From Novipirellula galeiformis (GTDB lineage: Bacteria > Planctomycetota > Planctomycetia > Pirellulales > Pirellulaceae): a stretch of 64,000 bases of DNA. Made by a program: the position numbers and the translations under genes. The stretch covers positions 1 through 64,000 of the forward strand of contig NZ_SJPT01000010.1 in NCBI RefSeq assembly GCF_007860095.1. The letters run 5' to 3'. The number at the start of each line of letters is the position of its first letter. Positions within the stretch are counted from its first letter, which is position 1. This document shows positions 1-64,000 of this stretch, piece after piece. The notes beneath the pieces were generated by a model. It had not been told where the DNA came from and did not search any database. It was given only the letters and a program-made list of their open reading frames with translations.

Positions 1-304
1 CTGGAAAGACTTTGAGCCAGCGGAGGGCGACTTCGCTGTCGGTCCAATCGGCCACGACATCGGGCCGGTTGCGGATGATCAGGTGCAGATGGCTACTCAT
101 CACGGCGTAGCTAAGCACGTCGATGGCGAGGACCGAGGCCAATGCTTCCATTCGCCTGCGAATCCACTCGCGGCGACAGGAATAATCTTTCCCGGTGGCC
201 GCGTCGACGCCCGCTAGGTAGGCGCGTCGTACACAACGCTGTACAGCATGGACGATACACACTTCATCGGGCGTGAATTGTTCGGCACGAGGCGGTCGCG
301 TCAT
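1..304 (-). CDS. REP-associated (IS200-like Y1) transposase, partial at window edge
   Basis: About 101 N-terminal residues are visible, starting MTRPPRAEQFTPDEVCIVHA; the 3' part lies beyond base 1. The stretch SYAVMSSHLHLIIRNRPDVV contains the HLH of the HUH/Y1 transposase fold, and the preceding basic region with RRAYLAG is typical of the RAYT-type transposases common in planctomycetes. Known members nick and mobilise short palindromes as single-copy domesticated enzymes; the catalytic Tyr would be in the missing part. The gene is followed upstream (bases 305-475) by short repeats but no clear element ends. Family call is good, activity unknown. Confidence 0.7.
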   Translation of the reverse strand, partial: MTRPPRAEQFTPDEVCIVHAVQRCVRRAYLAGVDAATGKDYSCRREWIRRRMEALASVLAIDVLSYAVMSSHLHLIIRNRPDVVADWTDSEVALRWLKVFP

Positions 305-381
305 CGGACACCTCCGAGACTTCGAGGGACGAATCGACTACTGCCATTAGACCCAGCGAACGCGTCACCTGTCAAATTTTG

Positions 382-435
382 GTGGGTGGCACCAAAATTA
401 GTGGGTGGCACCAAGTATTTTTGCCAAGTATTTTT
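382..435. repeat. Short direct repeats (19- and 13-bp periods)
   Basis: gtgggtggcaccaa occurs at 382-395 and 401-414, and ccaagtattttt at 411-422 and 424-435. They lie between the transposase start and the tRNA terminator and belong to the class of small intergenic tandem repeats seen across this window. Confidence 0.75.
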
Positions 436-474
436 GGTGGGATTGCCGACGATGAGCGATTCGGTCCGCGCACG

Positions 475-503
475 AAAAAACCCCGTGAATCACGGGGTTT
501 TTC
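475..503 (-). terminator. Rho-independent terminator of tRNA-Leu
   Basis: Perfect inverted repeat ccccgtga / tcacgggg (481-497) flanked by an A run (475-480) and a T run (498-502), so it could work in both directions. It sits directly 3' of the tRNA on the minus strand. Confidence 0.85.
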
Positions 504-507
504 TAAT

Positions 508-591
<84 letters not shown>

Positions 592-830
592 TTTTGTCGT
601 GTCTTCGCTCGGCAATACGCAGAGTTTTGCGTCCACTGACGAATCCGTCAACTCCCCCTGGGCCATTCCTTGCCGCTTAATTTTCCACAGCCCCCACGGT
701 TCACCGTTTGTATTGGTTTTAACGCCAATTCATTCCTTCTGGCTGCTCACCCTCCCTTTCCGCTGAGCCACAAAAACATCGACGTGATCACCACAATCTC
801 CCGCACCCAGCAATCAATCGACTGGCACAA

Positions 831-2630
831 CTACAAATCGAAATTGACTCGCTTGCGTTTGCCACCGCGACCAATCATCGCATAAGTCCAGTCGGTCTGA
901 ATCCACTCCTCCCCACCGGCGAATTCACGAATCATCCAGCCTCGCCTTGCCGCCGGCGTTCCGGCTGGCGGCGAACGCCGACGCCGTCGCACATTGTCCG
1001 GATTGACGAGCATGACCTCAGGCTTCGCTGGCAACAGCTGATAAAAGTAACCGTCCGCAGATAACTCATGGTAACGCAAGTCGACCTTCTTCTTGTCGGT
1101 CCAGGCGGCATTCTCACCCAACGCATCGATCAAAAAGCGTTTGGTTAACCAATCGACGCGGCCGACTGCGGCAGCGGTTTGTCGATGGTCCTGCCGAAAC
1201 TCAGCCAAGACCGTGATCAGCGATTCCCAGCGTTGGATCACCGTGGTGGCCTCCCCATGCCACTGGTCAGAGGTGCCGTCAACGAACTGCTTGGCTGCCG
1301 CCAAAATCTTTCGCTGAATCTCCAGTGCTGATAATTCACCGTGCGAGGTTGGCACTTGCGACACCAAGTTCCAATCGCTGGCGATACGATGGATCGACGC
1401 CACGCCCTTTTTCAAAATGGGCAACTCAGCTACCGCGCCTGCTTCGATCATGTCGAGCACGAGAGAAACCGAAGCAAATTTGACGTACTCGGCATGGTCT
1501 GCCATGTTCGAATCAGACAGTCCGATCTGTAACCGTTGTCGCCGAGCAAGCATGCCTCGCGTGGAGACCAACGACAAAAACGTCTTGGCACAATAGTGAG
1601 CCAACCAATGTCCGAATACAAACACGGGACGCTCGCCACGAAAACCACCCATATCGGTGATGGTGTCAATCGCCATCGCCTTGGCACTCAGGCGATAACG
1701 TCCGTCATGGTCCAGTGAGCCTGAACCACACAACGCCAACCGTGACGCGAGCAAGGCAGATAAGTACCGCCGCTGCTTCCGAAACGCGACGTGGCGGACG
1801 ACGAAGCGAAGCACGAACAAGGTCGGCAAGTGAATCAAACGCAATAGATTGACGACCGTCCAAGTCACCCAACGCGGTACCGAGCCAAATGCCATCCTAA
1901 CGTCTTGCCCCTGGTCCGCGTCGCCCCAATCGCCATCGTCGCTGTCGAATCCCTCGTCATCCACAACGGACTGGTTGTCTCCGTCGCTGGCCGATCCTCG
2001 TCGTCGCCGGGCGATCCATCCCGCAAACACCATCGCCCACAACAGCGGCATGGACACGACCAGATTGACGACTTGCATCGACCACAACAACAGAACAAAG
2101 ACGCGGTAGATCACGAGCCACACACCGCTCGCCACCTCGGCTTCGTAATTCTCTTGGCATCCATAAACATGCCCGAGCGCATCAGCGCTATTTTTTAGTA
2201 CACGAAGATCGTAACTGGTCTCGGCAGCGGCCGTTGCTTCGGCAACCAATTGATCAATCGAACGCTGGCAGGCGAGCAGTTCGTCGGGGCTGCGAACCTC
2301 GGGCGTCGCGATCTCGATCAAACCACCAGGCGAGTCGTACATCAACGGATGGGATTCAAACGTAACCGCACCTCCGTTTGCTAAAAACAGTTGATCTTGA
2401 TCGAAAACTCCTTTTGCAGTGGGCTGATCACGGCGAATCGCCTCACAAATTTGTTCGTAGACAAACAGTGACGCAGGCAAATCCTCTGTAGATAGATTTT
2501 GAGGATCCGCCACCAACGTTGCATACTCCGTTTCCATCCCCATCAACCGCGACACCAAAGGGGTGGTGCGTCGATAAGCCCGTGAGGACGCCGTGTTGGG
2601 ATCGTGCGAGGAGGAGGGACGGGAATTCAA
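831..2630 (-). CDS. Dop/PafA-family carboxylate-amine ligase with membrane-spanning insert
   Basis: A 599-residue member of the Pup ligase/deamidase family, a glutamine-synthetase-like fold that in actinobacteria attaches or removes Pup using ATP. Visible family blocks are GMETEYA (31-37), FLANGGAVTFESHP (82-95) with EIATPE (106-111), KNSADALGHVYGCQENY (146-162), SRLALCGSG (296-304) and IGLSDSNM followed by SVSLVLDMIEAG. Between the ENY block and the SRLALCGSG block, which are near neighbours in PafA and Dop, lie about 125 extra residues. These carry two hydrophobic stretches (about 170-205 and 250-285) separated by an acidic, Asp-rich linker. The residue aligned with the catalytic Asp of PafA appears not to be Asp (VTFESHP). 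No Pup or proteasome genes are nearby. Met30 or Met32 are alternative starts. Family membership is firm; substrate is unknown. Confidence 0.85.
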   Translation of the reverse strand: MNSRPSSSHDPNTASSRAYRRTTPLVSRLMGMETEYATLVADPQNLSTEDLPASLFVYEQICEAIRRDQPTAKGVFDQDQLFLANGGAVTFESHPLMYDSPGGLIEIATPEVRSPDELLACQRSIDQLVAEATAAAETSYDLRVLKNSADALGHVYGCQENYEAEVASGVWLVIYRVFVLLLWSMQVVNLVVSMPLLWAMVFAGWIARRRRGSASDGDNQSVVDDEGFDSDDGDWGDADQGQDVRMAFGSVPRWVTWTVVNLLRLIHLPTLFVLRFVVRHVAFRKQRRYLSALLASRLALCGSGSLDHDGRYRLSAKAMAIDTITDMGGFRGERPVFVFGHWLAHYCAKTFLSLVSTRGMLARRQRLQIGLSDSNMADHAEYVKFASVSLVLDMIEAGAVAELPILKKGVASIHRIASDWNLVSQVPTSHGELSALEIQRKILAAAKQFVDGTSDQWHGEATTVIQRWESLITVLAEFRQDHRQTAAAVGRVDWLTKRFLIDALGENAAWTDKKKVDLRYHELSADGYFYQLLPAKPEVMLVNPDNVRRRRRSPPAGTPAARRGWMIREFAGGEEWIQTDWTYAMIGRGGKRKRVNFDL

Positions 2631-2939
2631 TAGGGCGACTTTATGAGAATCGAGGGGGAGCGTTTGAGAGCGGGCTTATTGTAGGAGCCAAATTCGCTGC
2701 GAGAAAGTGCGGCGTGTAGCGACGTTTTGTAGATCAACCCGCGACAACGAAAAATTCGGGTAACGCAACGCAACCAATCCCTACGACGTGACTTTGATCC
2801 CTGCGTGCGATGCGATTCATCTTCGATACCCCGCTGGGGAGACGACATTTCCCAAACTGAAAAACGGTCTCCAGCCGGCTACGATCTCGTACAATAAGGG
2901 GGTACGTCTTATCTACGTTCGCCTTCAAAGGAATCTACG
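2631..2939. other. Divergent intergenic region
   Basis: About 309 bases between the divergently transcribed Dop/PafA-like gene and the 2-oxoacid decarboxylase gene. No ORF here looks real. Apart from the -10-like hexamer at 2890-2895 I see no structured element. Confidence 0.6.
2890..2895 (+). promoter_or_regulatory. Candidate -10 element of the decarboxylase gene
   Basis: tacaat (one mismatch to TATAAT) in the context ctcgtacaat, 45 bases before the ATG. The same ctcgtacaat context occurs before the TPR-AAA+ gene (9313-9318) at the same distance. No clear -35 element is visible. Confidence 0.4.
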
Positions 2940-4637
2940 ATGAGTCAAGCCTCTACGATCATTCACACCGATGAACCGCCCCGCCGGGCTACCGCGAACG
3001 TCACGATAGCACAGTATTTGATCCGGCGATTACAGGACTACGGCGTTGACGATATGTTCGGGATTCCGGGGGATTATATCTTGGCGTTGTACAGCGAATT
3101 GGAAAAGAGTCCGATTCGCATGATCGGGTGCACGCGAGAGGATTGTGCGGGCTTTGCAGCGGACGGCTACGCCCGGGTCCGAGGGATGGGGGCCGTTTGC
3201 GTCACCTACTGTGTCGGTGGGTTAAGCATTTGCAACTCCATCGCCGGAGCGTACGCCGAAAAGTCGCCCGTGGTCGTACTGACGGGTTCGCCAGGTTTAA
3301 AAGAACGCAACACCGGGGCCTTGTTGCACCACATGGTCCGCAATTTCCGAACACAGTACGACGTTTTCGAAAAGTTCACGATCGCGGGAACCGAGCTCAA
3401 CGATTCCTTAACCGCGTTTTCAGAAATCGACCGAGTGCTCGATGCATGCGACCGCTACAAGCGACCGGTTTACATCGAGTTGCCACGAGACATGGTCAAC
3501 GTGATCCCGCCGGTGGCACACGGATACACCGGCGCCGGTTTCCAGCACAACCAGGAAGCGACGGACGAAGCGATTCGCGAAACGGTGCTGCGATTAGCCA
3601 ACGCCCAGAACCCGGTGATCTTAGCTGGGGTCGAGATGCACCGTTTCCGTTTGCAAGATCAATTGATTCAATTGGCGGAATCGACGAACATGCCGATCGC
3701 CACCACGATGCTTGGTAAAAGTGTCGTAAGCGAGCGGCATCCGTTGTTCATCGGATTGTATGAGGGAGCGATCGGGGACGCGGAAGTGACCCGATTCGTC
3801 GAAGAAAGCGATTGTGTGTTGATGTTGGGCACCTTTTTAACGGACATCAATCTTGGCATCTTTACGGCAAAATTGGATCCTGGCCGCTGCATCTTGGCGA
3901 CCAGCGAGACGCTGCGGATTTCTCACCATCACTTTCATAACGTTGATTTGAAGGCGTACCTGGCCGGCTTAATCGAGGCCGCCCCCACGACCACCACGCG
4001 GGACACGACGCATTTAGTCGCGCGGACGAGTACGGAGACAGCGGAGGAAGCGGCGACCGAATTGCTACAGACAAGTTGGATGGTTCGTCAACTGAACCAG
4101 CGTTTGGACGCGGACACCATCGTTATCACTGACGTAGGGGATTGTTTGTTCGCCGCGACGGAGTTAACGATTCATGATCGCAGTGAGTTTTTGAGTCCGG
4201 CGTACTACACGTCGATGGGATTCAGTATCCCGGCAGCACTAGGCGCGGCGACCGCCAAGCCAGATCATCGGATCGTCGTGCTTGTGGGCGATGGTGCCTT
4301 TCAAATGACCGGTCAAGAATTGAGCACGTTGATCCGCCAAGGTCACAATCCTATCGTCATCTTGTTGGACAATCATGGGTATGGCACCGAGCGTTACTTG
4401 CACGAAGGGGAGTGGAAGTACAACGAAGTGGCCAAGTGGAATTATGGCGAATTGATGAAGGTCTACGGGCGAGGCATAAGTCACTTGGTCTCCACCAAAG
4501 CGGAGTTCAACAACGCCTTGGATGCCGCGTGGAATCAAACAGACTTGCCGCATCTAATCCACGCCAAACTGGAGGAGAACGACGCCAGTCAAACGCTGCG
4601 CAAACTGGCCGAGCGAATGAGCAAAACGGTTGGTTAG
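2940..4637 (+). CDS. Thiamine-diphosphate 2-oxoacid decarboxylase (pyruvate/indolepyruvate decarboxylase family)
   Basis: A 565-residue cytoplasmic enzyme of the pyruvate decarboxylase family, converting a 2-oxo acid to an aldehyde and CO2. The catalytic residues of the family are all visible: the Asp of GIPGDY, the cofactor-activating Glu of TREDCAGFAADGYAR, the His pair of LLHHMV, and the Glu of GYGTERYLHEG. The thiamine-diphosphate/Mg motif runs from VGDGAFQMTGQE to LLDNHGYG. Length matches the family. The gene stands alone, preceded by a -10-like hexamer and divergent from the Dop/PafA-like gene. The sequence does not settle whether pyruvate, phenylpyruvate, indolepyruvate or a branched-chain 2-oxo acid is the substrate, so no gene symbol is given. 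Confidence 0.9.
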   Translation: MSQASTIIHTDEPPRRATANVTIAQYLIRRLQDYGVDDMFGIPGDYILALYSELEKSPIRMIGCTREDCAGFAADGYARVRGMGAVCVTYCVGGLSICNSIAGAYAEKSPVVVLTGSPGLKERNTGALLHHMVRNFRTQYDVFEKFTIAGTELNDSLTAFSEIDRVLDACDRYKRPVYIELPRDMVNVIPPVAHGYTGAGFQHNQEATDEAIRETVLRLANAQNPVILAGVEMHRFRLQDQLIQLAESTNMPIATTMLGKSVVSERHPLFIGLYEGAIGDAEVTRFVEESDCVLMLGTFLTDINLGIFTAKLDPGRCILATSETLRISHHHFHNVDLKAYLAGLIEAAPTTTTRDTTHLVARTSTETAEEAATELLQTSWMVRQLNQRLDADTIVITDVGDCLFAATELTIHDRSEFLSPAYYTSMGFSIPAALGAATAKPDHRIVVLVGDGAFQMTGQELSTLIRQGHNPIVILLDNHGYGTERYLHEGEWKYNEVAKWNYGELMKVYGRGISHLVSTKAEFNNALDAAWNQTDLPHLIHAKLEENDASQTLRKLAERMSKTVG

Positions 4638-4969
4638 CGAACCGTTTTCGAATCGTTTCCCCTCCGCCAAACCCCGATGCATCGCCACCGCCGGTTTGGC
4701 TTATTGGGTGACGATGCTCGCGTAGATCAACTCACGTAGATCAACTCACGTAGATCCGCTCGCTTAGGCCGGTTCGCGTCGATCGGCCCAGGGGTGGCTC
4801 ACTACGCGTTTCCAACGCGATCTCCACCTAAGCACTCGTCCCTTCCTAACCCAATGAAGTGTTTTTATCGTTTCTTGCGAAGTTATTCGCTTTCGGGGGC
4901 TCTGGAGGCATGTAGCCTTAAATCTCTGTCGCCCCCCAATGCCCAGTTTCCCTACCGGTGTAGCGTCTC
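4638..4969. other. Intergenic region with a 14-bp tandem repeat
   Basis: About 332 bases with no convincing gene. At 4721-4762 lie three tandem copies of a 14-bp unit: two identical (cgtagatcaactca) and one diverged. No terminator with a T run is visible after the decarboxylase gene. Confidence 0.75.
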
Positions 4970-7900
4970 ATGTGTGACTTCCGTCTATTGGCTCGACGAT
5001 TTTGTTCGATGGTTACGCCACTATTTTTGTTGGTCGCACTCGGAACTCCCCCGTGCACGCGGTCCACGGCATACGGCGACGAAGCGGCAATCCCCGAGGT
5101 GCTGAAACCGTGGCAGGACTGGGTCACTTGGGACACGACGAATCGTGACTGCCCGAAGTTGTACAACAACGCTGATGAGAGCATCTGTGTTTGGCCCTCG
5201 ACACTCGAGTTGACGGCGGACGAACGGGGAGGTTCCTTCAAGCTTCGTGTTCAAAGTTTTGAGGACACATGGGTGACGTTACCAGGGACTCCCTCGATCT
5301 GGCCAACCAACGTTCGCGTCGATAACGAACCGGTCGTGGTGGTCCAGCGTGATGGCTCCCCCGCGATCAAGTTGGCGAAAGGGAGCAGCGTGTTGTCGGG
5401 GGAATTCCTTTGGGATTCCATGCCACAACGCATCCACATTCCCAAAGAAATCGGCATGCTGACGCTTCGCGTGTCAGGCACCGAGGTAGCCAATCCGACC
5501 TGGGACGCTCAGGGGGAGGTTTGGTTGAAGCGATCGCGTAGTGAGGCGACCGATAAAGATCTGCTAACGCTGCAGGTGTATCGCAAGATTGAAGACGGAA
5601 TTCCATTGTGGTTGCGGACTCGCATCGAAATCACGGTTTCGGGTAAGAGCCGTGAGGAATCACTCGGTTCGATCCTTCCGTTAGGATGGCAACTGGCGAC
5701 GGTGGAGAGTCCGATCCCGGTCGCGGTCGACGAACTCGGGGCGATCAAGGCCCAGGTCCGAGCAGGCAAGTGGACGATCACTCTCAATGCATTTCGCACC
5801 CATGACGCAACGGACGTTACTTTCGCGGCCAACGCCAACCCGTTGGTCGCAATGGAGTTAGTCGGATTGCAAACGGATCCCGATTTCCGGGTTTCCCAGA
5901 TCGAAGGGCTGCCGATGGTCGACGCTTCGCAAACGACGTTCCCAGCGGACTGGCGAGGCTTGCCGGTTTATCAATGGGACGTCAGCAAACCATTTTCGCT
6001 CGTTGAAAAGATGCGAGGCATGGGAGCCAAGACACGCCAAGGCCTCCATATCACTCGGCATCTGTGGCTAGATGAAGACGGCAACTCGTTGACTTACCTC
6101 GACCATCTTAATGGACAAATGCAACAAATTTGGCGTTTGGATGTGGCCGATGGTCATGATCTTGGCGCGGTACGAGTCGATGGCGAAGGGCAACTGATCA
6201 CCGTTAATCCCGCTACAGGCGTTAGCGGCAGCGAGATCCGTCGTCGCAACTTACAAATGGAAGCGGTTGGGCGTGTCCCGCTCGATGACGAATTATCGGC
6301 CACCGGTTGGGACGCGAATGCCGAGTCACTTAAGGTGACGTTAACCACTCCGCCTGGTTGGCGTGTGTTTGCGGTTTTCGGAGCGGACCAGGTCCGCGGC
6401 GATTGGTTAACGGCATGGTCGTTGTTGGACCTTTTTCTACTGCTAGTGTTTTCGCTGGCGGTGTTCCGCTTGTTTGGGTTTGTAGGTGGGTTTGTCGCGT
6501 TGGTGGCGTTCGCGTTGTCCTACCATGAGCCCGGTGCACCGCGAATTACGTGGTTGTTATTACTGATGCCGATTGCACTGCTGCGGGTCGTCGGGGAAGG
6601 AACGCTGAAGAAATGGATCACGGTATGGAAAGCCGTGACGACCGTGATCCTGTTGTTTTGCTTGGTTCCTTTTATCGCGACTCAGGTGCAAAACGTGCTT
6701 TACCCTCAACTCGAACCCCAAGGCATGTCGTACGGCAGTCGCGGATTGTTCGTGTGGAGTGGCATCGGATCGAAACGTGATTATCAGACGAAGTCAGTGA
6801 CTGAATTTGACTTGGTCGAATCGTCCGGTGGATATTTGGGGAGATCCCAGTCCCGTCGTAACGAACGCAAATCCAAATCATCGCAACGCCAGTCCGCCGA
6901 CGAATCAAATTTGAATTACGACCCTCAGGCCATGATCCAAACCGGTCCGGCTCAGCCACAGTGGCGTTGGAACGATGTGGTATGCATTTGGAACGGCCCG
7001 GTTGCAGCGGAGCAAACAATCCACCCCGTGCTGGTCTCGTTGACGGTGAACCGTGTCATCACGGGTGTGCGACTTGTGTTGTTGATTCTTTTGGCGGCGA
7101 TCTTGCTTCGCAAGCGAACCCCCCCATGGCCTTGGGCGGGATGGAAAATCCGAAAAGCCGCGGCGGCCGCCTTACTGGGACTGACACTCCTGCCGGCTTC
7201 TGCCTCCGCTCAAGAAGGAAACAGCAACGATGAGAATGCGAAGCCGGCGTCTGCTGCGGCTGAGAAGCCCGAGTCTTATCCTCAGCCAATTCCTTCAGCA
7301 GAGATGCTCCGCACCCTTCGCGAGCGATTGTTGAAGCGTTCGGATGCATTTCCCAATGCGGCCGACATCCCGGCGGTGGAGCTGAAGATCCTAGACAACC
7401 GGTTGACCATGAACGTCACGCTGCATGCGGCGGCAGATGTCGCGGTACCTTTGCCAGGACGTTTGCCAGCGTGGTCTCCCATCTCGGTGACCATGGACGG
7501 TAACAATGACGTGACGGTTTCCCGTCACGAAGGCTACGTTTGGATCGTGGTCCCCAAAGGGATTCATGACATCACGGTGGAAGGCACGCTCGGCGACGCA
7601 GCAGAATGGGAATGGACGTTCCTGTTGAAACCACGGCGTGTATCGATTGAGGCTCCGGGATGGAAAGTCACCGGGCTCGGTCCCAATCAAGTGCCCGCCG
7701 ACCAAGTATTTTTCGCCAAAGAGCAAGCGCCGAGCGACGAAGCGGCGGCGTACGACCGCACCGCCTTCAATACCGTGGTGGTCATCGATCGAAAACTCGA
7801 AATCGGCTTGGTTTGGAAGGTTCACAATACCGTAACACGCCTTTCTGCCACAGGAAAAGCGATTTCACTTGAGGTTCCGCTCATCGAAGGCGAGAACGTG

Positions 7901-9133
7901 CTCAGCTCGGGACGAGAGGTCAAAGACCAATCCATCGACGTACAGATGGGGGCAAACCAAGCCCAATTTTCCTGGGTGAGTGAACTCCAACCCACCCCTG
8001 CAATCAAGTTGACGGCCGCATCCACCGATCGCTGGGTCGAGCGATGGCATTTAATCACCTCACCGATTTGGAACGTTTCGATCTCGGGGCTACCCCCGAT
8101 GTTTGCGGTGAACCAAGAGGCCTTGGTTCCGATCTGGAAACCGTGGCCGGGCGAAACCGCCACGATCCAATTCAGTCGCCCAGCAGCGGTCGTGGGTGAT
8201 ACCGTCACGGCGCAACGTGTGAACCTTTCGACCACACTTGGCGATCGTCGACGCACCAGCGAAATGGAGCTCGAACTTGAGTGCAGTTTGGCAAACGATT
8301 TCGTAATTGCCCTTGAACCTGAGATTGAGATCACTTCATTGACGCTTGATCAGCAAGCGATTCCCGTTCAGCGAGACGGAGCGAATTTGATCATTCCAGC
8401 AAGACCGGGACGGCAAACGGTAGCCATAGGGTGGAGTACTGCGAAGCCGTTGCAGATGACGGCGCGCTCCTCGTTAGTCACGTTGCCAGTAGATGCTTCG
8501 AACGTGACCACCACGATGGTGATGCCCGAGAACCGCTGGATCCTGTGGGTCGACGGCCCGCTGCGTGGGCCGGCCGTCCGATTTTGGACCATCTTGGCGG
8601 TGGCGATCCTGATCGCATTTGTGTTGGGCAGTCTCCCGATGTCACCGCTGAACCGGCTCGAGTGGGTGTTACTGTCGATTGGTTTGACCCAGGTGCCTTT
8701 GCCCGCAGCGATGATCGTGGTGGGGTGGTTGTTCTTGCTAGGGTGGCGAGGCGAGCATCCCTTGGATCGCCATTACCATTGGCGTGATTACTTGCTGCAA
8801 GGCTTGATCGTGTTGATGACGCTGATCTCGCTTGTCATTTTGTTCATCGTGGTGGGCGAAGGGCTGCTCGGACATCCCGATATGTTCATCGCGGGCAACC
8901 AATCATGGGGCAGCGAATTGCATTGGTTCACCCCACGAACGGGAGCCGAGCTGCCGCTGACTCGAGTGGTCTCGATCTCGGTGTGGTTCTACCGACTGTT
9001 CATGTTGGTTTGGGCATTGTGGTTAGCTGCAGCATTGTTGCGCTGGTTGGCGTGGGGGTGGAAGCAATTCAGCAAGGTGTCCGAGCGTGAGCAAGTATTG
9101 GAGGCCACGTTGAGCACGGAGGATGCGAACTAA
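4970..9133 (+). CDS. Large multi-spanning membrane protein of unknown function
   Basis: A 1387-residue protein I cannot assign to a named family. It opens with a signal-like segment (hydrophobic core PLFLLVALG; Met14 is an alternative start). A long extracytoplasmic beta-rich region follows to about residue 475, then several membrane segments (about 478-580) and another near 694-712. Residues about 728-748 read like a second signal peptide (ALLGLTLLPASASAQ), followed by a second beta-rich region to about 1200 and a cluster of membrane segments (about 1203-1303 and 1335-1360). The internal signal-like segment suggests a fusion of two secreted/membrane proteins. It precedes the TPR-AAA+ and TPR-membrane genes on the same strand with a 229-base gap. 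Coding reality is supported by length and strongly biased composition. Confidence 0.85.
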   Translation: MCDFRLLARRFCSMVTPLFLLVALGTPPCTRSTAYGDEAAIPEVLKPWQDWVTWDTTNRDCPKLYNNADESICVWPSTLELTADERGGSFKLRVQSFEDTWVTLPGTPSIWPTNVRVDNEPVVVVQRDGSPAIKLAKGSSVLSGEFLWDSMPQRIHIPKEIGMLTLRVSGTEVANPTWDAQGEVWLKRSRSEATDKDLLTLQVYRKIEDGIPLWLRTRIEITVSGKSREESLGSILPLGWQLATVESPIPVAVDELGAIKAQVRAGKWTITLNAFRTHDATDVTFAANANPLVAMELVGLQTDPDFRVSQIEGLPMVDASQTTFPADWRGLPVYQWDVSKPFSLVEKMRGMGAKTRQGLHITRHLWLDEDGNSLTYLDHLNGQMQQIWRLDVADGHDLGAVRVDGEGQLITVNPATGVSGSEIRRRNLQMEAVGRVPLDDELSATGWDANAESLKVTLTTPPGWRVFAVFGADQVRGDWLTAWSLLDLFLLLVFSLAVFRLFGFVGGFVALVAFALSYHEPGAPRITWLLLLMPIALLRVVGEGTLKKWITVWKAVTTVILLFCLVPFIATQVQNVLYPQLEPQGMSYGSRGLFVWSGIGSKRDYQTKSVTEFDLVESSGGYLGRSQSRRNERKSKSSQRQSADESNLNYDPQAMIQTGPAQPQWRWNDVVCIWNGPVAAEQTIHPVLVSLTVNRVITGVRLVLLILLAAILLRKRTPPWPWAGWKIRKAAAAALLGLTLLPASASAQEGNSNDENAKPASAAAEKPESYPQPIPSAEMLRTLRERLLKRSDAFPNAADIPAVELKILDNRLTMNVTLHAAADVAVPLPGRLPAWSPISVTMDGNNDVTVSRHEGYVWIVVPKGIHDITVEGTLGDAAEWEWTFLLKPRRVSIEAPGWKVTGLGPNQVPADQVFFAKEQAPSDEAAAYDRTAFNTVVVIDRKLEIGLVWKVHNTVTRLSATGKAISLEVPLIEGENVLSSGREVKDQSIDVQMGANQAQFSWVSELQPTPAIKLTAASTDRWVERWHLITSPIWNVSISGLPPMFAVNQEALVPIWKPWPGETATIQFSRPAAVVGDTVTAQRVNLSTTLGDRRRTSEMELELECSLANDFVIALEPEIEITSLTLDQQAIPVQRDGANLIIPARPGRQTVAIGWSTAKPLQMTARSSLVTLPVDASNVTTTMVMPENRWILWVDGPLRGPAVRFWTILAVAILIAFVLGSLPMSPLNRLEWVLLSIGLTQVPLPAAMIVVGWLFLLGWRGEHPLDRHYHWRDYLLQGLIVLMTLISLVILFIVVGEGLLGHPDMFIAGNQSWGSELHWFTPRTGAELPLTRVVSISVWFYRLFMLVWALWLAAALLRWLAWGWKQFSKVSEREQVLEATLSTEDAN

Positions 9134-9248
9134 CGGAATCATACGGCGGGTCGCGTTGGCTGAGCGATGGAGTGCCGCGAAGTGCAACGGTTGGAGCAAC
9201 GAGGGTGGCGAATGATTCGGTGCCCTCGGGTGGTGGAACAGCTCGTTA

Positions 9249-9290
9249 CCCAGCCACGTACGCCCAGCCACGTACGCCTAGCCACGTACT
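9249..9290. repeat. 14-bp tandem repeat, three copies
   Basis: cccagccacgtacg at 9249-9262 and 9263-9276, then a two-mismatch copy at 9277-9290. It sits in the gap before the TPR-AAA+ gene, upstream of its putative promoter. Confidence 0.9.
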
Positions 9291-9312
9291 AGGAACGCCA
9301 CTGCGCAGCTCG

Positions 9313-9318
9313 TACAAT
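9313..9318 (+). promoter_or_regulatory. Candidate -10 element of the TPR-AAA+ gene
   Basis: tacaat in the context gctcgtacaatcgg, 45 bases before the ATG, matching the context before the decarboxylase gene. The -35 element is not obvious. Confidence 0.4.
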
Positions 9319-9362
9319 CGGCGAGACTCATTGACCCCCGACCAACTCGCCCAGGATCGATC

Positions 9363-10706
9363 ATGGCGCCCGAAGACGAAGCACTCAACGGACTTCGTGA
9401 GGCCTTGAAGGTTTCGCCTAACAATCTGCCGCTCCGAGTTCACCTCGCCCAGACGTTGGTCAGTTTTGGCCGTTTCGAAGAGGCCGCGGCGGAGTATCGC
9501 AACGCACTGAGCCTTTCGCCTGATCATGGAGAGGTCAAATATGGATTGGCGTCGGCCTACCTCTCGCTCGGCGAGCAGAGCAAAGCCATGGTGATCCTAG
9601 AAGATCTTTGCCGCTCGGAATCGGCGCCTGCCAAAGCGTTCATCGTGCTGGCCAAATTGTTATTGGGCGAAGGCAAAGTGCGTGACGCGGTGATTCAGTA
9701 CAAGGAGGGGATCCAACGCGATCCCGCCTGCGCCGATCCGATACTCGGAGATCAATTGGGCGTGGGTGAAGCGTATCAAGACGGCGACGTGGTCGAAGGG
9801 CGGAGTCGCGAATCGAGCCAGCGTTCACCCGAAATCGTTGTCTCTGAAATTGAACGTCCCAAGATCAAGTTTGATGATGTCGGAGGGATGGACAAGCTAA
9901 AAGAAGAGATCCGGCTAAAGATCTTGTACCCGCTTCAACATCCGGAAATGTACGAAGCCTACGGAAAAAAAATCGGTGGGGGGATTTTGATGTACGGTCC
10001 CCCCGGATGCGGAAAAACCTATTTGGCGCGCGCCACCGCTGGCGAATTGGGAGCTGGCTTTATCTCCGTCGGCATCAGCGATGTGTTGGACATGTGGACG
10101 GGCCAAAGCGAGCGCAATCTTGCTCAGATCTTTGAGCAAGCCCGCGTTAACCAACCCTGTGTGTTGTTCTTTGACGAAGTGGACGCACTCGGCGGCCGCC
10201 GCAGCGACATGAGCAGCGGTGCCGGGCGACACGTGATCAATCAATTTTTAGCGGAGATGGATGGCGTCAAAAACTCCAACGAAGGGGTGTTGGTTTTGGC
10301 TGCGACCAACGCTCCTTGGCACGTTGACCCGGCATTTCGTCGCCCTGGGCGTTTTGATCGAGTGTTGTTTGTCCCGCCACCGGACAACGATGCGCGGGCG
10401 GAGGTGTTGCGGATCCATTTGAAAGGGAAACCACAAGACTCAATCGATTTTCAGCAAATCGCTAAGAAGACGGCTGAGTTTTCGGGGGCCGACATGAAAG
10501 CGGTCGTCGACCAAGCGATTGAAGAGAAATTACGCATTGCGTTGAAGGAAGGCATCCCAAAACCGCTGGTCACGAAAGACTTGATCGGGGCAGCGAAGTC
10601 CCTCAGCCCAACGACGCGTGAGTGGTTTTCAACGGCGCGGAATTACGCGATCTATTCCAACCAAGGCGGCATCTACGACGACGTGTTAAAGTATTTGAAT
10701 CTATGA
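9363..10706 (+). CDS. TPR-containing AAA+ ATPase
   Basis: A 447-residue protein with N-terminal tetratricopeptide repeats (about 1-125), a short linker, and one AAA+ module of the Cdc48/FtsH-like classical clade. The AAA+ module shows FDDVGGMDKLKEEI (about 170-183), Walker A GPPGCGKT (212-219), Walker B VLFFDEVDAL, a second region with GRR, sensor-1 AATNAPW, and the arginine finger segment FRRPGRFDRV. It probably forms a ring that remodels or unfolds proteins, with the TPR part choosing partners. It lacks the coiled coil and OB domains of the proteasomal ATPase ARC/Mpa and the protease domain of FtsH. Its stop overlaps the next start (ATGA), so the two products are probably made together. Confidence 0.9.
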   Translation: MAPEDEALNGLREALKVSPNNLPLRVHLAQTLVSFGRFEEAAAEYRNALSLSPDHGEVKYGLASAYLSLGEQSKAMVILEDLCRSESAPAKAFIVLAKLLLGEGKVRDAVIQYKEGIQRDPACADPILGDQLGVGEAYQDGDVVEGRSRESSQRSPEIVVSEIERPKIKFDDVGGMDKLKEEIRLKILYPLQHPEMYEAYGKKIGGGILMYGPPGCGKTYLARATAGELGAGFISVGISDVLDMWTGQSERNLAQIFEQARVNQPCVLFFDEVDALGGRRSDMSSGAGRHVINQFLAEMDGVKNSNEGVLVLAATNAPWHVDPAFRRPGRFDRVLFVPPPDNDARAEVLRIHLKGKPQDSIDFQQIAKKTAEFSGADMKAVVDQAIEEKLRIALKEGIPKPLVTKDLIGAAKSLSPTTREWFSTARNYAIYSNQGGIYDDVLKYLNL

Positions 10707-12109
10707 ATGCACATTTACAACGCGCCTTGATGCTGTTGGACCAAGCTCGCTATGAGTTAGCCATCGATGAACTCCGACAAGTCTTGGCGTCGGAGCCCAA
10801 TCACGCAGTGGCACATGCCGTGCTGGCGATCTGTTTTTCCAACACAAAAAACGATAATGAGGCACAACGTGAAGCCGAGTTGGCGATTCATTTAGCTCCC
10901 GATCAAGCGTTCGCATTCTATGCGCAAGCCTTGGTGATGGCGAACCGCAACCAGTTTGCTGCGGCCCAAACCGCGATTGAGACCGCGATCGGATTGGATC
11001 CCTACAACCCCAATTTCTTTGCACAACTCGCTCAAATCCGGTTCAATCAAAGCGATTGGAAAGGGACGCTCGAGGCTGCCCAAACCGGGCTTTCTCTCGA
11101 TGCCGAGTCCGCCGCGTGCACCAATCTACGCGCCATGGCGTTGGTGAAGTTAGGACGCAAGATCGAAGCGCAAGAGGCGATCGGCGCGGCACTCAAACGC
11201 GCACCCGAAGACGAGTACGCGCACGCTAACATGGGTTGGACGCTGCTTGAACAAAATCAACCTGAGAAAGCGATGGAGCATTTTCGCGAATCGCTCCGTT
11301 TGAATCCCGAAATGGATTGGGCGCGTGCTGGAATCATCGAAGCGATGAAGTCGCGTTACTTCCTTTATCGGATCATGCTGAATTGGTTTCTGTGGATGCA
11401 AAAGCTTCAACAGAAAGCTCAGTGGGGTGTGATTATCGGCGCCTACATTGGTTTTCAGTTGCTTTCGGGATTTGCCGCTAAGCATCCCGAGTGGTCTCCG
11501 TTGCTGCAACCGTTGCTGATTCTGTATATCGCGTTTGCCTTGATGACTTGGGTGGCAAGCCCGCTGTTCAACTTGGTATTGCGAACCAGCCCGTTTGGTC
11601 GTTTAGCGTTGTCCAAGGAACAAATTCGCACGTCCAATTGGGTCGGCGTTTGCGTGCTCAGTGGCATCATGTTGGTGGTCGCCTATTTTGCAACCGGCGC
11701 CGCTGCGTTGCTTGGATGTGCGTTGGCGTGCGTCTTGTTGATACCGCCACTAGGAGGCATTTATCGCTGTCAACAAGGTTGGCCACGAGCGACGTTGTCA
11801 CTGGTCACCATCGCCCTCGGCTTTATGGCTGCGGTGGTGGTTTCCACACTGCTGGTAAGCCATTGGCTCACCCATGACATCCGTCGACCGTTGCAAGGGA
11901 TCGGCCTGCTGTACTTCACCCCGCTGTTGTATGGATCGATCGGCGCCCAATTCTTGACCAACGCGTTGGTTTCGGCGACCCCCAAACGCGGCACCCATAC
12001 GGAAAAGAAGGTTTGGGTGATCGGCGGCACCCTGCTTGGAATCGCTGCGGTTGCAACGTGCGCCTTCATCGCATTGATTGTCACTATCGGGATCATGGAT
12101 CCCACATAG
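10703..12109 (+). CDS. TPR protein with C-terminal multi-spanning membrane domain
   Basis: A 468-residue protein. The ATG at 10703 overlaps the stop of the AAA+ gene (ATGA), which decides the start; an in-frame upstream extension lies inside the neighbour. Residues 1-220 are TPR repeats (for example YELAIDELRQVLASEPNHAV and PEKAMEHFRESLRLNPEMDW). From about 243 onward there are six or more hydrophobic segments, ending in VAGT-like Gly-rich helices. Translational coupling suggests that it docks the TPR-AAA+ ATPase on the membrane. No enzymatic motif is visible. Confidence 0.85.
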   Translation: MNAHLQRALMLLDQARYELAIDELRQVLASEPNHAVAHAVLAICFSNTKNDNEAQREAELAIHLAPDQAFAFYAQALVMANRNQFAAAQTAIETAIGLDPYNPNFFAQLAQIRFNQSDWKGTLEAAQTGLSLDAESAACTNLRAMALVKLGRKIEAQEAIGAALKRAPEDEYAHANMGWTLLEQNQPEKAMEHFRESLRLNPEMDWARAGIIEAMKSRYFLYRIMLNWFLWMQKLQQKAQWGVIIGAYIGFQLLSGFAAKHPEWSPLLQPLLILYIAFALMTWVASPLFNLVLRTSPFGRLALSKEQIRTSNWVGVCVLSGIMLVVAYFATGAAALLGCALACVLLIPPLGGIYRCQQGWPRATLSLVTIALGFMAAVVVSTLLVSHWLTHDIRRPLQGIGLLYFTPLLYGSIGAQFLTNALVSATPKRGTHTEKKVWVIGGTLLGIAAVATCAFIALIVTIGIMDPT

Positions 12110-12204
12110 TCATGCCGTTGCGGTGCTGATTGGGATCAAAACAAGCCCCGCCGGCAACATCGGTTGAAAGGCCTCCAACGCGTTTGGGGATCCCCGTGCA
12201 ACCT

Positions 12205-12855
12205 CTATTTCCCAGATCGCTGCGCGGTCAACAGGATCAAGCGATTGTCTTTAAAGAACTCGGTCGCTTGTGCCGTGATGGTCCATTGGTTGTCGTTCGC
12301 ATCGGCACGAATTGCGTTCACAACACGTTCGAGAACAAGATTCTCGACGAGCTCATAGGACTTCACTTCGGGGTTGGACGGTTTTTCCGAGGCGGTTTCT
12401 GCGAACGATCGAAGGGACGATTCGAAGACGACCGATGCAGCGTTGCTGCGTAGTGATTCTCGAGACTCAATGTTGATTTGGCGGAGGCTGTTGCCTGGCA
12501 AAACAGCCTGCGTCCCTTTTTCCTGGACGGGCGTAAACAACCATCGCCGCCCCGACATGGATATCTGGCCGGTTATCGGGGGGATGACCGATCCATCTCG
12601 CAACTGGTGACGAAGAGAATTGTAGTGTGTGTTCTCGGGATGATTGACCTTCCCGCCGGGCGACAAGGAATCGAGTGCGGAAGGCTGGCTCACGCGATCG
12701 GAATCGCCGTCGGGTACCACGCCAGCCGTGTCACTGGTAGAGCGGTCTGATGCGACGACATGTCCATCGATCGCAACCACAAACAGCGGCGTCAACACAG
12801 CGATGAGGGACGTCGTTGGGATCAAACACCCCATCAAGTAACGCGAAAAATACAT
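12205..12855 (-). CDS. Hypothetical secreted or membrane-anchored protein
   Basis: A protein of about 216 residues that I do not recognise. The start is set at MYFSRYLMGCLIPTTS, giving an N-terminal hydrophobic segment (LIAVLTPLFVVAI) and an extracytoplasmic remainder rich in Ser, Asp and Arg, ending LILLTAQRSGK. The reading frame stays open to 13038, but that stretch includes a 14-bp tandem repeat (12968-13009) and reads like non-coding DNA, so the long start is unlikely; Met at 12897 is another option. It is convergent with the TPR membrane gene and follows a small membrane-protein gene on the same strand. Confidence 0.6.
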   Translation of the reverse strand: MYFSRYLMGCLIPTTSLIAVLTPLFVVAIDGHVVASDRSTSDTAGVVPDGDSDRVSQPSALDSLSPGGKVNHPENTHYNSLRHQLRDGSVIPPITGQISMSGRRWLFTPVQEKGTQAVLPGNSLRQINIESRESLRSNAASVVFESSLRSFAETASEKPSNPEVKSYELVENLVLERVVNAIRADANDNQWTITAQATEFFKDNRLILLTAQRSGK

Positions 12856-12967
12856 CGGTGTACGTGCCCACAAAAGCAAGAGCGGTAGTAGCAGCATGAT
12901 GGAATGTCGCAGTGGTAACAGTTTCAGGAGATGAAACGGTTCCTCGGATGACGGCTTCCATGCAGGC

Positions 12968-13009
12968 CGGGAACGATGGGGCGGGAACGATCGAGCAGAA
13001 CGATGGAGT
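12968..13009. repeat. 14-bp tandem repeat, three degenerate copies
   Basis: cgggaacgatgggg (12968-12981), cgggaacgatcgag (12982-12995) and cagaacgatggagt (12996-13009). It lies between two small minus-strand genes and supports the shorter start of the downstream one. Confidence 0.75.
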
Positions 13010-13053
13010 GGCCCCAAACGCAAGAGCCAACCTACCAACGTTTCGCGAATCGC

Positions 13054-13344
13054 TTACTCTCGGGGGATCGCAAACGCGTGCAAGGTGATCACCGTGCCAA
13101 ACGCGATCATCGAAAGGCCAAGCCAGCGCGGTGGCTCGACACGTTTCATCGGCTTGGGATGCACACGCAACAGAATCGAATCGACCATCGAAGACGTGTT
13201 GGTGGCGGTCGTGGTTTGGCTGAACCGGGCCAGCGTTCGAGTCGTCGATTCGTTCAAGACAAACGAGTCGACCATGCGAAATTGAACGCCGAGTAAGACC
13301 AATAGCAAGCCAAAGAAAAAGTAGCGATGGCGATATTTTGTCAT
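13054..13344 (-). CDS. Small hypothetical membrane protein
   Basis: 96 residues with two hydrophobic segments: YFFFGLLLVLLGVQF near the N-terminus and LGLSMIAFGTVITLHAF near the C-terminus. They enclose a Ser/Thr-rich extracytoplasmic loop (about 24-70). The start is ATG. A hairpin topology with both ends inside is likely. It belongs to a minus-strand run (rarD, a doubtful ORF, this gene, a secreted protein), but spacing does not prove an operon. I do not recognise the family. Confidence 0.6.
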   Translation of the reverse strand: MTKYRHRYFFFGLLLVLLGVQFRMVDSFVLNESTTRTLARFSQTTTATNTSSMVDSILLRVHPKPMKRVEPPRWLGLSMIAFGTVITLHAFAIPRE

Positions 13345-13349
13345 GACAG

Positions 13350-13646
13350 TTAAAGCCCTAGCGGTACAGATTCACCACGTTTGTGGACGCGAATGACCAG
13401 CGGATGGAGAAACGAAAAATCGAGGTCCTGTCGGCGTTTGCAGACCGGCGACAGAGGCACACCATGAGGACATCGACGCTTGCCGGACTCCGACGTCAAT
13501 TCATTTCTAAACCAACCGTTCGCATCGGGTGCACCTGTGATGCCTCCCGCAGCGATAACGCGTCGGATACGGAAAGTGACGGCGATGCCAAAGACCACCG
13601 GGGGGGGCACACAGTTAGCACAAATCCTGACCGAATTCACTTGCAC
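13350..13646 (-). CDS. Doubtful small ORF between rarD and the small membrane protein
   Basis: 98 codons with a GTG start and no visible ribosome-binding site. It fits tightly between its neighbours (24 bases after rarD, 5 bases before the next gene). The composition (Arg/Pro/Gly-rich, no hydrophobic core, CANCVPPP and CPHGVPLSP) resembles translated intergenic repeat DNA rather than a folded protein. If it is not a gene, 13345-13670 is a non-coding gap. Confidence 0.2.
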   Translation of the reverse strand: MQVNSVRICANCVPPPVVFGIAVTFRIRRVIAAGGITGAPDANGWFRNELTSESGKRRCPHGVPLSPVCKRRQDLDFSFLHPLVIRVHKRGESVPLGL

Positions 13647-13670
13647 GTCAATGAAACGCGTGCACTCGCG

Positions 13671-14639
13671 TTAGTTGCTGGTACAGGGGACCGGATGAGG
13701 CCCAAAACGCCGCCGGATCGTTGGGCTGAGCAGATAGATCACCAAGCCTGCCCATACGAATGCAAACCCAATAATTCGCCATTGATCCAACGCTTCGCCG
13801 AAGACAAACGCACCGACGACAAACTGAAGCGTAGGGCCGATATATTGGAGGATGCCGATGGTCGAAAGGCTGACTCGTCGCACCGCCGCGGCGAACAGCA
13901 ATAACGGTGAAATGGTCACCAATCCGGCTGACACCAGCATCGCCTTTACTGTGAGGGGCGAACCATCCAACGCACTTTCGCCAACCATCACCTTGGACGA
14001 GATAAAAAACAGGGCGGGCAAGAACAAGACAGCCATCTCGAACCACAGTCCCAGAACGGCAGGCAAGCCAGCCTTGGCTTTGATCAACGCGTAAAACGCA
14101 AACGAGGATGCCATCGTCAACGAGATCCACGGTACCCCACCCCCGGCGATTGACATCACCAAAACGCCAACCGCAGCCACCATCACCGCGCACCACTGAA
14201 TGCGTCCGAGCCGCTCCCCAAGGACAAGTACGCCGAGCGTGACATTCAAGAGAGGGTTGATGTAGTACCCCAGCGACGCCTCGAGAACCCGATGGTTGTT
14301 GACGGCCCAAATGAACGTGAACCAATTAATCGCAATCAACCCGGCGGCCAGGGAATAGATCGCCCAAACGCGAGGGTTGCCAAGCGCGTTTGCGAACTCG
14401 CGAAAGCCACCGAGGTTTCCCTTGCGAAGCAGCAGCGGAATGATGATCGTCAGCAGCACAAAGGACCACAGAACTCGGTGCCAAACCAATTCCATTGCAT
14501 CAATGTGATTGAGTTGCCTCCAGAAGATCGGAAACAGCCCCCACAGGGTGTGGGCAGCGATGGCGCAGCCGAACCCAAAACGCAGATCAAACGTCGAGGA
14601 AGCAGTCGAAGCAACAGGCGCGTTCAAAACATTACTCAA
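13671..14639 (-). CDS. rarD: RarD-type EamA/DMT-family permease
   Basis: A 322-residue integral membrane protein with about ten hydrophobic helices in two EamA halves. The RarD signature is clear: GFGCAIAAHTLWGLFPIFW, MELVWHRVLWSF, INWFTFIWAVNNHRVLEASLG, GYYINPL and LQYIGPTLQFV. The family is annotated after E. coli RarD (chloramphenicol sensitivity), but the natural substrate is not established. The C-terminus ends with a short basic tail. It is transcribed in the same direction as the smaller genes downstream. Confidence 0.92.
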   Translation of the reverse strand: MSNVLNAPVASTASSTFDLRFGFGCAIAAHTLWGLFPIFWRQLNHIDAMELVWHRVLWSFVLLTIIIPLLLRKGNLGGFREFANALGNPRVWAIYSLAAGLIAINWFTFIWAVNNHRVLEASLGYYINPLLNVTLGVLVLGERLGRIQWCAVMVAAVGVLVMSIAGGGVPWISLTMASSFAFYALIKAKAGLPAVLGLWFEMAVLFLPALFFISSKVMVGESALDGSPLTVKAMLVSAGLVTISPLLLFAAAVRRVSLSTIGILQYIGPTLQFVVGAFVFGEALDQWRIIGFAFVWAGLVIYLLSPTIRRRFGPHPVPCTSN

Positions 14640-14901
14640 TGGATGGACGGAACAATCGAATCAAAACCATAACGTCCAACACCGAAGAGGCAGAGGGGGA
14701 CAGTGCAGCAACGTTCTCAAATGACCGTTTGCGGTTGAGATCCGCCCACTTGACGCTCGCTGCGGGCGATCAAAAAGGCTACCAATACGGGCGTCACCCC
14801 CGCGTCGATGGTTGCCGCGTGGCGGCAATTAGCATTGGACGATTGCTAGCGTGCCCCCATGCGTTAGCGGCGTCATCGAATTGAGAAGTCCCCCGCTTTG
14901 T

Positions 14902-15378
14902 TTAGGCCCCGGGGCCTGCGGCAATGGCAATCGATTGGGGTAGTCGATCCATCCACTCTCGCAGCTGCACAATGAACCGTTCGCTAGGCTCGTCCGCCAC
15001 TCGCCAAGCGGTGCCGTCGCTCGACGCAGCGGCACGCAAAATATCGATCCACCCACGAAGCGATGCGAGTATCGCCTGCACATCGGTGGGCGGGACTTCG
15101 CAGCGAACGAACTGGACCTTGCCCCCGAGCTGTTCGCGATCCAGGCGAACCAAGCGTCCCGATTCAGCGGCGAAGCGTTCGTTCGCAAAGTACACTCGCC
15201 GCAATTGGTGCTGAGCATTGAATTGAAAGACCGGGTCGGCACCACAATACAAACTGGCCTGCCCCCCAGCGCGGAAGCCGACTGTCACCGCGATCGCATC
15301 GATCGTCGTCTCGCCACGAGAGGTCATTTGGTGTCCATCACGCAGTAAGTCTTCGCGGTCTCGCTGCTGCTTCGCCAT
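14902..15378 (-). CDS. Hypothetical cytoplasmic protein
   Basis: A protein of about 158 residues starting MAKQQRDREDLLRDGHQM. The frame stays open upstream to 15423, but that extension crosses a perfect 14-bp duplication (15411-15438), so the internal ATG is preferred. No membrane segments. The middle (ASLYCGADPVFQFNAQHQLR, then YFANERFAAESGRLVRLDRE) suggests an alpha/beta domain rich in beta strands; the C-terminus is helical. I do not recognise the family. A gap of 262 bases separates it from rarD. Confidence 0.65.
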   Translation of the reverse strand: MAKQQRDREDLLRDGHQMTSRGETTIDAIAVTVGFRAGGQASLYCGADPVFQFNAQHQLRRVYFANERFAAESGRLVRLDREQLGGKVQFVRCEVPPTDVQAILASLRGWIDILRAAASSDGTAWRVADEPSERFIVQLREWMDRLPQSIAIAAGPGA

Positions 15379-15410
15379 GTCTCTTTCGTTGTTTGCGTGT
15401 ACGACTACGT

Positions 15411-15438
15411 TTCCGTCTGTCAAATTCCGTCTGTCAAA
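15411..15438. repeat. Perfect 14-bp tandem duplication
   Basis: ttccgtctgtcaaa repeated twice, just upstream of the hypothetical gene start at 15378. Confidence 0.9.
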
Positions 15439-15571
15439 TCCGCTATGACGCGGTTCCGGTTGGAGTGTATCTCACGCGTCCATCCTTGACGTCTCGCGGC
15501 GCTATCCTGATTCACCTCGTCTGGATTCACAAGGGCAAATGTTTCACGCCCCAGGGGGCATCGGACTACGC

Positions 15572-15577
15572 TATAAT
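15572..15577 (+). promoter_or_regulatory. Candidate -10 element of the secreted hydrolase gene
   Basis: A perfect TATAAT in the context acgctataatcc, 45 bases before the ATG at 15623. No good -35 hexamer is visible at the usual spacing. Confidence 0.45.
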
Positions 15578-15622
15578 CCACCGCTCTCGCCCCTTTTGAT
15601 TCTCACCCCTGGGAACTCCAGC

Positions 15623-16840
15623 ATGTTGATTCGAAGTCAATCTCATTCGGCGACTCTCTTGAGGGTTAACTCGCCATCCAGGTTCATTTTCGCTCTGATT
15701 TTGTTGCTGCTGATCGACGGGACGGTGCGAACCTCTGACACCGTTGGCGATGACAACACGAACGCATCCACCGAAGTCCGCCATTCCGACTTGAGCGTTT
15801 TCAGCGACACCGAGGGAACGGTGCGTCCGATTCAGACGACCGACGACTGGGCTGCGCGACGAAAACAAATCATCGCGGGTGCAGAGTTAGCAATGGGTCC
15901 AATGCCGACGTTTGAAAACCTGCCCGACTTTGCCCCCAAGCCGAATGAAGATGTGCGTTTGGGCGACGTGCGACGAATCACGATGACGATCGCAGTCGAC
16001 GGCACCGATCGCTTACCGCTCGATCTCTATCTTCCGTCATCGGTCGCCGACGATTTTGATCTAACGAGAATGCAAAAATCCATTGGGTCGTCGAAGTTAC
16101 CCGCCGTAATCGCACTTCATCCCACCGGTGCCGCCGGTAAGCGGATCGTCGCAGGCGAAGGGGGCAGACCGGGTCGGCAATATGCGATTGAGCTCGCCCA
16201 ACGCGGCTACGTCGTGGTGGCCCCGGATTATCCGTCATTTGGTCAATACAACCAATATGATTTCGCAGCTGACGCGTACGTCTCGGGAACGATGAAAGGA
16301 ATTTTCAATCATCGCCGCTGTATCGACTTTGTTTCCAAACTTTCGTTTGTCGATCCCGAACGGATTGGCGCCATTGGGCATTCGCTTGGCGGACACAATG
16401 CAATCTTTTTGGGCGTCTTTGACGAACGAGTCAAAGTCATCGTTTCGAGTTGCGGATGGTGCCCGTTCCATGATTACTATGGCGGCGACATCAAGGGATG
16501 GACGAGCGATCGTTACATGCCCAAGCTTCGCGATGACTATGATTTGAACCCCGACAAGGTTCCCTTTGATTTCTATGAGTTGGTGGCAGCCTTGGCGCCG
16601 CGGACCTTTGTCTCCGTCTCGCCAATTCACGATTCCAACTTTGATGTCAACGGCGTGCGCAAGGCAATTCCAGTCGCAGGCACCATCTATTCGCTGTTCA
16701 AGGCTCGCGACGAGCTTGTTTTATTGACGCCTGATTGTGAACATGACTTCCCAACCGAAATGCGTCAGGAAGCCTATCGAGTGATCGATCGTGTTTTACA
16801 ACACACTCCGAATGATTCCAAAACACAAGGAGCGAAGTGA
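15623..16840 (+). CDS. Secreted alpha/beta hydrolase (dienelactone hydrolase/esterase-like)
   Basis: A 405-residue protein starting MLIRSQSHSA, with an N-terminal signal segment (FIFALILLLLIDG) and an alpha/beta-hydrolase domain. The nucleophile elbow is GAIGHSLGGHN, with HPTGAAG upstream and EHDFP carrying the likely catalytic His. Such proteins in planctomycetes usually cleave ester bonds in carbohydrates or small molecules outside the cytoplasm. The stop shares one base with the ATG of the ceramidase-like gene (tgATG), so the two are probably translated together. The frame extends upstream, but the ATG at 15623 places the signal peptide correctly and lies 45 bases after a TATAAT. Confidence 0.85.
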   Translation: MLIRSQSHSATLLRVNSPSRFIFALILLLLIDGTVRTSDTVGDDNTNASTEVRHSDLSVFSDTEGTVRPIQTTDDWAARRKQIIAGAELAMGPMPTFENLPDFAPKPNEDVRLGDVRRITMTIAVDGTDRLPLDLYLPSSVADDFDLTRMQKSIGSSKLPAVIALHPTGAAGKRIVAGEGGRPGRQYAIELAQRGYVVVAPDYPSFGQYNQYDFAADAYVSGTMKGIFNHRRCIDFVSKLSFVDPERIGAIGHSLGGHNAIFLGVFDERVKVIVSSCGWCPFHDYYGGDIKGWTSDRYMPKLRDDYDLNPDKVPFDFYELVAALAPRTFVSVSPIHDSNFDVNGVRKAIPVAGTIYSLFKARDELVLLTPDCEHDFPTEMRQEAYRVIDRVLQHTPNDSKTQGAK

Positions 16841-18222
16841 TGCAACGAAGTCTAAGTTTGGTGGGGATCATCGTGGTCATGTTTGCCGCGGTTGGATCGG
16901 CCGCAGAGTTGACGTGGAAGGTGGGAGCAGCGAAGAAGGTCATCACGCCCGACGAGCCCATCGCGATGGCGGGTTATGCTTCACGAGAGAGTCCAGCCGA
17001 AGGCAAACTTACCGAACTGTGGGCCAAGGCGTTGGTGATCCAGGATGGCGAAGGGCATCGCTGCGTCGTATTGACGTTGGACTTGGTGGGCATCGATCGC
17101 CGGTTGACCGAAGCGGTCTGTGATTCATTGAAGGCCAAGCATGGTTTGTCACGAGACCAGATCGTCATTTGCACCTCCCACACCCATACCGGGCCCGTTG
17201 TCGGCCGAGAACCGGTTTCGGTGCTCTATGACACGCTGCCTAAGAAACAACATCAAGCGGTCGAGGCGTGGGTCGCCACCTTGCATCCGAAGATCGTAGC
17301 GGTAACAGAAGAAGCCATTGGCAAACTTGCACCAAGCCAGTTGGCATGGGGCAGCGGTACGTCGACGTTTGCGGTCAATCGCCGCGAGAATGTGCCAGAG
17401 TCAAAAGTGCCACAGGCCCGAGTCGACGGCACATTGAGAGGCCCCGTGGACCACGATGTCCCGGTGCTGGCCGCACACAACGCGGAGGGAAAATTGACGG
17501 CGGTTTTGTTTGGATACGCCTGTCATGCGACGGTGTTGAGTCTGAATTTGTGGTCGGGCGACTATCCCGGGTTCGCTCAAATGGAGTTAGAAGAAAATCA
17601 TCCGGACTGCGTCGCGTTGTTCTTCGCAGGTTGTGGGGCCGATCAAAATCCACTGCCGCGACGAACGGTCGAGTTAGCGAGGCACTACGGCAAACGACTT
17701 GCCACCGCAGTCGACTCCGTGCTCTTGACCTCTCAGATGCATCCCGTATCCGGAACCCTACGCACCACGTTTGCTGAACTTGACTTGCCGTTTGGAACGC
17801 TACCACAACGCGATGAGATCGAGCGAAACTCAAAATCGTCCAACAAGTATGAGGTAGCACGCGCTAAACTACTTTTGGAGCAACTCGATGCCGGCAAACC
17901 ACTCGCTCCAACGCATCCGTATCCCATCAGCGTATGGAGTATCGGCGACGAAATCCAATTTGTATCACTCGGGGGAGAAGTGGTCGTCGATTATGCATTA
18001 CGATTAAAAGCGGAATTGGAAGGCCGTCAAACCTGGGTGGCCAGTTACGCTAACGATGTGATGGCCTACATTCCGTCGCGCCGCGTGCTTGCCGAAGGGG
18101 GATACGAAGGCGGCGGGGCGATGGTCTATTTCGGGCTACCAGCACCTTGGTCACCCACGATCGAAAACGACATCGTCAATGAGGTGCATCGGCGAGTTGA
18201 AGTGCTTGGCACATCAAAGTGA
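16840..18222 (+). CDS. Neutral/alkaline ceramidase-like secreted protein
   Basis: A 460-residue protein with a signal peptide (LVGIIVVMFAAVGSAA). It resembles the N-terminal catalytic half of neutral ceramidases: CTSHTHTGPVVG carries the zinc-binding His pair, YACHATVLSLNLWSGDYPG the next His, and FAGCGADQNPLPR the conserved Gly/Asp loop. SLGGEVVVDYALRLK matches the later conserved block. It is shorter than bacterial ceramidases and lacks their C-terminal Ig-like domain. Family members are amidohydrolases of N-acyl-sphingosine or unknown amides. It is coupled to the upstream esterase, which suggests that they act together on an exported substrate. An in-frame GTG at 16837 is the only alternative start. 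Confidence 0.85.
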   Translation: MQRSLSLVGIIVVMFAAVGSAAELTWKVGAAKKVITPDEPIAMAGYASRESPAEGKLTELWAKALVIQDGEGHRCVVLTLDLVGIDRRLTEAVCDSLKAKHGLSRDQIVICTSHTHTGPVVGREPVSVLYDTLPKKQHQAVEAWVATLHPKIVAVTEEAIGKLAPSQLAWGSGTSTFAVNRRENVPESKVPQARVDGTLRGPVDHDVPVLAAHNAEGKLTAVLFGYACHATVLSLNLWSGDYPGFAQMELEENHPDCVALFFAGCGADQNPLPRRTVELARHYGKRLATAVDSVLLTSQMHPVSGTLRTTFAELDLPFGTLPQRDEIERNSKSSNKYEVARAKLLLEQLDAGKPLAPTHPYPISVWSIGDEIQFVSLGGEVVVDYALRLKAELEGRQTWVASYANDVMAYIPSRRVLAEGGYEGGGAMVYFGLPAPWSPTIENDIVNEVHRRVEVLGTSK

Positions 18223-18683
18223 TCGCCAAATGAATAGCACCGACCGCACGGCGACCATCTGGCCTTTCGGCGCGAGGGGGGAGGGACAGATTGCGGCGGA
18301 GCGTGTCCGCGTGGAGTAGCACATGTCGTGGTGAGAGCCCCTCTCGTGACAGCAGCGGGCGCAGAGGAAACGGCGCTCACTCGGCTCGCTAATTGAAGGT
18401 ATCTCCCCCCTCATTCTTACGCCTGATACCCGCGTTATTTTTGCACGCCACGGTTTTATCTTTGTGATTAAACTCGTACGCGACTCACACGGTTCCGCCG
18501 GGTAACTTATACTCGCTGCCCGTCCGGATCAAAACCAGAGCCGGAATCCGCACCGCGGTGACTGCGCTGGCCGCGGTTCTCGGTGCGTGATGCATTCCCC
18601 ATGTTTATTTTCGGTGCGAATGGTTTTCGATTCGCGTTCCGAAATCCCTCCTTACCTCCATCCCTATTTCAAAGAGAGTCTCG
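18223..18683. other. Intergenic region without recognisable genes
   Basis: About 461 bases between two plus-strand secreted-hydrolase genes. The reading frames present are short and compositionally unlike the neighbours. A tatact at about 18509 could be a -10 element, but nothing else supports a promoter. No terminator with a T run is seen. Confidence 0.5.
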
Positions 18684-20048
18684 ATGCGTTGTCTTCCGTT
18701 GCGTTACAGCCGTTATTTATTACTGATCGCATGTGTTCATGCATCAATGATGTACGGCGTTCTACAAGCTGCCGATTCACTCGTGCTGAGCGTGGATACC
18801 GATCACGAGGATTCGCTCTACAAGGTGGGTGAAGAGGCGACCTTTCTCGTAACACTGAAAAACGGGAAACAAGCGGTCGAGGAAGGGAAGGTCTCGTACG
18901 TGATCGACGATTTCCTGAAAAGCGGGAAAACGGGCGGTTTTCCCGCAGGAGAATTGGCGTTAGGTAGCGAACCTGCGCGAATTGTGGTGAAAGCAGATCG
19001 GCCCGGATTTTTACGCTGCCAAGTGACTTATACGCCAAGCGAGGGCAAGCCGATCAAGGCCGCCGTGGGCGCTGGTTTTTCGGTGACAGAGATCGAACCG
19101 AGTATGCCCGTCCCGGATGACTTTGATGCCTATTGGGCCGAGCAAAAACGTCAACTCGCCGAGGTCCCGGCCGATGCAACTCTGACGCCCGTCGACCAGG
19201 CCAACGACTCCATCGCGTCCTATGACGTTCAAGTTCCTTGTCTCGGTGGGGCTCCAGTATCGGGCTATTTTTGCAAACCGAAACAAGCCAAGCCCAAAAG
19301 CTTGCCAGCGATTTTGTGGGTGCACGGTGCCGGTGTCCGCAGCTCGGGTCTCGGCACCGCGGTCAAAGGTGCCGCTGCGGGGATGTTATCCATGGACATG
19401 AATGCCCACGGCATTCCTAACGGGAAACCCGCCGCATACTACGCTGAATTGAGCGCCGGACCACTGCGGAGTTACCGAAACGCCGGCAACGAGAGTCGCG
19501 ACACCGTTTACTTTCGTGGCATGTTTTTACGACTGGTGCGAGGGATCGACTTTTTGACTTCGCAACCGGAGTGGAACGGCCGCGATGTCGTCGTCATTGG
19601 GCATAGCCAGGGCGGTGGCCAGGCGCTCGCAGCGGGTGGACTCGATGATCGCGTCACCTTGATTGCAAGCGGGGTGCCAGCGATTTGTGATCACTCCGGT
19701 GAAGTCGTGGGACGGGTCAACGGTTGGCCCAAGCTCGTACCGCGTGGAGCCGATGGCAAGCCCGAACCGAAGCCGTTGCAGGCCTCGCGATACGTCGACG
19801 CGGTGAACTTCGCTTCGCGTTGCCGTGCCGAAGCGATCATGAGTGTCGGATTCATCGACGGGACTTGTCCACCGTCGAGTTGCTACGCCGCCTACAACGC
19901 TTTGTTAGGTGAAAAACAGATGATCAATGAACCCAAGATGGGTCATGCCGCACCGTCGCACATTCATAAAGCATTCTTTGATCGTGTCTTGGAGCACGTG
20001 ACGCTTCAACCTGCGGACGCAGCTCAGCCTGCAGCCGCGGCGAACTAA
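18684..20048 (+). CDS. Secreted acetyl-xylan-esterase/cephalosporin-C-deacetylase-like hydrolase
   Basis: A 454-residue protein. The signal peptide is RYLLLIACVHASMMYGVLQAA. A beta-sandwich region (about 30-125, LVLSVDTDHEDSLYKVGEEA) precedes an AXE1-type alpha/beta-hydrolase domain (about 135-435). The nucleophile lies in VVIGHSQGGGQAL, the acid in SVGFIDGTCPPSS and the His in MGHAAPSH. AXE1 family enzymes remove acetyl groups from xylan side chains or small sugar esters. A short Ala-rich tail follows. The gene is convergent with the NHL-protein gene and stands alone. Confidence 0.87.
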   Translation: MRCLPLRYSRYLLLIACVHASMMYGVLQAADSLVLSVDTDHEDSLYKVGEEATFLVTLKNGKQAVEEGKVSYVIDDFLKSGKTGGFPAGELALGSEPARIVVKADRPGFLRCQVTYTPSEGKPIKAAVGAGFSVTEIEPSMPVPDDFDAYWAEQKRQLAEVPADATLTPVDQANDSIASYDVQVPCLGGAPVSGYFCKPKQAKPKSLPAILWVHGAGVRSSGLGTAVKGAAAGMLSMDMNAHGIPNGKPAAYYAELSAGPLRSYRNAGNESRDTVYFRGMFLRLVRGIDFLTSQPEWNGRDVVVIGHSQGGGQALAAGGLDDRVTLIASGVPAICDHSGEVVGRVNGWPKLVPRGADGKPEPKPLQASRYVDAVNFASRCRAEAIMSVGFIDGTCPPSSCYAAYNALLGEKQMINEPKMGHAAPSHIHKAFFDRVLEHVTLQPADAAQPAAAAN

Positions 20049-20401
20049 GACGCCGCTGGAGCAATTTGAGAAATGTCGTAGGTAAAAAAAGTTGCTGCGT
20101 TCGCCAGAACGTGGTCCACCGCGAACGCGACGGCAGCTACATCAAAGATGTAAATGCGCTAGCTGATGTATTCGTTCCAGGCTTCTCAACGCTGACGTCG
20201 ATGAGAAGCCTGGCGGGTCCGAATCGATGCCAGATGCGTGCCGTGTTCCGGGGCAACGCCGCGGGAACGTTCACCTCTCCCCTGCTCTGCTTGGCCGCCC
20301 ACGAAAGTCGCTACGATCAGTCGCGATTGAGAAACCATTAAACAGGGACATCGGCGCACTGGGGTGACTCGCTTGGTATGACACCGTTTGCTCTGGGGTT
20401 T
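20049..20401. other. Intergenic region between convergent genes
   Basis: About 353 bases without a convincing gene. The only clear element is the 12-bp inverted repeat at 20177-20213. Confidence 0.6.
20177..20213. terminator. Perfect 12-bp hairpin between convergent genes
   Basis: ccaggcttctca (20177-20188) pairs perfectly with tgagaagcctgg (20202-20213) around a 13-base loop. It lies between two genes that converge, so a shared terminator is plausible, although neither side has a T run. Confidence 0.5.
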
Positions 20402-22525
20402 TCATTTCTCCGTGACGATCTTTAGCACGCGATTGTTGTAGCTGTCGGTGATGTAAAGCTCTCCCGTTTCGGGATGAACGGTCACGCCATGCGGGCGATT
20501 GAGTTGGCATTCCAAGGGAGGACCGCCAACGCCCTGAGAGCCTTTTTCGCCGGTTCCGGCGATTCGCTCGATCGTCCCGGTGCTCGGATCATAGCGACGA
20601 ATCAGGTGATTCTCAGCATCGGCGATGATCACGCGGTTGTCGTTGTCGATGCATAGATGTTTTGGCCCGTTCATCGTCGCGGCCAAGGCGTTGCCACCAT
20701 CACCGTTGTTCCCCCGCGTCCCAGCAGCGTTCACGACGGTTCTGATTTTGCCATCCGCATCGACCACTCGTAACGCATGTCCGCCACGCTCCAAGATGTA
20801 AAGATTGCCGAGTCGGTCGGCTGCAGCCGCACGTGGATCGACGAGCGGTGATGCGGTAGCCAAGGTCCCGTCAACGGGCACTCCCTTGGTTCCATTGCCC
20901 GCGACCACGCGAGCGATGCCCGTGGTCAAATCGATTTCATGCACTTGACCAAGGTCTGCAACGTGTAGCTTTGTGCCAGAGAAATCCAAGGTGATGCAAT
21001 ACGCTCCCCGCTTCCTGGCGCGTTCGCTGGGGACATCGAAACCAGCCAAACTTCCAATTTTGCCTGTGCTCGGATCGAATTGGCGAATACGTCCATTCCA
21101 GGTATCGGCGATCAAAATTTGGCCCTCAGGACGGATGACCAAATTGTGGGGGCCGTTGAATTGTGCGTTCAGCGCGAGTCCACCGTCGCCTGAAAAACCT
21201 GCCTCACGCTGCCCCGCCACGTGATGCAGACTGCCCTGCGGGTCAATCTTCAGCAACCGATTCCCCTGGCTCATCTCGATGATCCACGTCGATCCCATCT
21301 TGTCAAAAGCGACGCCGTAGGGCTCGAAGAGTCGTGCGGTACGAGCGTCGACTTCGGTCGCGTCAACCTCCCCGCCAGCAACCAACTCGATCCGTCGTGG
21401 TGTTTGCCTCTGCAACACGCGGACGCGATGAGCTTCACTGTCGCCGATCAGAATGGAACCATCATGATCGACATAGATGCCATGCAGTCGGGCCAGTTTA
21501 CATCGCAGCGGGTCGCCATCGGGGCCATCCCCTTTTTCGCCGGTACCGGCAATCAACTCGAGATTGCCAGTTCGTGCGTTGATCATCCGAACCGAATGAC
21601 TTTCCGTATCGGCGAGCCAAACATTCCCGTCACCATCGATCGCAATTCCTTTGGGGCCATTCAACGTCGCTAGCTTCGCCGGACCTCCATTCCCCGTGAA
21701 ACCTTTTGCTCCCGTCCCTGCGCGATGATGGATCGTTTGTGTCTTCCTATCGAGCTTGAAGACCTGGTTGCCTTCGCGAGTGGCAAGCCAGAGGTCTCCG
21801 GCTTGATCAAAATCGATCGAGCGGGGGCCCTTCAGAGGCGTGCCGGATATTGGCGAACCATCGGGCGTCGCGCCCGGTTTCCCAGTGCCGGCAAACGTCG
21901 CAATCTTGCCCGATTGCATGTCAATTTTGCGAACCACGTGGTTACCGATATCACAAACGTAAAGATTACGATCGGGACCAAATTGAATACTGTGTGGCTT
22001 GTTTAGCTGAGCCGCCTGAGCTGGCCCGCCGTCGCCGGCGTATCCGGCAACGCCTGTTCCAGCGATCGTCGAGATCGTCCGCGATTTCATGTCGATTTTG
22101 CGAATCGCATGATTCCCCATGTCGACGACATACAGATCGCCTGCGGCATCGAAGCGAATCTCATGCGGCAAGTTGAAGGTCGCGTCGATCGCGGGTCCGC
22201 CATCGCCGGAGTATCCTTTTTGACCATTGCCTGCGATCGTTTCCATTTGGCCGGTCGCATCGATGCGGCGAATGCGTTGTCCGGAATATTCGCAAAACCA
22301 GATCGCACCGTCCGGTCCACGAACCACTCCGAACGGGTTGTCGAGCTGTTTCGCCAAGGCGGGCCCGTCACCATCGAAGCCGGCTTCCCCGGTCCCCGCG
22401 ATGGTGCGAATCGTCCATTCGCTCTTCGCCGGGTCCGATTGGCTCAGCGCCGGGACATTACTGAGTAGCAAACAAGCGGCGAATGCGCATGGAGCGAGAA
22501 AACGATGGTATTTCAACGACAACAT
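20402..22525 (-). CDS. Secreted NHL-repeat beta-propeller protein
   Basis: A 707-residue protein with a signal peptide (FAACLLLSNVPALSQ) and a long array of NHL-type repeats, each reading close to IAGTGxxGxxGDGGPAxxAxLxxPxGIxxDxxGxLYVxDxxNHxIRxID. At least ten repeats fit in the length, probably two propellers. Key spots include AGTGEAGFDGDG, DMGNHAIRKID and ADAENHLIRRYD. Such proteins bind ligands or cell-surface polymers; no catalytic domain is present. It starts at ATG 22525 and stands alone, convergent with the esterase gene. Confidence 0.9.
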   Translation of the reverse strand: MLSLKYHRFLAPCAFAACLLLSNVPALSQSDPAKSEWTIRTIAGTGEAGFDGDGPALAKQLDNPFGVVRGPDGAIWFCEYSGQRIRRIDATGQMETIAGNGQKGYSGDGGPAIDATFNLPHEIRFDAAGDLYVVDMGNHAIRKIDMKSRTISTIAGTGVAGYAGDGGPAQAAQLNKPHSIQFGPDRNLYVCDIGNHVVRKIDMQSGKIATFAGTGKPGATPDGSPISGTPLKGPRSIDFDQAGDLWLATREGNQVFKLDRKTQTIHHRAGTGAKGFTGNGGPAKLATLNGPKGIAIDGDGNVWLADTESHSVRMINARTGNLELIAGTGEKGDGPDGDPLRCKLARLHGIYVDHDGSILIGDSEAHRVRVLQRQTPRRIELVAGGEVDATEVDARTARLFEPYGVAFDKMGSTWIIEMSQGNRLLKIDPQGSLHHVAGQREAGFSGDGGLALNAQFNGPHNLVIRPEGQILIADTWNGRIRQFDPSTGKIGSLAGFDVPSERARKRGAYCITLDFSGTKLHVADLGQVHEIDLTTGIARVVAGNGTKGVPVDGTLATASPLVDPRAAAADRLGNLYILERGGHALRVVDADGKIRTVVNAAGTRGNNGDGGNALAATMNGPKHLCIDNDNRVIIADAENHLIRRYDPSTGTIERIAGTGEKGSQGVGGPPLECQLNRPHGVTVHPETGELYITDSYNNRVLKIVTEK

Positions 22526-23054
22526 GAAGATGGTCTTTTCAATTCAGTTAGTGGGCTCAAACATCGACGCGACGACCATTGTACTCAAGTCGTCTCGCCA
22601 ATCGACAACGACAACGCAATTGCGACGCAGGACTCAATGAGAAAATCGGGCGGGCCGTTGTACCCGCACAGCTTTGTAACCGCACAGCTTTGATCGCCGA
22701 GCCCCCTAGAACCGATCCGAAAGGGGAGTGCCTTCGTGGCGGTAGCGACGAAGGCAAATCGTGCTCGCTGCTGTCGTCGCTATCGCGACTGAAGGTGTGG
22801 GTAATGACAAGCTCAACAGGCTAGATAAACTTCCGAAGCCTTGCCGCTAAAATACAAAAGCACCACTTCAAAAGTTCTGCTTCGGGTGATGACTTTGATT
22901 GCATGCATCATTGGCGATGTCGTAACGCGTTGCTGATCAAGCCACTGAGATTGGCTCACGACGAGTTTCACAATCAACTTCAACGTCGAGGCAACGGACG
23001 TTAGCGACGTTACCAGCAAGCATTCCATCGCCCCGAGAAGCAAGCGGCGAGTTC
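22526..23054. other. Intergenic region with repeats
   Basis: About 529 bases. Holds a 16-bp direct duplication with unit ccgcacagctttg (22664-22676 and 22680-22692) and, at 22775-22811, a 37-bp sequence repeated with five mismatches at 28148-28184. An 81-codon minus frame here has no family features and is not called. Confidence 0.6.
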
Positions 23055-23906
23055 TCACTCTAGCCGCAGGAGCAATACGAACAACGCCGCGGCGATTAAA
23101 TCGGCAGTAGTTCCCGGGTTCAAACGATTACCGTCACTTCGCAAATAAGCGTCGAACTGCTGGCGTGCCGTGCGATCAAGTTTGTCGACTTCGCTTGCCC
23201 GACGCGTCACTTCCTCCGCCACTGCTGCGCCGCACTTACGCGCGATCAACGTATCGGTTTGGCTGGCGAGCAACTCGAGGTGCGCATCGGCGATCCCGCC
23301 CAGGATATCGCCGCTCGCGTCGATGGCCTTTTCCAAACGAGGCACGACGCGCTCAAATAAGTCCTTGAACCCATTGGCATACTGAGACGCTACCGAATCC
23401 CGATCGGCCGCCAATCGCATCGCCGCAATCAAATCGTCCCCCGACGTAGCCGGATCGCGCACATCCAACTCATCGACTTCGCCTAGCCCACCGGCGGTGG
23501 CATTGCGTATCGCCTCGAAGATACAAGCGGCATCGTCTTGGTTCTGAGCTTCGAGTAGTGAAGCAACGGCGGCTTGCAAATCGCAGTCGAGATCGCGGTG
23601 AGCGACTTCCGCGATCGGACCGATCAACAACAAAATGCCTAAGTTAACATTGGAGCCCGTTGCCAATTTTGTTTGCCGCACCGCACCGAGAACCATTTCG
23701 CTGAAATGGCGTCCCGGCGACGCAAACACCTCGGCCGCAATCTCAGCGGCGACGACGAAGTCACCATAACTCAAATCATCGAACGATTGCCCCGGGAACA
23801 CATTCCCTGCTTTCGGGGAGGTCGCTTCCAACAGGAGGGACCAGCGAACCGCATCGGCAACCGACCGCACCTGCGATCGCACCACGCCAAGTGGATCATT
23901 GACCAT
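23055..23906 (-). CDS. CitG/MdcB-like triphosphoribosyl-dephospho-CoA synthase family protein
   Basis: A protein of about 283 residues resembling the CitG family: LEATSPKAGNVFPGQSF matches the N-terminal substrate motif, TKLATGSNVNLGILLLIGPI the glycine-rich segment, and LNPGTTADLIAAALFVLLL the C-terminal signature. True CitG/MdcB make the prosthetic-group precursor of citrate or malonate decarboxylases, but no such lyase is nearby. Related proteins occur in C1-transfer (methanopterin) gene sets of planctomycetes and methylotrophs, where their role is unclear. The ATG at 23906 is preferred over a GTG at 23930; an AAGGA lies upstream. It overlaps the preceding hydrolase gene by 11 bases. Confidence 0.75.
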   Translation of the reverse strand: MVNDPLGVVRSQVRSVADAVRWSLLLEATSPKAGNVFPGQSFDDLSYGDFVVAAEIAAEVFASPGRHFSEMVLGAVRQTKLATGSNVNLGILLLIGPIAEVAHRDLDCDLQAAVASLLEAQNQDDAACIFEAIRNATAGGLGEVDELDVRDPATSGDDLIAAMRLAADRDSVASQYANGFKDLFERVVPRLEKAIDASGDILGGIADAHLELLASQTDTLIARKCGAAVAEEVTRRASEVDKLDRTARQQFDAYLRSDGNRLNPGTTADLIAAALFVLLLRLE

Positions 23907-24819
23907 CGCTATAGCAATCCTTGCTATCACTGTCCTGAAGGAACGCGGCGATCGCGGAAACCACTTCTGCGTTTGCGTCCTCGATCACATAGTGCCCGGC
24001 ATCCGCGATTTCGACCGTCTTGGCGTGAGGCCAAACCTGTTGAAATCGCCGCAGGCATTCCGGCCGAAAGCACCAATCTTTCATGCCCCAAACCAACAGC
24101 GACGGCAGTTCAGCGAGCTTGGGCAAATCGGCCTCGAGTTGGCGTAGCGTCGCCATCGTCGGGTGTTTGTCGGACATCGGGATATCGCGAACAAAGGCGT
24201 CGTTGGCCACACGGTTCGCCCACGAATTATATGGAGCGAGCAATCCACGAGCCGCATCCTTGGACAACTTGTTCCGCGACATGGCCATCGTAATCGCTGC
24301 CCCGGCAAACGCATTCAAACCACGTACCGCAGCGCTACCGAGCAGTGGGATTCGGCAGGCGGCAATCCGCCAAGGAACATACGGCGGTGGAAACGCAGCG
24401 GTGTTCAGCAGCACGATCCGCTCGAGTCGATCGGTCCGTTTCAACATCGCCGACAAACCAATCGCCCCCCCCCAATCGTGAGCAATCAGGGTGACTCGTT
24501 TCAAATTCAGACTGTCAATCAATTGAACTAAGTTGTCACGGTGATCCGACAATCGATAGGGAAATTCGCCATTGTCGATGTGCATGCCTCGCGGCGGCTT
24601 GTCGCTTCGGCCACAGCCCAAATGATCCACCGCGACGACCCGATGGCTCGCACTAAATCGCTCGACAATCGACCGCCAATAGAAACTCCACGTTGGGTTT
24701 CCGTGGACGCATAATAGCGTCTGCTCCCCGGCACCTTCGTCGAGAAAACGCAGCGTGTGCGATCCAGTAGTCAATTCGCCTGACTGATAAGGCAGCAGGT
24801 CTTCAGCAATCGATTTCAT
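23896..24819 (-). CDS. Alpha/beta hydrolase of the haloalkane dehalogenase/OleB-like group
   Basis: A 307-residue cytoplasmic enzyme. CVHGNPTWSFYWRSIV is the oxyanion motif of dehalogenase-like hydrolases. The nucleophile is Asp in LIAHDWGGAIG, followed by LLNTAAFPPPYVPWR in the cap domain, VWGMKDWCF near the acid and DAGHYVIEDA with the catalytic His. Relatives include haloalkane dehalogenases and OleB, which decarboxylates beta-lactones in olefin synthesis; no other ole genes are in the window. The ATG at 24819 is preferred over a TTG two codons upstream. Its end overlaps the CitG-like gene, so the two are probably co-expressed. Confidence 0.8.
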   Translation of the reverse strand: MKSIAEDLLPYQSGELTTGSHTLRFLDEGAGEQTLLCVHGNPTWSFYWRSIVERFSASHRVVAVDHLGCGRSDKPPRGMHIDNGEFPYRLSDHRDNLVQLIDSLNLKRVTLIAHDWGGAIGLSAMLKRTDRLERIVLLNTAAFPPPYVPWRIAACRIPLLGSAAVRGLNAFAGAAITMAMSRNKLSKDAARGLLAPYNSWANRVANDAFVRDIPMSDKHPTMATLRQLEADLPKLAELPSLLVWGMKDWCFRPECLRRFQQVWPHAKTVEIADAGHYVIEDANAEVVSAIAAFLQDSDSKDCYSDGQ

Positions 24820-25602
24820 TGCCAAAGTGTGGCTCAGAATCTCGAATTAGGGAACCACCCGTGAAACACGAGCGGGAAACTAAATCGGGGCCAAACTATC
24901 ACCGGCGGCAACGTAGCGTCCCCGCCGACAAACTTTTCTGGACCCGCGTGTCAACGCAGCCAATTTTGGCCGAAATGACCACCCACAGAGCGAACACACG
25001 GCTTTCAAAGCTGCACGATTGCCGAGCCAGAAATCCGTCCCCATCCCGGCCAGAGAGGCCCCCAATGGCGACATGCATTAACAACTCCGCAGATCGAGCT
25101 CACGCTTAGCCCCTCGCCAACCGAGCCGCATCTCGTCTGGGCAAAACAACTGCCTAACGCCCCATACGATCGGGGCGGACATTGACGGGGTGTTTTGGGT
25201 AGTGGTACGGCGCTGGGCCGCTCGCTGTTTCTCCAGCGCATTTCGTCGCTTACTGCGACCGGGCGGCATCGCACCGCTACCAAAGAAGATGGCATTGTGG
25301 AAGAAATACCAGAGATACGGTGACAGCCGCAGCGCGTCCACTTTTGAACGCCGGGATACGCTGGGATACGCTGGGGCCCCGCAATCCATTGGGGGGCAAC
25401 TCTCGCTGGACCCTGCCCTGCTCTGCCAAAAATCCGGATGAGAGGGATCCGGACGAGAGGGATCCGGATGAGAGGATCCGACAGAAGGGGATCCAGATTG
25501 AGGCCGCTCCCTTCGGCGCTGGCCTCGTGATCCGCGTCGGGACGTTTGCCCCGGTGTCGCCCTGCCCTGCGGCAAGGACGACAACCCATTTGCCGCAGCG
25601 TC
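24820..25602. other. Long intergenic region with a 15-bp tandem repeat
   Basis: About 783 bases between two minus-strand genes. The 15-bp unit atccggatgagaggg is present three times (25432-25475). Open minus frames of 160-200 codons cross this repeat and look like translated GC-rich non-coding DNA. A basic 63-codon minus frame (25078-25269, starting MPPGRSKRRN) is the only remote candidate gene; it has no ribosome-binding site. Confidence 0.55.
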
Positions 25603-26586
25603 TTAGCCGGCAACCTTCAGACGCGGTGGTTGTGCGGCGTCGGCGAGGATCGCACGCAGTCGATCGAATTCGTCGGGGTCCGTAAAGTGCAAGGTGATCT
25701 TGCCGCGACCGCGTGCTGAACTTTTGATCTCGACCTTGGTGCCGAAGATCATTCGCATCTCTTGCTGCATCGCTTCGATCTGAGGCGAAATCGATCGTCG
25801 CTTTTGGCGGGTTGCATTGACGACCTTCTTGCCGGTCTCGGCATCCTCTTCGGCCTTCAACAACTCCGCAACATGCGTCTCGGTAGCGCGAACGCTCCAA
25901 GTCTCTTCCATGATCTTACCGGCGGTGCGAATTTGAATTTCCTCGTCACCAATCGGTAATAGCGCCCGAGCATGTCCGGCGCTGATCTCGCCAGCTTGCA
26001 ACAAGTCGAGAATCGCGTCGGGCAATTCGAGCAGTCGCATCAGGTTGGCGATCGTGCTGCGGTCAATACTCAAGCGACGCGCCAGATCGTCCTGTTTGCA
26101 TTTGTGCTCATCGATGTAGCGTTTGAATGACAACGCCTTTTCAATGGGATTGAGGTCCTTGCGTTGCAAGTTCTCGATGATCGCCAATTCGGCGACCAAA
26201 CGATCGTCCGCTTCACGCACCTCGGCACGGATCGTTTTCAATCCTGCGTGAATGGTCGCTCGCAGCCGACGTTCGCCGCTGATCAATTGGTACTTGCCAT
26301 CGACAATGCGAACCAACACTGGCTGCAGCTGTTGATGGTTCTTTAGACTCTCCGCCAGTGATGCGATTTCCTCTGGATTGAATTCGCGTCGTGGTTGAAA
26401 CGGATTGTTCTGGATTTCGTCGACGCTAATCTCGAGCGATTGGACCTTACTCGATCCACCAGATTCCCGGGGACCACCGAGGTCGCTTGCTTCATGAACG
26501 GGATTCCCATCGTCATCCAGGGGCGTGCCCAATAGCGCGGCTAGCCCTTTCCCTAAACGTCGATCCTTCGTTGTTGCACTAGTCAC
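25603..26586 (-). CDS. parB: Chromosome-partitioning CTPase/DNA-binding protein ParB
   Basis: A protein of about 327 residues. The N-terminal KDRRLGKGLAALLG is the usual ParA-interacting start of ParB. ISVDEIQNNPFQPRREFNPE and LISGERRLRAT (the GERRxR CTP-binding box) form the ParB/Srx domain. IENLQRKDLNPIEKA and QDDLARRLSIDRSTIANLMR form the helix-turn-helix. The C-terminal region (TKVEIKSSARGRGKITLHF) is the dimerisation domain. ParB spreads from parS and helps segregate the origin. The start is a GTG overlapping the stop of parA by 8 bases; the upstream in-frame extension runs through parA and is not coding. Confidence 0.93.
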   Translation of the reverse strand: MTSATTKDRRLGKGLAALLGTPLDDDGNPVHEASDLGGPRESGGSSKVQSLEISVDEIQNNPFQPRREFNPEEIASLAESLKNHQQLQPVLVRIVDGKYQLISGERRLRATIHAGLKTIRAEVREADDRLVAELAIIENLQRKDLNPIEKALSFKRYIDEHKCKQDDLARRLSIDRSTIANLMRLLELPDAILDLLQAGEISAGHARALLPIGDEEIQIRTAGKIMEETWSVRATETHVAELLKAEEDAETGKKVVNATRQKRRSISPQIEAMQQEMRMIFGTKVEIKSSARGRGKITLHFTDPDEFDRLRAILADAAQPPRLKVAG

Positions 26587-27358
26587 GCTCGAGCACCTCC
26601 ATGCACAGCTGGGTATAAGCAAACGCGCCGCGGGATCGCGGTGCATACTCAAACACGGTTTTGCCGTGGCTCGGTGCTTCGCTGAGCGAAACATCCCGAG
26701 GCACGACACTGTCAAACACAATATCGCCAAAGAAATCGCGTACTTCCTCGTCGACTTCTCGGGTCAATTCGAGATAGGGATCATACATCGTTAGTAGGAT
26801 CCCACCAAAGGTCAGTCTGCCGTCGGTGGCGACGATCACCTTTTTTATTGTCTGGATTAATTGCGTCAGTCCTTCCATCGCAAAGTATTCGCACTGGATC
26901 GGCATCAACACCTCAGTGCTGGCGGTCAAGGCGGTTTGCGTTAGCGGACCCACGCTCGGTGGGCAATCCACCAAGATGAAATCGTATTGGTCGATAATCG
27001 AATCAAGGTGCTTTCGCACCTGGGACGTTTCAGTCTCACCCGCGTCGGCTAAACGATCGACATCCTGCAGCGTCCGACTGCCACGCAACATCGATAGGTT
27101 CGCCACTTGCGTTTCCACGATATTGCTTTCGATCGATTCGGTCCCAATGATCGCGTGTCCGTCGCTAGGCTCAAAGCCTAACGACCCGGTGGCATTGCAT
27201 TGCGGGTCGAGATCGACCAGCAACGAGCGTTTTCCGGACATTGCTAATGCGGCCGAAAGGTTCACGGCGGTGGTTGTCTTCCCCACGCCTCCCTTCTGAT
27301 TGACCACGCAAAGAATCCTTCCCACCGTGTCCACGTTCCTATTAGAGACCGACTGCAT
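26579..27358 (-). CDS. parA: Chromosome-partitioning ATPase ParA/Soj
   Basis: A 259-residue ParA with deviant Walker A KGGVGKTTT near residue 23, switch ILVDCPPSVGPLTQTAL, and the C-terminal DVSLSEAPSHGKTVFEYAPR motif typical of chromosomal Soj. It uses ATP-dependent DNA binding to move ParB-parS complexes. It overlaps parB by 8 bases, forming a parAB operon. Two parS-like palindromes lie at 27391-27427, 33-69 bases before the start, suggesting autoregulation. Chromosomal parAB is often near the replication origin, but no dnaA, dnaN, gidA or rnpA is in the window. Confidence 0.95.
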   Translation of the reverse strand: MQSVSNRNVDTVGRILCVVNQKGGVGKTTTAVNLSAALAMSGKRSLLVDLDPQCNATGSLGFEPSDGHAIIGTESIESNIVETQVANLSMLRGSRTLQDVDRLADAGETETSQVRKHLDSIIDQYDFILVDCPPSVGPLTQTALTASTEVLMPIQCEYFAMEGLTQLIQTIKKVIVATDGRLTFGGILLTMYDPYLELTREVDEEVRDFFGDIVFDSVVPRDVSLSEAPSHGKTVFEYAPRSRGAFAYTQLCMEVLERD

Positions 27359-27390
27359 TCCGTCGCAGCCACAACGAACCGTACGATATA

Positions 27391-27427
27391 AGTTTCAGGT
27401 GAAACAAGACTGGTTTCACAAGAAACT
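27391..27427. promoter_or_regulatory. Two parS-like sites upstream of parA
   Basis: agtttcaggtgaaaca (27391-27406) matches the general bacterial parS TGTTTCACGTGAAACA at 14 of 16 positions; ggtttcacaagaaact (27412-27427) matches at 12 of 16. Both are near-perfect palindromes and sit just before the parA start, where ParB binding could nucleate segregation and control the operon. Confidence 0.65.
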
Positions 27428-27744
27428 GAACTTGACGATGGGCCGTATTTCAAGGCCAGACTGCAGCGACGGCACGCCTCGACAACCGCCGATACGCCGT
27501 TTTCGACGTGCGGCATTAGCTTGCGTGGTAAGCACGTAGGCAGGAATGCTTGGGAAAAATCCCATTAGCCGCTTGGGCGTTAGCCTGGGCTGCTAAAACT
27601 TTGGTATGGACAGAGCATTTCATCAAGGCATTTTTGTTCCGCGATCTTTGTCCTGAAGGCTTTGTCATCATCCCGAAGGGATTCTTAGAAAATAGCCGGG
27701 GATAAGCGTAGCGACATCCCCGGAATCCGAACCGTAGTACACCG

Positions 27745-27797
27745 CCGACCCCGCAGGGTGTCGCAGATGCTCGGTCTGCGACACCCGGCGGGGTCGG
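27745..27797. repeat. 23-bp palindrome
   Basis: The left arm at 27745-27767 and right arm at 27775-27797 are complementary at 22 of 23 positions around a 7-base loop. There is no T run. It looks like a mobile palindromic repeat rather than a terminator. Confidence 0.85.
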
Positions 27798-28340
27798 TTG
27801 GGACATCCACGCTGGCCTTCCGGTGGTGTTCGCTGCGCTCAAACCACCGGCTACTGTCTGTCATTCCGTCGGGATGAAAATTGCGCAAACCAAAAAACCC
27901 ACAACCCCAACTTTTCCACGGTCCAGCGTTAGCTCCGGTTGAACGCGGGAACCACCGCTAGCGCCAAAGCGGCTAGTATCCCGAAAGACTCCTGACCGCT
28001 AAGCATGGCGGAGAGTGGCTCGCTGCAGTCCCGAAAGCCGTAAATGCCAAGATGGACCGATACGGCTGCTTGAGCATCATCCCGAAGGGATCCTCAGTCA
28101 ATATCCAGCGATCGAGCGAAGCGAACTCCAACGGTAACCATTGCGGTCGTTGCTAACGCGACTGAAGGTGTGGATAACGAAAAGGATTCACGACCGGGGC
28201 GAGAGCATCTAAATTTTATGTAGCTAGTGTCGCCCGACGGGGGACCGCGTTCTTGCGAACGCAGCTACGGTTTGCATCTCACGTCATTCTTAAAAATGCA
28301 CTAGTACTGCGTCAAACTTTACTTCTGGGATTAGCGGCAT

Positions 28341-28394
28341 GGCGTTAGCCACGGTTTTAGCGACAGAACCGTGGCTAACGCCAAAGCGGCTAAT
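28341..28394. repeat. Palindromic repeat with 16-bp perfect stem (family has other copies nearby)
   Basis: ggcgttagccacggtt (28341-28356) pairs perfectly with aaccgtggctaacgcc (28367-28382), extended outward by cggctaat at 28387-28394. A degenerate direct copy lies at 27925-27978. The right end (28373-28394) recurs inverted at 27564-27585 with one mismatch in 22. Confidence 0.85.
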
Positions 28395-28444
28395 AGCTTC
28401 AACCCCAATCCCTAGGCGAGACGAAGCACTAGACGCGGATATTT

Positions 28445-28506
28445 CATAACCCAAAGCCTAAGCGAGGGCTCCTTCATAAAAGCCCCTCGCTCACGCGTCG
28501 GCTTAT
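28445..28506. repeat. Imperfect palindrome related to the one at 54589-54656
   Basis: The left arm starts cataaccc and contains agcgaggg; the right arm contains cctcgctcacgcgtcggctta. The same cataaccc...agcgaggg arm is at 54589-54612, indicating a dispersed palindromic family. Confidence 0.6.
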
Positions 28507-28627
28507 AATTTTGTTTGTGTACATCATTCAAAATGCGCACCACGTTTTTGAGCAATCGGCCGGCCTCGCACCCTTCGGCTCATGTGGATCACGCCGAATC
28601 ATTCCTGCCGATCTGCATTAACCAACG

Positions 28628-28657
28628 AAAAAAGCCCAGAGCAATGCCCTGGGCTTT
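28628..28657 (-). terminator. Rho-independent terminator of the TIGR03009 gene
   Basis: On the minus strand AAAGCCCAG (complement of 28649-28657) pairs with CTGGGCTTT (complement of 28631-28639), followed by a T run. It lies 38 bases after the stop codon of the upstream minus-strand gene. Confidence 0.85.
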
Positions 28658-28695
28658 CGATGAATGGTTCCGCTGCGAACGAGAACGATGCCGTT

Positions 28696-29757
28696 CTACT
28701 TGAGTTGGCCTTCGCGAGGGTTCGCCGCTTGTTGAGCGGGCGGCTCAGCGTTGGGATTGAACGTGTCGCGGAAGATAGTCCAATCTGCTGGTGGTCGCTC
28801 TTGGATAAAGTTGTCCATGAAGTTCGAGATCGCATTGCCGACACCGTTTCGCTTCATGTCAACAAACTCGTAGTGGTCCCACTTCGGGGCGTTCTTGGCA
28901 TGGAAGTTGGGCGCGTACATGATCAACGCCTGAGGCAAGAACGTCTCTTTCTCTAACGCGATCTGAACCATCTTGTACTGAGCCCGATCGTCTTGACGCT
29001 TTGGCCACGCCTCAATCAGCACCAGCTTGTCATTGGGAGCCGCCACTTGGCGAACCCAATAACGACGCTGGATCTCGACGGCATCCAGATTAAAGACAAA
29101 CGGCAACGGGCTGTTGAAGATCTGCTTGCCCTGCATCTCCGTGGGAAGATCTTGAATCTTACATTGCTTCTGGCTGCGATCGAACTCAATCAATTGCTTT
29201 CCATTGCAGACCCAATGTTCGCCAAACAAACCTGACTGCGGCTTGTAAACGGGCTTGCCATTTTCCATGCCGCTGTAGAAGACGAGCGAGTCAACGCGGA
29301 ACAACCCCTTGTCGGGCGAAGCATACTTGATCACGCCGTCGGCCCGAGTCGCATGCTGGCCAACCGGGGCGGCAAGATTGTCGTAATGCCAGCGTTGAAA
29401 TTTGCAATCCAGCGTTCGTGTGCCTTGGCTTTGTTGTTGCCAAGCCAGCAGTAGCTGTTGAAGTTGAGCTTGTTGGGCGGCATTGAGCGGAGCAAAAGGC
29501 TGGGCGTTCTGTACCGGGGCCGCAGTTTGATTCTGCATTGACTGGCGTGCCACCTGACCTTGCGCTGCCACCTGACCTTGCGGTGCCGGTGTTGCCTTAC
29601 CAGACGTTTGACCGCCTTGTGCGTAGGAGGGAACGTTTCCGTTTGCGCCAGCCTGAGTCTGTGGGGCTGGCTGCTGTGCCATTACTGCTCGAAACTCGAT
29701 CGCCAATGGAACCGCCAGTGCCGCAGCCAGCAGCATTGTCCAGTTAGGTCGCATCAT
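28696..29757 (-). CDS. Secreted TIGR03009-domain protein
   Basis: A 353-residue protein with a signal peptide (MLLAAALAVPLAIEFRAVMA), a Gln/Ala/Pro-rich linker (about 27-95), and a C-terminal domain (about 98-335). The domain resembles the planctomycete TIGR03009 family, an outer-membrane-lipoprotein-carrier-like fold: LLLAWQQQSQGTRTLDCKFQ, GVIKYASPDKGLFRVDS and LPQALIMYAPNF. Function is not known. The linker probably tethers or spaces the domain. A strong terminator follows. The reverse-strand frame over the linker is a shadow. Confidence 0.85.
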   Translation of the reverse strand: MMRPNWTMLLAAALAVPLAIEFRAVMAQQPAPQTQAGANGNVPSYAQGGQTSGKATPAPQGQVAAQGQVARQSMQNQTAAPVQNAQPFAPLNAAQQAQLQQLLLAWQQQSQGTRTLDCKFQRWHYDNLAAPVGQHATRADGVIKYASPDKGLFRVDSLVFYSGMENGKPVYKPQSGLFGEHWVCNGKQLIEFDRSQKQCKIQDLPTEMQGKQIFNSPLPFVFNLDAVEIQRRYWVRQVAAPNDKLVLIEAWPKRQDDRAQYKMVQIALEKETFLPQALIMYAPNFHAKNAPKWDHYEFVDMKRNGVGNAISNFMDNFIQERPPADWTIFRDTFNPNAEPPAQQAANPREGQLK

Positions 29758-30346
29758 CCGTGACGCCTATGTGAAAAAGTCGTGAACCTCTGACTTCGGC
29801 CATGTCCGTATGGTCCGATCTACGGGGCGACTTTAACAGCGATTAAAGCGCGAGGGAAAGAGAGAAAAGCTAAAGTTTTCACAATGCGAGTGTTTATCCG
29901 TCACTCAGGCGAATCGCTTGGCGTGACCGAATCCCTACCCGTAACCCCGTTTGCGTCGGAGCCACCGTGCGATCCATCCACGGACCCCGCGGTTAGACGC
30001 ATTCGCATCAAGATAAAAGCGTATCAAGATAAAAGCATCGTGTGCAGGGAAAACCGAGTGCTTCGTCGACTGTGTCAGTCGGGATCCCCAACTTATTTGA
30101 GCTCAGCAATGTCCCCCCATCCAGCTCTTGGGTGCGGAAGGATCTTAGCAAGATCGACTCCCCAAAATATCAGAGATAGGACGTAGCACGGGATATATAT
30201 ATCTAAGTCCAAATCGTAGGTAGCGGAAATTGCTATGAGTTCCAGTCCGTTGGGCAAAGACTACGAAAGCCGTGACGGCTTGCGTGACATCCAACCCCAA
30301 CGCTTAATCCTGGCATCACACGACGCTGACCGCTCCCCTGCCCCGC
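29758..30346. other. Intergenic region with a 16-bp duplication
   Basis: About 589 bases without a convincing gene. Contains a direct 16-bp repeat with core atcaagataaaagc (30007-30020 and 30023-30036) and a short AT palindrome near 30192 (gatatatatatc). Function unclear. Confidence 0.6.
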
Positions 30347-33300
30347 CTACTCTGCGGCGGCCTGCCACCAAGGATCCTTCTGGCTCTGGACCTGTTCGTT
30401 GATTTCGATTTCGTCGCCGTCATCGATCTCCGACGATTCGATCCATTCGCTACGCGCGACCGCAGCCATCTCGTCCTCGGACGAAGCAATCCGCCGTTCA
30501 GGCTCACGTTCGAACCATGCCCAGCCGATCGAGGGCTCGGGATCGGAATACTCCGGCTCGTCGTCGACGTACTCGGGCTCGATCACGATCGGTCTGCCGC
30601 GTTTCGGCTCAACCCGGCGTGGCGCGGGCTTCGGCGGCTCGACCGGAAGCACTTCGGCAACCGGCGTTTCGACCTGTGGTACCAGCGTCGGTTCAGGCTT
30701 AACCAACTCAGGCTCAGGCTTGATCGCTTCGGGTTCAGGCTTGACCGGTTCAGGCTTGGGTTGTGGCTTCGAAATTTTCTTGCGGACGTACAAGACCTTG
30801 GGCGCTGGCTTAGGCTCTTCCTTCACCACCACGACGACCGGTGCGGGCGTTGGCTCTTCGTCCGGTTCTTCGGCAACGACCTCTTCTTCGTATTCTTCTT
30901 CCTCTTCGTACTCTTCTTCTTCGCTCGGCGCTTCGGGAACAAGAATCTCAGCGCGTCCCGGTTCACCTTGCGGCGGCATCATACGCACTTGGACGTCAAT
31001 CTCGTGGAAGATCTCGACGATGTGTTTGTGGCAAGTGAACATCATGACTTGATGCCCGAGTTCGGCGAACGTCTTCAAGGTGCGAGCCGCATAGACCGCT
31101 CGATCGCGATCAAAGTTGACCAGCACATCGTCGAGAACCAGCGGCAACATCACCCCACGGCGAGCGTAGGCCGCAGCCAATGACAATCGCAGCGCGATGA
31201 AAACCGCTTCTCGCGTCCCCCGACTCAACACATCCAACGGCAACGCATTGCCCTCGGCATCATCAACTTTCAATTGATTCGTACCGAGCGGCGTCCAAAT
31301 CCGGTTGTACTTTCCGTCGGTCAATTGATTGAGGAACGACGACGCTTCACGCAACGTTTCGGGCTGACGCTCACGCTCGAAGGTTCCGCAAACGTCTTCG
31401 AGTAAACAGCTCGCCATTGCAAGCGTTTGCCAACGACGAACGGACGAGGCAATCTTTCGCTCGACACACGCCAACTCCAATTGGGCGGTCGCCAGACGAG
31501 CGTCTTCGCCGAGCTGCTTCATCTCTTGAGCCAACTCACCTTGCTGTGTCCTTAGCTGCGCGACGCGCGTTTCGGTCTCGGTCATTCGCGTGGTCAGCGA
31601 ATCAAAGCGACGCTCGATGTCGCTTAGCTTCGCCCCATCAAGTTCACGGGCGACCGCATCATAGTCGACATGCGTTCCGATGATCGAGCGAACCTGCTTG
31701 TCAAGCTCGGCATACTCCTTGCGCATCTCAGCCAAACTCGCTTTGCTATCAACCAGCGAGTAGAACTGCTCCGGCGTTGCGACGCCACACTTGGCCCACA
31801 ACGTTCGACGCTGAGTCTCGCCACGTTGGATCGCGCGGAAGTAACCGCTTTGCTGTTTTTTCAGCTGCTGGTCCTGCTCCTTTAAACTGCGACGTTGCTT
31901 GATCCAGTGCTGTTGCCGAGAGAGCTCCTCATGCAAATGATTCAATTGATCCAATGGATTCGAACGTGCGCGGCTTGGTCGGGCCGAAGCCGGGGAATCG
32001 TCGACGTCGTCTTCCTCAACCCCATCGGGCGGCGTTCGCCCGGCTACCTGGTCACGCAGATCGAGCGCTTCCAAGTACAACGATTCGATGCGACGCGCCA
32101 AGGTTTGACGCTCGCGTTTTCGCTGCTCACGTTCGGTTTTCAATTCATCCCAACGACGGCGGCTATTCAAAAGTGTCTCGTAGCCATCACTCAAACCGCG
32201 AACACTCGAAGGCGACATCGACTCACTAAGCCCCAGTCGTTTGAGCGTTGCCGCCCACTCGCGGCGTGAATCCTTCAAACCATCGGCAGCCTCGGTCGCC
32301 CGCGTGCGTGCCGTCTTGTACGACTGCAACGCCGCTTCGTGATTGTGATAGGTTGGCAGCATCGCTTCCAATTCCGCTAGCAATTGCTCACTCTCGCGGA
32401 TGCGTAATTCGAGCGACTCGCTACTCGTGGGCAGCGAAGAATCGGCATCGTTCCGCTCGGCTTCCAACTCACGAATCTGTTTGCGCAACGTGTCGATTTG
32501 GCGTTCGCAATCATCGAGATCGCGCGAAGTCGAACGCATTCCGTTCTCTTTGCCAAAGTAATACGTCATCATCGCCATGAATCCGGCGAACAACCAAAAC
32601 ATCCCCGCGGTCGGGTCAGGGTCGGGAGAAAACCAGGTCAACCCCAGCAGGTTGGAAATCCCGTAAACCAGCGACAGACTGCCGAACACAAAGGGGACAG
32701 CCAACAAAACAAGCCGATCCATCGGCAACGCTTCGTCGGTGGTCAGGTTGACCGATTCTTTCTCGAGGTCACGGTAATGACGCTTGAGTTTATCGATATG
32801 CTCGCCCAATTGGCTGCGGTGGCGAAGCGCGGTGATCAACTCATTCTCTTCGCGGATCGCTTGCTGCAAATTGGTCGCGCGGGCCCGAGACAAAATGCCC
32901 TGCAACTGCGATCCCATTTTTTCGGCGCGCTGCTTATGCTCGGCCCCTTCGCTGCGAGCTTGTTTGAGCAAGAACAATTGCTCCTTGACCCGCTTCGCCG
33001 GAGCCGACAACGCCGCCAGCGTTTGCTTCGACAAATCGGGCAACATCGACAGATCGCCGTCAATAACGGCGGCGGTATCCGAGGCGTCCATCCCCAACCG
33101 ATCCGCATCCACTTCGAGCTGCTTGCGTGCCTTTTCGATTTGGCCATCGAGTCGCTCAATTTGCTCTTCGAGCGCTTCGACCCAAGTCGCTTGCTCGGAC
33201 GCCGCTTCAATCTTGCCCTGCAGGTCGAATAATCGCTTGCTGACCGGCAATTGTTCATTCTTGACGCGCAGCGCACGCCGTTTTGCCTTTACCTCCTCCA

Positions 33301-34192
33301 TCTTGGACTTGCTGTCCTCGACCATCGCTTCGATCTGGACTAGTTGCCCAGGCGCATCGTCGGGCAGTTCGGACTGCCCTTCGGTTTCCGCAATCAACTT
33401 CTTCAAGTCGTCGCGTTGAGTCCAGGTTTCGAACACGCTCGATGCGATCTCCACACAACGAGCCTCGCGTTCCCAAGCGAGCATACGTTCGGAGGAAGTT
33501 TCGATTTCCTGTTGCTGAGACCGACGCTGGGTCGCCAGTTCGCTCCAGCGGCGACCGCGGCGAGTGAGCTGCTCGACTTCATCGCGAAGTTTTTCGCGTT
33601 TACGGACCATCCCCGCTAGCTTCGCCGTCTCCTCGGAATCGACGACGCTCTCCTTGCCGATCATGCTCTTGCGCCCGTCCCGCAAATTGCGGAGCACATC
33701 GACCAGCGAAACGCGATCCAGGCCACTCGACAATTTGTAAAGCTCGTCGGCCGCGTCGGTACCGTCCAACGTGCTCAATTCTTGCAGCTCGCGAATCCCG
33801 ATCGCAAACACATTGGTAAAGATAGGCTCGTCAATCTGGCCCAACAAACCGCTGAGCCGATGTTGTCCTTGGGCGAGGCCATCCTGGCCGGTAACCGTCA
33901 AGTTCCCGGTAATCCCCGCATCGGTGAGCTGGCTAGTGCGACGAATCTGGTAACCACCGCCCGGACCGGAAACGCGGATTGCTCCCCCCGGTGTCCCACC
34001 GTGAACCGGTGGGATGTAACGTTGGCGACGCTCGGAGGTGAATCCATATAACATCGCACGCACAAACTGCATCAACGTGGTCTTGCCGGCCTCATTGGGT
34101 CCGTAAAACAACGTCATCCCGTCGGGCAACGAGTCTACCGAGAGCCCTGTCCAAACGCCGAAACCGTCAATTTGAATGTCTTTTATCTTCAT
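30347..34192 (-). CDS. YhaN-like SMC/Rad50-type AAA ATPase with long acidic-proline tail
   Basis: A 1281-residue ATPase. The N-terminus has IDGFGVWTGLSV and Walker A YGPNEAGKTTLMQF (about 31-44). Long coiled coils follow, interrupted at about 490-540 by two hydrophobic segments (LVLLAVPFVFGSLSLVYG and MFWLFAGFMAMMTYYFG). The signature/Walker B half is near the end (DVLSRGTREAVFIALRLSLA, MLPLVLDDVLVNFD). This is the AAA_27/YhaN architecture, paired with a YhaO-type phosphoesterase in DNA-repair contexts. Beyond the ATPase (about residue 1072 on) is an unusual tail of about 200 residues: acidic stretches, PEP/KPEP repeats and a final acidic segment. Its ATG overlaps the stop of the phosphoesterase gene by 4 bases. 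Confidence 0.87.
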   Translation of the reverse strand: MKIKDIQIDGFGVWTGLSVDSLPDGMTLFYGPNEAGKTTLMQFVRAMLYGFTSERRQRYIPPVHGGTPGGAIRVSGPGGGYQIRRTSQLTDAGITGNLTVTGQDGLAQGQHRLSGLLGQIDEPIFTNVFAIGIRELQELSTLDGTDAADELYKLSSGLDRVSLVDVLRNLRDGRKSMIGKESVVDSEETAKLAGMVRKREKLRDEVEQLTRRGRRWSELATQRRSQQQEIETSSERMLAWEREARCVEIASSVFETWTQRDDLKKLIAETEGQSELPDDAPGQLVQIEAMVEDSKSKMEEVKAKRRALRVKNEQLPVSKRLFDLQGKIEAASEQATWVEALEEQIERLDGQIEKARKQLEVDADRLGMDASDTAAVIDGDLSMLPDLSKQTLAALSAPAKRVKEQLFLLKQARSEGAEHKQRAEKMGSQLQGILSRARATNLQQAIREENELITALRHRSQLGEHIDKLKRHYRDLEKESVNLTTDEALPMDRLVLLAVPFVFGSLSLVYGISNLLGLTWFSPDPDPTAGMFWLFAGFMAMMTYYFGKENGMRSTSRDLDDCERQIDTLRKQIRELEAERNDADSSLPTSSESLELRIRESEQLLAELEAMLPTYHNHEAALQSYKTARTRATEAADGLKDSRREWAATLKRLGLSESMSPSSVRGLSDGYETLLNSRRRWDELKTEREQRKRERQTLARRIESLYLEALDLRDQVAGRTPPDGVEEDDVDDSPASARPSRARSNPLDQLNHLHEELSRQQHWIKQRRSLKEQDQQLKKQQSGYFRAIQRGETQRRTLWAKCGVATPEQFYSLVDSKASLAEMRKEYAELDKQVRSIIGTHVDYDAVARELDGAKLSDIERRFDSLTTRMTETETRVAQLRTQQGELAQEMKQLGEDARLATAQLELACVERKIASSVRRWQTLAMASCLLEDVCGTFERERQPETLREASSFLNQLTDGKYNRIWTPLGTNQLKVDDAEGNALPLDVLSRGTREAVFIALRLSLAAAYARRGVMLPLVLDDVLVNFDRDRAVYAARTLKTFAELGHQVMMFTCHKHIVEIFHEIDVQVRMMPPQGEPGRAEILVPEAPSEEEEYEEEEEYEEEVVAEEPDEEPTPAPVVVVVKEEPKPAPKVLYVRKKISKPQPKPEPVKPEPEAIKPEPELVKPEPTLVPQVETPVAEVLPVEPPKPAPRRVEPKRGRPIVIEPEYVDDEPEYSDPEPSIGWAWFEREPERRIASSEDEMAAVARSEWIESSEIDDGDEIEINEQVQSQKDPWWQAAAE

Positions 34193-35433
34193 GATTCATG
34201 CACCAAATTTGGTTTGCCGCCACGCAGAAGCTCAACGCCCAACAGCGTAGCTTGGTCAAGGATGTCTTCGCGTGCCGCAGGGGAAACGTCGGCCAACAGC
34301 GACGAGGTCGTGCTCTGGATACCGGAGTGTTCTTCGGTGAACGGAGACAAATTCAATCCACGTGCGTCACTCTTGCGATGCTTTTCTGCGGCCCGCAAAA
34401 AGTCGCCTAAAATCGTGTCTTCATCGTTCCACGACTTGGGGTAGTGCTTGGGCGGACGCACGACAAGCGACGCCGTCCAAGCCGCTGGCGTTCCCGATCC
34501 ATATTCACGACGGAGCCATTGCAGCAATTCCTCGGAATCACCAATGGCATGCAAGCTTTCGCCGCTGCTAACCGAGATATCCCAACCGATCAACAGATGA
34601 CGCCCGCCATGGTCGTGCTGGAGTCGCACGATCCGTTCGCCTAACAGATTGCGAATACCTCCGACCGCTGCAATCTCGGCGGCATCGACTTCGACTTGGC
34701 AATAGCGAAAGACGTCGCAATCAACATCATGCACCCGTGTCGTCTGGTCGGCATCGACGTCTACGATCGAATAGCCGTGGGCCCCCGGCTCGTCGAGCGA
34801 GCGGCCATGAGGTGAACCACAGTAAACCGCAGCACCTTCGGCACCGCCGTCGACCTGCTGGCGATTATGTTTGCCGCCAAGTGCCCAGTAATCGAATCGC
34901 CCTTCCTTCAACGCGTCGGCATCGGAGGAACCGTAGCCGATCGCAACGGTGTATTCATCGGTAGGATCGATGCGGTAGCTGGGAACGTGAAGTGTCGAAC
35001 GCCCTTCACTGCTACGGCCAACGACGACACAGATGGTTCGCCCGGCACGTTCCACGGGAATTGCTACCGCCTTGTTCTTGGGAAACAACGTGACGTTGGG
35101 GGGCAACGGCGCTGCCTCGGGCCACTTTTGGGGATCATCCGCAGTTCCGGCAACCCAGAACACGGGTTTCTTTTTGGCGTTCAGCTTTTCAAAGTAATCC
35201 AACAACAGCGCCATCCCGTGCGGACCGGCAGCTTGGGGATTAAGAAGATCACCCGACAACACGAGAAAATCGATGTTGTCGACCAAAGCCGCCTCAAACA
35301 CCGCCTTCGCCGCTCGACGTGGCGCGTCGGCCATCGCTTCGCGAAGGTGATGTGGGATCGCGTCGAGATCCCCAAGGGGGGCTTCGAGATGGAAATCGCT
35401 GGCGTGAATAAATCGGAACGACTCGCCCGGCAT
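34189..35433 (-). CDS. YhaO/SbcD-like metallophosphoesterase with degenerate active site
   Basis: A 414-residue protein starting MPGESFRFIHASDFHLEAPLG. A GGGAGG-type ribosome-binding site six bases before the ATG at 35433 sets this start; the longer frame is not needed. The DxH (ASDFHLE) and GDxxN (LSGDLLN) metal-binding motifs are present. The position of the usual GNHD motif reads AGTADDP, and the usual GHxH reads LGGKHNRQ, so several metal ligands or catalytic His/Asn are altered. A C-terminal cap domain resembles SbcD/YhaO. It couples to the downstream YhaN-like ATPase. It may be a structural partner with weak or no nuclease activity. Confidence 0.8.
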   Translation of the reverse strand: MPGESFRFIHASDFHLEAPLGDLDAIPHHLREAMADAPRRAAKAVFEAALVDNIDFLVLSGDLLNPQAAGPHGMALLLDYFEKLNAKKKPVFWVAGTADDPQKWPEAAPLPPNVTLFPKNKAVAIPVERAGRTICVVVGRSSEGRSTLHVPSYRIDPTDEYTVAIGYGSSDADALKEGRFDYWALGGKHNRQQVDGGAEGAAVYCGSPHGRSLDEPGAHGYSIVDVDADQTTRVHDVDCDVFRYCQVEVDAAEIAAVGGIRNLLGERIVRLQHDHGGRHLLIGWDISVSSGESLHAIGDSEELLQWLRREYGSGTPAAWTASLVVRPPKHYPKSWNDEDTILGDFLRAAEKHRKSDARGLNLSPFTEEHSGIQSTTSSLLADVSPAAREDILDQATLLGVELLRGGKPNLVHES

Positions 35434-36049
35434 GGGTTCCCTCCCTGGGATAGGCTCCGTGGCATAACCGTTTTGCGAAGACCGCGGGTCTCGGCGTCCC
35501 TGCAAAACACGTCGCAGCCGCAGTTCGTTCAATTCATTTGCGAACTGTGGCATGGCGGTGAACCAACCCAAACGCCACCCCAAGCTTTGCTTGCAAAGCC
35601 TGGTTTTGTCGGTGTGGGCAGCTCACCTCGGCTGCGTAGGCCTGGAAGTTTAACGAAACTTGCAAAAAAGGACCAAGTCAGTTTTGCAATGTTTCACGAA
35701 AAATCGAGCTCATTGCGACGCTAGCAAAAACACAGTCCCGCACACTGGGCCAACTGGGCGGCCTGCACAACGTGGGATGAGTGGTTTAAACCAAGAGCCT
35801 GAAAAGAATCAAGTTACACTCAAGACGGAGGCGTCGCAGCGAATCGCCCCCCTGCCCTGCCCTCTCGCTTGCTCGCGCTCAGCCCGCTCGAAACCGCTTC
35901 GGGTGACATGACTCGATCGGTCGAGGGGATTACCTGGCCAACAAGAACCCGATGAGGAGCACCGCGACTTCCACTCGGACTTCCCCCGCATACGTCGCCG
36001 CGCAGGAAAACATGGCGACTTATCGAAAGTCCAGTATCCTAGATTCAAA
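35434..36049. other. Intergenic region, divergent promoters
   Basis: About 616 bases between the divergent phosphoesterase and PhyH genes. No convincing gene. A parS half-site-like tgtttcacg (35690-35698) is seen, but the second half is missing. Confidence 0.55.
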
Positions 36050-36889
36050 ATGGCCCCCATGAACAAAAACGACTTTGACACCATTCCCGACCGCGAGGCG
36101 ATTGGTTCTCAACCGCGGGTGATCGATTTCTTTCCGACCGACAACGATTCACCGCAAACGCTTTCCTCCGAGCAAATTGCGAAGTGGAACGCAAACGGTT
36201 ATCTCGGACCGCTCGAGGCCTACACCGCGGATGCGATCGCCTCGATTCGCAGCCACTTTGACAGCCTATTGGCGGAGACGCTTGCAGCAGGCAGAGACAG
36301 CTACTCGATCAGCAGCGCCCATCTGAAACACACACTGGCCTGGGATATTTTGACCAACGAGCGGATTGTGGCTTACGTGTCCGACTTGCTCGGCGAGAAT
36401 GTCATCGGTTGGGGCTCACACTTCTTTTGCAAGATGCCCGGCGACGGAAAACGGGTCGATTGGCACCAAGATTGTAGCTATTGGCCGTTGACACCTAGCA
36501 AAGCGGTCACCGCATGGCTTGCAATCGATGACGCGGACGCCGAAAACGGCTGCATGGAAGTTTTCACCGGGTCACACAAACACGGGCTAATTGATTTCGC
36601 GGTTAGCGATTCAAGTACCGGCAACGTGTTGAACCAAACCGTCGATCATCCCGAGCGATATGGAACCGCCTCGTTGACGCCACTGCGGGCCGGGCAGATA
36701 TCGCTTCACAGCGACCTGCTATTGCACGGATCCTCGCCGAATCGGAGCGATCGCCGCCGCTGTGGCTTGACGTTACGATATTGCCCCGCCGACGTTCACG
36801 CCTATTTGGGCTGGAATCAAAAAGGGGTCGTGGTACGAGGAACGGCCCTTCCCAGCAAATGGCCTGGTGCGAAGCGTCCCTCGCACTGA
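36050..36889 (+). CDS. Phytanoyl-CoA dioxygenase (PhyH) family protein
   Basis: A 279-residue Fe(II)/2-oxoglutarate-dependent oxygenase. The metal triad is visible: the HxD of VDWHQDCSYW and the distal His of LHSDLLLHGSSPN; the 2-oxoglutarate Arg lies in SDRRRCGLTLRY. EQIAKWNANGYLGPLEAY is the typical N-terminal helix of the family. Substrate unknown; family members hydroxylate fatty acyl-CoAs, ectoine or small metabolites. ATG at 36050 or 36059 are alternative starts. It is solitary. Confidence 0.87.
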   Translation: MAPMNKNDFDTIPDREAIGSQPRVIDFFPTDNDSPQTLSSEQIAKWNANGYLGPLEAYTADAIASIRSHFDSLLAETLAAGRDSYSISSAHLKHTLAWDILTNERIVAYVSDLLGENVIGWGSHFFCKMPGDGKRVDWHQDCSYWPLTPSKAVTAWLAIDDADAENGCMEVFTGSHKHGLIDFAVSDSSTGNVLNQTVDHPERYGTASLTPLRAGQISLHSDLLLHGSSPNRSDRRRCGLTLRYCPADVHAYLGWNQKGVVVRGTALPSKWPGAKRPSH

Positions 36890-36920
36890 ACCGATCACGC
36901 GAATTTTGAATGGTGACGCG

Positions 36921-36952
36921 ATACAGGGCGGTCAACATACAGGGCGGTCAAC
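36921..36952. repeat. Perfect 16-bp tandem duplication
   Basis: atacagggcggtcaac repeated twice in the gap between the PhyH and metF genes. Confidence 0.95.
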
Positions 36953-37106
36953 AAGGCCCAAGGCGAACACCCCACAATCGGCGCAGTTTGCCTGCTAATT
37001 CCCATGCCGGGATTCATATTTGCGGGCGAATCTCGTTAACTCGCAGCGAGCGTGAACGGGGCAAATGACTTGGAAGCGAGGGGATTCAACCCGCCGAGCA
37101 TATGAT

Positions 37107-37112
37107 TACAAT
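37107..37112 (+). promoter_or_regulatory. Candidate -10 element of metF
   Basis: tacaat 55 bases before the ATG at 37168. Same hexamer as before other genes in the window; no clear -35 element. Confidence 0.35.
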
Positions 37113-37167
37113 GCGGACGCTCGCTCTGGGTGCTAGCCTTGGAAATCCCCCCGTGAATTAAGTATTA

Positions 37168-38034
37168 ATGTCTCTAGAGTCTCATTTCAACTCGTCTGGC
37201 TGTGCGATCTCGTTCGAACTATTCCCCCCCAAAACCGAGGCGGGAATCGAAACGTTGATGAAGAATGTAAAGCGTTTGAAGGAATTTAACCCCACGTTCT
37301 TCACTTGCACCTATGGCGCGGGCGGTTCGACCCGTGGCACGACGCTCGACGTGGTCGAGCAAGTCAAACAAATCACGGGGCTGCCGGTCGCTTCGCATTT
37401 GACCTGTGTCGGCTCGACGGTGGCTCAATTAGAAGACTACTTAGACGAAGCCCAGACTCGAGGGATCGATTACATCGTGGCCCTGCGTGGGGATCCGCCC
37501 AAGGGCACCGAAACATTCCAAGCGGTCGAAGGCGGATTGCGTTATGCCAACGAACTGGTGGAACTGATTCGAAGCCGCTTCAAAAACTTCGGCATTCTGG
37601 TCGCCGGTTATCCCGAAGTGCACCAAGAAGCGGTCGATGCGAAGACCGACCTCGATAATCTAAAGCGAAAGGTCGACGCTGGCGCGGATGTCGTCGTGAC
37701 TCAATTGTTCTACGACAACGCCGATTTCTATCGCTTCCGCGATGATTGTGTCACAGCAGGAATCTCGGTACCGATCGTCCCAGGCATTCTGCCGGTGACG
37801 AATTTCAAGCAAGCGTTGCGGATCGCGTCGATGTGCAAAGCGGCTATCCCCAGCGTGCTTTGCGATGCAATGAACGCGACCGATTGCGAAGATTCGCAAT
37901 TCAAAATCGGAGTCGACCATGCTCGAGAGCAAACAATCGACCTGATCAAGAACGACGTTCCCGGAATTCACTACTACGTGTTGAACAAAAGCGACGCAGC
38001 GGAGAAACTTCTCGATGGCGTCGACTTGAATTAG
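37168..38034 (+). CDS. metF: 5,10-methylenetetrahydrofolate reductase
   Basis: A 288-residue enzyme reducing methylene- to methyl-tetrahydrofolate for methionine synthesis. ISFELFPPKTEAG holds the catalytic Glu, TYGAGGSTRG binds FAD, VASHLTCVG and IVALRGDPP follow, and DVVVTQLFYDNADFYRF and VPGILPVTNF are family signatures. Length is that of bacterial MetF. It stands alone, convergent with the DUF1080 gene, with a tacaat hexamer upstream. The two Cys/Met metabolism genes at 53-56 kb may belong to the same pathway. Confidence 0.95.
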   Translation: MSLESHFNSSGCAISFELFPPKTEAGIETLMKNVKRLKEFNPTFFTCTYGAGGSTRGTTLDVVEQVKQITGLPVASHLTCVGSTVAQLEDYLDEAQTRGIDYIVALRGDPPKGTETFQAVEGGLRYANELVELIRSRFKNFGILVAGYPEVHQEAVDAKTDLDNLKRKVDAGADVVVTQLFYDNADFYRFRDDCVTAGISVPIVPGILPVTNFKQALRIASMCKAAIPSVLCDAMNATDCEDSQFKIGVDHAREQTIDLIKNDVPGIHYYVLNKSDAAEKLLDGVDLN

Positions 38035-38189
38035 TAGCGAGGCCGCAATGGTTTGCCAAACTCTAGTTTTAGGGTAGCCGAACACACGCGAGAATTTCGA
38101 TTCGCAGCGTGATTCGCCGAAAGCCTTGACGACTTCCGCCACGGCTCGCACCCTAATTTCCAATCCAGTCAAACCACTCCAAGCCGACT

Positions 38190-38990
38190 CTATTTTTCGA
38201 GCACCATGATTTCGACTTTGCGGAAATCGATCGGGTGGCTTTCGGATTGCAGGGAAATCGATCCACCGTTGAGCTGAATCCCTCCCTGTTTCTCGGCCAA
38301 TTCTTTTGCGTGGGGGTCGCGTGGGTCGAGCTGAGGCTCGCTGTACTGGAGCACGGTTTTGCCGTCGATGATGTGCTTGATCAATTGGTTGCCGTGCACT
38401 TCGATCTCGACGGTGACCCATTGGTCGCCATGAAAGGTTTCCGACGAGGAACTGACACAGTGGGGCGTGAACAGCTTGCCCTCCTTGATCACATTGGTTC
38501 CGGGGGTGCACAAGTTAGCGTTGGGGCGGGAATCCGTTCCATTGCCGCCGAGTAATTGCACTTCGATCGAGACGGGAAAATCTTGATCGAGGCTCATCGC
38601 TTCAGGCTGTTCACCGTGGATCATCACCCCGCTGTTGCGGAACGCCCATCCCGGCCCGCCCGCACACTGGTCGCCCACGAATCGATACTCAACGCGAAAT
38701 CGATAGTGCGAGAAGGCGTCTTTGTAGAACAGATGCCCGAACGTTTGGTCAAATTTCTCGTAGCCGTCATAACGAACTTTTAGCAATCCGTCCTCGACGC
38801 GAAACGTGTTTTTGAAATTATCGCCCAGCTTGTGATTGCGGATTTTAGGCGTCCACCCCTGCATGTTTTCGCCATTGAACAGCGAAACCCATTTTCCGGT
38901 TTCCGGGCCCGCGGTTTCCGCCTCCTCCGCAGCGGCGAATGAGCAGGAGACAAGGGCAAAGGTCGCAGCAACGAAGATCCGAGAAATCAT
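38190..38990 (-). CDS. Secreted DUF1080 (3-keto-disaccharide hydrolase-like) protein
   Basis: A 266-residue protein with a signal peptide (FVAATFALVSCSFAAA) followed by one DUF1080 domain, a concanavalin/LamG-like jelly roll. Seen motifs are WVSLFNGENMQGWTPK, RVEYRFVGDQC, NSGVMIHGEQPE, IEVQLLGGNG and IQLNGGSISLQSESHPIDFR. The domain is greatly expanded in planctomycetes; some members cleave 3-keto-glycosides and others only bind carbohydrate. Short length means no extra domain is attached. It is divergent from the ROK kinase gene. Confidence 0.9.
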   Translation of the reverse strand: MISRIFVAATFALVSCSFAAAEEAETAGPETGKWVSLFNGENMQGWTPKIRNHKLGDNFKNTFRVEDGLLKVRYDGYEKFDQTFGHLFYKDAFSHYRFRVEYRFVGDQCAGGPGWAFRNSGVMIHGEQPEAMSLDQDFPVSIEVQLLGGNGTDSRPNANLCTPGTNVIKEGKLFTPHCVSSSSETFHGDQWVTVEIEVHGNQLIKHIIDGKTVLQYSEPQLDPRDPHAKELAEKQGGIQLNGGSISLQSESHPIDFRKVEIMVLEK

Positions 38991-39327
38991 GCGTAAAAAC
39001 TCGCTGACAAATTCGAGAGGTTAATGGGGGGGAGAGTGTGAAGAACGCGATCGGCATTCATCATAATCGCAATTGGAATCCCATGTCGCTGCTGAGTTCC
39101 ACCACAGGGCAACCGCGACCATGAAAATTCCCGACGACAAAACCAAGCCGCGCAATCCAACGTTTTCGCACATTCGTCAACACCTACCCTCGTCGGCCAC
39201 TGGGACCTTGTCGAGCTCTGGGAAAACAACGCCACCTATGCCGCAGGGATCGCGCATGCGACTATGATGAGCGTCACGAATTCGGATTATCGAATGCCCT
39301 CTCGCGTTTCCTTTGCCCCCTTTCGAC
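38991..39327. other. Divergent intergenic region
   Basis: About 337 bases between the DUF1080 and ROK kinase genes. No gene, terminator or riboswitch recognised. Confidence 0.5.
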
Positions 39328-40263
39328 ATGCCTGTTTCCGATCCTGCCCCCTTGTATCTTGGTATCGATGTCGGCGGGACCGATGTAAAACTCGGTTTAG
39401 TCGATGGGGAGTGTCGCATTGTGGACTCAGACCGCACGGCGACCAGCACTCTCAAAACTCCGCAAAATGTTTTCCAGCACGCGGTTGAATTCGTAGGCAA
39501 TCGGCCCATTGCGGCGGTCGGCTTGGCGGTCCCAGGGGTCCTCGATACGCGAGCTTACGTGCTCCGTGAAGTCGTCAATCTCGAAGGTTGGCTGGGGGTT
39601 CCTCTGCGTGACGAACTTGCCCGAATTACCCGCTTGCCCTCGATCGTGGTCAACGATGCGAACGCGGCGGCCTACGCCGAGCACGCTTTGCGGTCTCTCG
39701 GTGGACAATCCCTAGCCCTCGTGACGCTTGGCACGGGAGTCGGCTGTGGGATGGTGGTCGGCGGCGATCCCCACGGCGGGGACCATGGCTGTGCCGGCGA
39801 GTTAGGGCACATTGCGATCGACTTTTCCGCCGAGGCACTCCCCTGCACTTGTGGAAGTCGCGGACACCTGGAAACTTACGCCGGCGCGAGCGGCGTGATC
39901 GCCCGTATGATCGCAGCCAGCGGCGAAGACGCCGGCGCAATCACTCCCTTGAAAATCGCCAGTCGAGCGGAGCGAGGCGATGTGATCTGCCAAAACGTCA
40001 TCTCCGAGACGGCCGTTTATGTGGGCCGTGCGATTGGAATGATGGGCCAAGTCGCCGATCCCGCCGTGGTTTTACTCGGCGGGGCAATGACCTTTGGCGG
40101 CAGCGAAACGAAAACGGGCCTGCAGTTTCTCGAGCAAATTCGGCACAGTGTCAAAGAGACAACCTTGGTCCAGGTTGGCGGAAACATGAAGATTGAATTC
40201 GCAACCCTCGGCAATCAAGCGGGGATGATCGGCGCCGCCATGGTGGCTCGCGATCTCTTATAA
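39328..40263 (+). CDS. ROK-family sugar kinase (glucokinase-like)
   Basis: A 311-residue ROK protein. YLGIDVGGTDVKLGLVD is the phosphate-binding start, VNDANAAAYAEHALR holds the catalytic Asp, LGTGVGCGMVVGG the second phosphate loop, and GELGHIAID with LPCTCGSRGHLETYAG the zinc-binding region (the last usual Cys is His here). No helix-turn-helix is present, so it is a kinase rather than a repressor. Substrate may be glucose or an N-acetyl-hexosamine; the NagB-PIG-L gene 25 bases downstream favours an amino-sugar role. The ATG at 39328 is used rather than an upstream TTG. Confidence 0.88.
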   Translation: MPVSDPAPLYLGIDVGGTDVKLGLVDGECRIVDSDRTATSTLKTPQNVFQHAVEFVGNRPIAAVGLAVPGVLDTRAYVLREVVNLEGWLGVPLRDELARITRLPSIVVNDANAAAYAEHALRSLGGQSLALVTLGTGVGCGMVVGGDPHGGDHGCAGELGHIAIDFSAEALPCTCGSRGHLETYAGASGVIARMIAASGEDAGAITPLKIASRAERGDVICQNVISETAVYVGRAIGMMGQVADPAVVLLGGAMTFGGSETKTGLQFLEQIRHSVKETTLVQVGGNMKIEFATLGNQAGMIGAAMVARDLL

Positions 40264-40288
40264 TGTTTGAGGTTCTAAAAGGAGTTCC

Positions 40289-42244
40289 ATGATGACGGAG
40301 ACAGCAATCATCAACACAGCAGACAACACGGTTCGCGAAAAAATCCCCTGCCGAGTGTTCGCCAAAGCGTCGGACGCCAGCATCGCGGCAGCCAACGACA
40401 TCGCGGCTCTGATTCGCGCACGCGCGGAGTCGGGACAAACGTGCGTCTTAGGACTAGCGACCGGCTCGTCGCCAACGCGAATGTACGAAGAACTGGTCCG
40501 CTTGCACCAGCAAGAATCGCTCTCGTTTGCCAACGTCGTTGTCTTTAGTCTCGATGAATTCTTTCCGATGCAACCGGATGAACTGCAATCGAACTCGCGT
40601 TTCCTCCGCGAATACCTAACCGACCACGTCGATATTGACCCGTCGAACATCCACTTTCCCGATGGCTCGATCGACAAACAAGAGGTCGCCGAATTCTGTG
40701 CGGCGTACGAAGCCAAAATTGCGGCGGCCGGTGGCATCGATATCCAAATCCTCGGGCTCAGTCGCAATGGCCATATCGGTTGCAATGAGCCCGGTAGCGA
40801 ACGCAGCAGCCGCACCCGCATGATCACCTTGGACCGCGTCACGCGAATCGATGCGGCGAGCAACTTCTTCGGCGCCGAAAACGTTCCTCGTCATGCAATC
40901 ACGATGGGCGTCGGCACCATTCTCGAATCGAAGCAAATCTTCATGCTCGGCTTTGGCGAAGGCAAAGCGTCGATCATTTTCCAAGCGGTTGAACAGCAAG
41001 CGACACCAGCAATTCCCGCGACGTTTTTGCAAGGCCACGAGGGCGCCGTGGTCTTCTTAGACGAAGCGGCTGCATCAAGCTTGACCCGTTTTGAAACGCC
41101 GTGGTTGGTCAGCCAGATCACTTGGGACAACGCAACCACACGGCGTGCCGTGATCTCGCTGGCCACCCGACTGGGCAAAGCGATTTTGAAGTTAACCGAA
41201 GCGGACTACAACGAAGCGGGTTTCCAGGACCTGTTGGCCAATCATGGCAGCGCCTACGACATCAACTTGCGTGTCTTTCGGCATCTGCAATCGACGATCA
41301 CGGGGTGGCCCGGCGGCAAGCCAGCGCACGCGAAACAGGTGGGCGATCGACCGGGGCACCGCGACGACATTTTCCCCAAACGTGTGATCGTCTTTTCGCC
41401 GCACCCCGACGACGACGTGATCTCGATGGGCGGAACGCTGATCCGCTTGGTCGATCAAGGTCACGACACCCATATCGCCTATCAAACCTCGGGAAACATC
41501 GCTGTATTTGATCAAGATGCGATTCGTTTTGCGGAGTTTGCTGGCGATTTCTGCCGCGAATTCCAGATTCATGCCGAGGGACTCGAACAACTCGAAGACC
41601 ATGTCGACGAATTCCTACGAAAGAAACGTTCGGGGCAAGTCGACAGCGACGAAATCCAACGAATCAAAGGCCTGATCCGACGTGGCGAGGCTCGCGAAGG
41701 AGCTCGTTGCTGTGGCGTGAAGGACGAAAATCTGCACTTTTTGAACTTGCCGTTCTACCAAACTGGACGAGTCAAGAAGGCGCCGCTGAGTGACATCGAT
41801 ATTCAAATCACGGTCGACCTGTTGCGTAAAATCGAGCCGCATCAAATCTATGCCGCAGGCGATCTGTCCGATCCACACGGCACCCACCGAGTTTGCTTGA
41901 GCGCGATTCTGCAGGCCTGCCAAGAGTGCCAGAACGATCCCTGGTTCGAGGCCTGTGCGGTTTGGCTGTACCGTGGCGCTTGGCAGGAATGGGCCCCCGA
42001 GGACATCGAAATGGCGGTCCCACTGAGCCCGTTGGAAGTCGAGCGAAAACGAGTGGCGATTTTCAAACACGAATCTCAAAAGGACCGCGCGCTGTTTCCG
42101 GGTTCAGATCTGCGAGAATTCTGGCAGCGAGCCGAAGCACGCAACGCCGATACAGCCCAACGCTACGATTTATTAGGACTCGCCGAGTATGCCGCGATCG
42201 AGGGCTTCGTGCGTTGGGACGGCAAATCCGGCATCGAATTGTAA
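40289..42244 (+). CDS. Glucosamine-6-phosphate deaminase fused to PIG-L (LmbE) deacetylase-like domain
   Basis: A 651-residue fusion. The N-terminal half (about 15-275) is NagB-like: LGLATGSSPTRMYEELVR, VVFSLDEFFPM (catalytic Asp), GLSRNGHIGCNEPGS and HAITMGVGTIL. The C-terminal half (about 365-620) is a PIG-L/LmbE domain: VFSPHPDDDVISMGGTL supplies the HPDD zinc site and AAGDLSDPHGTHR a later His. NagB turns glucosamine-6-phosphate into fructose-6-phosphate and ammonia; PIG-L removes N-acetyl groups from sugars. Fused, they could deacetylate and deaminate an amino sugar. An ATG one codon later fits the GGAG at 40281 slightly better. The ROK kinase gene lies 25 bases upstream. Confidence 0.88.
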   Translation: MMTETAIINTADNTVREKIPCRVFAKASDASIAAANDIAALIRARAESGQTCVLGLATGSSPTRMYEELVRLHQQESLSFANVVVFSLDEFFPMQPDELQSNSRFLREYLTDHVDIDPSNIHFPDGSIDKQEVAEFCAAYEAKIAAAGGIDIQILGLSRNGHIGCNEPGSERSSRTRMITLDRVTRIDAASNFFGAENVPRHAITMGVGTILESKQIFMLGFGEGKASIIFQAVEQQATPAIPATFLQGHEGAVVFLDEAAASSLTRFETPWLVSQITWDNATTRRAVISLATRLGKAILKLTEADYNEAGFQDLLANHGSAYDINLRVFRHLQSTITGWPGGKPAHAKQVGDRPGHRDDIFPKRVIVFSPHPDDDVISMGGTLIRLVDQGHDTHIAYQTSGNIAVFDQDAIRFAEFAGDFCREFQIHAEGLEQLEDHVDEFLRKKRSGQVDSDEIQRIKGLIRRGEAREGARCCGVKDENLHFLNLPFYQTGRVKKAPLSDIDIQITVDLLRKIEPHQIYAAGDLSDPHGTHRVCLSAILQACQECQNDPWFEACAVWLYRGAWQEWAPEDIEMAVPLSPLEVERKRVAIFKHESQKDRALFPGSDLREFWQRAEARNADTAQRYDLLGLAEYAAIEGFVRWDGKSGIEL

Positions 42245-42507
42245 GCGTCCCGATCCGTCCCCGACGTCGCCCCGCCGCGATCGCCGTCAACCAATCGGGC
42301 ATTCTCCGCAACCGCCCGAAGCGCTCGCGCACCCCAACGGTTCGCGCGAGTGTCAGCGGCCGGCGTGGTTAGCATCGGATCGCCGATACACGCGCAGGAC
42401 ACTCACGCGGTGGGCACACGCGGTGGCGAAGTGCCCTGCCCTCGCTAGAATGCATCCTTCATGTACCGAGCCGCTCCACCGCTCACCCTAACCCCCAACC
42501 GGCTTCG

Positions 42508-43413
42508 ATGACGACCACTCAAATTCACCTTCTATCATCGCTTTCGGTCGTCGACATCCTCGGCGCCGACGCCACTGCGATCCTGCACAACTTGACCACC
42601 AACGACGTCAAATCGCTTGAGGTTGGCCAAGGCTGTGAAAGTTTCGTGACCAATGTACGTGGCAAAACACTCGCTCATTTCCACATTTTTCGCCGCGAAG
42701 ATGGCTTTCGCTTGATCGGAGCCCCAGGACTTGCCGCGCATCGGCAAAGCGAGTCCTTCGCTGCTCACGCGGATCGCTACACCATTCGCGAGGATGCGGC
42801 GGTCACGATCCGGGACGAGGAATTCGTCGGATTCTTGTTTGCCAGTTTGCCGTCGGCACCTCACGAAGATCCGCTGACGTGGTGGGACGGTTCGCTAGGC
42901 GAGACCCCGGGCAGCACCTATCGCGTCCGCTGGCTCAACGACACCAGTTGGCTGGTTTTGGTGGCTCGTCGGGATCTGGATGCGGCGATGGCGACATTCG
43001 ACGAAGGGCTGACCACAAAACTGGGTGACGAGAGCTCGTTTGATCACGCGCGCACGGTCGCGGGTTATCCCTGGTACGGCATCGATATCGACGACTCGAA
43101 TCTGCCGCAAGAAATCAACCGCGAAGACTTTACGATCTCCTTCACCAAGGGCTGTTACCTCGGCCAAGAAACGGTCGCTCGCTTGGACGCACTTGGGCAA
43201 GTGCAAAAGAAACGGGTTCGGTTGTCGATTGAAGGAACGCTTCCCGCGCCAGGAACGACGCTAGATGCGGATGGCAAAACGGTCGTGCGGCTCACCAGCG
43301 TGACCAAGATTGCAGACGACCAGGGATTGGCGATTGGATTCGCACGACGAACGCATTTCGATCCCGGCGCGACAGCCCAAGGTAGTGACTGTGTCGCGAC
43401 GGTGATCGAATAA
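42508..43413 (+). CDS. ygfZ: YgfZ/GcvT-like folate-binding protein
   Basis: A 301-residue protein of the YgfZ family, which helps maintain some iron-sulfur enzymes through folate binding. The signature KGCYLGQETVAR (K-G-C-Y-x-G-Q-E) is intact, and LSVVDILGADATAILHNLTTND is the usual N-terminus. Shorter than aminomethyltransferase GcvT, and the glycine-cleavage genes are absent nearby. It is solitary, with tagaat about 60 bases upstream as a possible -10. Confidence 0.87.
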   Translation: MTTTQIHLLSSLSVVDILGADATAILHNLTTNDVKSLEVGQGCESFVTNVRGKTLAHFHIFRREDGFRLIGAPGLAAHRQSESFAAHADRYTIREDAAVTIRDEEFVGFLFASLPSAPHEDPLTWWDGSLGETPGSTYRVRWLNDTSWLVLVARRDLDAAMATFDEGLTTKLGDESSFDHARTVAGYPWYGIDIDDSNLPQEINREDFTISFTKGCYLGQETVARLDALGQVQKKRVRLSIEGTLPAPGTTLDADGKTVVRLTSVTKIADDQGLAIGFARRTHFDPGATAQGSDCVATVIE

Positions 43414-43445
43414 CGCGTCGTTTACGAATCCGGTTAGCGATCGGA

Positions 43446-43889
43446 CTAGCGTTTCAAGTCGATGGTCCCCGCGTCGAACTCCTCTCCCGCGGATACCTTC
43501 CACACGACCTCGGACTTCTTGGGCGACGCATAGCGGCCGCCCAATTCGTCCCCTAAATACGCTCGTTTTACACGATCATACTTGCCCCAGGTAAAGGTGA
43601 CGATGTAATCGCCCGCCGGGGCGCCATCCCCGAGGGTGTACGTCGAGATTTGTAACGAGCCATCTTCGCCCGTGGTACCCGTCGAGATCGAAGCATCTCC
43701 GGTTTGGGGATGCAGCGTCATCAAGACGCCTTCGGCGGGAGCTCCATCGACCTGCACGAGCCCCTTGATCTTCACCATCCCCTCACGCTGAGTCGACTCC
43801 GAGCAGCCGAGACAAGCAAAGACCAGGAACCCCAAGGCAACCAATCGGGCATCAAAACGAAGGGCATTAAAACTACTGGTTTGATTCAA
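43446..43889 (-). CDS. Small secreted lipoprotein, carboxypeptidase-regulatory-like fold
   Basis: A 147-residue protein. A TTG start at 43889, seven bases after GGAG, gives a signal segment LVALGFLVFACLGCSES with a lipobox-like CLGC. The rest, VKIKGLVQVDGAPAEGVLMT and PAGDYIVTFTWG, has the beta-sandwich pattern of the planctomycete lipoproteins that often follow DUF1559 genes. It overlaps the end of the DUF1559 gene by 17 bases, so translation is probably coupled. The frame stays open upstream inside DUF1559, but no start there would give a signal peptide. The function is unknown. Confidence 0.75.
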   Translation of the reverse strand: MNQTSSFNALRFDARLVALGFLVFACLGCSESTQREGMVKIKGLVQVDGAPAEGVLMTLHPQTGDASISTGTTGEDGSLQISTYTLGDGAPAGDYIVTFTWGKYDRVKRAYLGDELGGRYASPKKSEVVWKVSAGEEFDAGTIDLKR

Positions 43890-44925
43890 TGACTTCTCCC
43901 CCTTGTCGCGTGATGTATGCCGCCAAGATCTTAGGTGCAACGGTATCGGTAAAGAACCGCACCGAACCGTCCGCCAACACGAAGTGGCAACCACCGGGGT
44001 GAAAGCTATAGTATCCATAGCCTCGCGCATTGGTACAATTGATTGCACACGGACCTCCTTGAGGCGGCCATGACAGTCCTCCTTGCAGCGAGCCTTGCAA
44101 CCAATGTTCACCATTGAGGATATCTCCCCAACCGCCACCTTCGGTACCCATTAAATTGGTCGTCGCCACCGGATCTTGGCGTCTTCCGCTGTAGACCACC
44201 GGACCGCCGGTACGTTCACCGAGCAAGATGGTATTGGAGAGCCCATCGGTCAACTTTGCGAAGTTGCTTTCCGGGCCTCTGCCCCCAGTCCCCGCCCACG
44301 TCTCCAACGCTCCACTGGTACTCGAGGGCGCCCCACCGGGATAGGCGTGCTGCCGATAAGTGCCCAGCACGCCCGTGGCCGGACAATAGTCCGACGGCGC
44401 AAGGTTGGTCGCGGTAAACGGCAACCCTTCGCCGGTTCCGTCGAGGGTATACCTTCGACTTTGGGCATCTCCTGGAGAGGACGGACAAATAAAGCCGGCG
44501 ATGGGCGTTTGCAGTACCGCAACATTCGCAGGACTAAGCTGATCCGCTCCTAAGACATTGTGATCATAGGCGTCATACAGCGCCTGTTGTTCCATGAAGG
44601 GCAACAAGGAAACGCCCCAAGGTTGGCCATTGAATGCAGCCGGTGGCGTTTCGATCCACCATGCGAGCGGCAACTTTTTAAAGGCCGAGTGATAGTTCGC
44701 AAACGCGAGCCCAAATTGTTTCATATTGTTGCTACAAGACATTCTTCGAGCCGCTTCGCGAGCGGATTGCACGGCGGGCAGCAACAAACCCACCAACACA
44801 CCGATGATTGCGATTACGACCAACAACTCAACCAACGTGAACCCAGAAGAATCAAGCTTGGACCTACCTCGCTTCCATTGACCACTGCGTTGGTGGAGCG
44901 ACAGATGACGTTTTATGCTTTGCAT
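43873..44925 (-). CDS. DUF1559 prepilin-like protein
   Basis: About 350 residues. The start MQSIKRHLSL gives a basic leader and the type IV prepilin cleavage region SGFTLVELLVVIAIIGVL, followed by LLLPAVQSAREAARRMSC. The C-terminus has FHPGGCHFVLADGSVRFF, the H-X9-DG motif of this planctomycete family. Members are thought to be pseudopilins at the cell surface. Its start lies about 62 bases inside the 3' end of the kinase gene, an unusually long overlap, and the lipoprotein gene overlaps its end. The three probably form one transcript. Confidence 0.9.
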   Translation of the reverse strand: MQSIKRHLSLHQRSGQWKRGRSKLDSSGFTLVELLVVIAIIGVLVGLLLPAVQSAREAARRMSCSNNMKQFGLAFANYHSAFKKLPLAWWIETPPAAFNGQPWGVSLLPFMEQQALYDAYDHNVLGADQLSPANVAVLQTPIAGFICPSSPGDAQSRRYTLDGTGEGLPFTATNLAPSDYCPATGVLGTYRQHAYPGGAPSSTSGALETWAGTGGRGPESNFAKLTDGLSNTILLGERTGGPVVYSGRRQDPVATTNLMGTEGGGWGDILNGEHWLQGSLQGGLSWPPQGGPCAINCTNARGYGYYSFHPGGCHFVLADGSVRFFTDTVAPKILAAYITRQGGEVIESNQ

Positions 44926-47900
44926 AGTTTCCGCTTTCCTTATGATGGCGATGATTAGAAATTTGCCAACGACAGACTCGCGAATCGCCGGAGGCGTTAC
45001 AAGAAACAATCAATTGCGTCGCGTCATCGCTGAGCCGAATGGCATCACAATGACTCTGATAATTTACACTCTTCCAAACTGTAAATGTTCCTAATTGCAG
45101 GCGTTTGTCTAAATCACAAAAGAGGAGTGTACCTCCGTGCGTCATCATTAAGAGTCGATCGTTTGAAAGAAACCGAATCGCCGATGGACGCATTGCGTAA
45201 TCTCCTGTACTCGCACCCCCTTGCATCACTGATTCGAGTTGCGTCGTTTCGAGGTCAAAGACCGACAAGGATCCGTCTTGCCAACCCACCACGATTCGTT
45301 TTGCATCCGGTGCAAACTCAACACAACTGGCTTGCTCCGAAGTGGTTTGCCAGATCCGTGATCGCCCGCTTTCGAGATCAAGCAGTTCCAATTCACCATC
45401 CCCGCAATACACCAGTTCTCGCTCGCTCGATGAAAAGGCAAAGCAATGTGTCTCTTTATCGTGATCGCGAAGGAACGCGGGTTGATCGAGCGAGTTGGAA
45501 GTATCAAACACCAACATGACATCCGAGTCCCCGCCCACGGCCAGATAGCGTCCCGAAGGTGAAAAACGCAGTTGGGCAAAAAAATCCCTCCTCCCTCGTT
45601 TGGGAAGCGGCGTGACATGCACCGTGGGCTCACCCGAACGCCAATCGCGAAGCCATATCAATCGTCCGAAACTATCAGACAAAACGATGGTCTTGTCGTC
45701 TGGCGAAAGGGCAATCGCACGAATCGGAGTCTTCGCTTTCCAAACATCTCGATAGGCCACCGCGATGTTCCCTTGGGAATCAAGGGGATCCCCCGCTTCG
45801 GCTTGATCGGGCAAATCGCCAACTTGAACAACGTTGTCGTCCGTCACCACTAAGATCGAACGAAAGTCTGACGTGATTGCGGAACCGACGCACTCGCTCC
45901 GCGTGGCGGGACGAACGAAGCGTTCATGGCCGACGCGATTTGGCGAGAACCTTTCGACGGCACCGTCCAATGCCGTCGTCAACACGTCATCCGCTGAGAG
46001 AAACTCTACGTCGGTGACACGCCCCCCCGCCCCCGAAACGTATGCCGTGGATTCCCATACCCCGATCGAATCCCCATCCCCGTCCGCGCTGTGGCGATTA
46101 AACCACTGGATTCCCGAATGGGAGTCGGCAATCGCGATCGCAGTATCGTGTTGCGAAAACGCCAGCGCCAACGGAATTGAATTTGCCGAAACCCAACAAC
46201 TCTCCCCGTTGGACTCCGACTTTTGCATCGGCGTGATACCGAAGCCCTGCTTTCCTTGGACCGTGTAGGCTGCCCAATCGTGTTGTTGTCCGCACTGAAC
46301 CAAAACCGCCGGGGCCGGCAACACAAATTCATGGTTTAAAATGCCGGTTTCCGTATCGAAAAATCTTAGCGAGTTGACTTCTTTTTCGCCGCTCACCAGT
46401 GTGCTTCCGTCCGAACTCAGACCAATGCTCGAGTTTCTCAGACGCCCCGGAATCGCGATCGCTTTCTGTTTCGAAAACGACCATACCTTGATGCCATGGT
46501 AGCGACATCCCGAAGCCAATTTATCGCCAGCCACTCGAATCGAGCTGATTGTGGTGGGGTGAACCTGTAACGCCTGCTCCGTCTGGCCGGTCGCGGGATC
46601 GATCACGATGACGCCGCGAAAACCAAGCGGCCATTCGGGGCCCGGTATTGCAAGTTTGCCGTTCGGCAAGGCTGCGATGGCGGTGGATTGACCCTGAAAC
46701 CCATCCAAGCGATGACGTTCGGTTCCCGTCTCGATATCCCAGAAAATGAGCTTCCCGTCGTCTCCGGAGGAAACCACTGTCTGCTGGTCGGGCAACCCCA
46801 CCAACCTGCCAGCCCGCTTTTGATGCTTTCCCCACAGCGCATACTTTGCCGAGACTTCGCTATCGAGCAGATCCCACTCAATGCTTCGCAAATCACGTTC
46901 GCCTTCGCTCGGCAGTTGTCGGTTAAGTAAGCGACGTGCCTCCCCATATTGACCGCGATTGAACATCAGGTACGCCATCGTCAAATCGCTGTCATATCGG
47001 CTGGCATACAAACGTTCGCGCGAGTCTTCAGCGTGATCGAGCGCCAATCGCAACTCGTTCGCATGAGCCAGACTTTTGGCGGCGTGCTGACGCTGTTTCA
47101 AGGCAAACATTGATAGACTTGCGATGCCGAACAAAACTCCAAATACAGCGATCCAGGCAAACATCGCGACCAACGGGTTTCGCGCAGCCCATCGCGTTGC
47201 CCGACCGATCACTCCGATGGGGCGAGCCGACGTGGGCCGCCGCTGAGCGACACAGATCAAATCTTCATATAACTTGCCAGCATCTTGATAACGGCGCGCA
47301 GGCGACTTTTCCAAACATCGCTGGACCACGGCACTCAAGTCACGCGAAACCGTGGGACGGATCTTGCGAATCGGCGGCGGATCGTAATCCATCACACGTT
47401 GGATCACCTGCATTTGAGTCGCTGCGGTAAACGGTGAAACTCCCGTTAACAATTCGTACAGCACCACGCCCAATGAAAAGACGTCCGAATGAAAGCCGTG
47501 CATTTCAACACGACCACACGCCTGCTCGGGCGACATGTACGGTGCGCTACCAATCAGGGTCCCCATCAACGTTTCGTTTACATCGCGTTCATCGTTCATT
47601 GAACGCGCCATGCCAAAGTCCGTTAGATTGGCGAACGGTCGCCCCATTGCGTCATCACTAATGATCACATTGGATGGCTTGATATCACGATGCATCAAAT
47701 TGCGTTCATGAGCCGCACGTAAGCCATTGGCAATCTGAGCGACGATGGAAACGGCGGTGTCGACGCGAAGCAGGCGGTCCTGCTCGTTCATCCACTGCGT
47801 CAGCGTGGGCCCCGGACAATACTCCGAGACGATGTAGGCTTTCTCGGGCGTTAACACCGCTTCAAGAATCGGAATCAAATTCGGGTGACTCAAGCCGGCC

Positions 47901-48265
47901 GCAATCTCTGCTTCACGCTGAAATCGCCTTGCGCTACTCTGGTTCGTCGTTAAGTCGAAGCGTGGAAACTTGATCGCGACATTCCGCTGCAGTTGCAAGT
48001 CACGGGCCAACCAAACACGTCCGTACGCCCCCCCACCGAGTTCCTTGGTCAACACAAAATGATCGACCTGCGTTTGTTCCCTGGGCTCGAAGATCGGCGA
48101 TTTTGAAACGGAGGGTTCTTGCTCTAGGCCAAGTACATCCGAACCCTGCGACCGGTCAGATTCACCAGCACTCGTTCCAGACCGATTGTCGGGAGACGGA
48201 GAACCCTCCGCGGCGGGACGCGCCGAAGGAAATGCAGGGGAACGCAGGTTGCGTTGGTTGAGCAT
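44864..48265 (-). CDS. Membrane Ser/Thr protein kinase with C-terminal WD40-like propeller
   Basis: A 1133-residue protein with a Pro/Ser-rich N-terminal stretch (about 1-65) and a Hanks-type kinase domain (about 70-335): LGGGAYGRVWLARD, VAIKFPRF, HRDIKPSNVI, TDFGMARS and SPEQACGR. One membrane segment follows near residue 380 (MFAWIAVFGVLFGIASLSMFA), then a helical linker and WD40-like repeats to the end (DGKLIFWDIETG, VGWQDGSLSVFDLETT). This is the common planctomycete kinase type; the kinase is cytoplasmic and the propeller extracytoplasmic if topology follows the family. The ATG at 48265 is preferred over an adjacent TTG. No ECF sigma gene, the usual neighbour, is present. Confidence 0.92.
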   Translation of the reverse strand: MLNQRNLRSPAFPSARPAAEGSPSPDNRSGTSAGESDRSQGSDVLGLEQEPSVSKSPIFEPREQTQVDHFVLTKELGGGAYGRVWLARDLQLQRNVAIKFPRFDLTTNQSSARRFQREAEIAAGLSHPNLIPILEAVLTPEKAYIVSEYCPGPTLTQWMNEQDRLLRVDTAVSIVAQIANGLRAAHERNLMHRDIKPSNVIISDDAMGRPFANLTDFGMARSMNDERDVNETLMGTLIGSAPYMSPEQACGRVEMHGFHSDVFSLGVVLYELLTGVSPFTAATQMQVIQRVMDYDPPPIRKIRPTVSRDLSAVVQRCLEKSPARRYQDAGKLYEDLICVAQRRPTSARPIGVIGRATRWAARNPLVAMFAWIAVFGVLFGIASLSMFALKQRQHAAKSLAHANELRLALDHAEDSRERLYASRYDSDLTMAYLMFNRGQYGEARRLLNRQLPSEGERDLRSIEWDLLDSEVSAKYALWGKHQKRAGRLVGLPDQQTVVSSGDDGKLIFWDIETGTERHRLDGFQGQSTAIAALPNGKLAIPGPEWPLGFRGVIVIDPATGQTEQALQVHPTTISSIRVAGDKLASGCRYHGIKVWSFSKQKAIAIPGRLRNSSIGLSSDGSTLVSGEKEVNSLRFFDTETGILNHEFVLPAPAVLVQCGQQHDWAAYTVQGKQGFGITPMQKSESNGESCWVSANSIPLALAFSQHDTAIAIADSHSGIQWFNRHSADGDGDSIGVWESTAYVSGAGGRVTDVEFLSADDVLTTALDGAVERFSPNRVGHERFVRPATRSECVGSAITSDFRSILVVTDDNVVQVGDLPDQAEAGDPLDSQGNIAVAYRDVWKAKTPIRAIALSPDDKTIVLSDSFGRLIWLRDWRSGEPTVHVTPLPKRGRRDFFAQLRFSPSGRYLAVGGDSDVMLVFDTSNSLDQPAFLRDHDKETHCFAFSSSERELVYCGDGELELLDLESGRSRIWQTTSEQASCVEFAPDAKRIVVGWQDGSLSVFDLETTQLESVMQGGASTGDYAMRPSAIRFLSNDRLLMMTHGGTLLFCDLDKRLQLGTFTVWKSVNYQSHCDAIRLSDDATQLIVSCNASGDSRVCRWQISNHRHHKESGNYAKHKTSSVAPPTQWSMEAR

Positions 48266-48998
48266 CAAAACTCCGTTCCTACCCGAAGGAAATACAACCT
48301 TCGCTCAAATAGACTGCTGACAAGAAGAGAAAGCGAGTCGTTCGCGTAATCAAAAGCGATGTCCGACACGACCTTTGTAGCGATTATAACTGCCCTGCGC
48401 CCGTGCGGGGTACCACCAGCCCCCATCCTTCGCCTTTTTTTGCTTTTGCCAAGACTCTGACTCAAGCCCTCCCCAAAAGAGCTAGATCCACAGTGTCTCT
48501 TAAAGGCAGGGATCCGACCTTCTGCTCCGTCACAACGGTGCGTCGAGGGAACGCGAGTGTCGAAACGGGCAACCCCGTGATGGTTGTAGCGGTGGTAACG
48601 ATTCTCACGCTTGTCGCCTGAATTTGGCCAGCGAAGAGAAGTCGATACGGGGATGCGATGCCGTTACAACCGTCAAATTCGATACGGAAAGCACGTTCGA
48701 TCCAACAGGTCAGCTCAAACGGAATCTTTTGCCTTGCCCACCATCTTTACGTAGGTAACTGTTCACCCGTAGTCGATGAAGTTTGTGCATCAGGATTCGT
48801 CTCGCTTGTGCATTAAGTCTGCTCAATCGAAACAAACTCCATTCTGCGTAGTGCGTTACGCGGTGGAACCGAAGCAAATCGGTCATGGGAAGACGGTTGT
48901 GACGAACCCCACGAATTTTGATGCCGGGTCAGCTGCTAGTGCTCTGGCCCCGGAAAGCTACGTCCAAAAACCCGTATTGTTACCGTGGAGACTTGAAG
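48266..48998. other. Long divergent intergenic region
   Basis: About 733 bases between the kinase gene and the YTV-repeat gene, with no convincing ORF. It must contain the promoter and perhaps a long leader of the YTV gene. No terminator, riboswitch or repeat was recognised. Confidence 0.5.
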
Positions 48999-50711
48999 AT
49001 GAAAAGGTTATTGTTGCCTACGTTGACGATCCTATCGATCGTTTTCGGGGTTAACTCCGCCAGCGCTGCTTACTGTGGCGCCGTCAGCTATGAAGGCTGT
49101 AGCGGATGTGGAAATACAGTTGTTGAAGGTGGTGTGGTTGCTGAAGGTGCAGTCGCTGACGACGGAGCAATCGTCGACGGTGCTGCTGGTGCTGCTGGCG
49201 GCGCTGTCGCTGGTGGTTCCTACACCGTGATGCGAAACGTCAGCGAGACGGTTTACGAGCAAGTTGAAGAAACTCGTTACCGCACACGCAACGAAGTGTA
49301 TTACGAAGATCAAGAAGTCACCAGCAGCCGCATGGTTCCTGTGACAACCAGCCGTGAAGTTAAGTACACCGTGAACGTTCCTCACGTAGAAAATCGTACC
49401 AAAACGATTAACTACACCGTGATGAAGCCCGTTCACGAAACTCGCTCGCGAGTGATCAACTACACCGTGCGTAAGCCTGTTTATCAGCAGCACACGAAGA
49501 CGATCAACTACACGGTCATGAAGCCGGTGCACGAGACTCACCAAAAGGTGATCAACTACACCGTTCGCAAGCCAGTGTGGGAAACTCGTACAAAGACGAT
49601 CAACTACACGGTCATGAACCCCGTTCGTGAAAATCACAGCAAAACCGTCAACTACACCGTGATGGTTCCTGTTCGTGAGCAAAAATCGCGTACGATCAAC
49701 TACACGGTTTACAACACCGTGCAAGAACAAAAAGTTCGCACTGAGAACTACAGCGTTGTCGTTCCTCAGCAGTACACCAAGACCGTTACGGTCAAGGGTG
49801 GCCACTGGGACACCGTTACCGAAACGATCCCTGGCAAAATGATGCGTCGCACCGTTCGTGAGCCAGGCACCTGGACTTACGACCCTTCGACATGCCGTCG
49901 CGTTTACTGCCCAGGCAGCTGCCGCGTTGAATGTGTTCAAGGTTGCCCAACGACTTGCACCAAGCGAGTTTGGGTTCCTACTTGCGAAACCAAAGAAATC
50001 ACTTGCACCAAGTACGTTCGTGAGTGCCGCACTCGTGAAATCCCGTACACCGTTTGCAAGCGAGTTCCTGAGTGCCGTACCAAAGTTGTAAACTACACCG
50101 TTTGCAAATTGGTTCCTGAGTGCCGCAGCAAGGTTGTCAACTGGACAACTTGCAAGATGGTTCCAGAATGCCGCACCAAGGAAGTTTGCTACAAGGTTTG
50201 CAAGATCGTTTGCGAGCCTCGTCAGAAGACCGTGAACTACACCGTGTGCAAAATGGTTCCTGAATGCCGCACCAAGGAAGTCAACTACACGACTTGCACG
50301 ATGGTTTGCGAAAACCGTCAAAAGACCGTGAACTACACCGTGTGCAAAATGGTACCTGAGTGCCGCACTAAGGAAGTTTGCTACAAGGTCTGCACCATGG
50401 TTCCTGAAGTTCGCACCAAGACCGTTTGCTGCACGACTTACAAGAAAGAGTGCTTCACCAAAACGATCAAGGTTGCTAAGTGCCGTAAAGTTTGCGAGCC
50501 TTACACCGTAACTCGTTGTGTTGCTCGAGTTGTCTGCAAGCAAGTTCCTGTTCAAGTTTGTGCTCCAGCATCTTGCTGCGACGCGGCTCCAGTTTGCTGC
50601 CCAGCGACTCAAGGCCCCGTTCGTGGCTTGCTCAACCGTCTGTTCAACGGCCACAACTGTGGTTGCGTTTCAGATTGCGGTTGCGATGCAACTCCAGCTT
50701 GCGGTTGCTAG
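48999..50711 (+). CDS. Cysteine-rich YTV-repeat protein (planctomycete cell envelope family)
   Basis: 570 residues. The ATG at 48999, after GGAG, gives a signal peptide (LLLPTLTILSIVFGVNSASA). A Gly/Ala/Val-rich stretch follows, then about 30 short repeats. The first half repeats TINYTVMKPVHETRxK with few Cys; the second half repeats NYTVCKMVPECRTKEV, with many Cys. The C-terminus is CCDAAPVCC and DCGCDATPACGC. Proteins with YTV motifs were reported in Rhodopirellula cell-wall proteomics, where disulfide cross-linking is proposed. Repetition and codon use keep a 540-codon antisense frame open, which is a shadow. A strong terminator follows. Confidence 0.9.
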   Translation: MKRLLLPTLTILSIVFGVNSASAAYCGAVSYEGCSGCGNTVVEGGVVAEGAVADDGAIVDGAAGAAGGAVAGGSYTVMRNVSETVYEQVEETRYRTRNEVYYEDQEVTSSRMVPVTTSREVKYTVNVPHVENRTKTINYTVMKPVHETRSRVINYTVRKPVYQQHTKTINYTVMKPVHETHQKVINYTVRKPVWETRTKTINYTVMNPVRENHSKTVNYTVMVPVREQKSRTINYTVYNTVQEQKVRTENYSVVVPQQYTKTVTVKGGHWDTVTETIPGKMMRRTVREPGTWTYDPSTCRRVYCPGSCRVECVQGCPTTCTKRVWVPTCETKEITCTKYVRECRTREIPYTVCKRVPECRTKVVNYTVCKLVPECRSKVVNWTTCKMVPECRTKEVCYKVCKIVCEPRQKTVNYTVCKMVPECRTKEVNYTTCTMVCENRQKTVNYTVCKMVPECRTKEVCYKVCTMVPEVRTKTVCCTTYKKECFTKTIKVAKCRKVCEPYTVTRCVARVVCKQVPVQVCAPASCCDAAPVCCPATQGPVRGLLNRLFNGHNCGCVSDCGCDATPACGC

Positions 50712-50782
50712 AAACACGGTTTGAATAGGCCCGACGCAAGGGAAGCCTAGACAATACCGTAGGACGTTAGTGTTCCGAATGA

Positions 50783-50823
50783 GCGGGGTGAGACTCTAAA
50801 AAGAGACTCGCTCCGCTTTTTTC
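50783..50823 (+). terminator. Rho-independent terminator of the YTV gene
   Basis: A stem of about 15 bp (gcggggtgagactct pairing with agagactcgctccgc), loop aaaa, followed by six T. It lies 72 bases after the stop. Confidence 0.9.
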
Positions 50824-51389
50824 GTTTTCCCCCCTGGAATCGGCTACCAAGCGTTTCACCAAACGCACCATCCCACGTCCCAAACCGATTTACCCTTTTT
50901 CAATCTCCCCCTGCCGCATCCGCATCGCCGCTGGAGCCCAGCGTTTCAGGCTGCAGGTTCCACCTCGCCCATCTCTGCTGGCCCCACTCTGCTGGCCTCA
51001 CTCTGCTGGGCTCACTCTTTAGCGGCCAAATTGTCAGTGGCCTTTTCGACGTGTGATTCTGCGTCAATCCAACCTCCGCTGCCGCAAACGGACGAGCTAA
51101 GGGGAAGCGAGGACAAGTCGTCGTTGTCGTGCCACTCCAGTTCGTCAACAAGCACTTCTCCAGGTCGTCAACAAGCACAGCGTGCTCCCAAACTCGATCA
51201 AGTTCACCTTGAGGCCTCGCTGAATCACGAATATCCTGCAGTAAAGATGCGTCCCAACGCAGCAACTTGACCTTTGGTTTAAAGTTGGTATCTCGTTTGA
51301 CCAACAACGAAGCGCCCCGTCACGTGATTGAGCGTGGCAGTGGCAAGCCTGCTTTTTCAACAGCACCTTTTGCAACCAACAGGAATCAA
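50824..51389. other. Intergenic region with a 14-bp tandem repeat
   Basis: About 566 bases without a convincing gene. Three copies of a 14-bp unit, ctctgctggcccca and variants, lie at 50973-51014. The minus frame across this gap is not coding-like. Confidence 0.65.
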
Positions 51390-52568
51390 ATGCTCCTCAT
51401 CACGATGCGTGCCCCCCTTCGCACGACCTCCGTTGCGATCCTGCTTTTCGGGTTCACCTTAACGTCGGTTTGCGGCAGCGAAGCAGGACCGAGTCACGAG
51501 GTAGCAGAAACCGTTTCGATTCCGACAATCGACATCTCAGGCGAGACAGAGCGTCACTCGTTCGTAGCCCAAGGCACCTCTGAGATTTATCAAGGGCACC
51601 CCTGCACGGTCTTGCTTCCCGACGGCAAGACGATGTTCTGCGCGTGGTCGATTAATCACGCCGGTCACCTCGGCCCACTTGCCCGTAGCGATGATGGCGG
51701 CAAAACGTGGGGCGGCTTACTTGATGTGCCTGATAATTGGCGGCAAGTTACCCAGACAACGCCAACGATCCACTATTTGGTCGATCCCGATGGCAAGGGA
51801 CGCATCTTTGTTTTCGGTGGCCTCGACTTTCCTGGACGACTTCGTCAGGCGTACTCGGAAGATGGCGGGGTAACGTGGACAGCGATGAAGGACACCGGCT
51901 TAACGGCTGAGTGTGCGCCGAAGACGATCATGTCGTTTGACAACGGCAAGCGTTTGGTGATGTGGTGCGATCGCCGAGGCCCTTTTGCCCTCAATCGCCC
52001 CGATGCTGAACCTTACATCTGGGAAGCCGAGTCGCGTGATGGTGGCCTTACTTGGTCACCCGAACGTCCGGTGGTCCGTACTCAGTCGCGTTGGGGCCAG
52101 CCAGCGGTGATAAGATCGCCCGATGCAAAGCAACTCTTGATGGTGCTTCGCAACGAGGATTTCCACTCGCTTTTTTCAGTCAGCAATGACAACGGGAAGA
52201 GTTGGAGCGAGGTTCGACCGCTTCCCGCAGCATTGACCGGTCATCGTCCAAAGATGCTTTACGCTCCGGATGGACGCCTCGTGATCGTGATGCGTGACAC
52301 AACAACGACCTCAAAGACCCACGGACACTTTATTGCCTGGGTCGGGAAATATGAGGATGTCATCTCGAACCGCCAGGGACAGTATCGGATCAAACTGTTG
52401 CATAGCAACGCGGGTAGAGATTGTGGCTATTCCGGCTTCGAGTTGCTTCCGGATGGGACATTTGTCGCCACCACTTACATCAAATATCGTCCTGGCCCCG
52501 AAAAGCATTCGGTCGTGACGACCCGATTCAAGCTCGATGAGATCGACCAGAAAGAACCGATGAAATAG
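51390..52568 (+). CDS. Secreted sialidase-like (BNR/Asp-box) protein
   Basis: A 392-residue protein. The ATG at 51390 follows AGGA and gives a signal peptide (TTSVAILLFGFTLTSVCG). A six-bladed-propeller sequence follows with four Asp boxes: SDDGGKTWGG, SEDGGVTWTA, SRDGGLTWSP and SNDNGKSWSE. YQGHPCTVLLPDGKTMFCAW and GYSGFELLPDGTFVATTYIK match the planctomycete exo-alpha-sialidase-like family. Whether it cleaves sialic acid is unknown; many such members act on other sugars or none. It is solitary. Confidence 0.85.
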   Translation: MLLITMRAPLRTTSVAILLFGFTLTSVCGSEAGPSHEVAETVSIPTIDISGETERHSFVAQGTSEIYQGHPCTVLLPDGKTMFCAWSINHAGHLGPLARSDDGGKTWGGLLDVPDNWRQVTQTTPTIHYLVDPDGKGRIFVFGGLDFPGRLRQAYSEDGGVTWTAMKDTGLTAECAPKTIMSFDNGKRLVMWCDRRGPFALNRPDAEPYIWEAESRDGGLTWSPERPVVRTQSRWGQPAVIRSPDAKQLLMVLRNEDFHSLFSVSNDNGKSWSEVRPLPAALTGHRPKMLYAPDGRLVIVMRDTTTTSKTHGHFIAWVGKYEDVISNRQGQYRIKLLHSNAGRDCGYSGFELLPDGTFVATTYIKYRPGPEKHSVVTTRFKLDEIDQKEPMK

Positions 52569-53140
52569 CCTTGGCCGAGTTGTTCTGTCCAACGCACCAG
52601 CGGCCTCTCGTTTGGATACGGGGCTGATAATCCCATTGCAACGCAGCGTCCGTCACACACAGCGTCCGTCACACACAGTATCCGTCAAACACAGCGTCCG
52701 TCAAAATGATCGTCTGTCAAAATGAGCCCCGCGAAGATCTAGGCAACCTTACCAGGGTTCCTTTGCATGCGTAGCAGCAATCCATTCGGCATTGGCAAAA
52801 GCAGTCATGGGATCGAAGCTTGAGAGGCGGAATGATGCTCGGCAAGAGCTCGTTGGGCCATTACCGTGTGAAGTGGACGCCCATCAAGCACGACCGGGGG
52901 GGAACCAGAGATCGTCCGGCGCAACAGGGGGGTCGGCGTAACAGGGGATAAATGTGAAACCTTGGCGGTTCTGTCAGTCGAACAATCCGCCACACGGCCA
53001 GCTTCGATGGAATTTCGGGAAAAGCCTTGTCGAGTTGCCCCTAGGCGGATAGCCTAGACCTAACGTGAATGGGCGACCCTCGGCGGAGGCTCGTCACATT
53101 GGGATTTGCGGCCGCTTGCAGCCTGACCTGCTAAAGAGCC
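52569..53140. other. Intergenic region with a 16-bp tandem array
   Basis: About 572 bases without a convincing gene. Five tandem copies of a 16-bp unit lie at 52644-52723, and two copies of cggcg(c/t)aacagggg at 52917-52930 and 52934-52947. No SAM riboswitch features were recognised before the PLP gene. Confidence 0.6.
52644..52723. repeat. 16-bp tandem repeat, five copies
   Basis: cagcgtccgtcacaca at 52644-52659 and 52660-52675, then diverging copies at 52676-52691, 52692-52707 and 52708-52723. It begins about 75 bases after the sialidase-like gene. Confidence 0.9.
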
Positions 53141-54484
53141 ATGACAAAGAATATGACGATTGATTCTAGCGCGACCGATCTCGGTCGCCCAAGTGACTCC
53201 GTGCCTGCTAAGTGCGACCCTTCGCCAGCAGACACCTCATCAAAAGCCCCAAGTTCGGGTCAAACCCCGAGTTCGACTCAAAAGGCGTCTCCTCGCGGAC
53301 TCGTCAACGAGCAAACCCTGGGCGCCTCGACTCAGTGCGTGCACAGCGGCGAACAGCGGCAAAAGGCCGAAGGTTCGATCACCGCTCCGATTTACGCGGC
53401 GTCGACCTTTACCTTCGAGTCGACCGACGCCTTGTTGCGTTTCGTCAACGGCGAAGACGACCGCGAAGAATACGGACGCTACGGCAACCCGAACGAGAAA
53501 AGCGTGGAAGCCAAGCTGGCGGCGCTCGAGGGCGCCGAATCCGCGATCCTGTACAGCTCGGGCATGTCCGCGATCGTCGGCCTGTTAATGGCGAAACTTA
53601 GCAGCGGCGACGAGATCGTTTTCTTCGACCAATGCTACCACCGTAGTCGCGAGTTTTGTGCAAAACATCTGTCGCGTTTCGGCGTGGTCACGCACCAAGT
53701 ACCGACCGGCGATTTCGAGGCACTCGAAGCTGCGATCACCCCACGCACGAAGATGTTGGTCAGCGAATCGCCGACCAATCCTCATTTGACCACGATTGAC
53801 TTGGAAAAGTTTGTAGCGGTTGGAAAGTCCAACGAAGTCGAGACGTTGATCGACGCGACGTTGGCGACCCCGTTCAACATCAAACCCATCGCGTACGGCG
53901 TCGATTATGTCTTGCACTCGGCGACCAAATACCTCGGCGGTCACAACGACTTGCTCGCTGGCGTGATCTGCGGGCGAAACGAGCAATTGGAATCGGTGCG
54001 TTCGCTGCGTGGCGTGCTCGGTGGAGTGAACTCACCTCACAACTTGTACCTGCTTGAACGCGGGTTGAAGACGTTTGCACTGCGGATGCAGCGGCACAAC
54101 GAAAACGGCCTGGCGATCGCCCAGTTCCTGGAATCGCATCCGCGAGTGGAACGGGTTTACTACCCTGGTCTAAAGTCGCATCCGTCGTACGAAACCGCTG
54201 CAGCGCAAATGCGAGGCTTTGGTGGCTTGATCACCTTCTCGGTCAAAGATGCGGATTGGAAAGCGACGTCACGGATCGTCGACGCCGCGAAGATCCCACG
54301 AATTGCCGCCAGTTTGGGCGGTGTGGAGTCGTTGATCGAACAACCCTTGGTGATGAGCTACTATCACTGTACGCCCGAAGATCGAGCTCGCTTTGGGATT
54401 GCCGACAACATGATCCGGATGTCGTGCGGCATTGAAGATACCGACGATTTGATCGCTGACCTGAAGCAAGCGCTCCAAGCCTAA
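53141..54484 (+). CDS. Trans-sulfuration-type PLP enzyme (cystathionine gamma-synthase/lyase family), copy 1
   Basis: A 447-residue Cys/Met metabolism PLP enzyme. The first 50 residues are Ser/Pro-rich and have no family match; the enzyme proper starts near GASTQCVHSG. YGRYGNPNEKSVEAKLAALE binds the cofactor phosphate of the neighbouring subunit, YSSGMSAIVGLL holds the Ser/Met loop, ESPTNPHL and DATLATPFN follow, and HSATKYLGGHND contains the Schiff-base Lys. MSYYHCTPEDRARFGI is near the C-terminus. It could be a gamma-synthase, beta-lyase or homocysteine synthase; the sequence alone does not decide. A paralog follows 368 bases downstream. Confidence 0.88.
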   Translation: MTKNMTIDSSATDLGRPSDSVPAKCDPSPADTSSKAPSSGQTPSSTQKASPRGLVNEQTLGASTQCVHSGEQRQKAEGSITAPIYAASTFTFESTDALLRFVNGEDDREEYGRYGNPNEKSVEAKLAALEGAESAILYSSGMSAIVGLLMAKLSSGDEIVFFDQCYHRSREFCAKHLSRFGVVTHQVPTGDFEALEAAITPRTKMLVSESPTNPHLTTIDLEKFVAVGKSNEVETLIDATLATPFNIKPIAYGVDYVLHSATKYLGGHNDLLAGVICGRNEQLESVRSLRGVLGGVNSPHNLYLLERGLKTFALRMQRHNENGLAIAQFLESHPRVERVYYPGLKSHPSYETAAAQMRGFGGLITFSVKDADWKATSRIVDAAKIPRIAASLGGVESLIEQPLVMSYYHCTPEDRARFGIADNMIRMSCGIEDTDDLIADLKQALQA

Positions 54485-54852
54485 TCGACTTCATGCATCA
54501 CGCATCTTGGCCTAGCCGAGCTGCCGCAACTTGGGTTTCAGGTAGTAGATTTTTAACGAGATCCACTTTGGCCGTTCGTCTAGGGAATCATAACCCGAAG
54601 CATCAGCGAGGGACCGGATCAAGCGTGTTGGTCCGTCGCTGATACGTCAGGTTATGAAATGACCCCGCTTTAAAACTCACAAGCGCCCCCCCGTCGTGTC
54701 CGGCTTCCTATTCGTCGTCTCGTAAACGAGGTTGCGAAACGCCGGTCGCACTTTCGCAGCCCGATTGCCACGCATCGTCCGCGACGTGCACCATGGGCGA
54801 GCTTCCATTCGCCGAGAATCTTGGCGTCATTCACGCAAGTATTGATTTCATC
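54485..54852. other. Intergenic region with a palindromic repeat
   Basis: About 368 bases between the two paralogous PLP genes. Holds the palindrome 54589-54656. The reading frame of the downstream gene remains open from 54793, but 54853 is the preferred start. Confidence 0.6.
54589..54656. repeat. Palindromic repeat (related to 28445-28506)
   Basis: The arms 54589-54614 and 54631-54656 are complementary at about 22 of 26 positions around a 16-base centre. The left arm starts cataacccgaagcatcagcg. It is part of the same family as the palindrome at 28445. Confidence 0.75.
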
Positions 54853-56019
54853 ATGAACCACTCCGACGAGTTAAAGAACGCCGATTTCCGCACCCGTGCG
54901 ATCCATGTCGGCAACCAGATCGATCCTGCAACCGGCGCCGTCGTTCCTCCGATTCATCTGGCCAGCACGTTTCGCCAACCGGGCGCAGGCCAGTGGGGTG
55001 AATTTGACTATTCCCGCAGCGGAAACCCGACCCGCCGCAACTTAGAAACCACCGTGGCGTCACTCGAAGGTGGTTGCGGTGCACTCGCGTTCTCCTCCGG
55101 CATGGCGGCAATCCACTGTGTCACGATGCTGCTCCGCAGCGGTGATCATGTCGTCGCGGGTTGCGATTTGTACGGGGGTGCGTACCGCTTGTTGCACAAA
55201 ATCTGCGATCGCTCGGGGATTGAAGTGACCCTCGTCGATATCACCGACCCGGCTGCGGTCGAGTCGGCCATCACCGACAAGACACGACTTATCTGGGCCG
55301 AAACGATTGGCAATCCACGGTTATCGATCCCAAATCTAGGCAAGCTTTCCGAGGTCGCTAAGGCAAACAACTGTTTGATTGGGGTCGACAACACCTTCGG
55401 AACGCCCGCGCTGATTCGGCCACTCGAAAGTGGTATCGATATCGTCATGCACTCGGCGACCAAGTACCTCGGTGGACACAGCGATTGCCTGGGTGGCACG
55501 TTGGCGGTAAGCGACCAAGCGCTTTATGACCAACTGTATTACATCCAAAACGCAACCGGAGCCGTGCTCGATCCGCTCAGTTGTTTTTTGATCTCACGCG
55601 GCTTGAAGACCCTCGATTTGCGCGTCCGCGAACAATCGGCGACCGCATTGCGATTGTCGCAGTGGTTGCAGACGCATCCCCGCGTCAAATCGGTTCTCTA
55701 CCCTGGATTGGCATCCCACCCGCAGCATGCGTTGGCAGCAGAAATTCTCAGCGGCGGATTCGGCGCGATGGTGACCTTCGAACTCGATGCAGACAAAGAG
55801 CAAACGGCCAAGGTTTGCGAAGCGACCCAGCTATTCCACCTCGCCGTCAGTCTGGGAGCGGTGGAATCGTTGATCGAACAACCCGCCACGATGTCACACG
55901 CCAGCTACGACGCAGCGGATCGCGAGAAATTCGGCATCACCGATGGGTTGATTCGATTGTCCGTTGGACTCGAATCCTTCGACGATCTCAAGCAGGATTT
56001 GTCGCAGGCGATAGGCTAA
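54853..56019 (+). CDS. Trans-sulfuration-type PLP enzyme (cystathionine gamma-synthase/lyase-like), copy 2
   Basis: A 388-residue enzyme starting MNHSDELKNADFRTRAIHVG. An upstream ATG at 54793 adds 20 residues; neither has a good ribosome-binding site. Motifs are IHLASTFRQPG, FDYSRSGNPTRRNLETTVA, FSSGMAAIHCV, GCDLYGGAYRL, ETIGNPRL, DNTFGTPALI and HSATKYLGGHSD with the PLP Lys. It is closer in pattern to canonical cystathionine gamma-synthase/lyase than copy 1 and lacks its low-complexity N-terminus. Together with metF it suggests methionine or cysteine interconversion. Confidence 0.9.
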   Translation: MNHSDELKNADFRTRAIHVGNQIDPATGAVVPPIHLASTFRQPGAGQWGEFDYSRSGNPTRRNLETTVASLEGGCGALAFSSGMAAIHCVTMLLRSGDHVVAGCDLYGGAYRLLHKICDRSGIEVTLVDITDPAAVESAITDKTRLIWAETIGNPRLSIPNLGKLSEVAKANNCLIGVDNTFGTPALIRPLESGIDIVMHSATKYLGGHSDCLGGTLAVSDQALYDQLYYIQNATGAVLDPLSCFLISRGLKTLDLRVREQSATALRLSQWLQTHPRVKSVLYPGLASHPQHALAAEILSGGFGAMVTFELDADKEQTAKVCEATQLFHLAVSLGAVESLIEQPATMSHASYDAADREKFGITDGLIRLSVGLESFDDLKQDLSQAIG

Positions 56020-56318
56020 AGCCGCGTTCCTAGTACCACCCCCAGGGTGATTTCCGACGCGAACAACGCGACGCCACGCCGGTCATTGGCGCGGGGGGAT
56101 CCGCCGCTTGAGGATGCCGTTTTCCCTGCAAATCTCGCACTCGATCCAATCCTTTCCAAGAAATTGTTCACCACTACGCATTCTGTATTGGTGCGATTTA
56201 ACGCATCTGCTAATCTTCGCTTGTCGTTGGTGACGACACTTAATTCGCACCTTGGGGATGCCATGAGGGCAAGCCACCCCGAGGCAATTTGCTTCATTCA
56301 GGTGGAAAGGAGTCCAGC

Positions 56319-56834
56319 ATGGATACCAAGCAGGCTGTAAACACTCACATTCGTTGGATGATTCGTCGCGATATGCCGGCGGTCCTCGGCATTGAAAACA
56401 AAAGCTTTGAGTTCGCCTGGACCGAAGACGACTTCATCCGCTGCCTTCGCCAACGCAATTGCATTGGCATGGTCGCCGAACTGGACGAGCAAGTCGTGGG
56501 GTTCATGATCTACGAACTCCATAAAAATCGACTGCACGTTCTGAACTTCGCCGTTCATCCCGAGGGTCGTCGCAAAGGGGTTGGACACGCCATGCTCGGC
56601 AAATTGCTCGGCAAACTTTCGCACGAACGCCGTAACCGAATCATGTTGGAAGTGCGTGAAACCAACCTCGAAGCACAATTGTTTTTCAAATCGGTTGGCT
56701 TCAAAGCGATCTCGGTACTTCGCGACTTCTACGAAGACACCGTCGAAGACGCCTACTTGATGCAGTTTCGCTATCAAGCCTCCGTCGAAGAACTCTCTCA
56801 GCCACACAACCGCATTTCGCGAATGGCTGGCTAA
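56319..56834 (+). CDS. rimI: GNAT acetyltransferase RimI (ribosomal protein S18 N-alpha-acetyltransferase-like)
   Basis: A 171-residue acetyltransferase. The ATG at 56319 follows GGAAAGGAG with proper spacing. IRRDMPAVLGIENKSFEFAW is the RimI N-terminus, FAVHPEGRRKGVGHAMLGKL is the acetyl-CoA loop, and IMLEVRETNLEAQLFFKSVG the C-terminal motif. RimI acetylates the N-terminus of S18 and sometimes other proteins. The C-terminal tail after EDAYLMQF is longer than in E. coli. A strong terminator follows. Confidence 0.87.
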   Translation: MDTKQAVNTHIRWMIRRDMPAVLGIENKSFEFAWTEDDFIRCLRQRNCIGMVAELDEQVVGFMIYELHKNRLHVLNFAVHPEGRRKGVGHAMLGKLLGKLSHERRNRIMLEVRETNLEAQLFFKSVGFKAISVLRDFYEDTVEDAYLMQFRYQASVEELSQPHNRISRMAG

Positions 56835-56890
56835 CCGTCACGTTTCAGCGCACCGCTGGATCACGCTGGGATCGAACAAACGGTAATCCA

Positions 56891-56922
56891 AACGCACCTC
56901 TCTTCTGGGAGGTGCGTTTTTT
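56891..56922 (+). terminator. Rho-independent terminator after rimI
   Basis: aacgcacctc pairs with gaggtgcgtt around tcttctgg, followed by a T run. It lies 56 bases after the rimI stop. Confidence 0.92.
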
Positions 56923-56932
56923 CCAAGGGCAT

Positions 56933-57014
56933 CCCCCCCCCCGAAGCCTACGCATTCGGACCGCCACTTCAGGCAGTCACGAATCATGAGCGCCAACGAG
57001 CCCCCCCCCCCCCC
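56933..57014. repeat. Two long poly-C tracts
   Basis: A run of 10 C at 56933-56942 and one of 14 C at 57001-57014, in the gap between the rimI terminator and the 3' end of the SDR gene. Confidence 0.9.
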
Positions 57015-57135
57015 ACGATCGAAGACGACGGGCAAGGGCGTGATTCGCTTGATGCAGCTACGTCGCCAGACGGTGGAGCGTGATTCTGGCGAACGCAGCG
57101 ACCTCTTGAATTCCACGTCATTTGTCAAATGCCGG

Positions 57136-57933
57136 TTAAACCGCTTTGGCGGCCTCATCGACACGGTACATTTCACCGAACGGCAACTGAATACCGCCGT
57201 CAATCGTGATCGTACTGCCGGTAATGTACTGGCTCGCCGGATCACATAAAAAGACGACGCCACGCCCGATCTCCTCCGGTTCGCCAAGCCGCCCCATGGG
57301 CAACTTGCTAGCCTGTTCTGCGAGAGTTTCCTCGCTAAAGAACTTGCGTTCGCCCGGCGTATTGGTCCAGCCCGGATGAATAATATTGCAACGAATGTTG
57401 TACTGAGCCAATTCGCAAGCGGCCGTTCGCGCCATTTGGTCGTTGGCCGCCTTGGACATGTTGTAGGCCATCGCACCGGGCATCGCCAAATGAGCGTGCG
57501 GGCTGCTAATGACGATTAAATTGCCCCCGTTGCCTGCGTCCACCAACTTCTGCGCCCCGCGGCGGATCAGATAAAACGCCCCCCACATGCTGATGTCGAC
57601 CGTTTTACGAAACTCGTCCATGTCGGACGCCAACATCGTATGCCGATCGCTATAGGCTGCGTTACTGACCACGATATCCAAACCGCCGAGCATCTCGTTG
57701 GCTTGATCGACCAAAGCTTCGGTCTCTTGCTGGGACGCTAAATCCGCGGCAACCTTGAATGCGCGGACACCGAGCGATTGGCATTCCGAGACGACTTCGT
57801 CAGCTTCCTCGGGATGGCTGCGGTAATTAATCACCACATCGGCGCCGGCCTTGGCTAGTTGCAGAGCAATCCCTCGCCCAATCCCTCGTGAAGCGCCGCT
57901 TACCACGGCCCGCTTACCCTTCAATGTGCTCAT
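57136..57933 (-). CDS. Short-chain dehydrogenase/reductase
   Basis: A 265-residue SDR starting MSTLKGKRAVVSGASRGIGR, where SGASRGIG binds NAD(P). VSNAAY is the NNAG-type motif, VISSPHAH has the catalytic Ser region and MAYNMSKAAND the YxxxK site. IRCNIIHPGWTNTPGE and YITGSTITIDGG are C-terminal motifs of the glucose-dehydrogenase-like SDR group. It is divergent from the microcompartment regulator, so it may be part of the same sugar pathway, but substrate cannot be told from sequence. The frame extends upstream to 58002 without a better start. Confidence 0.9.
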   Translation of the reverse strand: MSTLKGKRAVVSGASRGIGRGIALQLAKAGADVVINYRSHPEEADEVVSECQSLGVRAFKVAADLASQQETEALVDQANEMLGGLDIVVSNAAYSDRHTMLASDMDEFRKTVDISMWGAFYLIRRGAQKLVDAGNGGNLIVISSPHAHLAMPGAMAYNMSKAANDQMARTAACELAQYNIRCNIIHPGWTNTPGERKFFSEETLAEQASKLPMGRLGEPEEIGRGVVFLCDPASQYITGSTITIDGGIQLPFGEMYRVDEAAKAV

Positions 57934-58312
57934 CTTTGCTCGTTTGTGTGGGTCAGATTTGTTTCGATAATCACGTCTCGCCAATGCGGCGGGGTTTCTC
58001 ATCGGGGTCCATTGCGTTCACGTGCCCCGCCGAATTCGTCACTATCGGTTCCTTTGGTTTCGTCACATAGCCTACCCCGACCCGAGAACGAGATCGACTC
58101 CCATAACACTTCACCCGGCCCCCTCATCCCACGCCACTTGACTCTTTTTCCACGCCGATGCATTCGCCCCAAAACCGGCATCCAACGCATTTACTTTGCA
58201 AATTTTCTTTCAGAACGTCTCCCAGGTGATTGATTTCTGCCAACCATGATAGAAAACTATCACGTGTCGTAAGTTACGCAACTTAGGAAGACTCAGTGGT
58301 AAGGATCGCCAA
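57934..58312. other. Divergent regulatory region of the SDR gene and microcompartment operon
   Basis: About 379 bases. Holds the two 16-bp palindromes at 58247-58285; otherwise no gene or terminator. Confidence 0.7.
58247..58285. promoter_or_regulatory. Paired palindromes: candidate operators for the DeoR regulator
   Basis: tgatagaaaactatca (58247-58262) and taagttacgcaactta (58270-58285) are both perfect 6-4-6 inverted repeats with centres 23 bases apart, about two helical turns. They lie 28-66 bases before the deoR start and upstream of the divergent SDR gene, a classical place for an autoregulatory operator. DeoR-type regulators often bind paired sites. The two have different arms, so they may bind different proteins. 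Confidence 0.55.
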
Positions 58313-59134
58313 GTGACCACCAAATCGCGACGAGGCCGTCTCCGCGAGTTGATTCAGACCCGCGGCTTCGCGGCACTGGGTGAACTCGCCGAAATGCTCG
58401 AGGTGAGCGAATCGACGATCCGGCGAGATTTGGAAGCGCTTGAAATGGCGGGCGATGCACGGCGAACGCACGGAGGTGTGTTTTGGACGGGCAAACCCGA
58501 GACGATGCGAGTGTTTGGCAACCGGCGGGACACGATGTGGCCAGCCAAAAGCGCAATCGGCTTGAGGGCCGCCGAGTTGATTGACGACCACGACACGATT
58601 TTGCTTGACGGAGGCAGTACGACTTACGAGTTGGCGCGGCATTTAGTGAAACGACCGCTCCAAGTGGTAACAAATAGTTTGCCGGTGGCTCATTTGCTTT
58701 CCTCGAGTGAGTCGATTGATTTGATCATGATTGGGGGCTGCGTTCGAGGGCGAACGGCCGTAGCGATTGGCCCGATGGCCGACTCGATGCTGCACACGCT
58801 GAACGTGGGAAAGGCGTTTTTGTCGGTCGCTGGCATTAACGAACGCGGATATTTCAATAGCGACATGATGCTAGTGGAAAGCGAAAAGGCGATGATTGCC
58901 GCCGCAGACCAAACCATTATCGTGACTGACAGCAGCAAGTTCGGAAAAGTGAGTCTGAGCCGATTATGCGGCTTAAACGAGGTAAACGCGGTGGTCACGG
59001 ACACAGGAATTGACTCGCAATGGAAAGAACGCTTGGAAACGGCCGGAGTCGGACTAATCTTGGCAGATCCATTGAGTGGGATTCAGCGAAGCGATGGCTC
59101 CCTGGGCAGCGATGGCTCCCTGGGCGAGGACTAA
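58313..59134 (+). CDS. DeoR-family transcriptional regulator of the microcompartment operon
   Basis: A 273-residue regulator. The winged helix is at the N-terminus (GELAEMLEVSESTIRRDLEA, then MAGDARRTHGGV). The C-terminal sugar-phosphate-binding DeoRC domain shows LDGGSTTYELARHL, TNSLPVAHLL, MIGGCVRG and VTDSSKFGKVSLSRL. It begins with GTG, eight bases after AAGGA. It is followed on the same strand by pduL and shell genes, the usual PVM-compartment order, so it probably responds to a fucose or rhamnose intermediate. The last residues contain a perfect repeat SDGSLGSDGSLG caused by an 18-bp duplication. Confidence 0.9.
   Translation: MTTKSRRGRLRELIQTRGFAALGELAEMLEVSESTIRRDLEALEMAGDARRTHGGVFWTGKPETMRVFGNRRDTMWPAKSAIGLRAAELIDDHDTILLDGGSTTYELARHLVKRPLQVVTNSLPVAHLLSSSESIDLIMIGGCVRGRTAVAIGPMADSMLHTLNVGKAFLSVAGINERGYFNSDMMLVESEKAMIAAADQTIIVTDSSKFGKVSLSRLCGLNEVNAVVTDTGIDSQWKERLETAGVGLILADPLSGIQRSDGSLGSDGSLGED
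59090..59125. repeat. 18-bp tandem duplication inside the 3' end of deoR
   Basis: agcgatggctccctgggc repeated twice (59090-59107 and 59108-59125), encoding two SDGSLG units at the C-terminus of the regulator. Confidence 0.95.
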
Positions 59135-59210
59135 TGCCTTGCGATGCGATAACCGATGCCGCCGCCAGGGGTGACATTGTGCCAACAAGACAAGAAAGCA
59201 AAACACAGCA

Positions 59211-60002
59211 ATGACGCAAACCATCGATCGCAACCGTATCGAACAACTTGTCCGCAGCGCCGTGATGGCCTCGACGGCCAATGGCTCTCTCGACCTTGCC
59301 GCCCTCAATGCCGCCGCGGTCAATGGCAACTCGGCTGCGAAGCCCGTGTCGCGTTCGTCGTCAGGCGTGATGCCGAAGCATCCTCCAGGATGGGTTAATG
59401 GCAAACCGAATTTGCGAGTCAGCATCTCGGCGCGGCACGTTCATTTGACCGACGAGCATGTTGAGATTCTGTTTGGTGCGGGAAGCGTCCTCGAGCCTGA
59501 CAAGGATCTCTATCAAGACGGCTTCTACGCGGCCAAGCAAACGGTGATGGTCGTGGGCCCTCGCCGGCGGATGCTTCCGAGCGTGCGTGTGCTTGGTCCA
59601 ACGCGTCCCTTTAGCCAAGTCGAATTGGCGCTGACGGACTCCATCTCGTTGGGCATCAACGCTCCGGTTCGCCACAGTGGCCAGATCGAAGGCACGCCGG
59701 GGTGCGTGCTGGTCGGACCGGCTGGAACGGTCCAACTCGACCAAGGAGTGATCCGCGCGGCGCGTCACGTCCACATGAATTTTGCCGACGCGGAGCACTT
59801 CGGTGTGAAGAACGGCGACATCATGCAATTAAAAATCAAGAGCGATGGCTGCAGTGTTGTGTTTGAAGATGTTTTGGTGCGAGCCGATGAAGCTGCGAAG
59901 CTTGAAGTTCACATCGACACCGACGAAGGCAACGCGTGCAATCTCGAAGCGGCAAGCGAAGTGTTGCTTCGCAAAGATGATTGTGCGTGCAAGTCGCATT
60001 AG
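59211..60002 (+). CDS. pduL: Phosphotransacylase PduL
   Basis: A 263-residue enzyme converting acyl-CoA and phosphate to acyl-phosphate and CoA inside the compartment. The N-terminus ([17 protein letters not shown]) has the amphipathic pattern of an encapsulation peptide, followed by an Ala/Ser linker to about residue 60. The two PduL His-containing halves are clear: [20 protein letters not shown] and [19 protein letters not shown], with [10 protein letters not shown] between. These His bind zinc. It is the first enzyme after deoR. C-terminal Cys residues (DDCACKSH) are a local feature. Confidence 0.95.
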
Positions 60003-60096
60003 ACTCGCACCGCAACGCTAGGGCCCGCAACCTCCCGACCGATTGAATCCTTACAAAAACATCCGTTAGTTCCTCTCCTTCTAAGGTAATACTCCT

Positions 60097-60393
60097 ATGG
60101 CAAAAGTTAGCGAAGCGCTCGGCATGATCGAGACGAAGGGCTTCATCGCTCTTCTCGAAGCATCCGACGCAATGATGAAGGCCGCCAACGTTCAGTTCCT
60201 CGGCTGGGACAAAGTCGGCAGCGGTTTGGTCAGCGCGTTCGTGACCGGTGATGTTGCTGCTGTGAAAGCGGCGACCGACGCCGGAGCAGCGGCTGCGGGC
60301 CGAATTGGCGAAGTCGTCAGCGTTCAAGTCATCCCGCGTCCGCATGATGACCTCGGCAAGATCCTGAAGGTTTCCGGTCCGGCTAAGAAGTAG
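60097..60393 (+). CDS. BMC-H hexameric microcompartment shell protein, copy 1
   Basis: A 98-residue shell protein of the PduA/PduJ type: [40 protein letters not shown] and VIPRPHDDL. Six copies form a hexamer; the KVGSGL loop lines the central pore, giving a Ser-lined opening like PduA. The C-terminal tail ([12 protein letters not shown]) is basic. It is the first of two BMC-H genes, 77 bases before the second, which suggests a mixed shell. Confidence 0.97.
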
Positions 60394-60470
60394 TGAACGC
60401 TTCAGCCGCCGCAGGCACAGGTTCTCCGGCCCCCTCCCCCCCAATCCCATCCAAATAAAGAAAACGAAAC

Positions 60471-60740
60471 ATGAACGATGCAATCGGTTTGATTGAAACC
60501 AAAGGTTTATTGGCACTGATCGAAGCCACCGACGCAATGGCGAAGGCTGCAAACGTGGCAATCGTAAAACGCGTTGACATCGGCGGTGCTTATGTCACAA
60601 CCGTCGTCAGCGGAGACGTAGGCAGCGTCCGTGCCGCGGTCGAAGCGGGTGCAAACGCAGCCGCCCAGGTCGGCGAATTGGTCGGCAGCCACATCATCCC
60701 TCGTCCTGCCGAAGGCTTGGCGTCGGCTTTTTTGTCTTAG
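60471..60740 (+). CDS. BMC-H hexameric microcompartment shell protein, copy 2
   Basis: An 89-residue shell protein: NDAIGLIETKGLLALIEATD, VDIGGAYVTTVVSGDVGSVR and HIIPRPAEGL. The pore loop reads DIGGAY, lacking the Ser of copy 1, so the opening is likely lined by Gly and backbone groups and may select other substrates. The acidic IEATD helix and shorter tail also differ from copy 1. It is followed by the acetate-kinase-like gene after 35 bases. Confidence 0.97.
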   Translation: MNDAIGLIETKGLLALIEATDAMAKAANVAIVKRVDIGGAYVTTVVSGDVGSVRAAVEAGANAAAQVGELVGSHIIPRPAEGLASAFLS

Positions 60741-60775
60741 AGTCTGAGCCAACCTCAGACACACAATCGGCATCG

Positions 60776-62023
60776 ATGGACGTTCTATCGATGCAGCGAA
60801 TGGAATCCGTGCCTCCTACCCACGATGAGCCTGCCGTGCTAGTTCTCGTAGCCAACCTTGGTTCGACCAGCTTTAAGTATCGTTTATACGATATGAGTAA
60901 CGAGCGTTGTTTAGCGCGCGGTGCGGTGGAACGCATTGGGGATGCGGAAAGCCGATGCATGGTTTCGATCGGAGATTGGGCAGACGAGCGAATCATGTCG
61001 GTGCCCGATCACGGTGTCGCCGTCGAAGCTTGCTTGGACCAATTAACGGACCCCGAGCACGGTGTCCTAAAGGATGCGTCCGAGGTAGCGGCGATTGGCT
61101 TTAAAGCCGTTCATGGCGGTCGTTTATCGGGAGTCTTCCGCGTCACCGCGGAGGTACTCGAAGCGATGGCGGAAATGAACGCGGCCGCCCCCGCCCACAA
61201 CCCGCCTTACATCGCCGCGATGAAAGCGATGCAGCAGCGGTTTGCCGATTTGCCCTTGGTGGCGGCATTCGAGACCGATTTTCATCAATCGATCCCGGCG
61301 GCCAGAAAGGAATACGCCATTCCTCGCGATTGGGCCAACGAATTTCACATTCGTAAATGGGGTTTCCATGGTGCCAGTCATCGCTATATCGCCACCCGAA
61401 CGGCCGAGTTGCTCGGTCGCGACGACGCTCGCGTGATCTCCTGTCACTTGGGCGGCAGCAGTTCGCTAACGGCGATTCATCATGGAAAAAGTGTGATGAC
61501 GACGATGGGCATGACGCCTCAAACGGGATTGCCGCAAAACAACCGAGTGGGTGACTTTGACCCCTTCGCGTTGCCCTTGATCATCGAGCGAACCGGCTTG
61601 ACGCTCGCACAAACGCTGACTCGCTTAGCTAGTGAAGGTGGGCTGCTAGGGCTCAGCGGCCGCAGTGGCGACATCCGCGATGTGGAACAAGCCGCGGAGC
61701 AGGGAGACGCCGGATCCCAATTGGCATTGGATGTCTTTGTCGAGGAGATTCGTCGGCATCTCGGCGGCATGTTGGTGGCTCTCGGTGGCGCCGACGCGAT
61801 CGTTTTTGCCGGAGGCATTGGCGAGAACGATGCGATGATTCGCGGCCGCGTGTGTGCGGGACTCGAAGAGTTTGGCATCGTCGCTGACTCGGCCGCCAAC
61901 GAATCGCTCAAAGGCGAAACGACGTTCCATGCCCCTTCAAGTCGCACCGCACTGTGGGTGATTCCCACTAACGAAGAGATCATCGTGGCTCGCCAAACGG
62001 TATCCGCATTGCACCCCGCGTAA
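60776..62023 (+). CDS. ackA: Acetate/propionate kinase-like protein of the microcompartment locus
   Basis: A 415-residue ASKHA-fold kinase. VANLGSTSFKYRLYD is the phosphate-1 loop, AAPAHNPPYI and GFHGASHRYIA the conserved His segments, MGMTPQTGLPQNNRVGD holds the Arg, and VFAGGIGEND the C-terminal Glu. Changes from normal AckA are visible: the Arg of the HRVVHGG motif is Lys here (GFKAVHGG), VFDTAFH reads FETDFH, and GNGAS reads GGSSS. In PVM compartments the kinase turns acyl-phosphate into acid and ATP. The changes may shift substrate from acetate to lactate-derived or propionyl phosphate. No encapsulation peptide is visible. Confidence 0.88.
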   Translation: MDVLSMQRMESVPPTHDEPAVLVLVANLGSTSFKYRLYDMSNERCLARGAVERIGDAESRCMVSIGDWADERIMSVPDHGVAVEACLDQLTDPEHGVLKDASEVAAIGFKAVHGGRLSGVFRVTAEVLEAMAEMNAAAPAHNPPYIAAMKAMQQRFADLPLVAAFETDFHQSIPAARKEYAIPRDWANEFHIRKWGFHGASHRYIATRTAELLGRDDARVISCHLGGSSSLTAIHHGKSVMTTMGMTPQTGLPQNNRVGDFDPFALPLIIERTGLTLAQTLTRLASEGGLLGLSGRSGDIRDVEQAAEQGDAGSQLALDVFVEEIRRHLGGMLVALGGADAIVFAGGIGENDAMIRGRVCAGLEEFGIVADSAANESLKGETTFHAPSSRTALWVIPTNEEIIVARQTVSALHPA

Positions 62024-62046
62024 GCAAACAGGAACTCCCCACAAAT

Positions 62047-62358
62047 ATGTTTATCGCGAAAGTAATCGGATCGGTCGTCAGCACCCAAAAGGTGAGCACG
62101 ATGACGGGCCATAAATTGTTGGTCGTCGAGCCTTACCGGCTCGAGGGCGAAAAGCGTGAGTCGCTGGTGACAACCGGGCGAACGTTCATTTCCGTCGATA
62201 CGATCGGAGCGGGCGAAGGTGACTTTGTTTTGATCGTGCAAGGCAGCAGCGCACGATTGATGCCAGAGACAAACCCCCTTCCGATTGACGCCTGCATCAT
62301 TGGCATCGTTGACACGGTCCACATTGACAAACAAAGCGTTTACGACCGAGACAAGTAG
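62047..62358 (+). CDS. BMC-P pentameric microcompartment vertex protein (EutN/CcmL family)
   Basis: A 103-residue vertex protein: MFIAKVIGSVVSTQKVSTMT, GHKLLVVEPY, VSVDTIGAGEGDFVLIVQGS-like strand and IIGIVDTVHID. Five copies cap the vertices of the shell. The ATG follows ackA by 23 bases. PVM loci normally encode several BMC-P proteins; a second begins at 63935 and is cut by the window edge. Confidence 0.95.
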   Translation: MFIAKVIGSVVSTQKVSTMTGHKLLVVEPYRLEGEKRESLVTTGRTFISVDTIGAGEGDFVLIVQGSSARLMPETNPLPIDACIIGIVDTVHIDKQSVYDRDK

Positions 62359-62420
62359 CGACGCGTTCGCGACCCATCTCGCCCCCGAACCCAACGCAGA
62401 TCCCACGAGAAATCTAAACG

Positions 62421-63848
62421 ATGAAATTCGACGAAAACCTGATCCGCAATGTCGTCGCCCAAGTCTTAGCCGAAGTGGGACCGATGCCCGCCGCTACCCG
62501 CTCTTCAAGCAAGTCGACCGGGGGCCAACATGGCATTTTCTACGATGCGAACTCCGCCGTCACAGCGGCACGAGCCGCATTTGAGCAACTGCGTGAGCGT
62601 TCCATCGAAGATCGCAAGAAAATCATCAGCATCATCCGTCGCATCTCGATCGAGCAGTGCGAAGAGCTCGGTTTGATGGAAATGGATGAGACCGGGATCG
62701 GGCGTCCCGAGCACAAGATCGAGAAGCTGAAGACCCTCGGTGAACTTTCACCGGGCGTCGAGTTCTTAGAAACCAAGTGCTTCAGCGGTGACCACGGCTT
62801 GGCCATCATCGAGCGGGCGCCGTTTGGGGTGATCGGTGCCATCACTCCGGTCACCCACAGCTTGCCAACGATCACCGGCAACGCGGTCAGCATGCTGGCC
62901 GGCGGCAACACCGTCGTGGTCAATCCGCATCCGTCGGGCAAACGGGTCGCAGCCGAAGGGGTGCGACGTTTCAATGAAGCGATCTCCCGTGAGATGGGCA
63001 TCGACAACCTGATCTGTGTGATCGCCGAACCGACGTTGGAAAGCGCCAACGAGTTGTTCACCCATCGTGACGTTAAATTGATCTGCGTGACGGGCGGCCC
63101 CGCGGTCGGACGCGCGGCACTGAACAGCGGCAAACGTGCGATCGTCGCCGGCCCGGGTAATCCACCGGTCGTGGTCGACGAGACTGCCGATCTTGACAAC
63201 GCCGCTCGCTGCATCATCCAAGGAGCTGCTTACGACAACAACTTGCTGTGCATCGCGGAAAAGGAAGTGTTCGTCGTCGACAGCGTTTTTGACAAGATGA
63301 TGGACGCCATGCGACGCGCCGGTGCGGTCCAGCTCAACCGCGAACAAATCGCTCGCTTGACCAGCAAAGCGATCGTCAAGGTTGGCGATGACCAACACGA
63401 AGCCGCCTGTAAAGATTTCATCGGCCGCGACGCAAGCGTCTTGGCCGAGGCCGCCGGTGTCTCGGTTCCGCAGGGCACCGAACTTGTCTTTGGCGAAACC
63501 GACGAGCACCACCCCTTCGTCAGCGTCGAGCAAATGATGCCCTTTCTTCCCTTTGTGCGTGCTCGCGACGTCGACCACGCCATCGCGATGGCGAAGAAGT
63601 ACGAGCACGGATTCCGTCACACCGCGATGATTCATTCACGCAACGTCCACAACATGACCAAGATGGGGCGTGAATTAGACACCACGTTGTACGTCAAAAA
63701 TGGTCCTTGCATGGCCTCGCTTGGACTTGGCGGCGAAGGCTACTTGTCCTTCTCGATCGCTGGCCCCACCGGCGAAGGCGTCACATCGCCAACGACGTTC
63801 ACTCGTGAGCGTCGTTGCAGCATGATCGATGAACTGCGTGTGGTGTAA
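62421..63848 (+). CDS. pduP: CoA-acylating aldehyde dehydrogenase (PduP-like)
   Basis: A 475-residue enzyme oxidising aldehyde with CoA and NAD to acyl-CoA in the compartment core. The N-terminal FDENLIRNVVAQVLAEVG is an amphipathic encapsulation-peptide-like helix, followed by a Ser-rich linker. Motifs are AITPVTHSLPTITGNAVSML, VTGGPAVGRAALNSGKRAIV, GPGNPPVVVDETADLDNAAR and AAYDNNLLCIAEKEVFVVD, whose Cys near 277 is catalytic. C-terminal GEGYLSFSIAGPTGEGVTSP matches PduP. In PVM compartments the aldehyde is lactaldehyde made by fuculose/rhamnulose-phosphate aldolase, which is not in this window. Confidence 0.95.
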   Translation: MKFDENLIRNVVAQVLAEVGPMPAATRSSSKSTGGQHGIFYDANSAVTAARAAFEQLRERSIEDRKKIISIIRRISIEQCEELGLMEMDETGIGRPEHKIEKLKTLGELSPGVEFLETKCFSGDHGLAIIERAPFGVIGAITPVTHSLPTITGNAVSMLAGGNTVVVNPHPSGKRVAAEGVRRFNEAISREMGIDNLICVIAEPTLESANELFTHRDVKLICVTGGPAVGRAALNSGKRAIVAGPGNPPVVVDETADLDNAARCIIQGAAYDNNLLCIAEKEVFVVDSVFDKMMDAMRRAGAVQLNREQIARLTSKAIVKVGDDQHEAACKDFIGRDASVLAEAAGVSVPQGTELVFGETDEHHPFVSVEQMMPFLPFVRARDVDHAIAMAKKYEHGFRHTAMIHSRNVHNMTKMGRELDTTLYVKNGPCMASLGLGGEGYLSFSIAGPTGEGVTSPTTFTRERRCSMIDELRVV

Positions 63849-63866
63849 CCCGCATTGTTTCATCAA

Positions 63867-63893
63867 CGAAGACGACCACCGTCGTCGTCTTCG
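63867..63893. other. 10-bp hairpin between pduP and the second BMC-P gene
   Basis: cgaagacgac (63867-63876) pairs with gtcgtcttcg (63884-63893). No T run follows. It may stabilise or attenuate the transcript before the next shell gene. Confidence 0.6.
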
Positions 63894-63934
63894 CAATCCT
63901 CGACCGTCATCACCTCCGCAAAAATCCTTCGTCA

Positions 63935-64000
63935 ATGCAACCTGCCACCGTCCTCGGTTCGACTCGCGCCACCGTGAAGCATCAGAGCTTCATTGGCCAG
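63935..64000 (+). CDS. Second BMC-P (EutN/CcmL family) vertex protein, partial
   Basis: 22 residues are visible (MQPATVLGSTRATVKHQSFI...), fitting the BMC-P N-terminus: short strand, V-G-S/T, then the kHxSf segment. It would be the second vertex protein of the operon. The rest lies beyond the window, so family assignment rests on this short match and on context. Confidence 0.65.
   Translation, partial: MQPATVLGSTRATVKHQSFIGQ

Follow-up and report, generated by a model that had tools for sequence, protein, structure and literature searches.

A Pup ligase homologue with a hydrophobic insert, and a Pup gene unlinked from it, in the genome of Novipirellula galeiformis

The window analysed here is a stretch of 64,000 nucleotides at the start of contig C10 of the source genome (G000). 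An open reading frame of 599 codons, hereafter the ligase, runs on the minus strand from a TTG at position 2630 to a stop codon ending at 831. In two genomes of the same genus the matching N-terminus starts with a valine (GTG by the ORF rule) and is one residue shorter. The gene lies 830 bases from the end of the contig, and because the window is the contig start, only these 830 bases are visible downstream of it. The features of the gene are:

831..2630, minus strand: Pup ligase (PafA/Dop-like) with a predicted membrane insert, 599 amino acids, TTG start.
2526..2540, minus strand: GhExE motif (GMETE, residues 31-35), first ATP/Mg strand; E33 and E35 in 30 of 30 sequences.
2355..2357, minus strand: Glu92, aligned with PafA Asp64 in the HMM alignment to 4b0t.
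2148..2156, minus strand: QEN in core strand 4, which fits [HQ]x[NH] and immediately precedes the insert, from the alignment.
1770..2144, minus strand: insert, residues 163-287, without counterpart in the Dop and PafA alignments.
1989..2126, minus strand: long hydrophobic helix, residues 169-214, with RRRR at 208-211 (AlphaFold2 DSSP; Kyte-Doolittle peaks 1.98 and 1.71).
1920..1988, minus strand: acidic, predicted disordered linker, residues 215-237 (pLDDT below 50 at 219-239).
1791..1874, minus strand: second helix, residues 253-280, amphipathic (AlphaFold2 helix; hydrophobic moment 0.41, mean 0.23).
1512..1529, minus strand: QIGLSD in core strand 6, which fits [QH]x4D; D373 is invariant in the 30 sequences and Q368 is kept in 28 of them.

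The first-pass annotation had placed the protein in the PafA/Dop family and proposed a profile search, which supports the assignment. Pup_ligase (PF03136, Pfam) matches residues 28-583 with an E-value of 2.4e-70 and 238.2 bits, the gathering cut-off being 25, and positions 1-439 of the 441 in the profile are covered, i.e. the whole domain. The GS-fold core of Dop and PafA is present. Among the matches listed by VIA-align, all 50 are Dop, PafA or other enzymes of the GS superfamily, according to their titles. The ligase is thus a protein of the PafA/Dop superfamily, and the only PF03136 match that the profile search finds in G000. Both NCBIfam scores fall far under the equivalog cut-offs, with PafA (TIGR03686, 125.8 bits, cut-off 551.3) slightly higher than Dop (TIGR03688, 119.6 bits, cut-off 492.3), while the best structural and sequence match is Dop, not PafA.

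The motifs GhExE, [HQ]x[NH] and [QH]x4D, as defined in PMC2588565, were compared in 30 sequences, the ligase and 29 relatives, keeping apart one degraded copy (G208). Of the 44 sites listed, most show no or almost no variation; site 159 is Q or H in 29 of the 30 sequences and site 161 is N in 27. All motif sites examined are intact in the ligase. The residue aligned with the catalytic aspartate had been suspected to be changed, and so it is: Asp64 of the wild-type PafA chain (4b0t), which we take to be the catalytic residue, stands opposite Glu92, and 4bjr has an Asn at this place. The counterpart in Dop is D94, which most likely activates water according to PMC8599861; the local Dop alignment begins at D94 opposite a later column, so the position is not touched by it. 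All 30 sequences have a glutamate here, as does G208. The change from Asp to Glu is real and family-wide, hence no distinguishing mark of this protein, and as a hallmark it was discarded.

The spacing of the catalytic acids is 59 residues in the ligase, 48 in PafA and 86 in Dop. The Dop-loop has 37 residues, and planctomycete sequences align with it partially, as described in PMC7947786. Judging by the alignments, most of the Dop-loop is absent from the ligase.

The Dop and PafA alignments follow the family blocks up to YGCxENY and resume at about residue 282. The 125 residues of the insert begin directly after the QENY of core strand 4. An insert of about this length, with two hydrophobic stretches and an Asp-rich linker, had been described in the first-pass annotation. 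Three 19-residue windows in the insert exceed a Kyte-Doolittle value of 1.6 (170-188, 1.98; 189-207, 1.71; 260-278, 1.67). The same cut-off also marks a stretch of the core (388-406, 1.62) and is therefore not specific on its own. It had been suggested to look for the insert in other planctomycete homologues. All 47 aligned sequences, the ligase and 46 relatives, carry it, with a length of 95-168 residues, so that far from being peculiar to this protein it is a normal part of the branch. The inserts hold three hydrophobic segments in 24 sequences, two in 17 and one in 6, and 44 of the 47 sequences have no such segment elsewhere, the ligase being one of the three exceptions. Pro269 in the second helix is found in 47 of 47 sequences. 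Between residues 208 and 251 the ligase has 12 acidic and 5 basic residues, the medians of the 47 sequences being 3 and 4; the acid richness of the linker is specific to the lineage.

The insert is predicted to span the membrane. An alternative, which we consider unlikely, is that it lies outside the membrane as a soluble or peripheral helical hairpin that serves dimerisation or partner binding. The second helix is amphipathic and carries arginines at 264, 275 and 279, and the hydropathy cut-off that marks the insert marks a core stretch too. Further, AlphaFold2 gives the first helix of the ligase as a single unbroken helix of 46 residues, and in a 37% identical relative, also modelled, as one of 49 residues with one break, both long for one crossing; a helix of 46 residues with RRRR near its end would be awkward for a single passage through the membrane. 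Against a soluble hairpin stand the mean Eisenberg hydrophobicities of 0.64 (169-188) and 0.72 (188-207) and the hydrophobic segments in the insert of all 47 sequences. An arrangement of four short membrane segments finds no support in the two models, which show two long helices.

No Pup-like ORF is seen in the flanks of the ligase that are visible on contig C10. The earlier description, no Pup or proteasome nearby, holds for these flanks, but not for the genome, where a Pup lies on another contig. In many relatives, the ligase is preceded, at a distance of some tens of bases, by a short ORF that ends in GE-stop. Among 80 named loci, the filter found a ligase ORF in 72, and the eight without one were dropped. 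A GE-ending Pup ORF adjoins the ligase in 48 of the 72. Twenty loci (L147-L166; Rubripirellula, Stieleria, Roseiconus, Rhodopirellula maiorica, CA13, K23_9 and others) have no adjacent Pup, and the window's ligase groups with these. The 48 are thus found among 52 loci; of the other four, L169 and L202 start at a contig end and L218 was read in an odd frame, while at L211 no Pup-like ORF was found in the 4 kb upstream of the ligase. L161 is anchored in the second half of a split gene, and its N-terminal flank was viewed on the same contig as L061; A3 was made without the split copy L061. No small conserved ORF beside the ligase was recognised in the window's clade among the matches listed. Upstream genes of 157-159 and 503-573 residues are shared by 8 of 22 loci listed, which are close relatives.

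The Pfam model for Pup (PF05639) exceeds its gathering cut-off in none of 60 genomes, including some with a clear adjacent Pup (among them G008, G011 and G022), i.e. it is blind to planctomycete Pups. A profile made from GGE-ending Pups only (A2) gave E-values of 0.075 or worse in the window's clade and nothing credible in G000. In hindsight, three of its weak matches (G001:C745, G151:C73, G212:C75) lie on true Pups, as does a fourth, at G002:C17 (1.37). Only a profile of adjacent Pups that includes the xGE Pups of sister lineages (A4) revealed the Pup of G000, a full-length match on the minus strand of contig C1, positions 1166184-1166276, with an E-value of 2.6e-6 (12 genomes). This answers the proposed genome search for a Pup-like partner. 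Ligase and Pup are on different contigs. The suggestion of a new, Pup-less form of the chemistry is excluded by this gene, and the insert and its reading as a membrane anchor had already been published (PMC2588565).

Profile A4 also finds one Pup apiece in seven further genomes of the clade, with E-values that are weak on their own for G147 (0.006) and G151 (0.052). All eight share a related tail before the stop codon, SNTGHDGE in G000, and the eight loci comprise three subgroups with different neighbours. Counted from the first Met of the frame, the putative start, the G000 Pup has 58 residues and ends in DGE-stop, which agrees with the published description of Pup, 50-90 residues with a G[EQ] C-terminus (PMC2588565). 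Over 31 codons, pN is lower than pS in 28 of 28 pairs, the places having been chosen by protein likeness. All 48 adjacent Pups end in GE, under a filter that allows GE or GQ, as do all 29 unlinked Pups, and 21 of 21 unlinked matches from genomes outside the training set end in DGE-stop.

As the Pup gene is not linked to the ligase, the evidence for a partnership is their co-occurrence, together with the adjacency of the two genes in relatives. We searched 199 Pirellulaceae genomes with a Pup profile built from DNA references (A6) and with PF03136; both sets of 199 were drawn by one request and are taken as identical. At a Pup E-value of at most 0.01, both genes are found in 89 genomes, the ligase alone in 9, Pup alone in 0 and neither in 101. 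Pup is therefore present in 89 of 98 ligase-positive genomes vs 0 of 101 ligase-negative ones (Fisher p ~1e-46, not to be taken literally, given that the genomes share ancestry and that some of them served to train the profile). With the E-value relaxed to 0.1, six ligase-negative genomes show a match to the Pup profile, all partial: G307, just above the cut at 0.0101 and with a stop inside, and G204, G282, G020, G229 and G297, at 0.048-0.096.

In 59 genomes no more than 1.5 kb separates the Pup from the ligase, and in 30 the two are apart; one of the latter (G005) reflects a contig break, leaving 29 genomes with an unlinked Pup. In seven genomes a single contig carries both the ligase and the unlinked Pup, at linear distances of 0.6 to 7.4 Mb. 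In three of the nine ligase-only genomes (G159, G245, G270) the profile missed a GE-ending ORF next to the ligase, so it overlooks some real Pups. Among the others, G292 has the gene at the very start of its contig, a fragment is seen in G263, the assembly of G357 is 85% complete, G278 and G289 hold just other, low-scoring PF03136 genes, and G208 has the degraded copy. Two genomes with two ligases fit the pairing: G008 has an adjacent Pup for each, and G318 has one ligase with an adjacent Pup, one without, and an unlinked Pup.

Low-scoring PF03136 genes occur at G011:C75, G025:C394, G271:C200 and G289:C833 (two each), and at G226:C930 and G278:C159. G011 has a proteasome-ATPase-like match, below cut-off, beside them. 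At L081 (G163:C433:58000-73154), positions 2038-12563 hold a gene cluster for a ThiF/E1-like protein, a protein that matches JAB weakly and under the cut-off of that model, two more homologues of Pup_ligase, and an AAA ATPase. Among NCBIfam models this ATPase matches the proteasome ATPase best, again under the cut-off. G163 also holds a membrane-type ligase with its own Pup. Such an E1/JAB set next to two PafA/Dop-like genes seems to merit a study of its own.

In a ligase tree of 75 rows, built without L161, L213, L216 and L218 (excluded as split, partial, in an odd frame or containing unread letters), a single clade (bootstrap 100, SH-aLRT 98) unites the 21 intact ligases that lack an adjacent Pup. 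Its neighbours are Rhodopirellula europaea and G013, both with an adjacent Pup. A single move of pup away from the ligase explains the tree. The G208 copy, labelled with the unlinked group, falls elsewhere on a branch of 4.38 with an unsure placement, and therefore the unlinked label needs two changes on the tree. Ligases of the same type are also found outside Planctomycetota, in MAGs labelled Myxococcota (L224), Acidobacteriota (L217) and Pseudomonadota (L211); L224 and L217 have an adjacent GGE-ending Pup, and the MAG labels may be wrong.

The G208 gene (L095, 2474-4258, minus strand) is an open frame of 594 residues from a genome with the same genus code as G147 and G151. It has lost E35, E106, D373, H521 and other sites, and no credible Pup was found (best A4 match 0.70, none among the A6 matches), which fits a lost pathway; the assembly is 93% complete, so the absence of Pup is not certain. 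In G001 (L061/L161, 2236-4063), the ligase is split between two reading frames, either a sequencing error or a broken gene, and its Pup is present. Given such relatives, the window's gene could itself be decaying and without present function. We give this next to no probability, as its motif sites are intact, its identity to the G002 ligase is 71% over residues 2-598, and its Pup is conserved.

No proteasome-fold peptidase (PF00227) was found anywhere in G000 by profile search. The genome is listed as 100% complete with 4.14% contamination. PF00227 matches 35 of 40 genomes, G000 being one of the five without, and it also takes in HslV, as seen from E. coli, positive in the control; the matches in G001 and G002 are weak (2.0e-8 and 7.7e-9). 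The proteasome ATPase model TIGR03689 exceeds its cut-off in 0 of 24 genomes and does so in Corynebacterium glutamicum. In the search for Mpa/ARC, all 24 genomes have AAA matches (four matches in G000), none over the cut-off. At 32 ligase-bearing loci, no family of neighbouring ORFs of at least 90 amino acids occurs in more than 6 loci; three families are found in 6 of the 32 and one in 4.

Taken together, the fold, the motifs, the insert, the unlinked Pup ending in Glu, the co-occurrence and the lack of a proteasome hit, all obtained by computation, make it fairly probable that the window encodes a membrane-anchored Pirellulaceae Pup ligase that works with one unlinked Pup and without a proteasome. 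From the same data we infer the ligase rather than the depupylase direction, the membrane topology, the acceptor and the fate of the conjugate. The catalytic GS-fold core would face the cytoplasm, and the helical hairpin, leaving it right after strand 4, would keep the enzyme in the membrane or on its surface. Using ATP and Mg, the ligase would phosphorylate the C-terminal Glu of the unlinked Pup, which already ends in GE and needs no deamidase, and transfer the activated Pup to an amine, most probably that of a lysine in a protein in or near the membrane. In the window's clade pup would have moved off the ligase gene, yet been retained in the same genome. No proteasome would be involved, and the tag would probably regulate its target or be read by another factor.

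The ligase direction is favoured by the single enzyme, a Pup without need of deamidation and the absence of most of the Dop-loop. The likeness to Dop keeps the reverse direction alive, in which a Dop-like, membrane-bound depupylase or amidase removes Pup or hydrolyses a Pup-like amide. There is a small chance of this. A depupylase alone would be left without a substrate, since no second PF03136 gene that could conjugate was found in G000; deamidation is unneeded for the 48 adjacent and 29 unlinked GE-ending Pups; most of the Dop-loop is missing (spacing 59, against 86 in Dop), and the NCBIfam score is slightly higher for PafA. In addition, single-copy planctomycete homologues are used as an outgroup to both Dop and PafA in PMC7947786.

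As to the acceptor, the position of the hydrophobic insert next to the active-site strand might suggest a non-protein amine at the membrane, e.g. an aminolipid head group, to which the ligase would link Pup in a manner similar to Atg8 lipidation. The lack of both a proteasome hit and a second PF03136 match in G000 is compatible with this, but known PafA/Dop relatives act on protein lysines, and we find it quite improbable.

A membrane-anchored Pup ligase has precedents. Iyer, Burroughs and Aravind (2008) described Pup ligases of Rhodopirellula and Plesiocystis in which four transmembrane segments are inserted directly after core strand 4 and which are without linkage to proteasome genes, and proposed that pupylation might serve membrane proteins there (PMC2588565). 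The window's ligase resembles these in the GS-fold, the hydrophobic insert after strand 4, a Pup in the genome and no proteasome linkage. It differs in that its Pup is on another contig and not adjacent, in the two long helices modelled instead of four membrane segments, and in its neighbourhood, where no family recurs in more than 6 of 32 loci, whereas the 2008 ligases have a linked membrane-protein gene. With PafA (4b0t, 4bjr) it shares the fold, GhExE, the strand-4 and strand-6 motifs and the lack of a full Dop-loop; unlike PafA, it has a membrane insert, Glu in place of Asp64, a Pup outside the Pfam model and no proteasome or Mpa that we could find. Dop (4b0r, 7oxv) has the same fold and the highest structural and sequence score, but a full Dop-loop and a membrane insert set the two apart, the former missing and the latter present in the ligase, as do the lack of a detectable ligase paralogue and a Pup that needs no deamidation.

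This type of ligase, with a Pup, has thus been known since 2008. What the present analysis adds is that the Pup has been relocated, that it co-occurs with the ligase and that G000 has no match to a proteasome-fold peptidase. No title or abstract among the matches listed, mainly from the open literature, points to an unlinked Pup in this group, and looking beside the ligase alone in this clade would have suggested that there is none.

From experiments, pupylation is a known way of sending proteins to the proteasome. A lineage retaining both ligase and Pup (89 of 199 genomes), with a ligase that looks adapted to the membrane and, in G000, no proteasome-fold peptidase found, would show another use of it. 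It is possible, though less likely than not, that about half of the sampled Pirellulaceae have a proteasome-free membrane Pup system of one enzyme and one Pup, whose acceptor is a membrane component (proteins or aminolipids) and in which pupylation is a mark for localisation or signalling and not a degradation tag. The unlinked Pup makes the question testable in cultured strains of the clade, such as Stieleria, Rubripirellula and Roseiconus.
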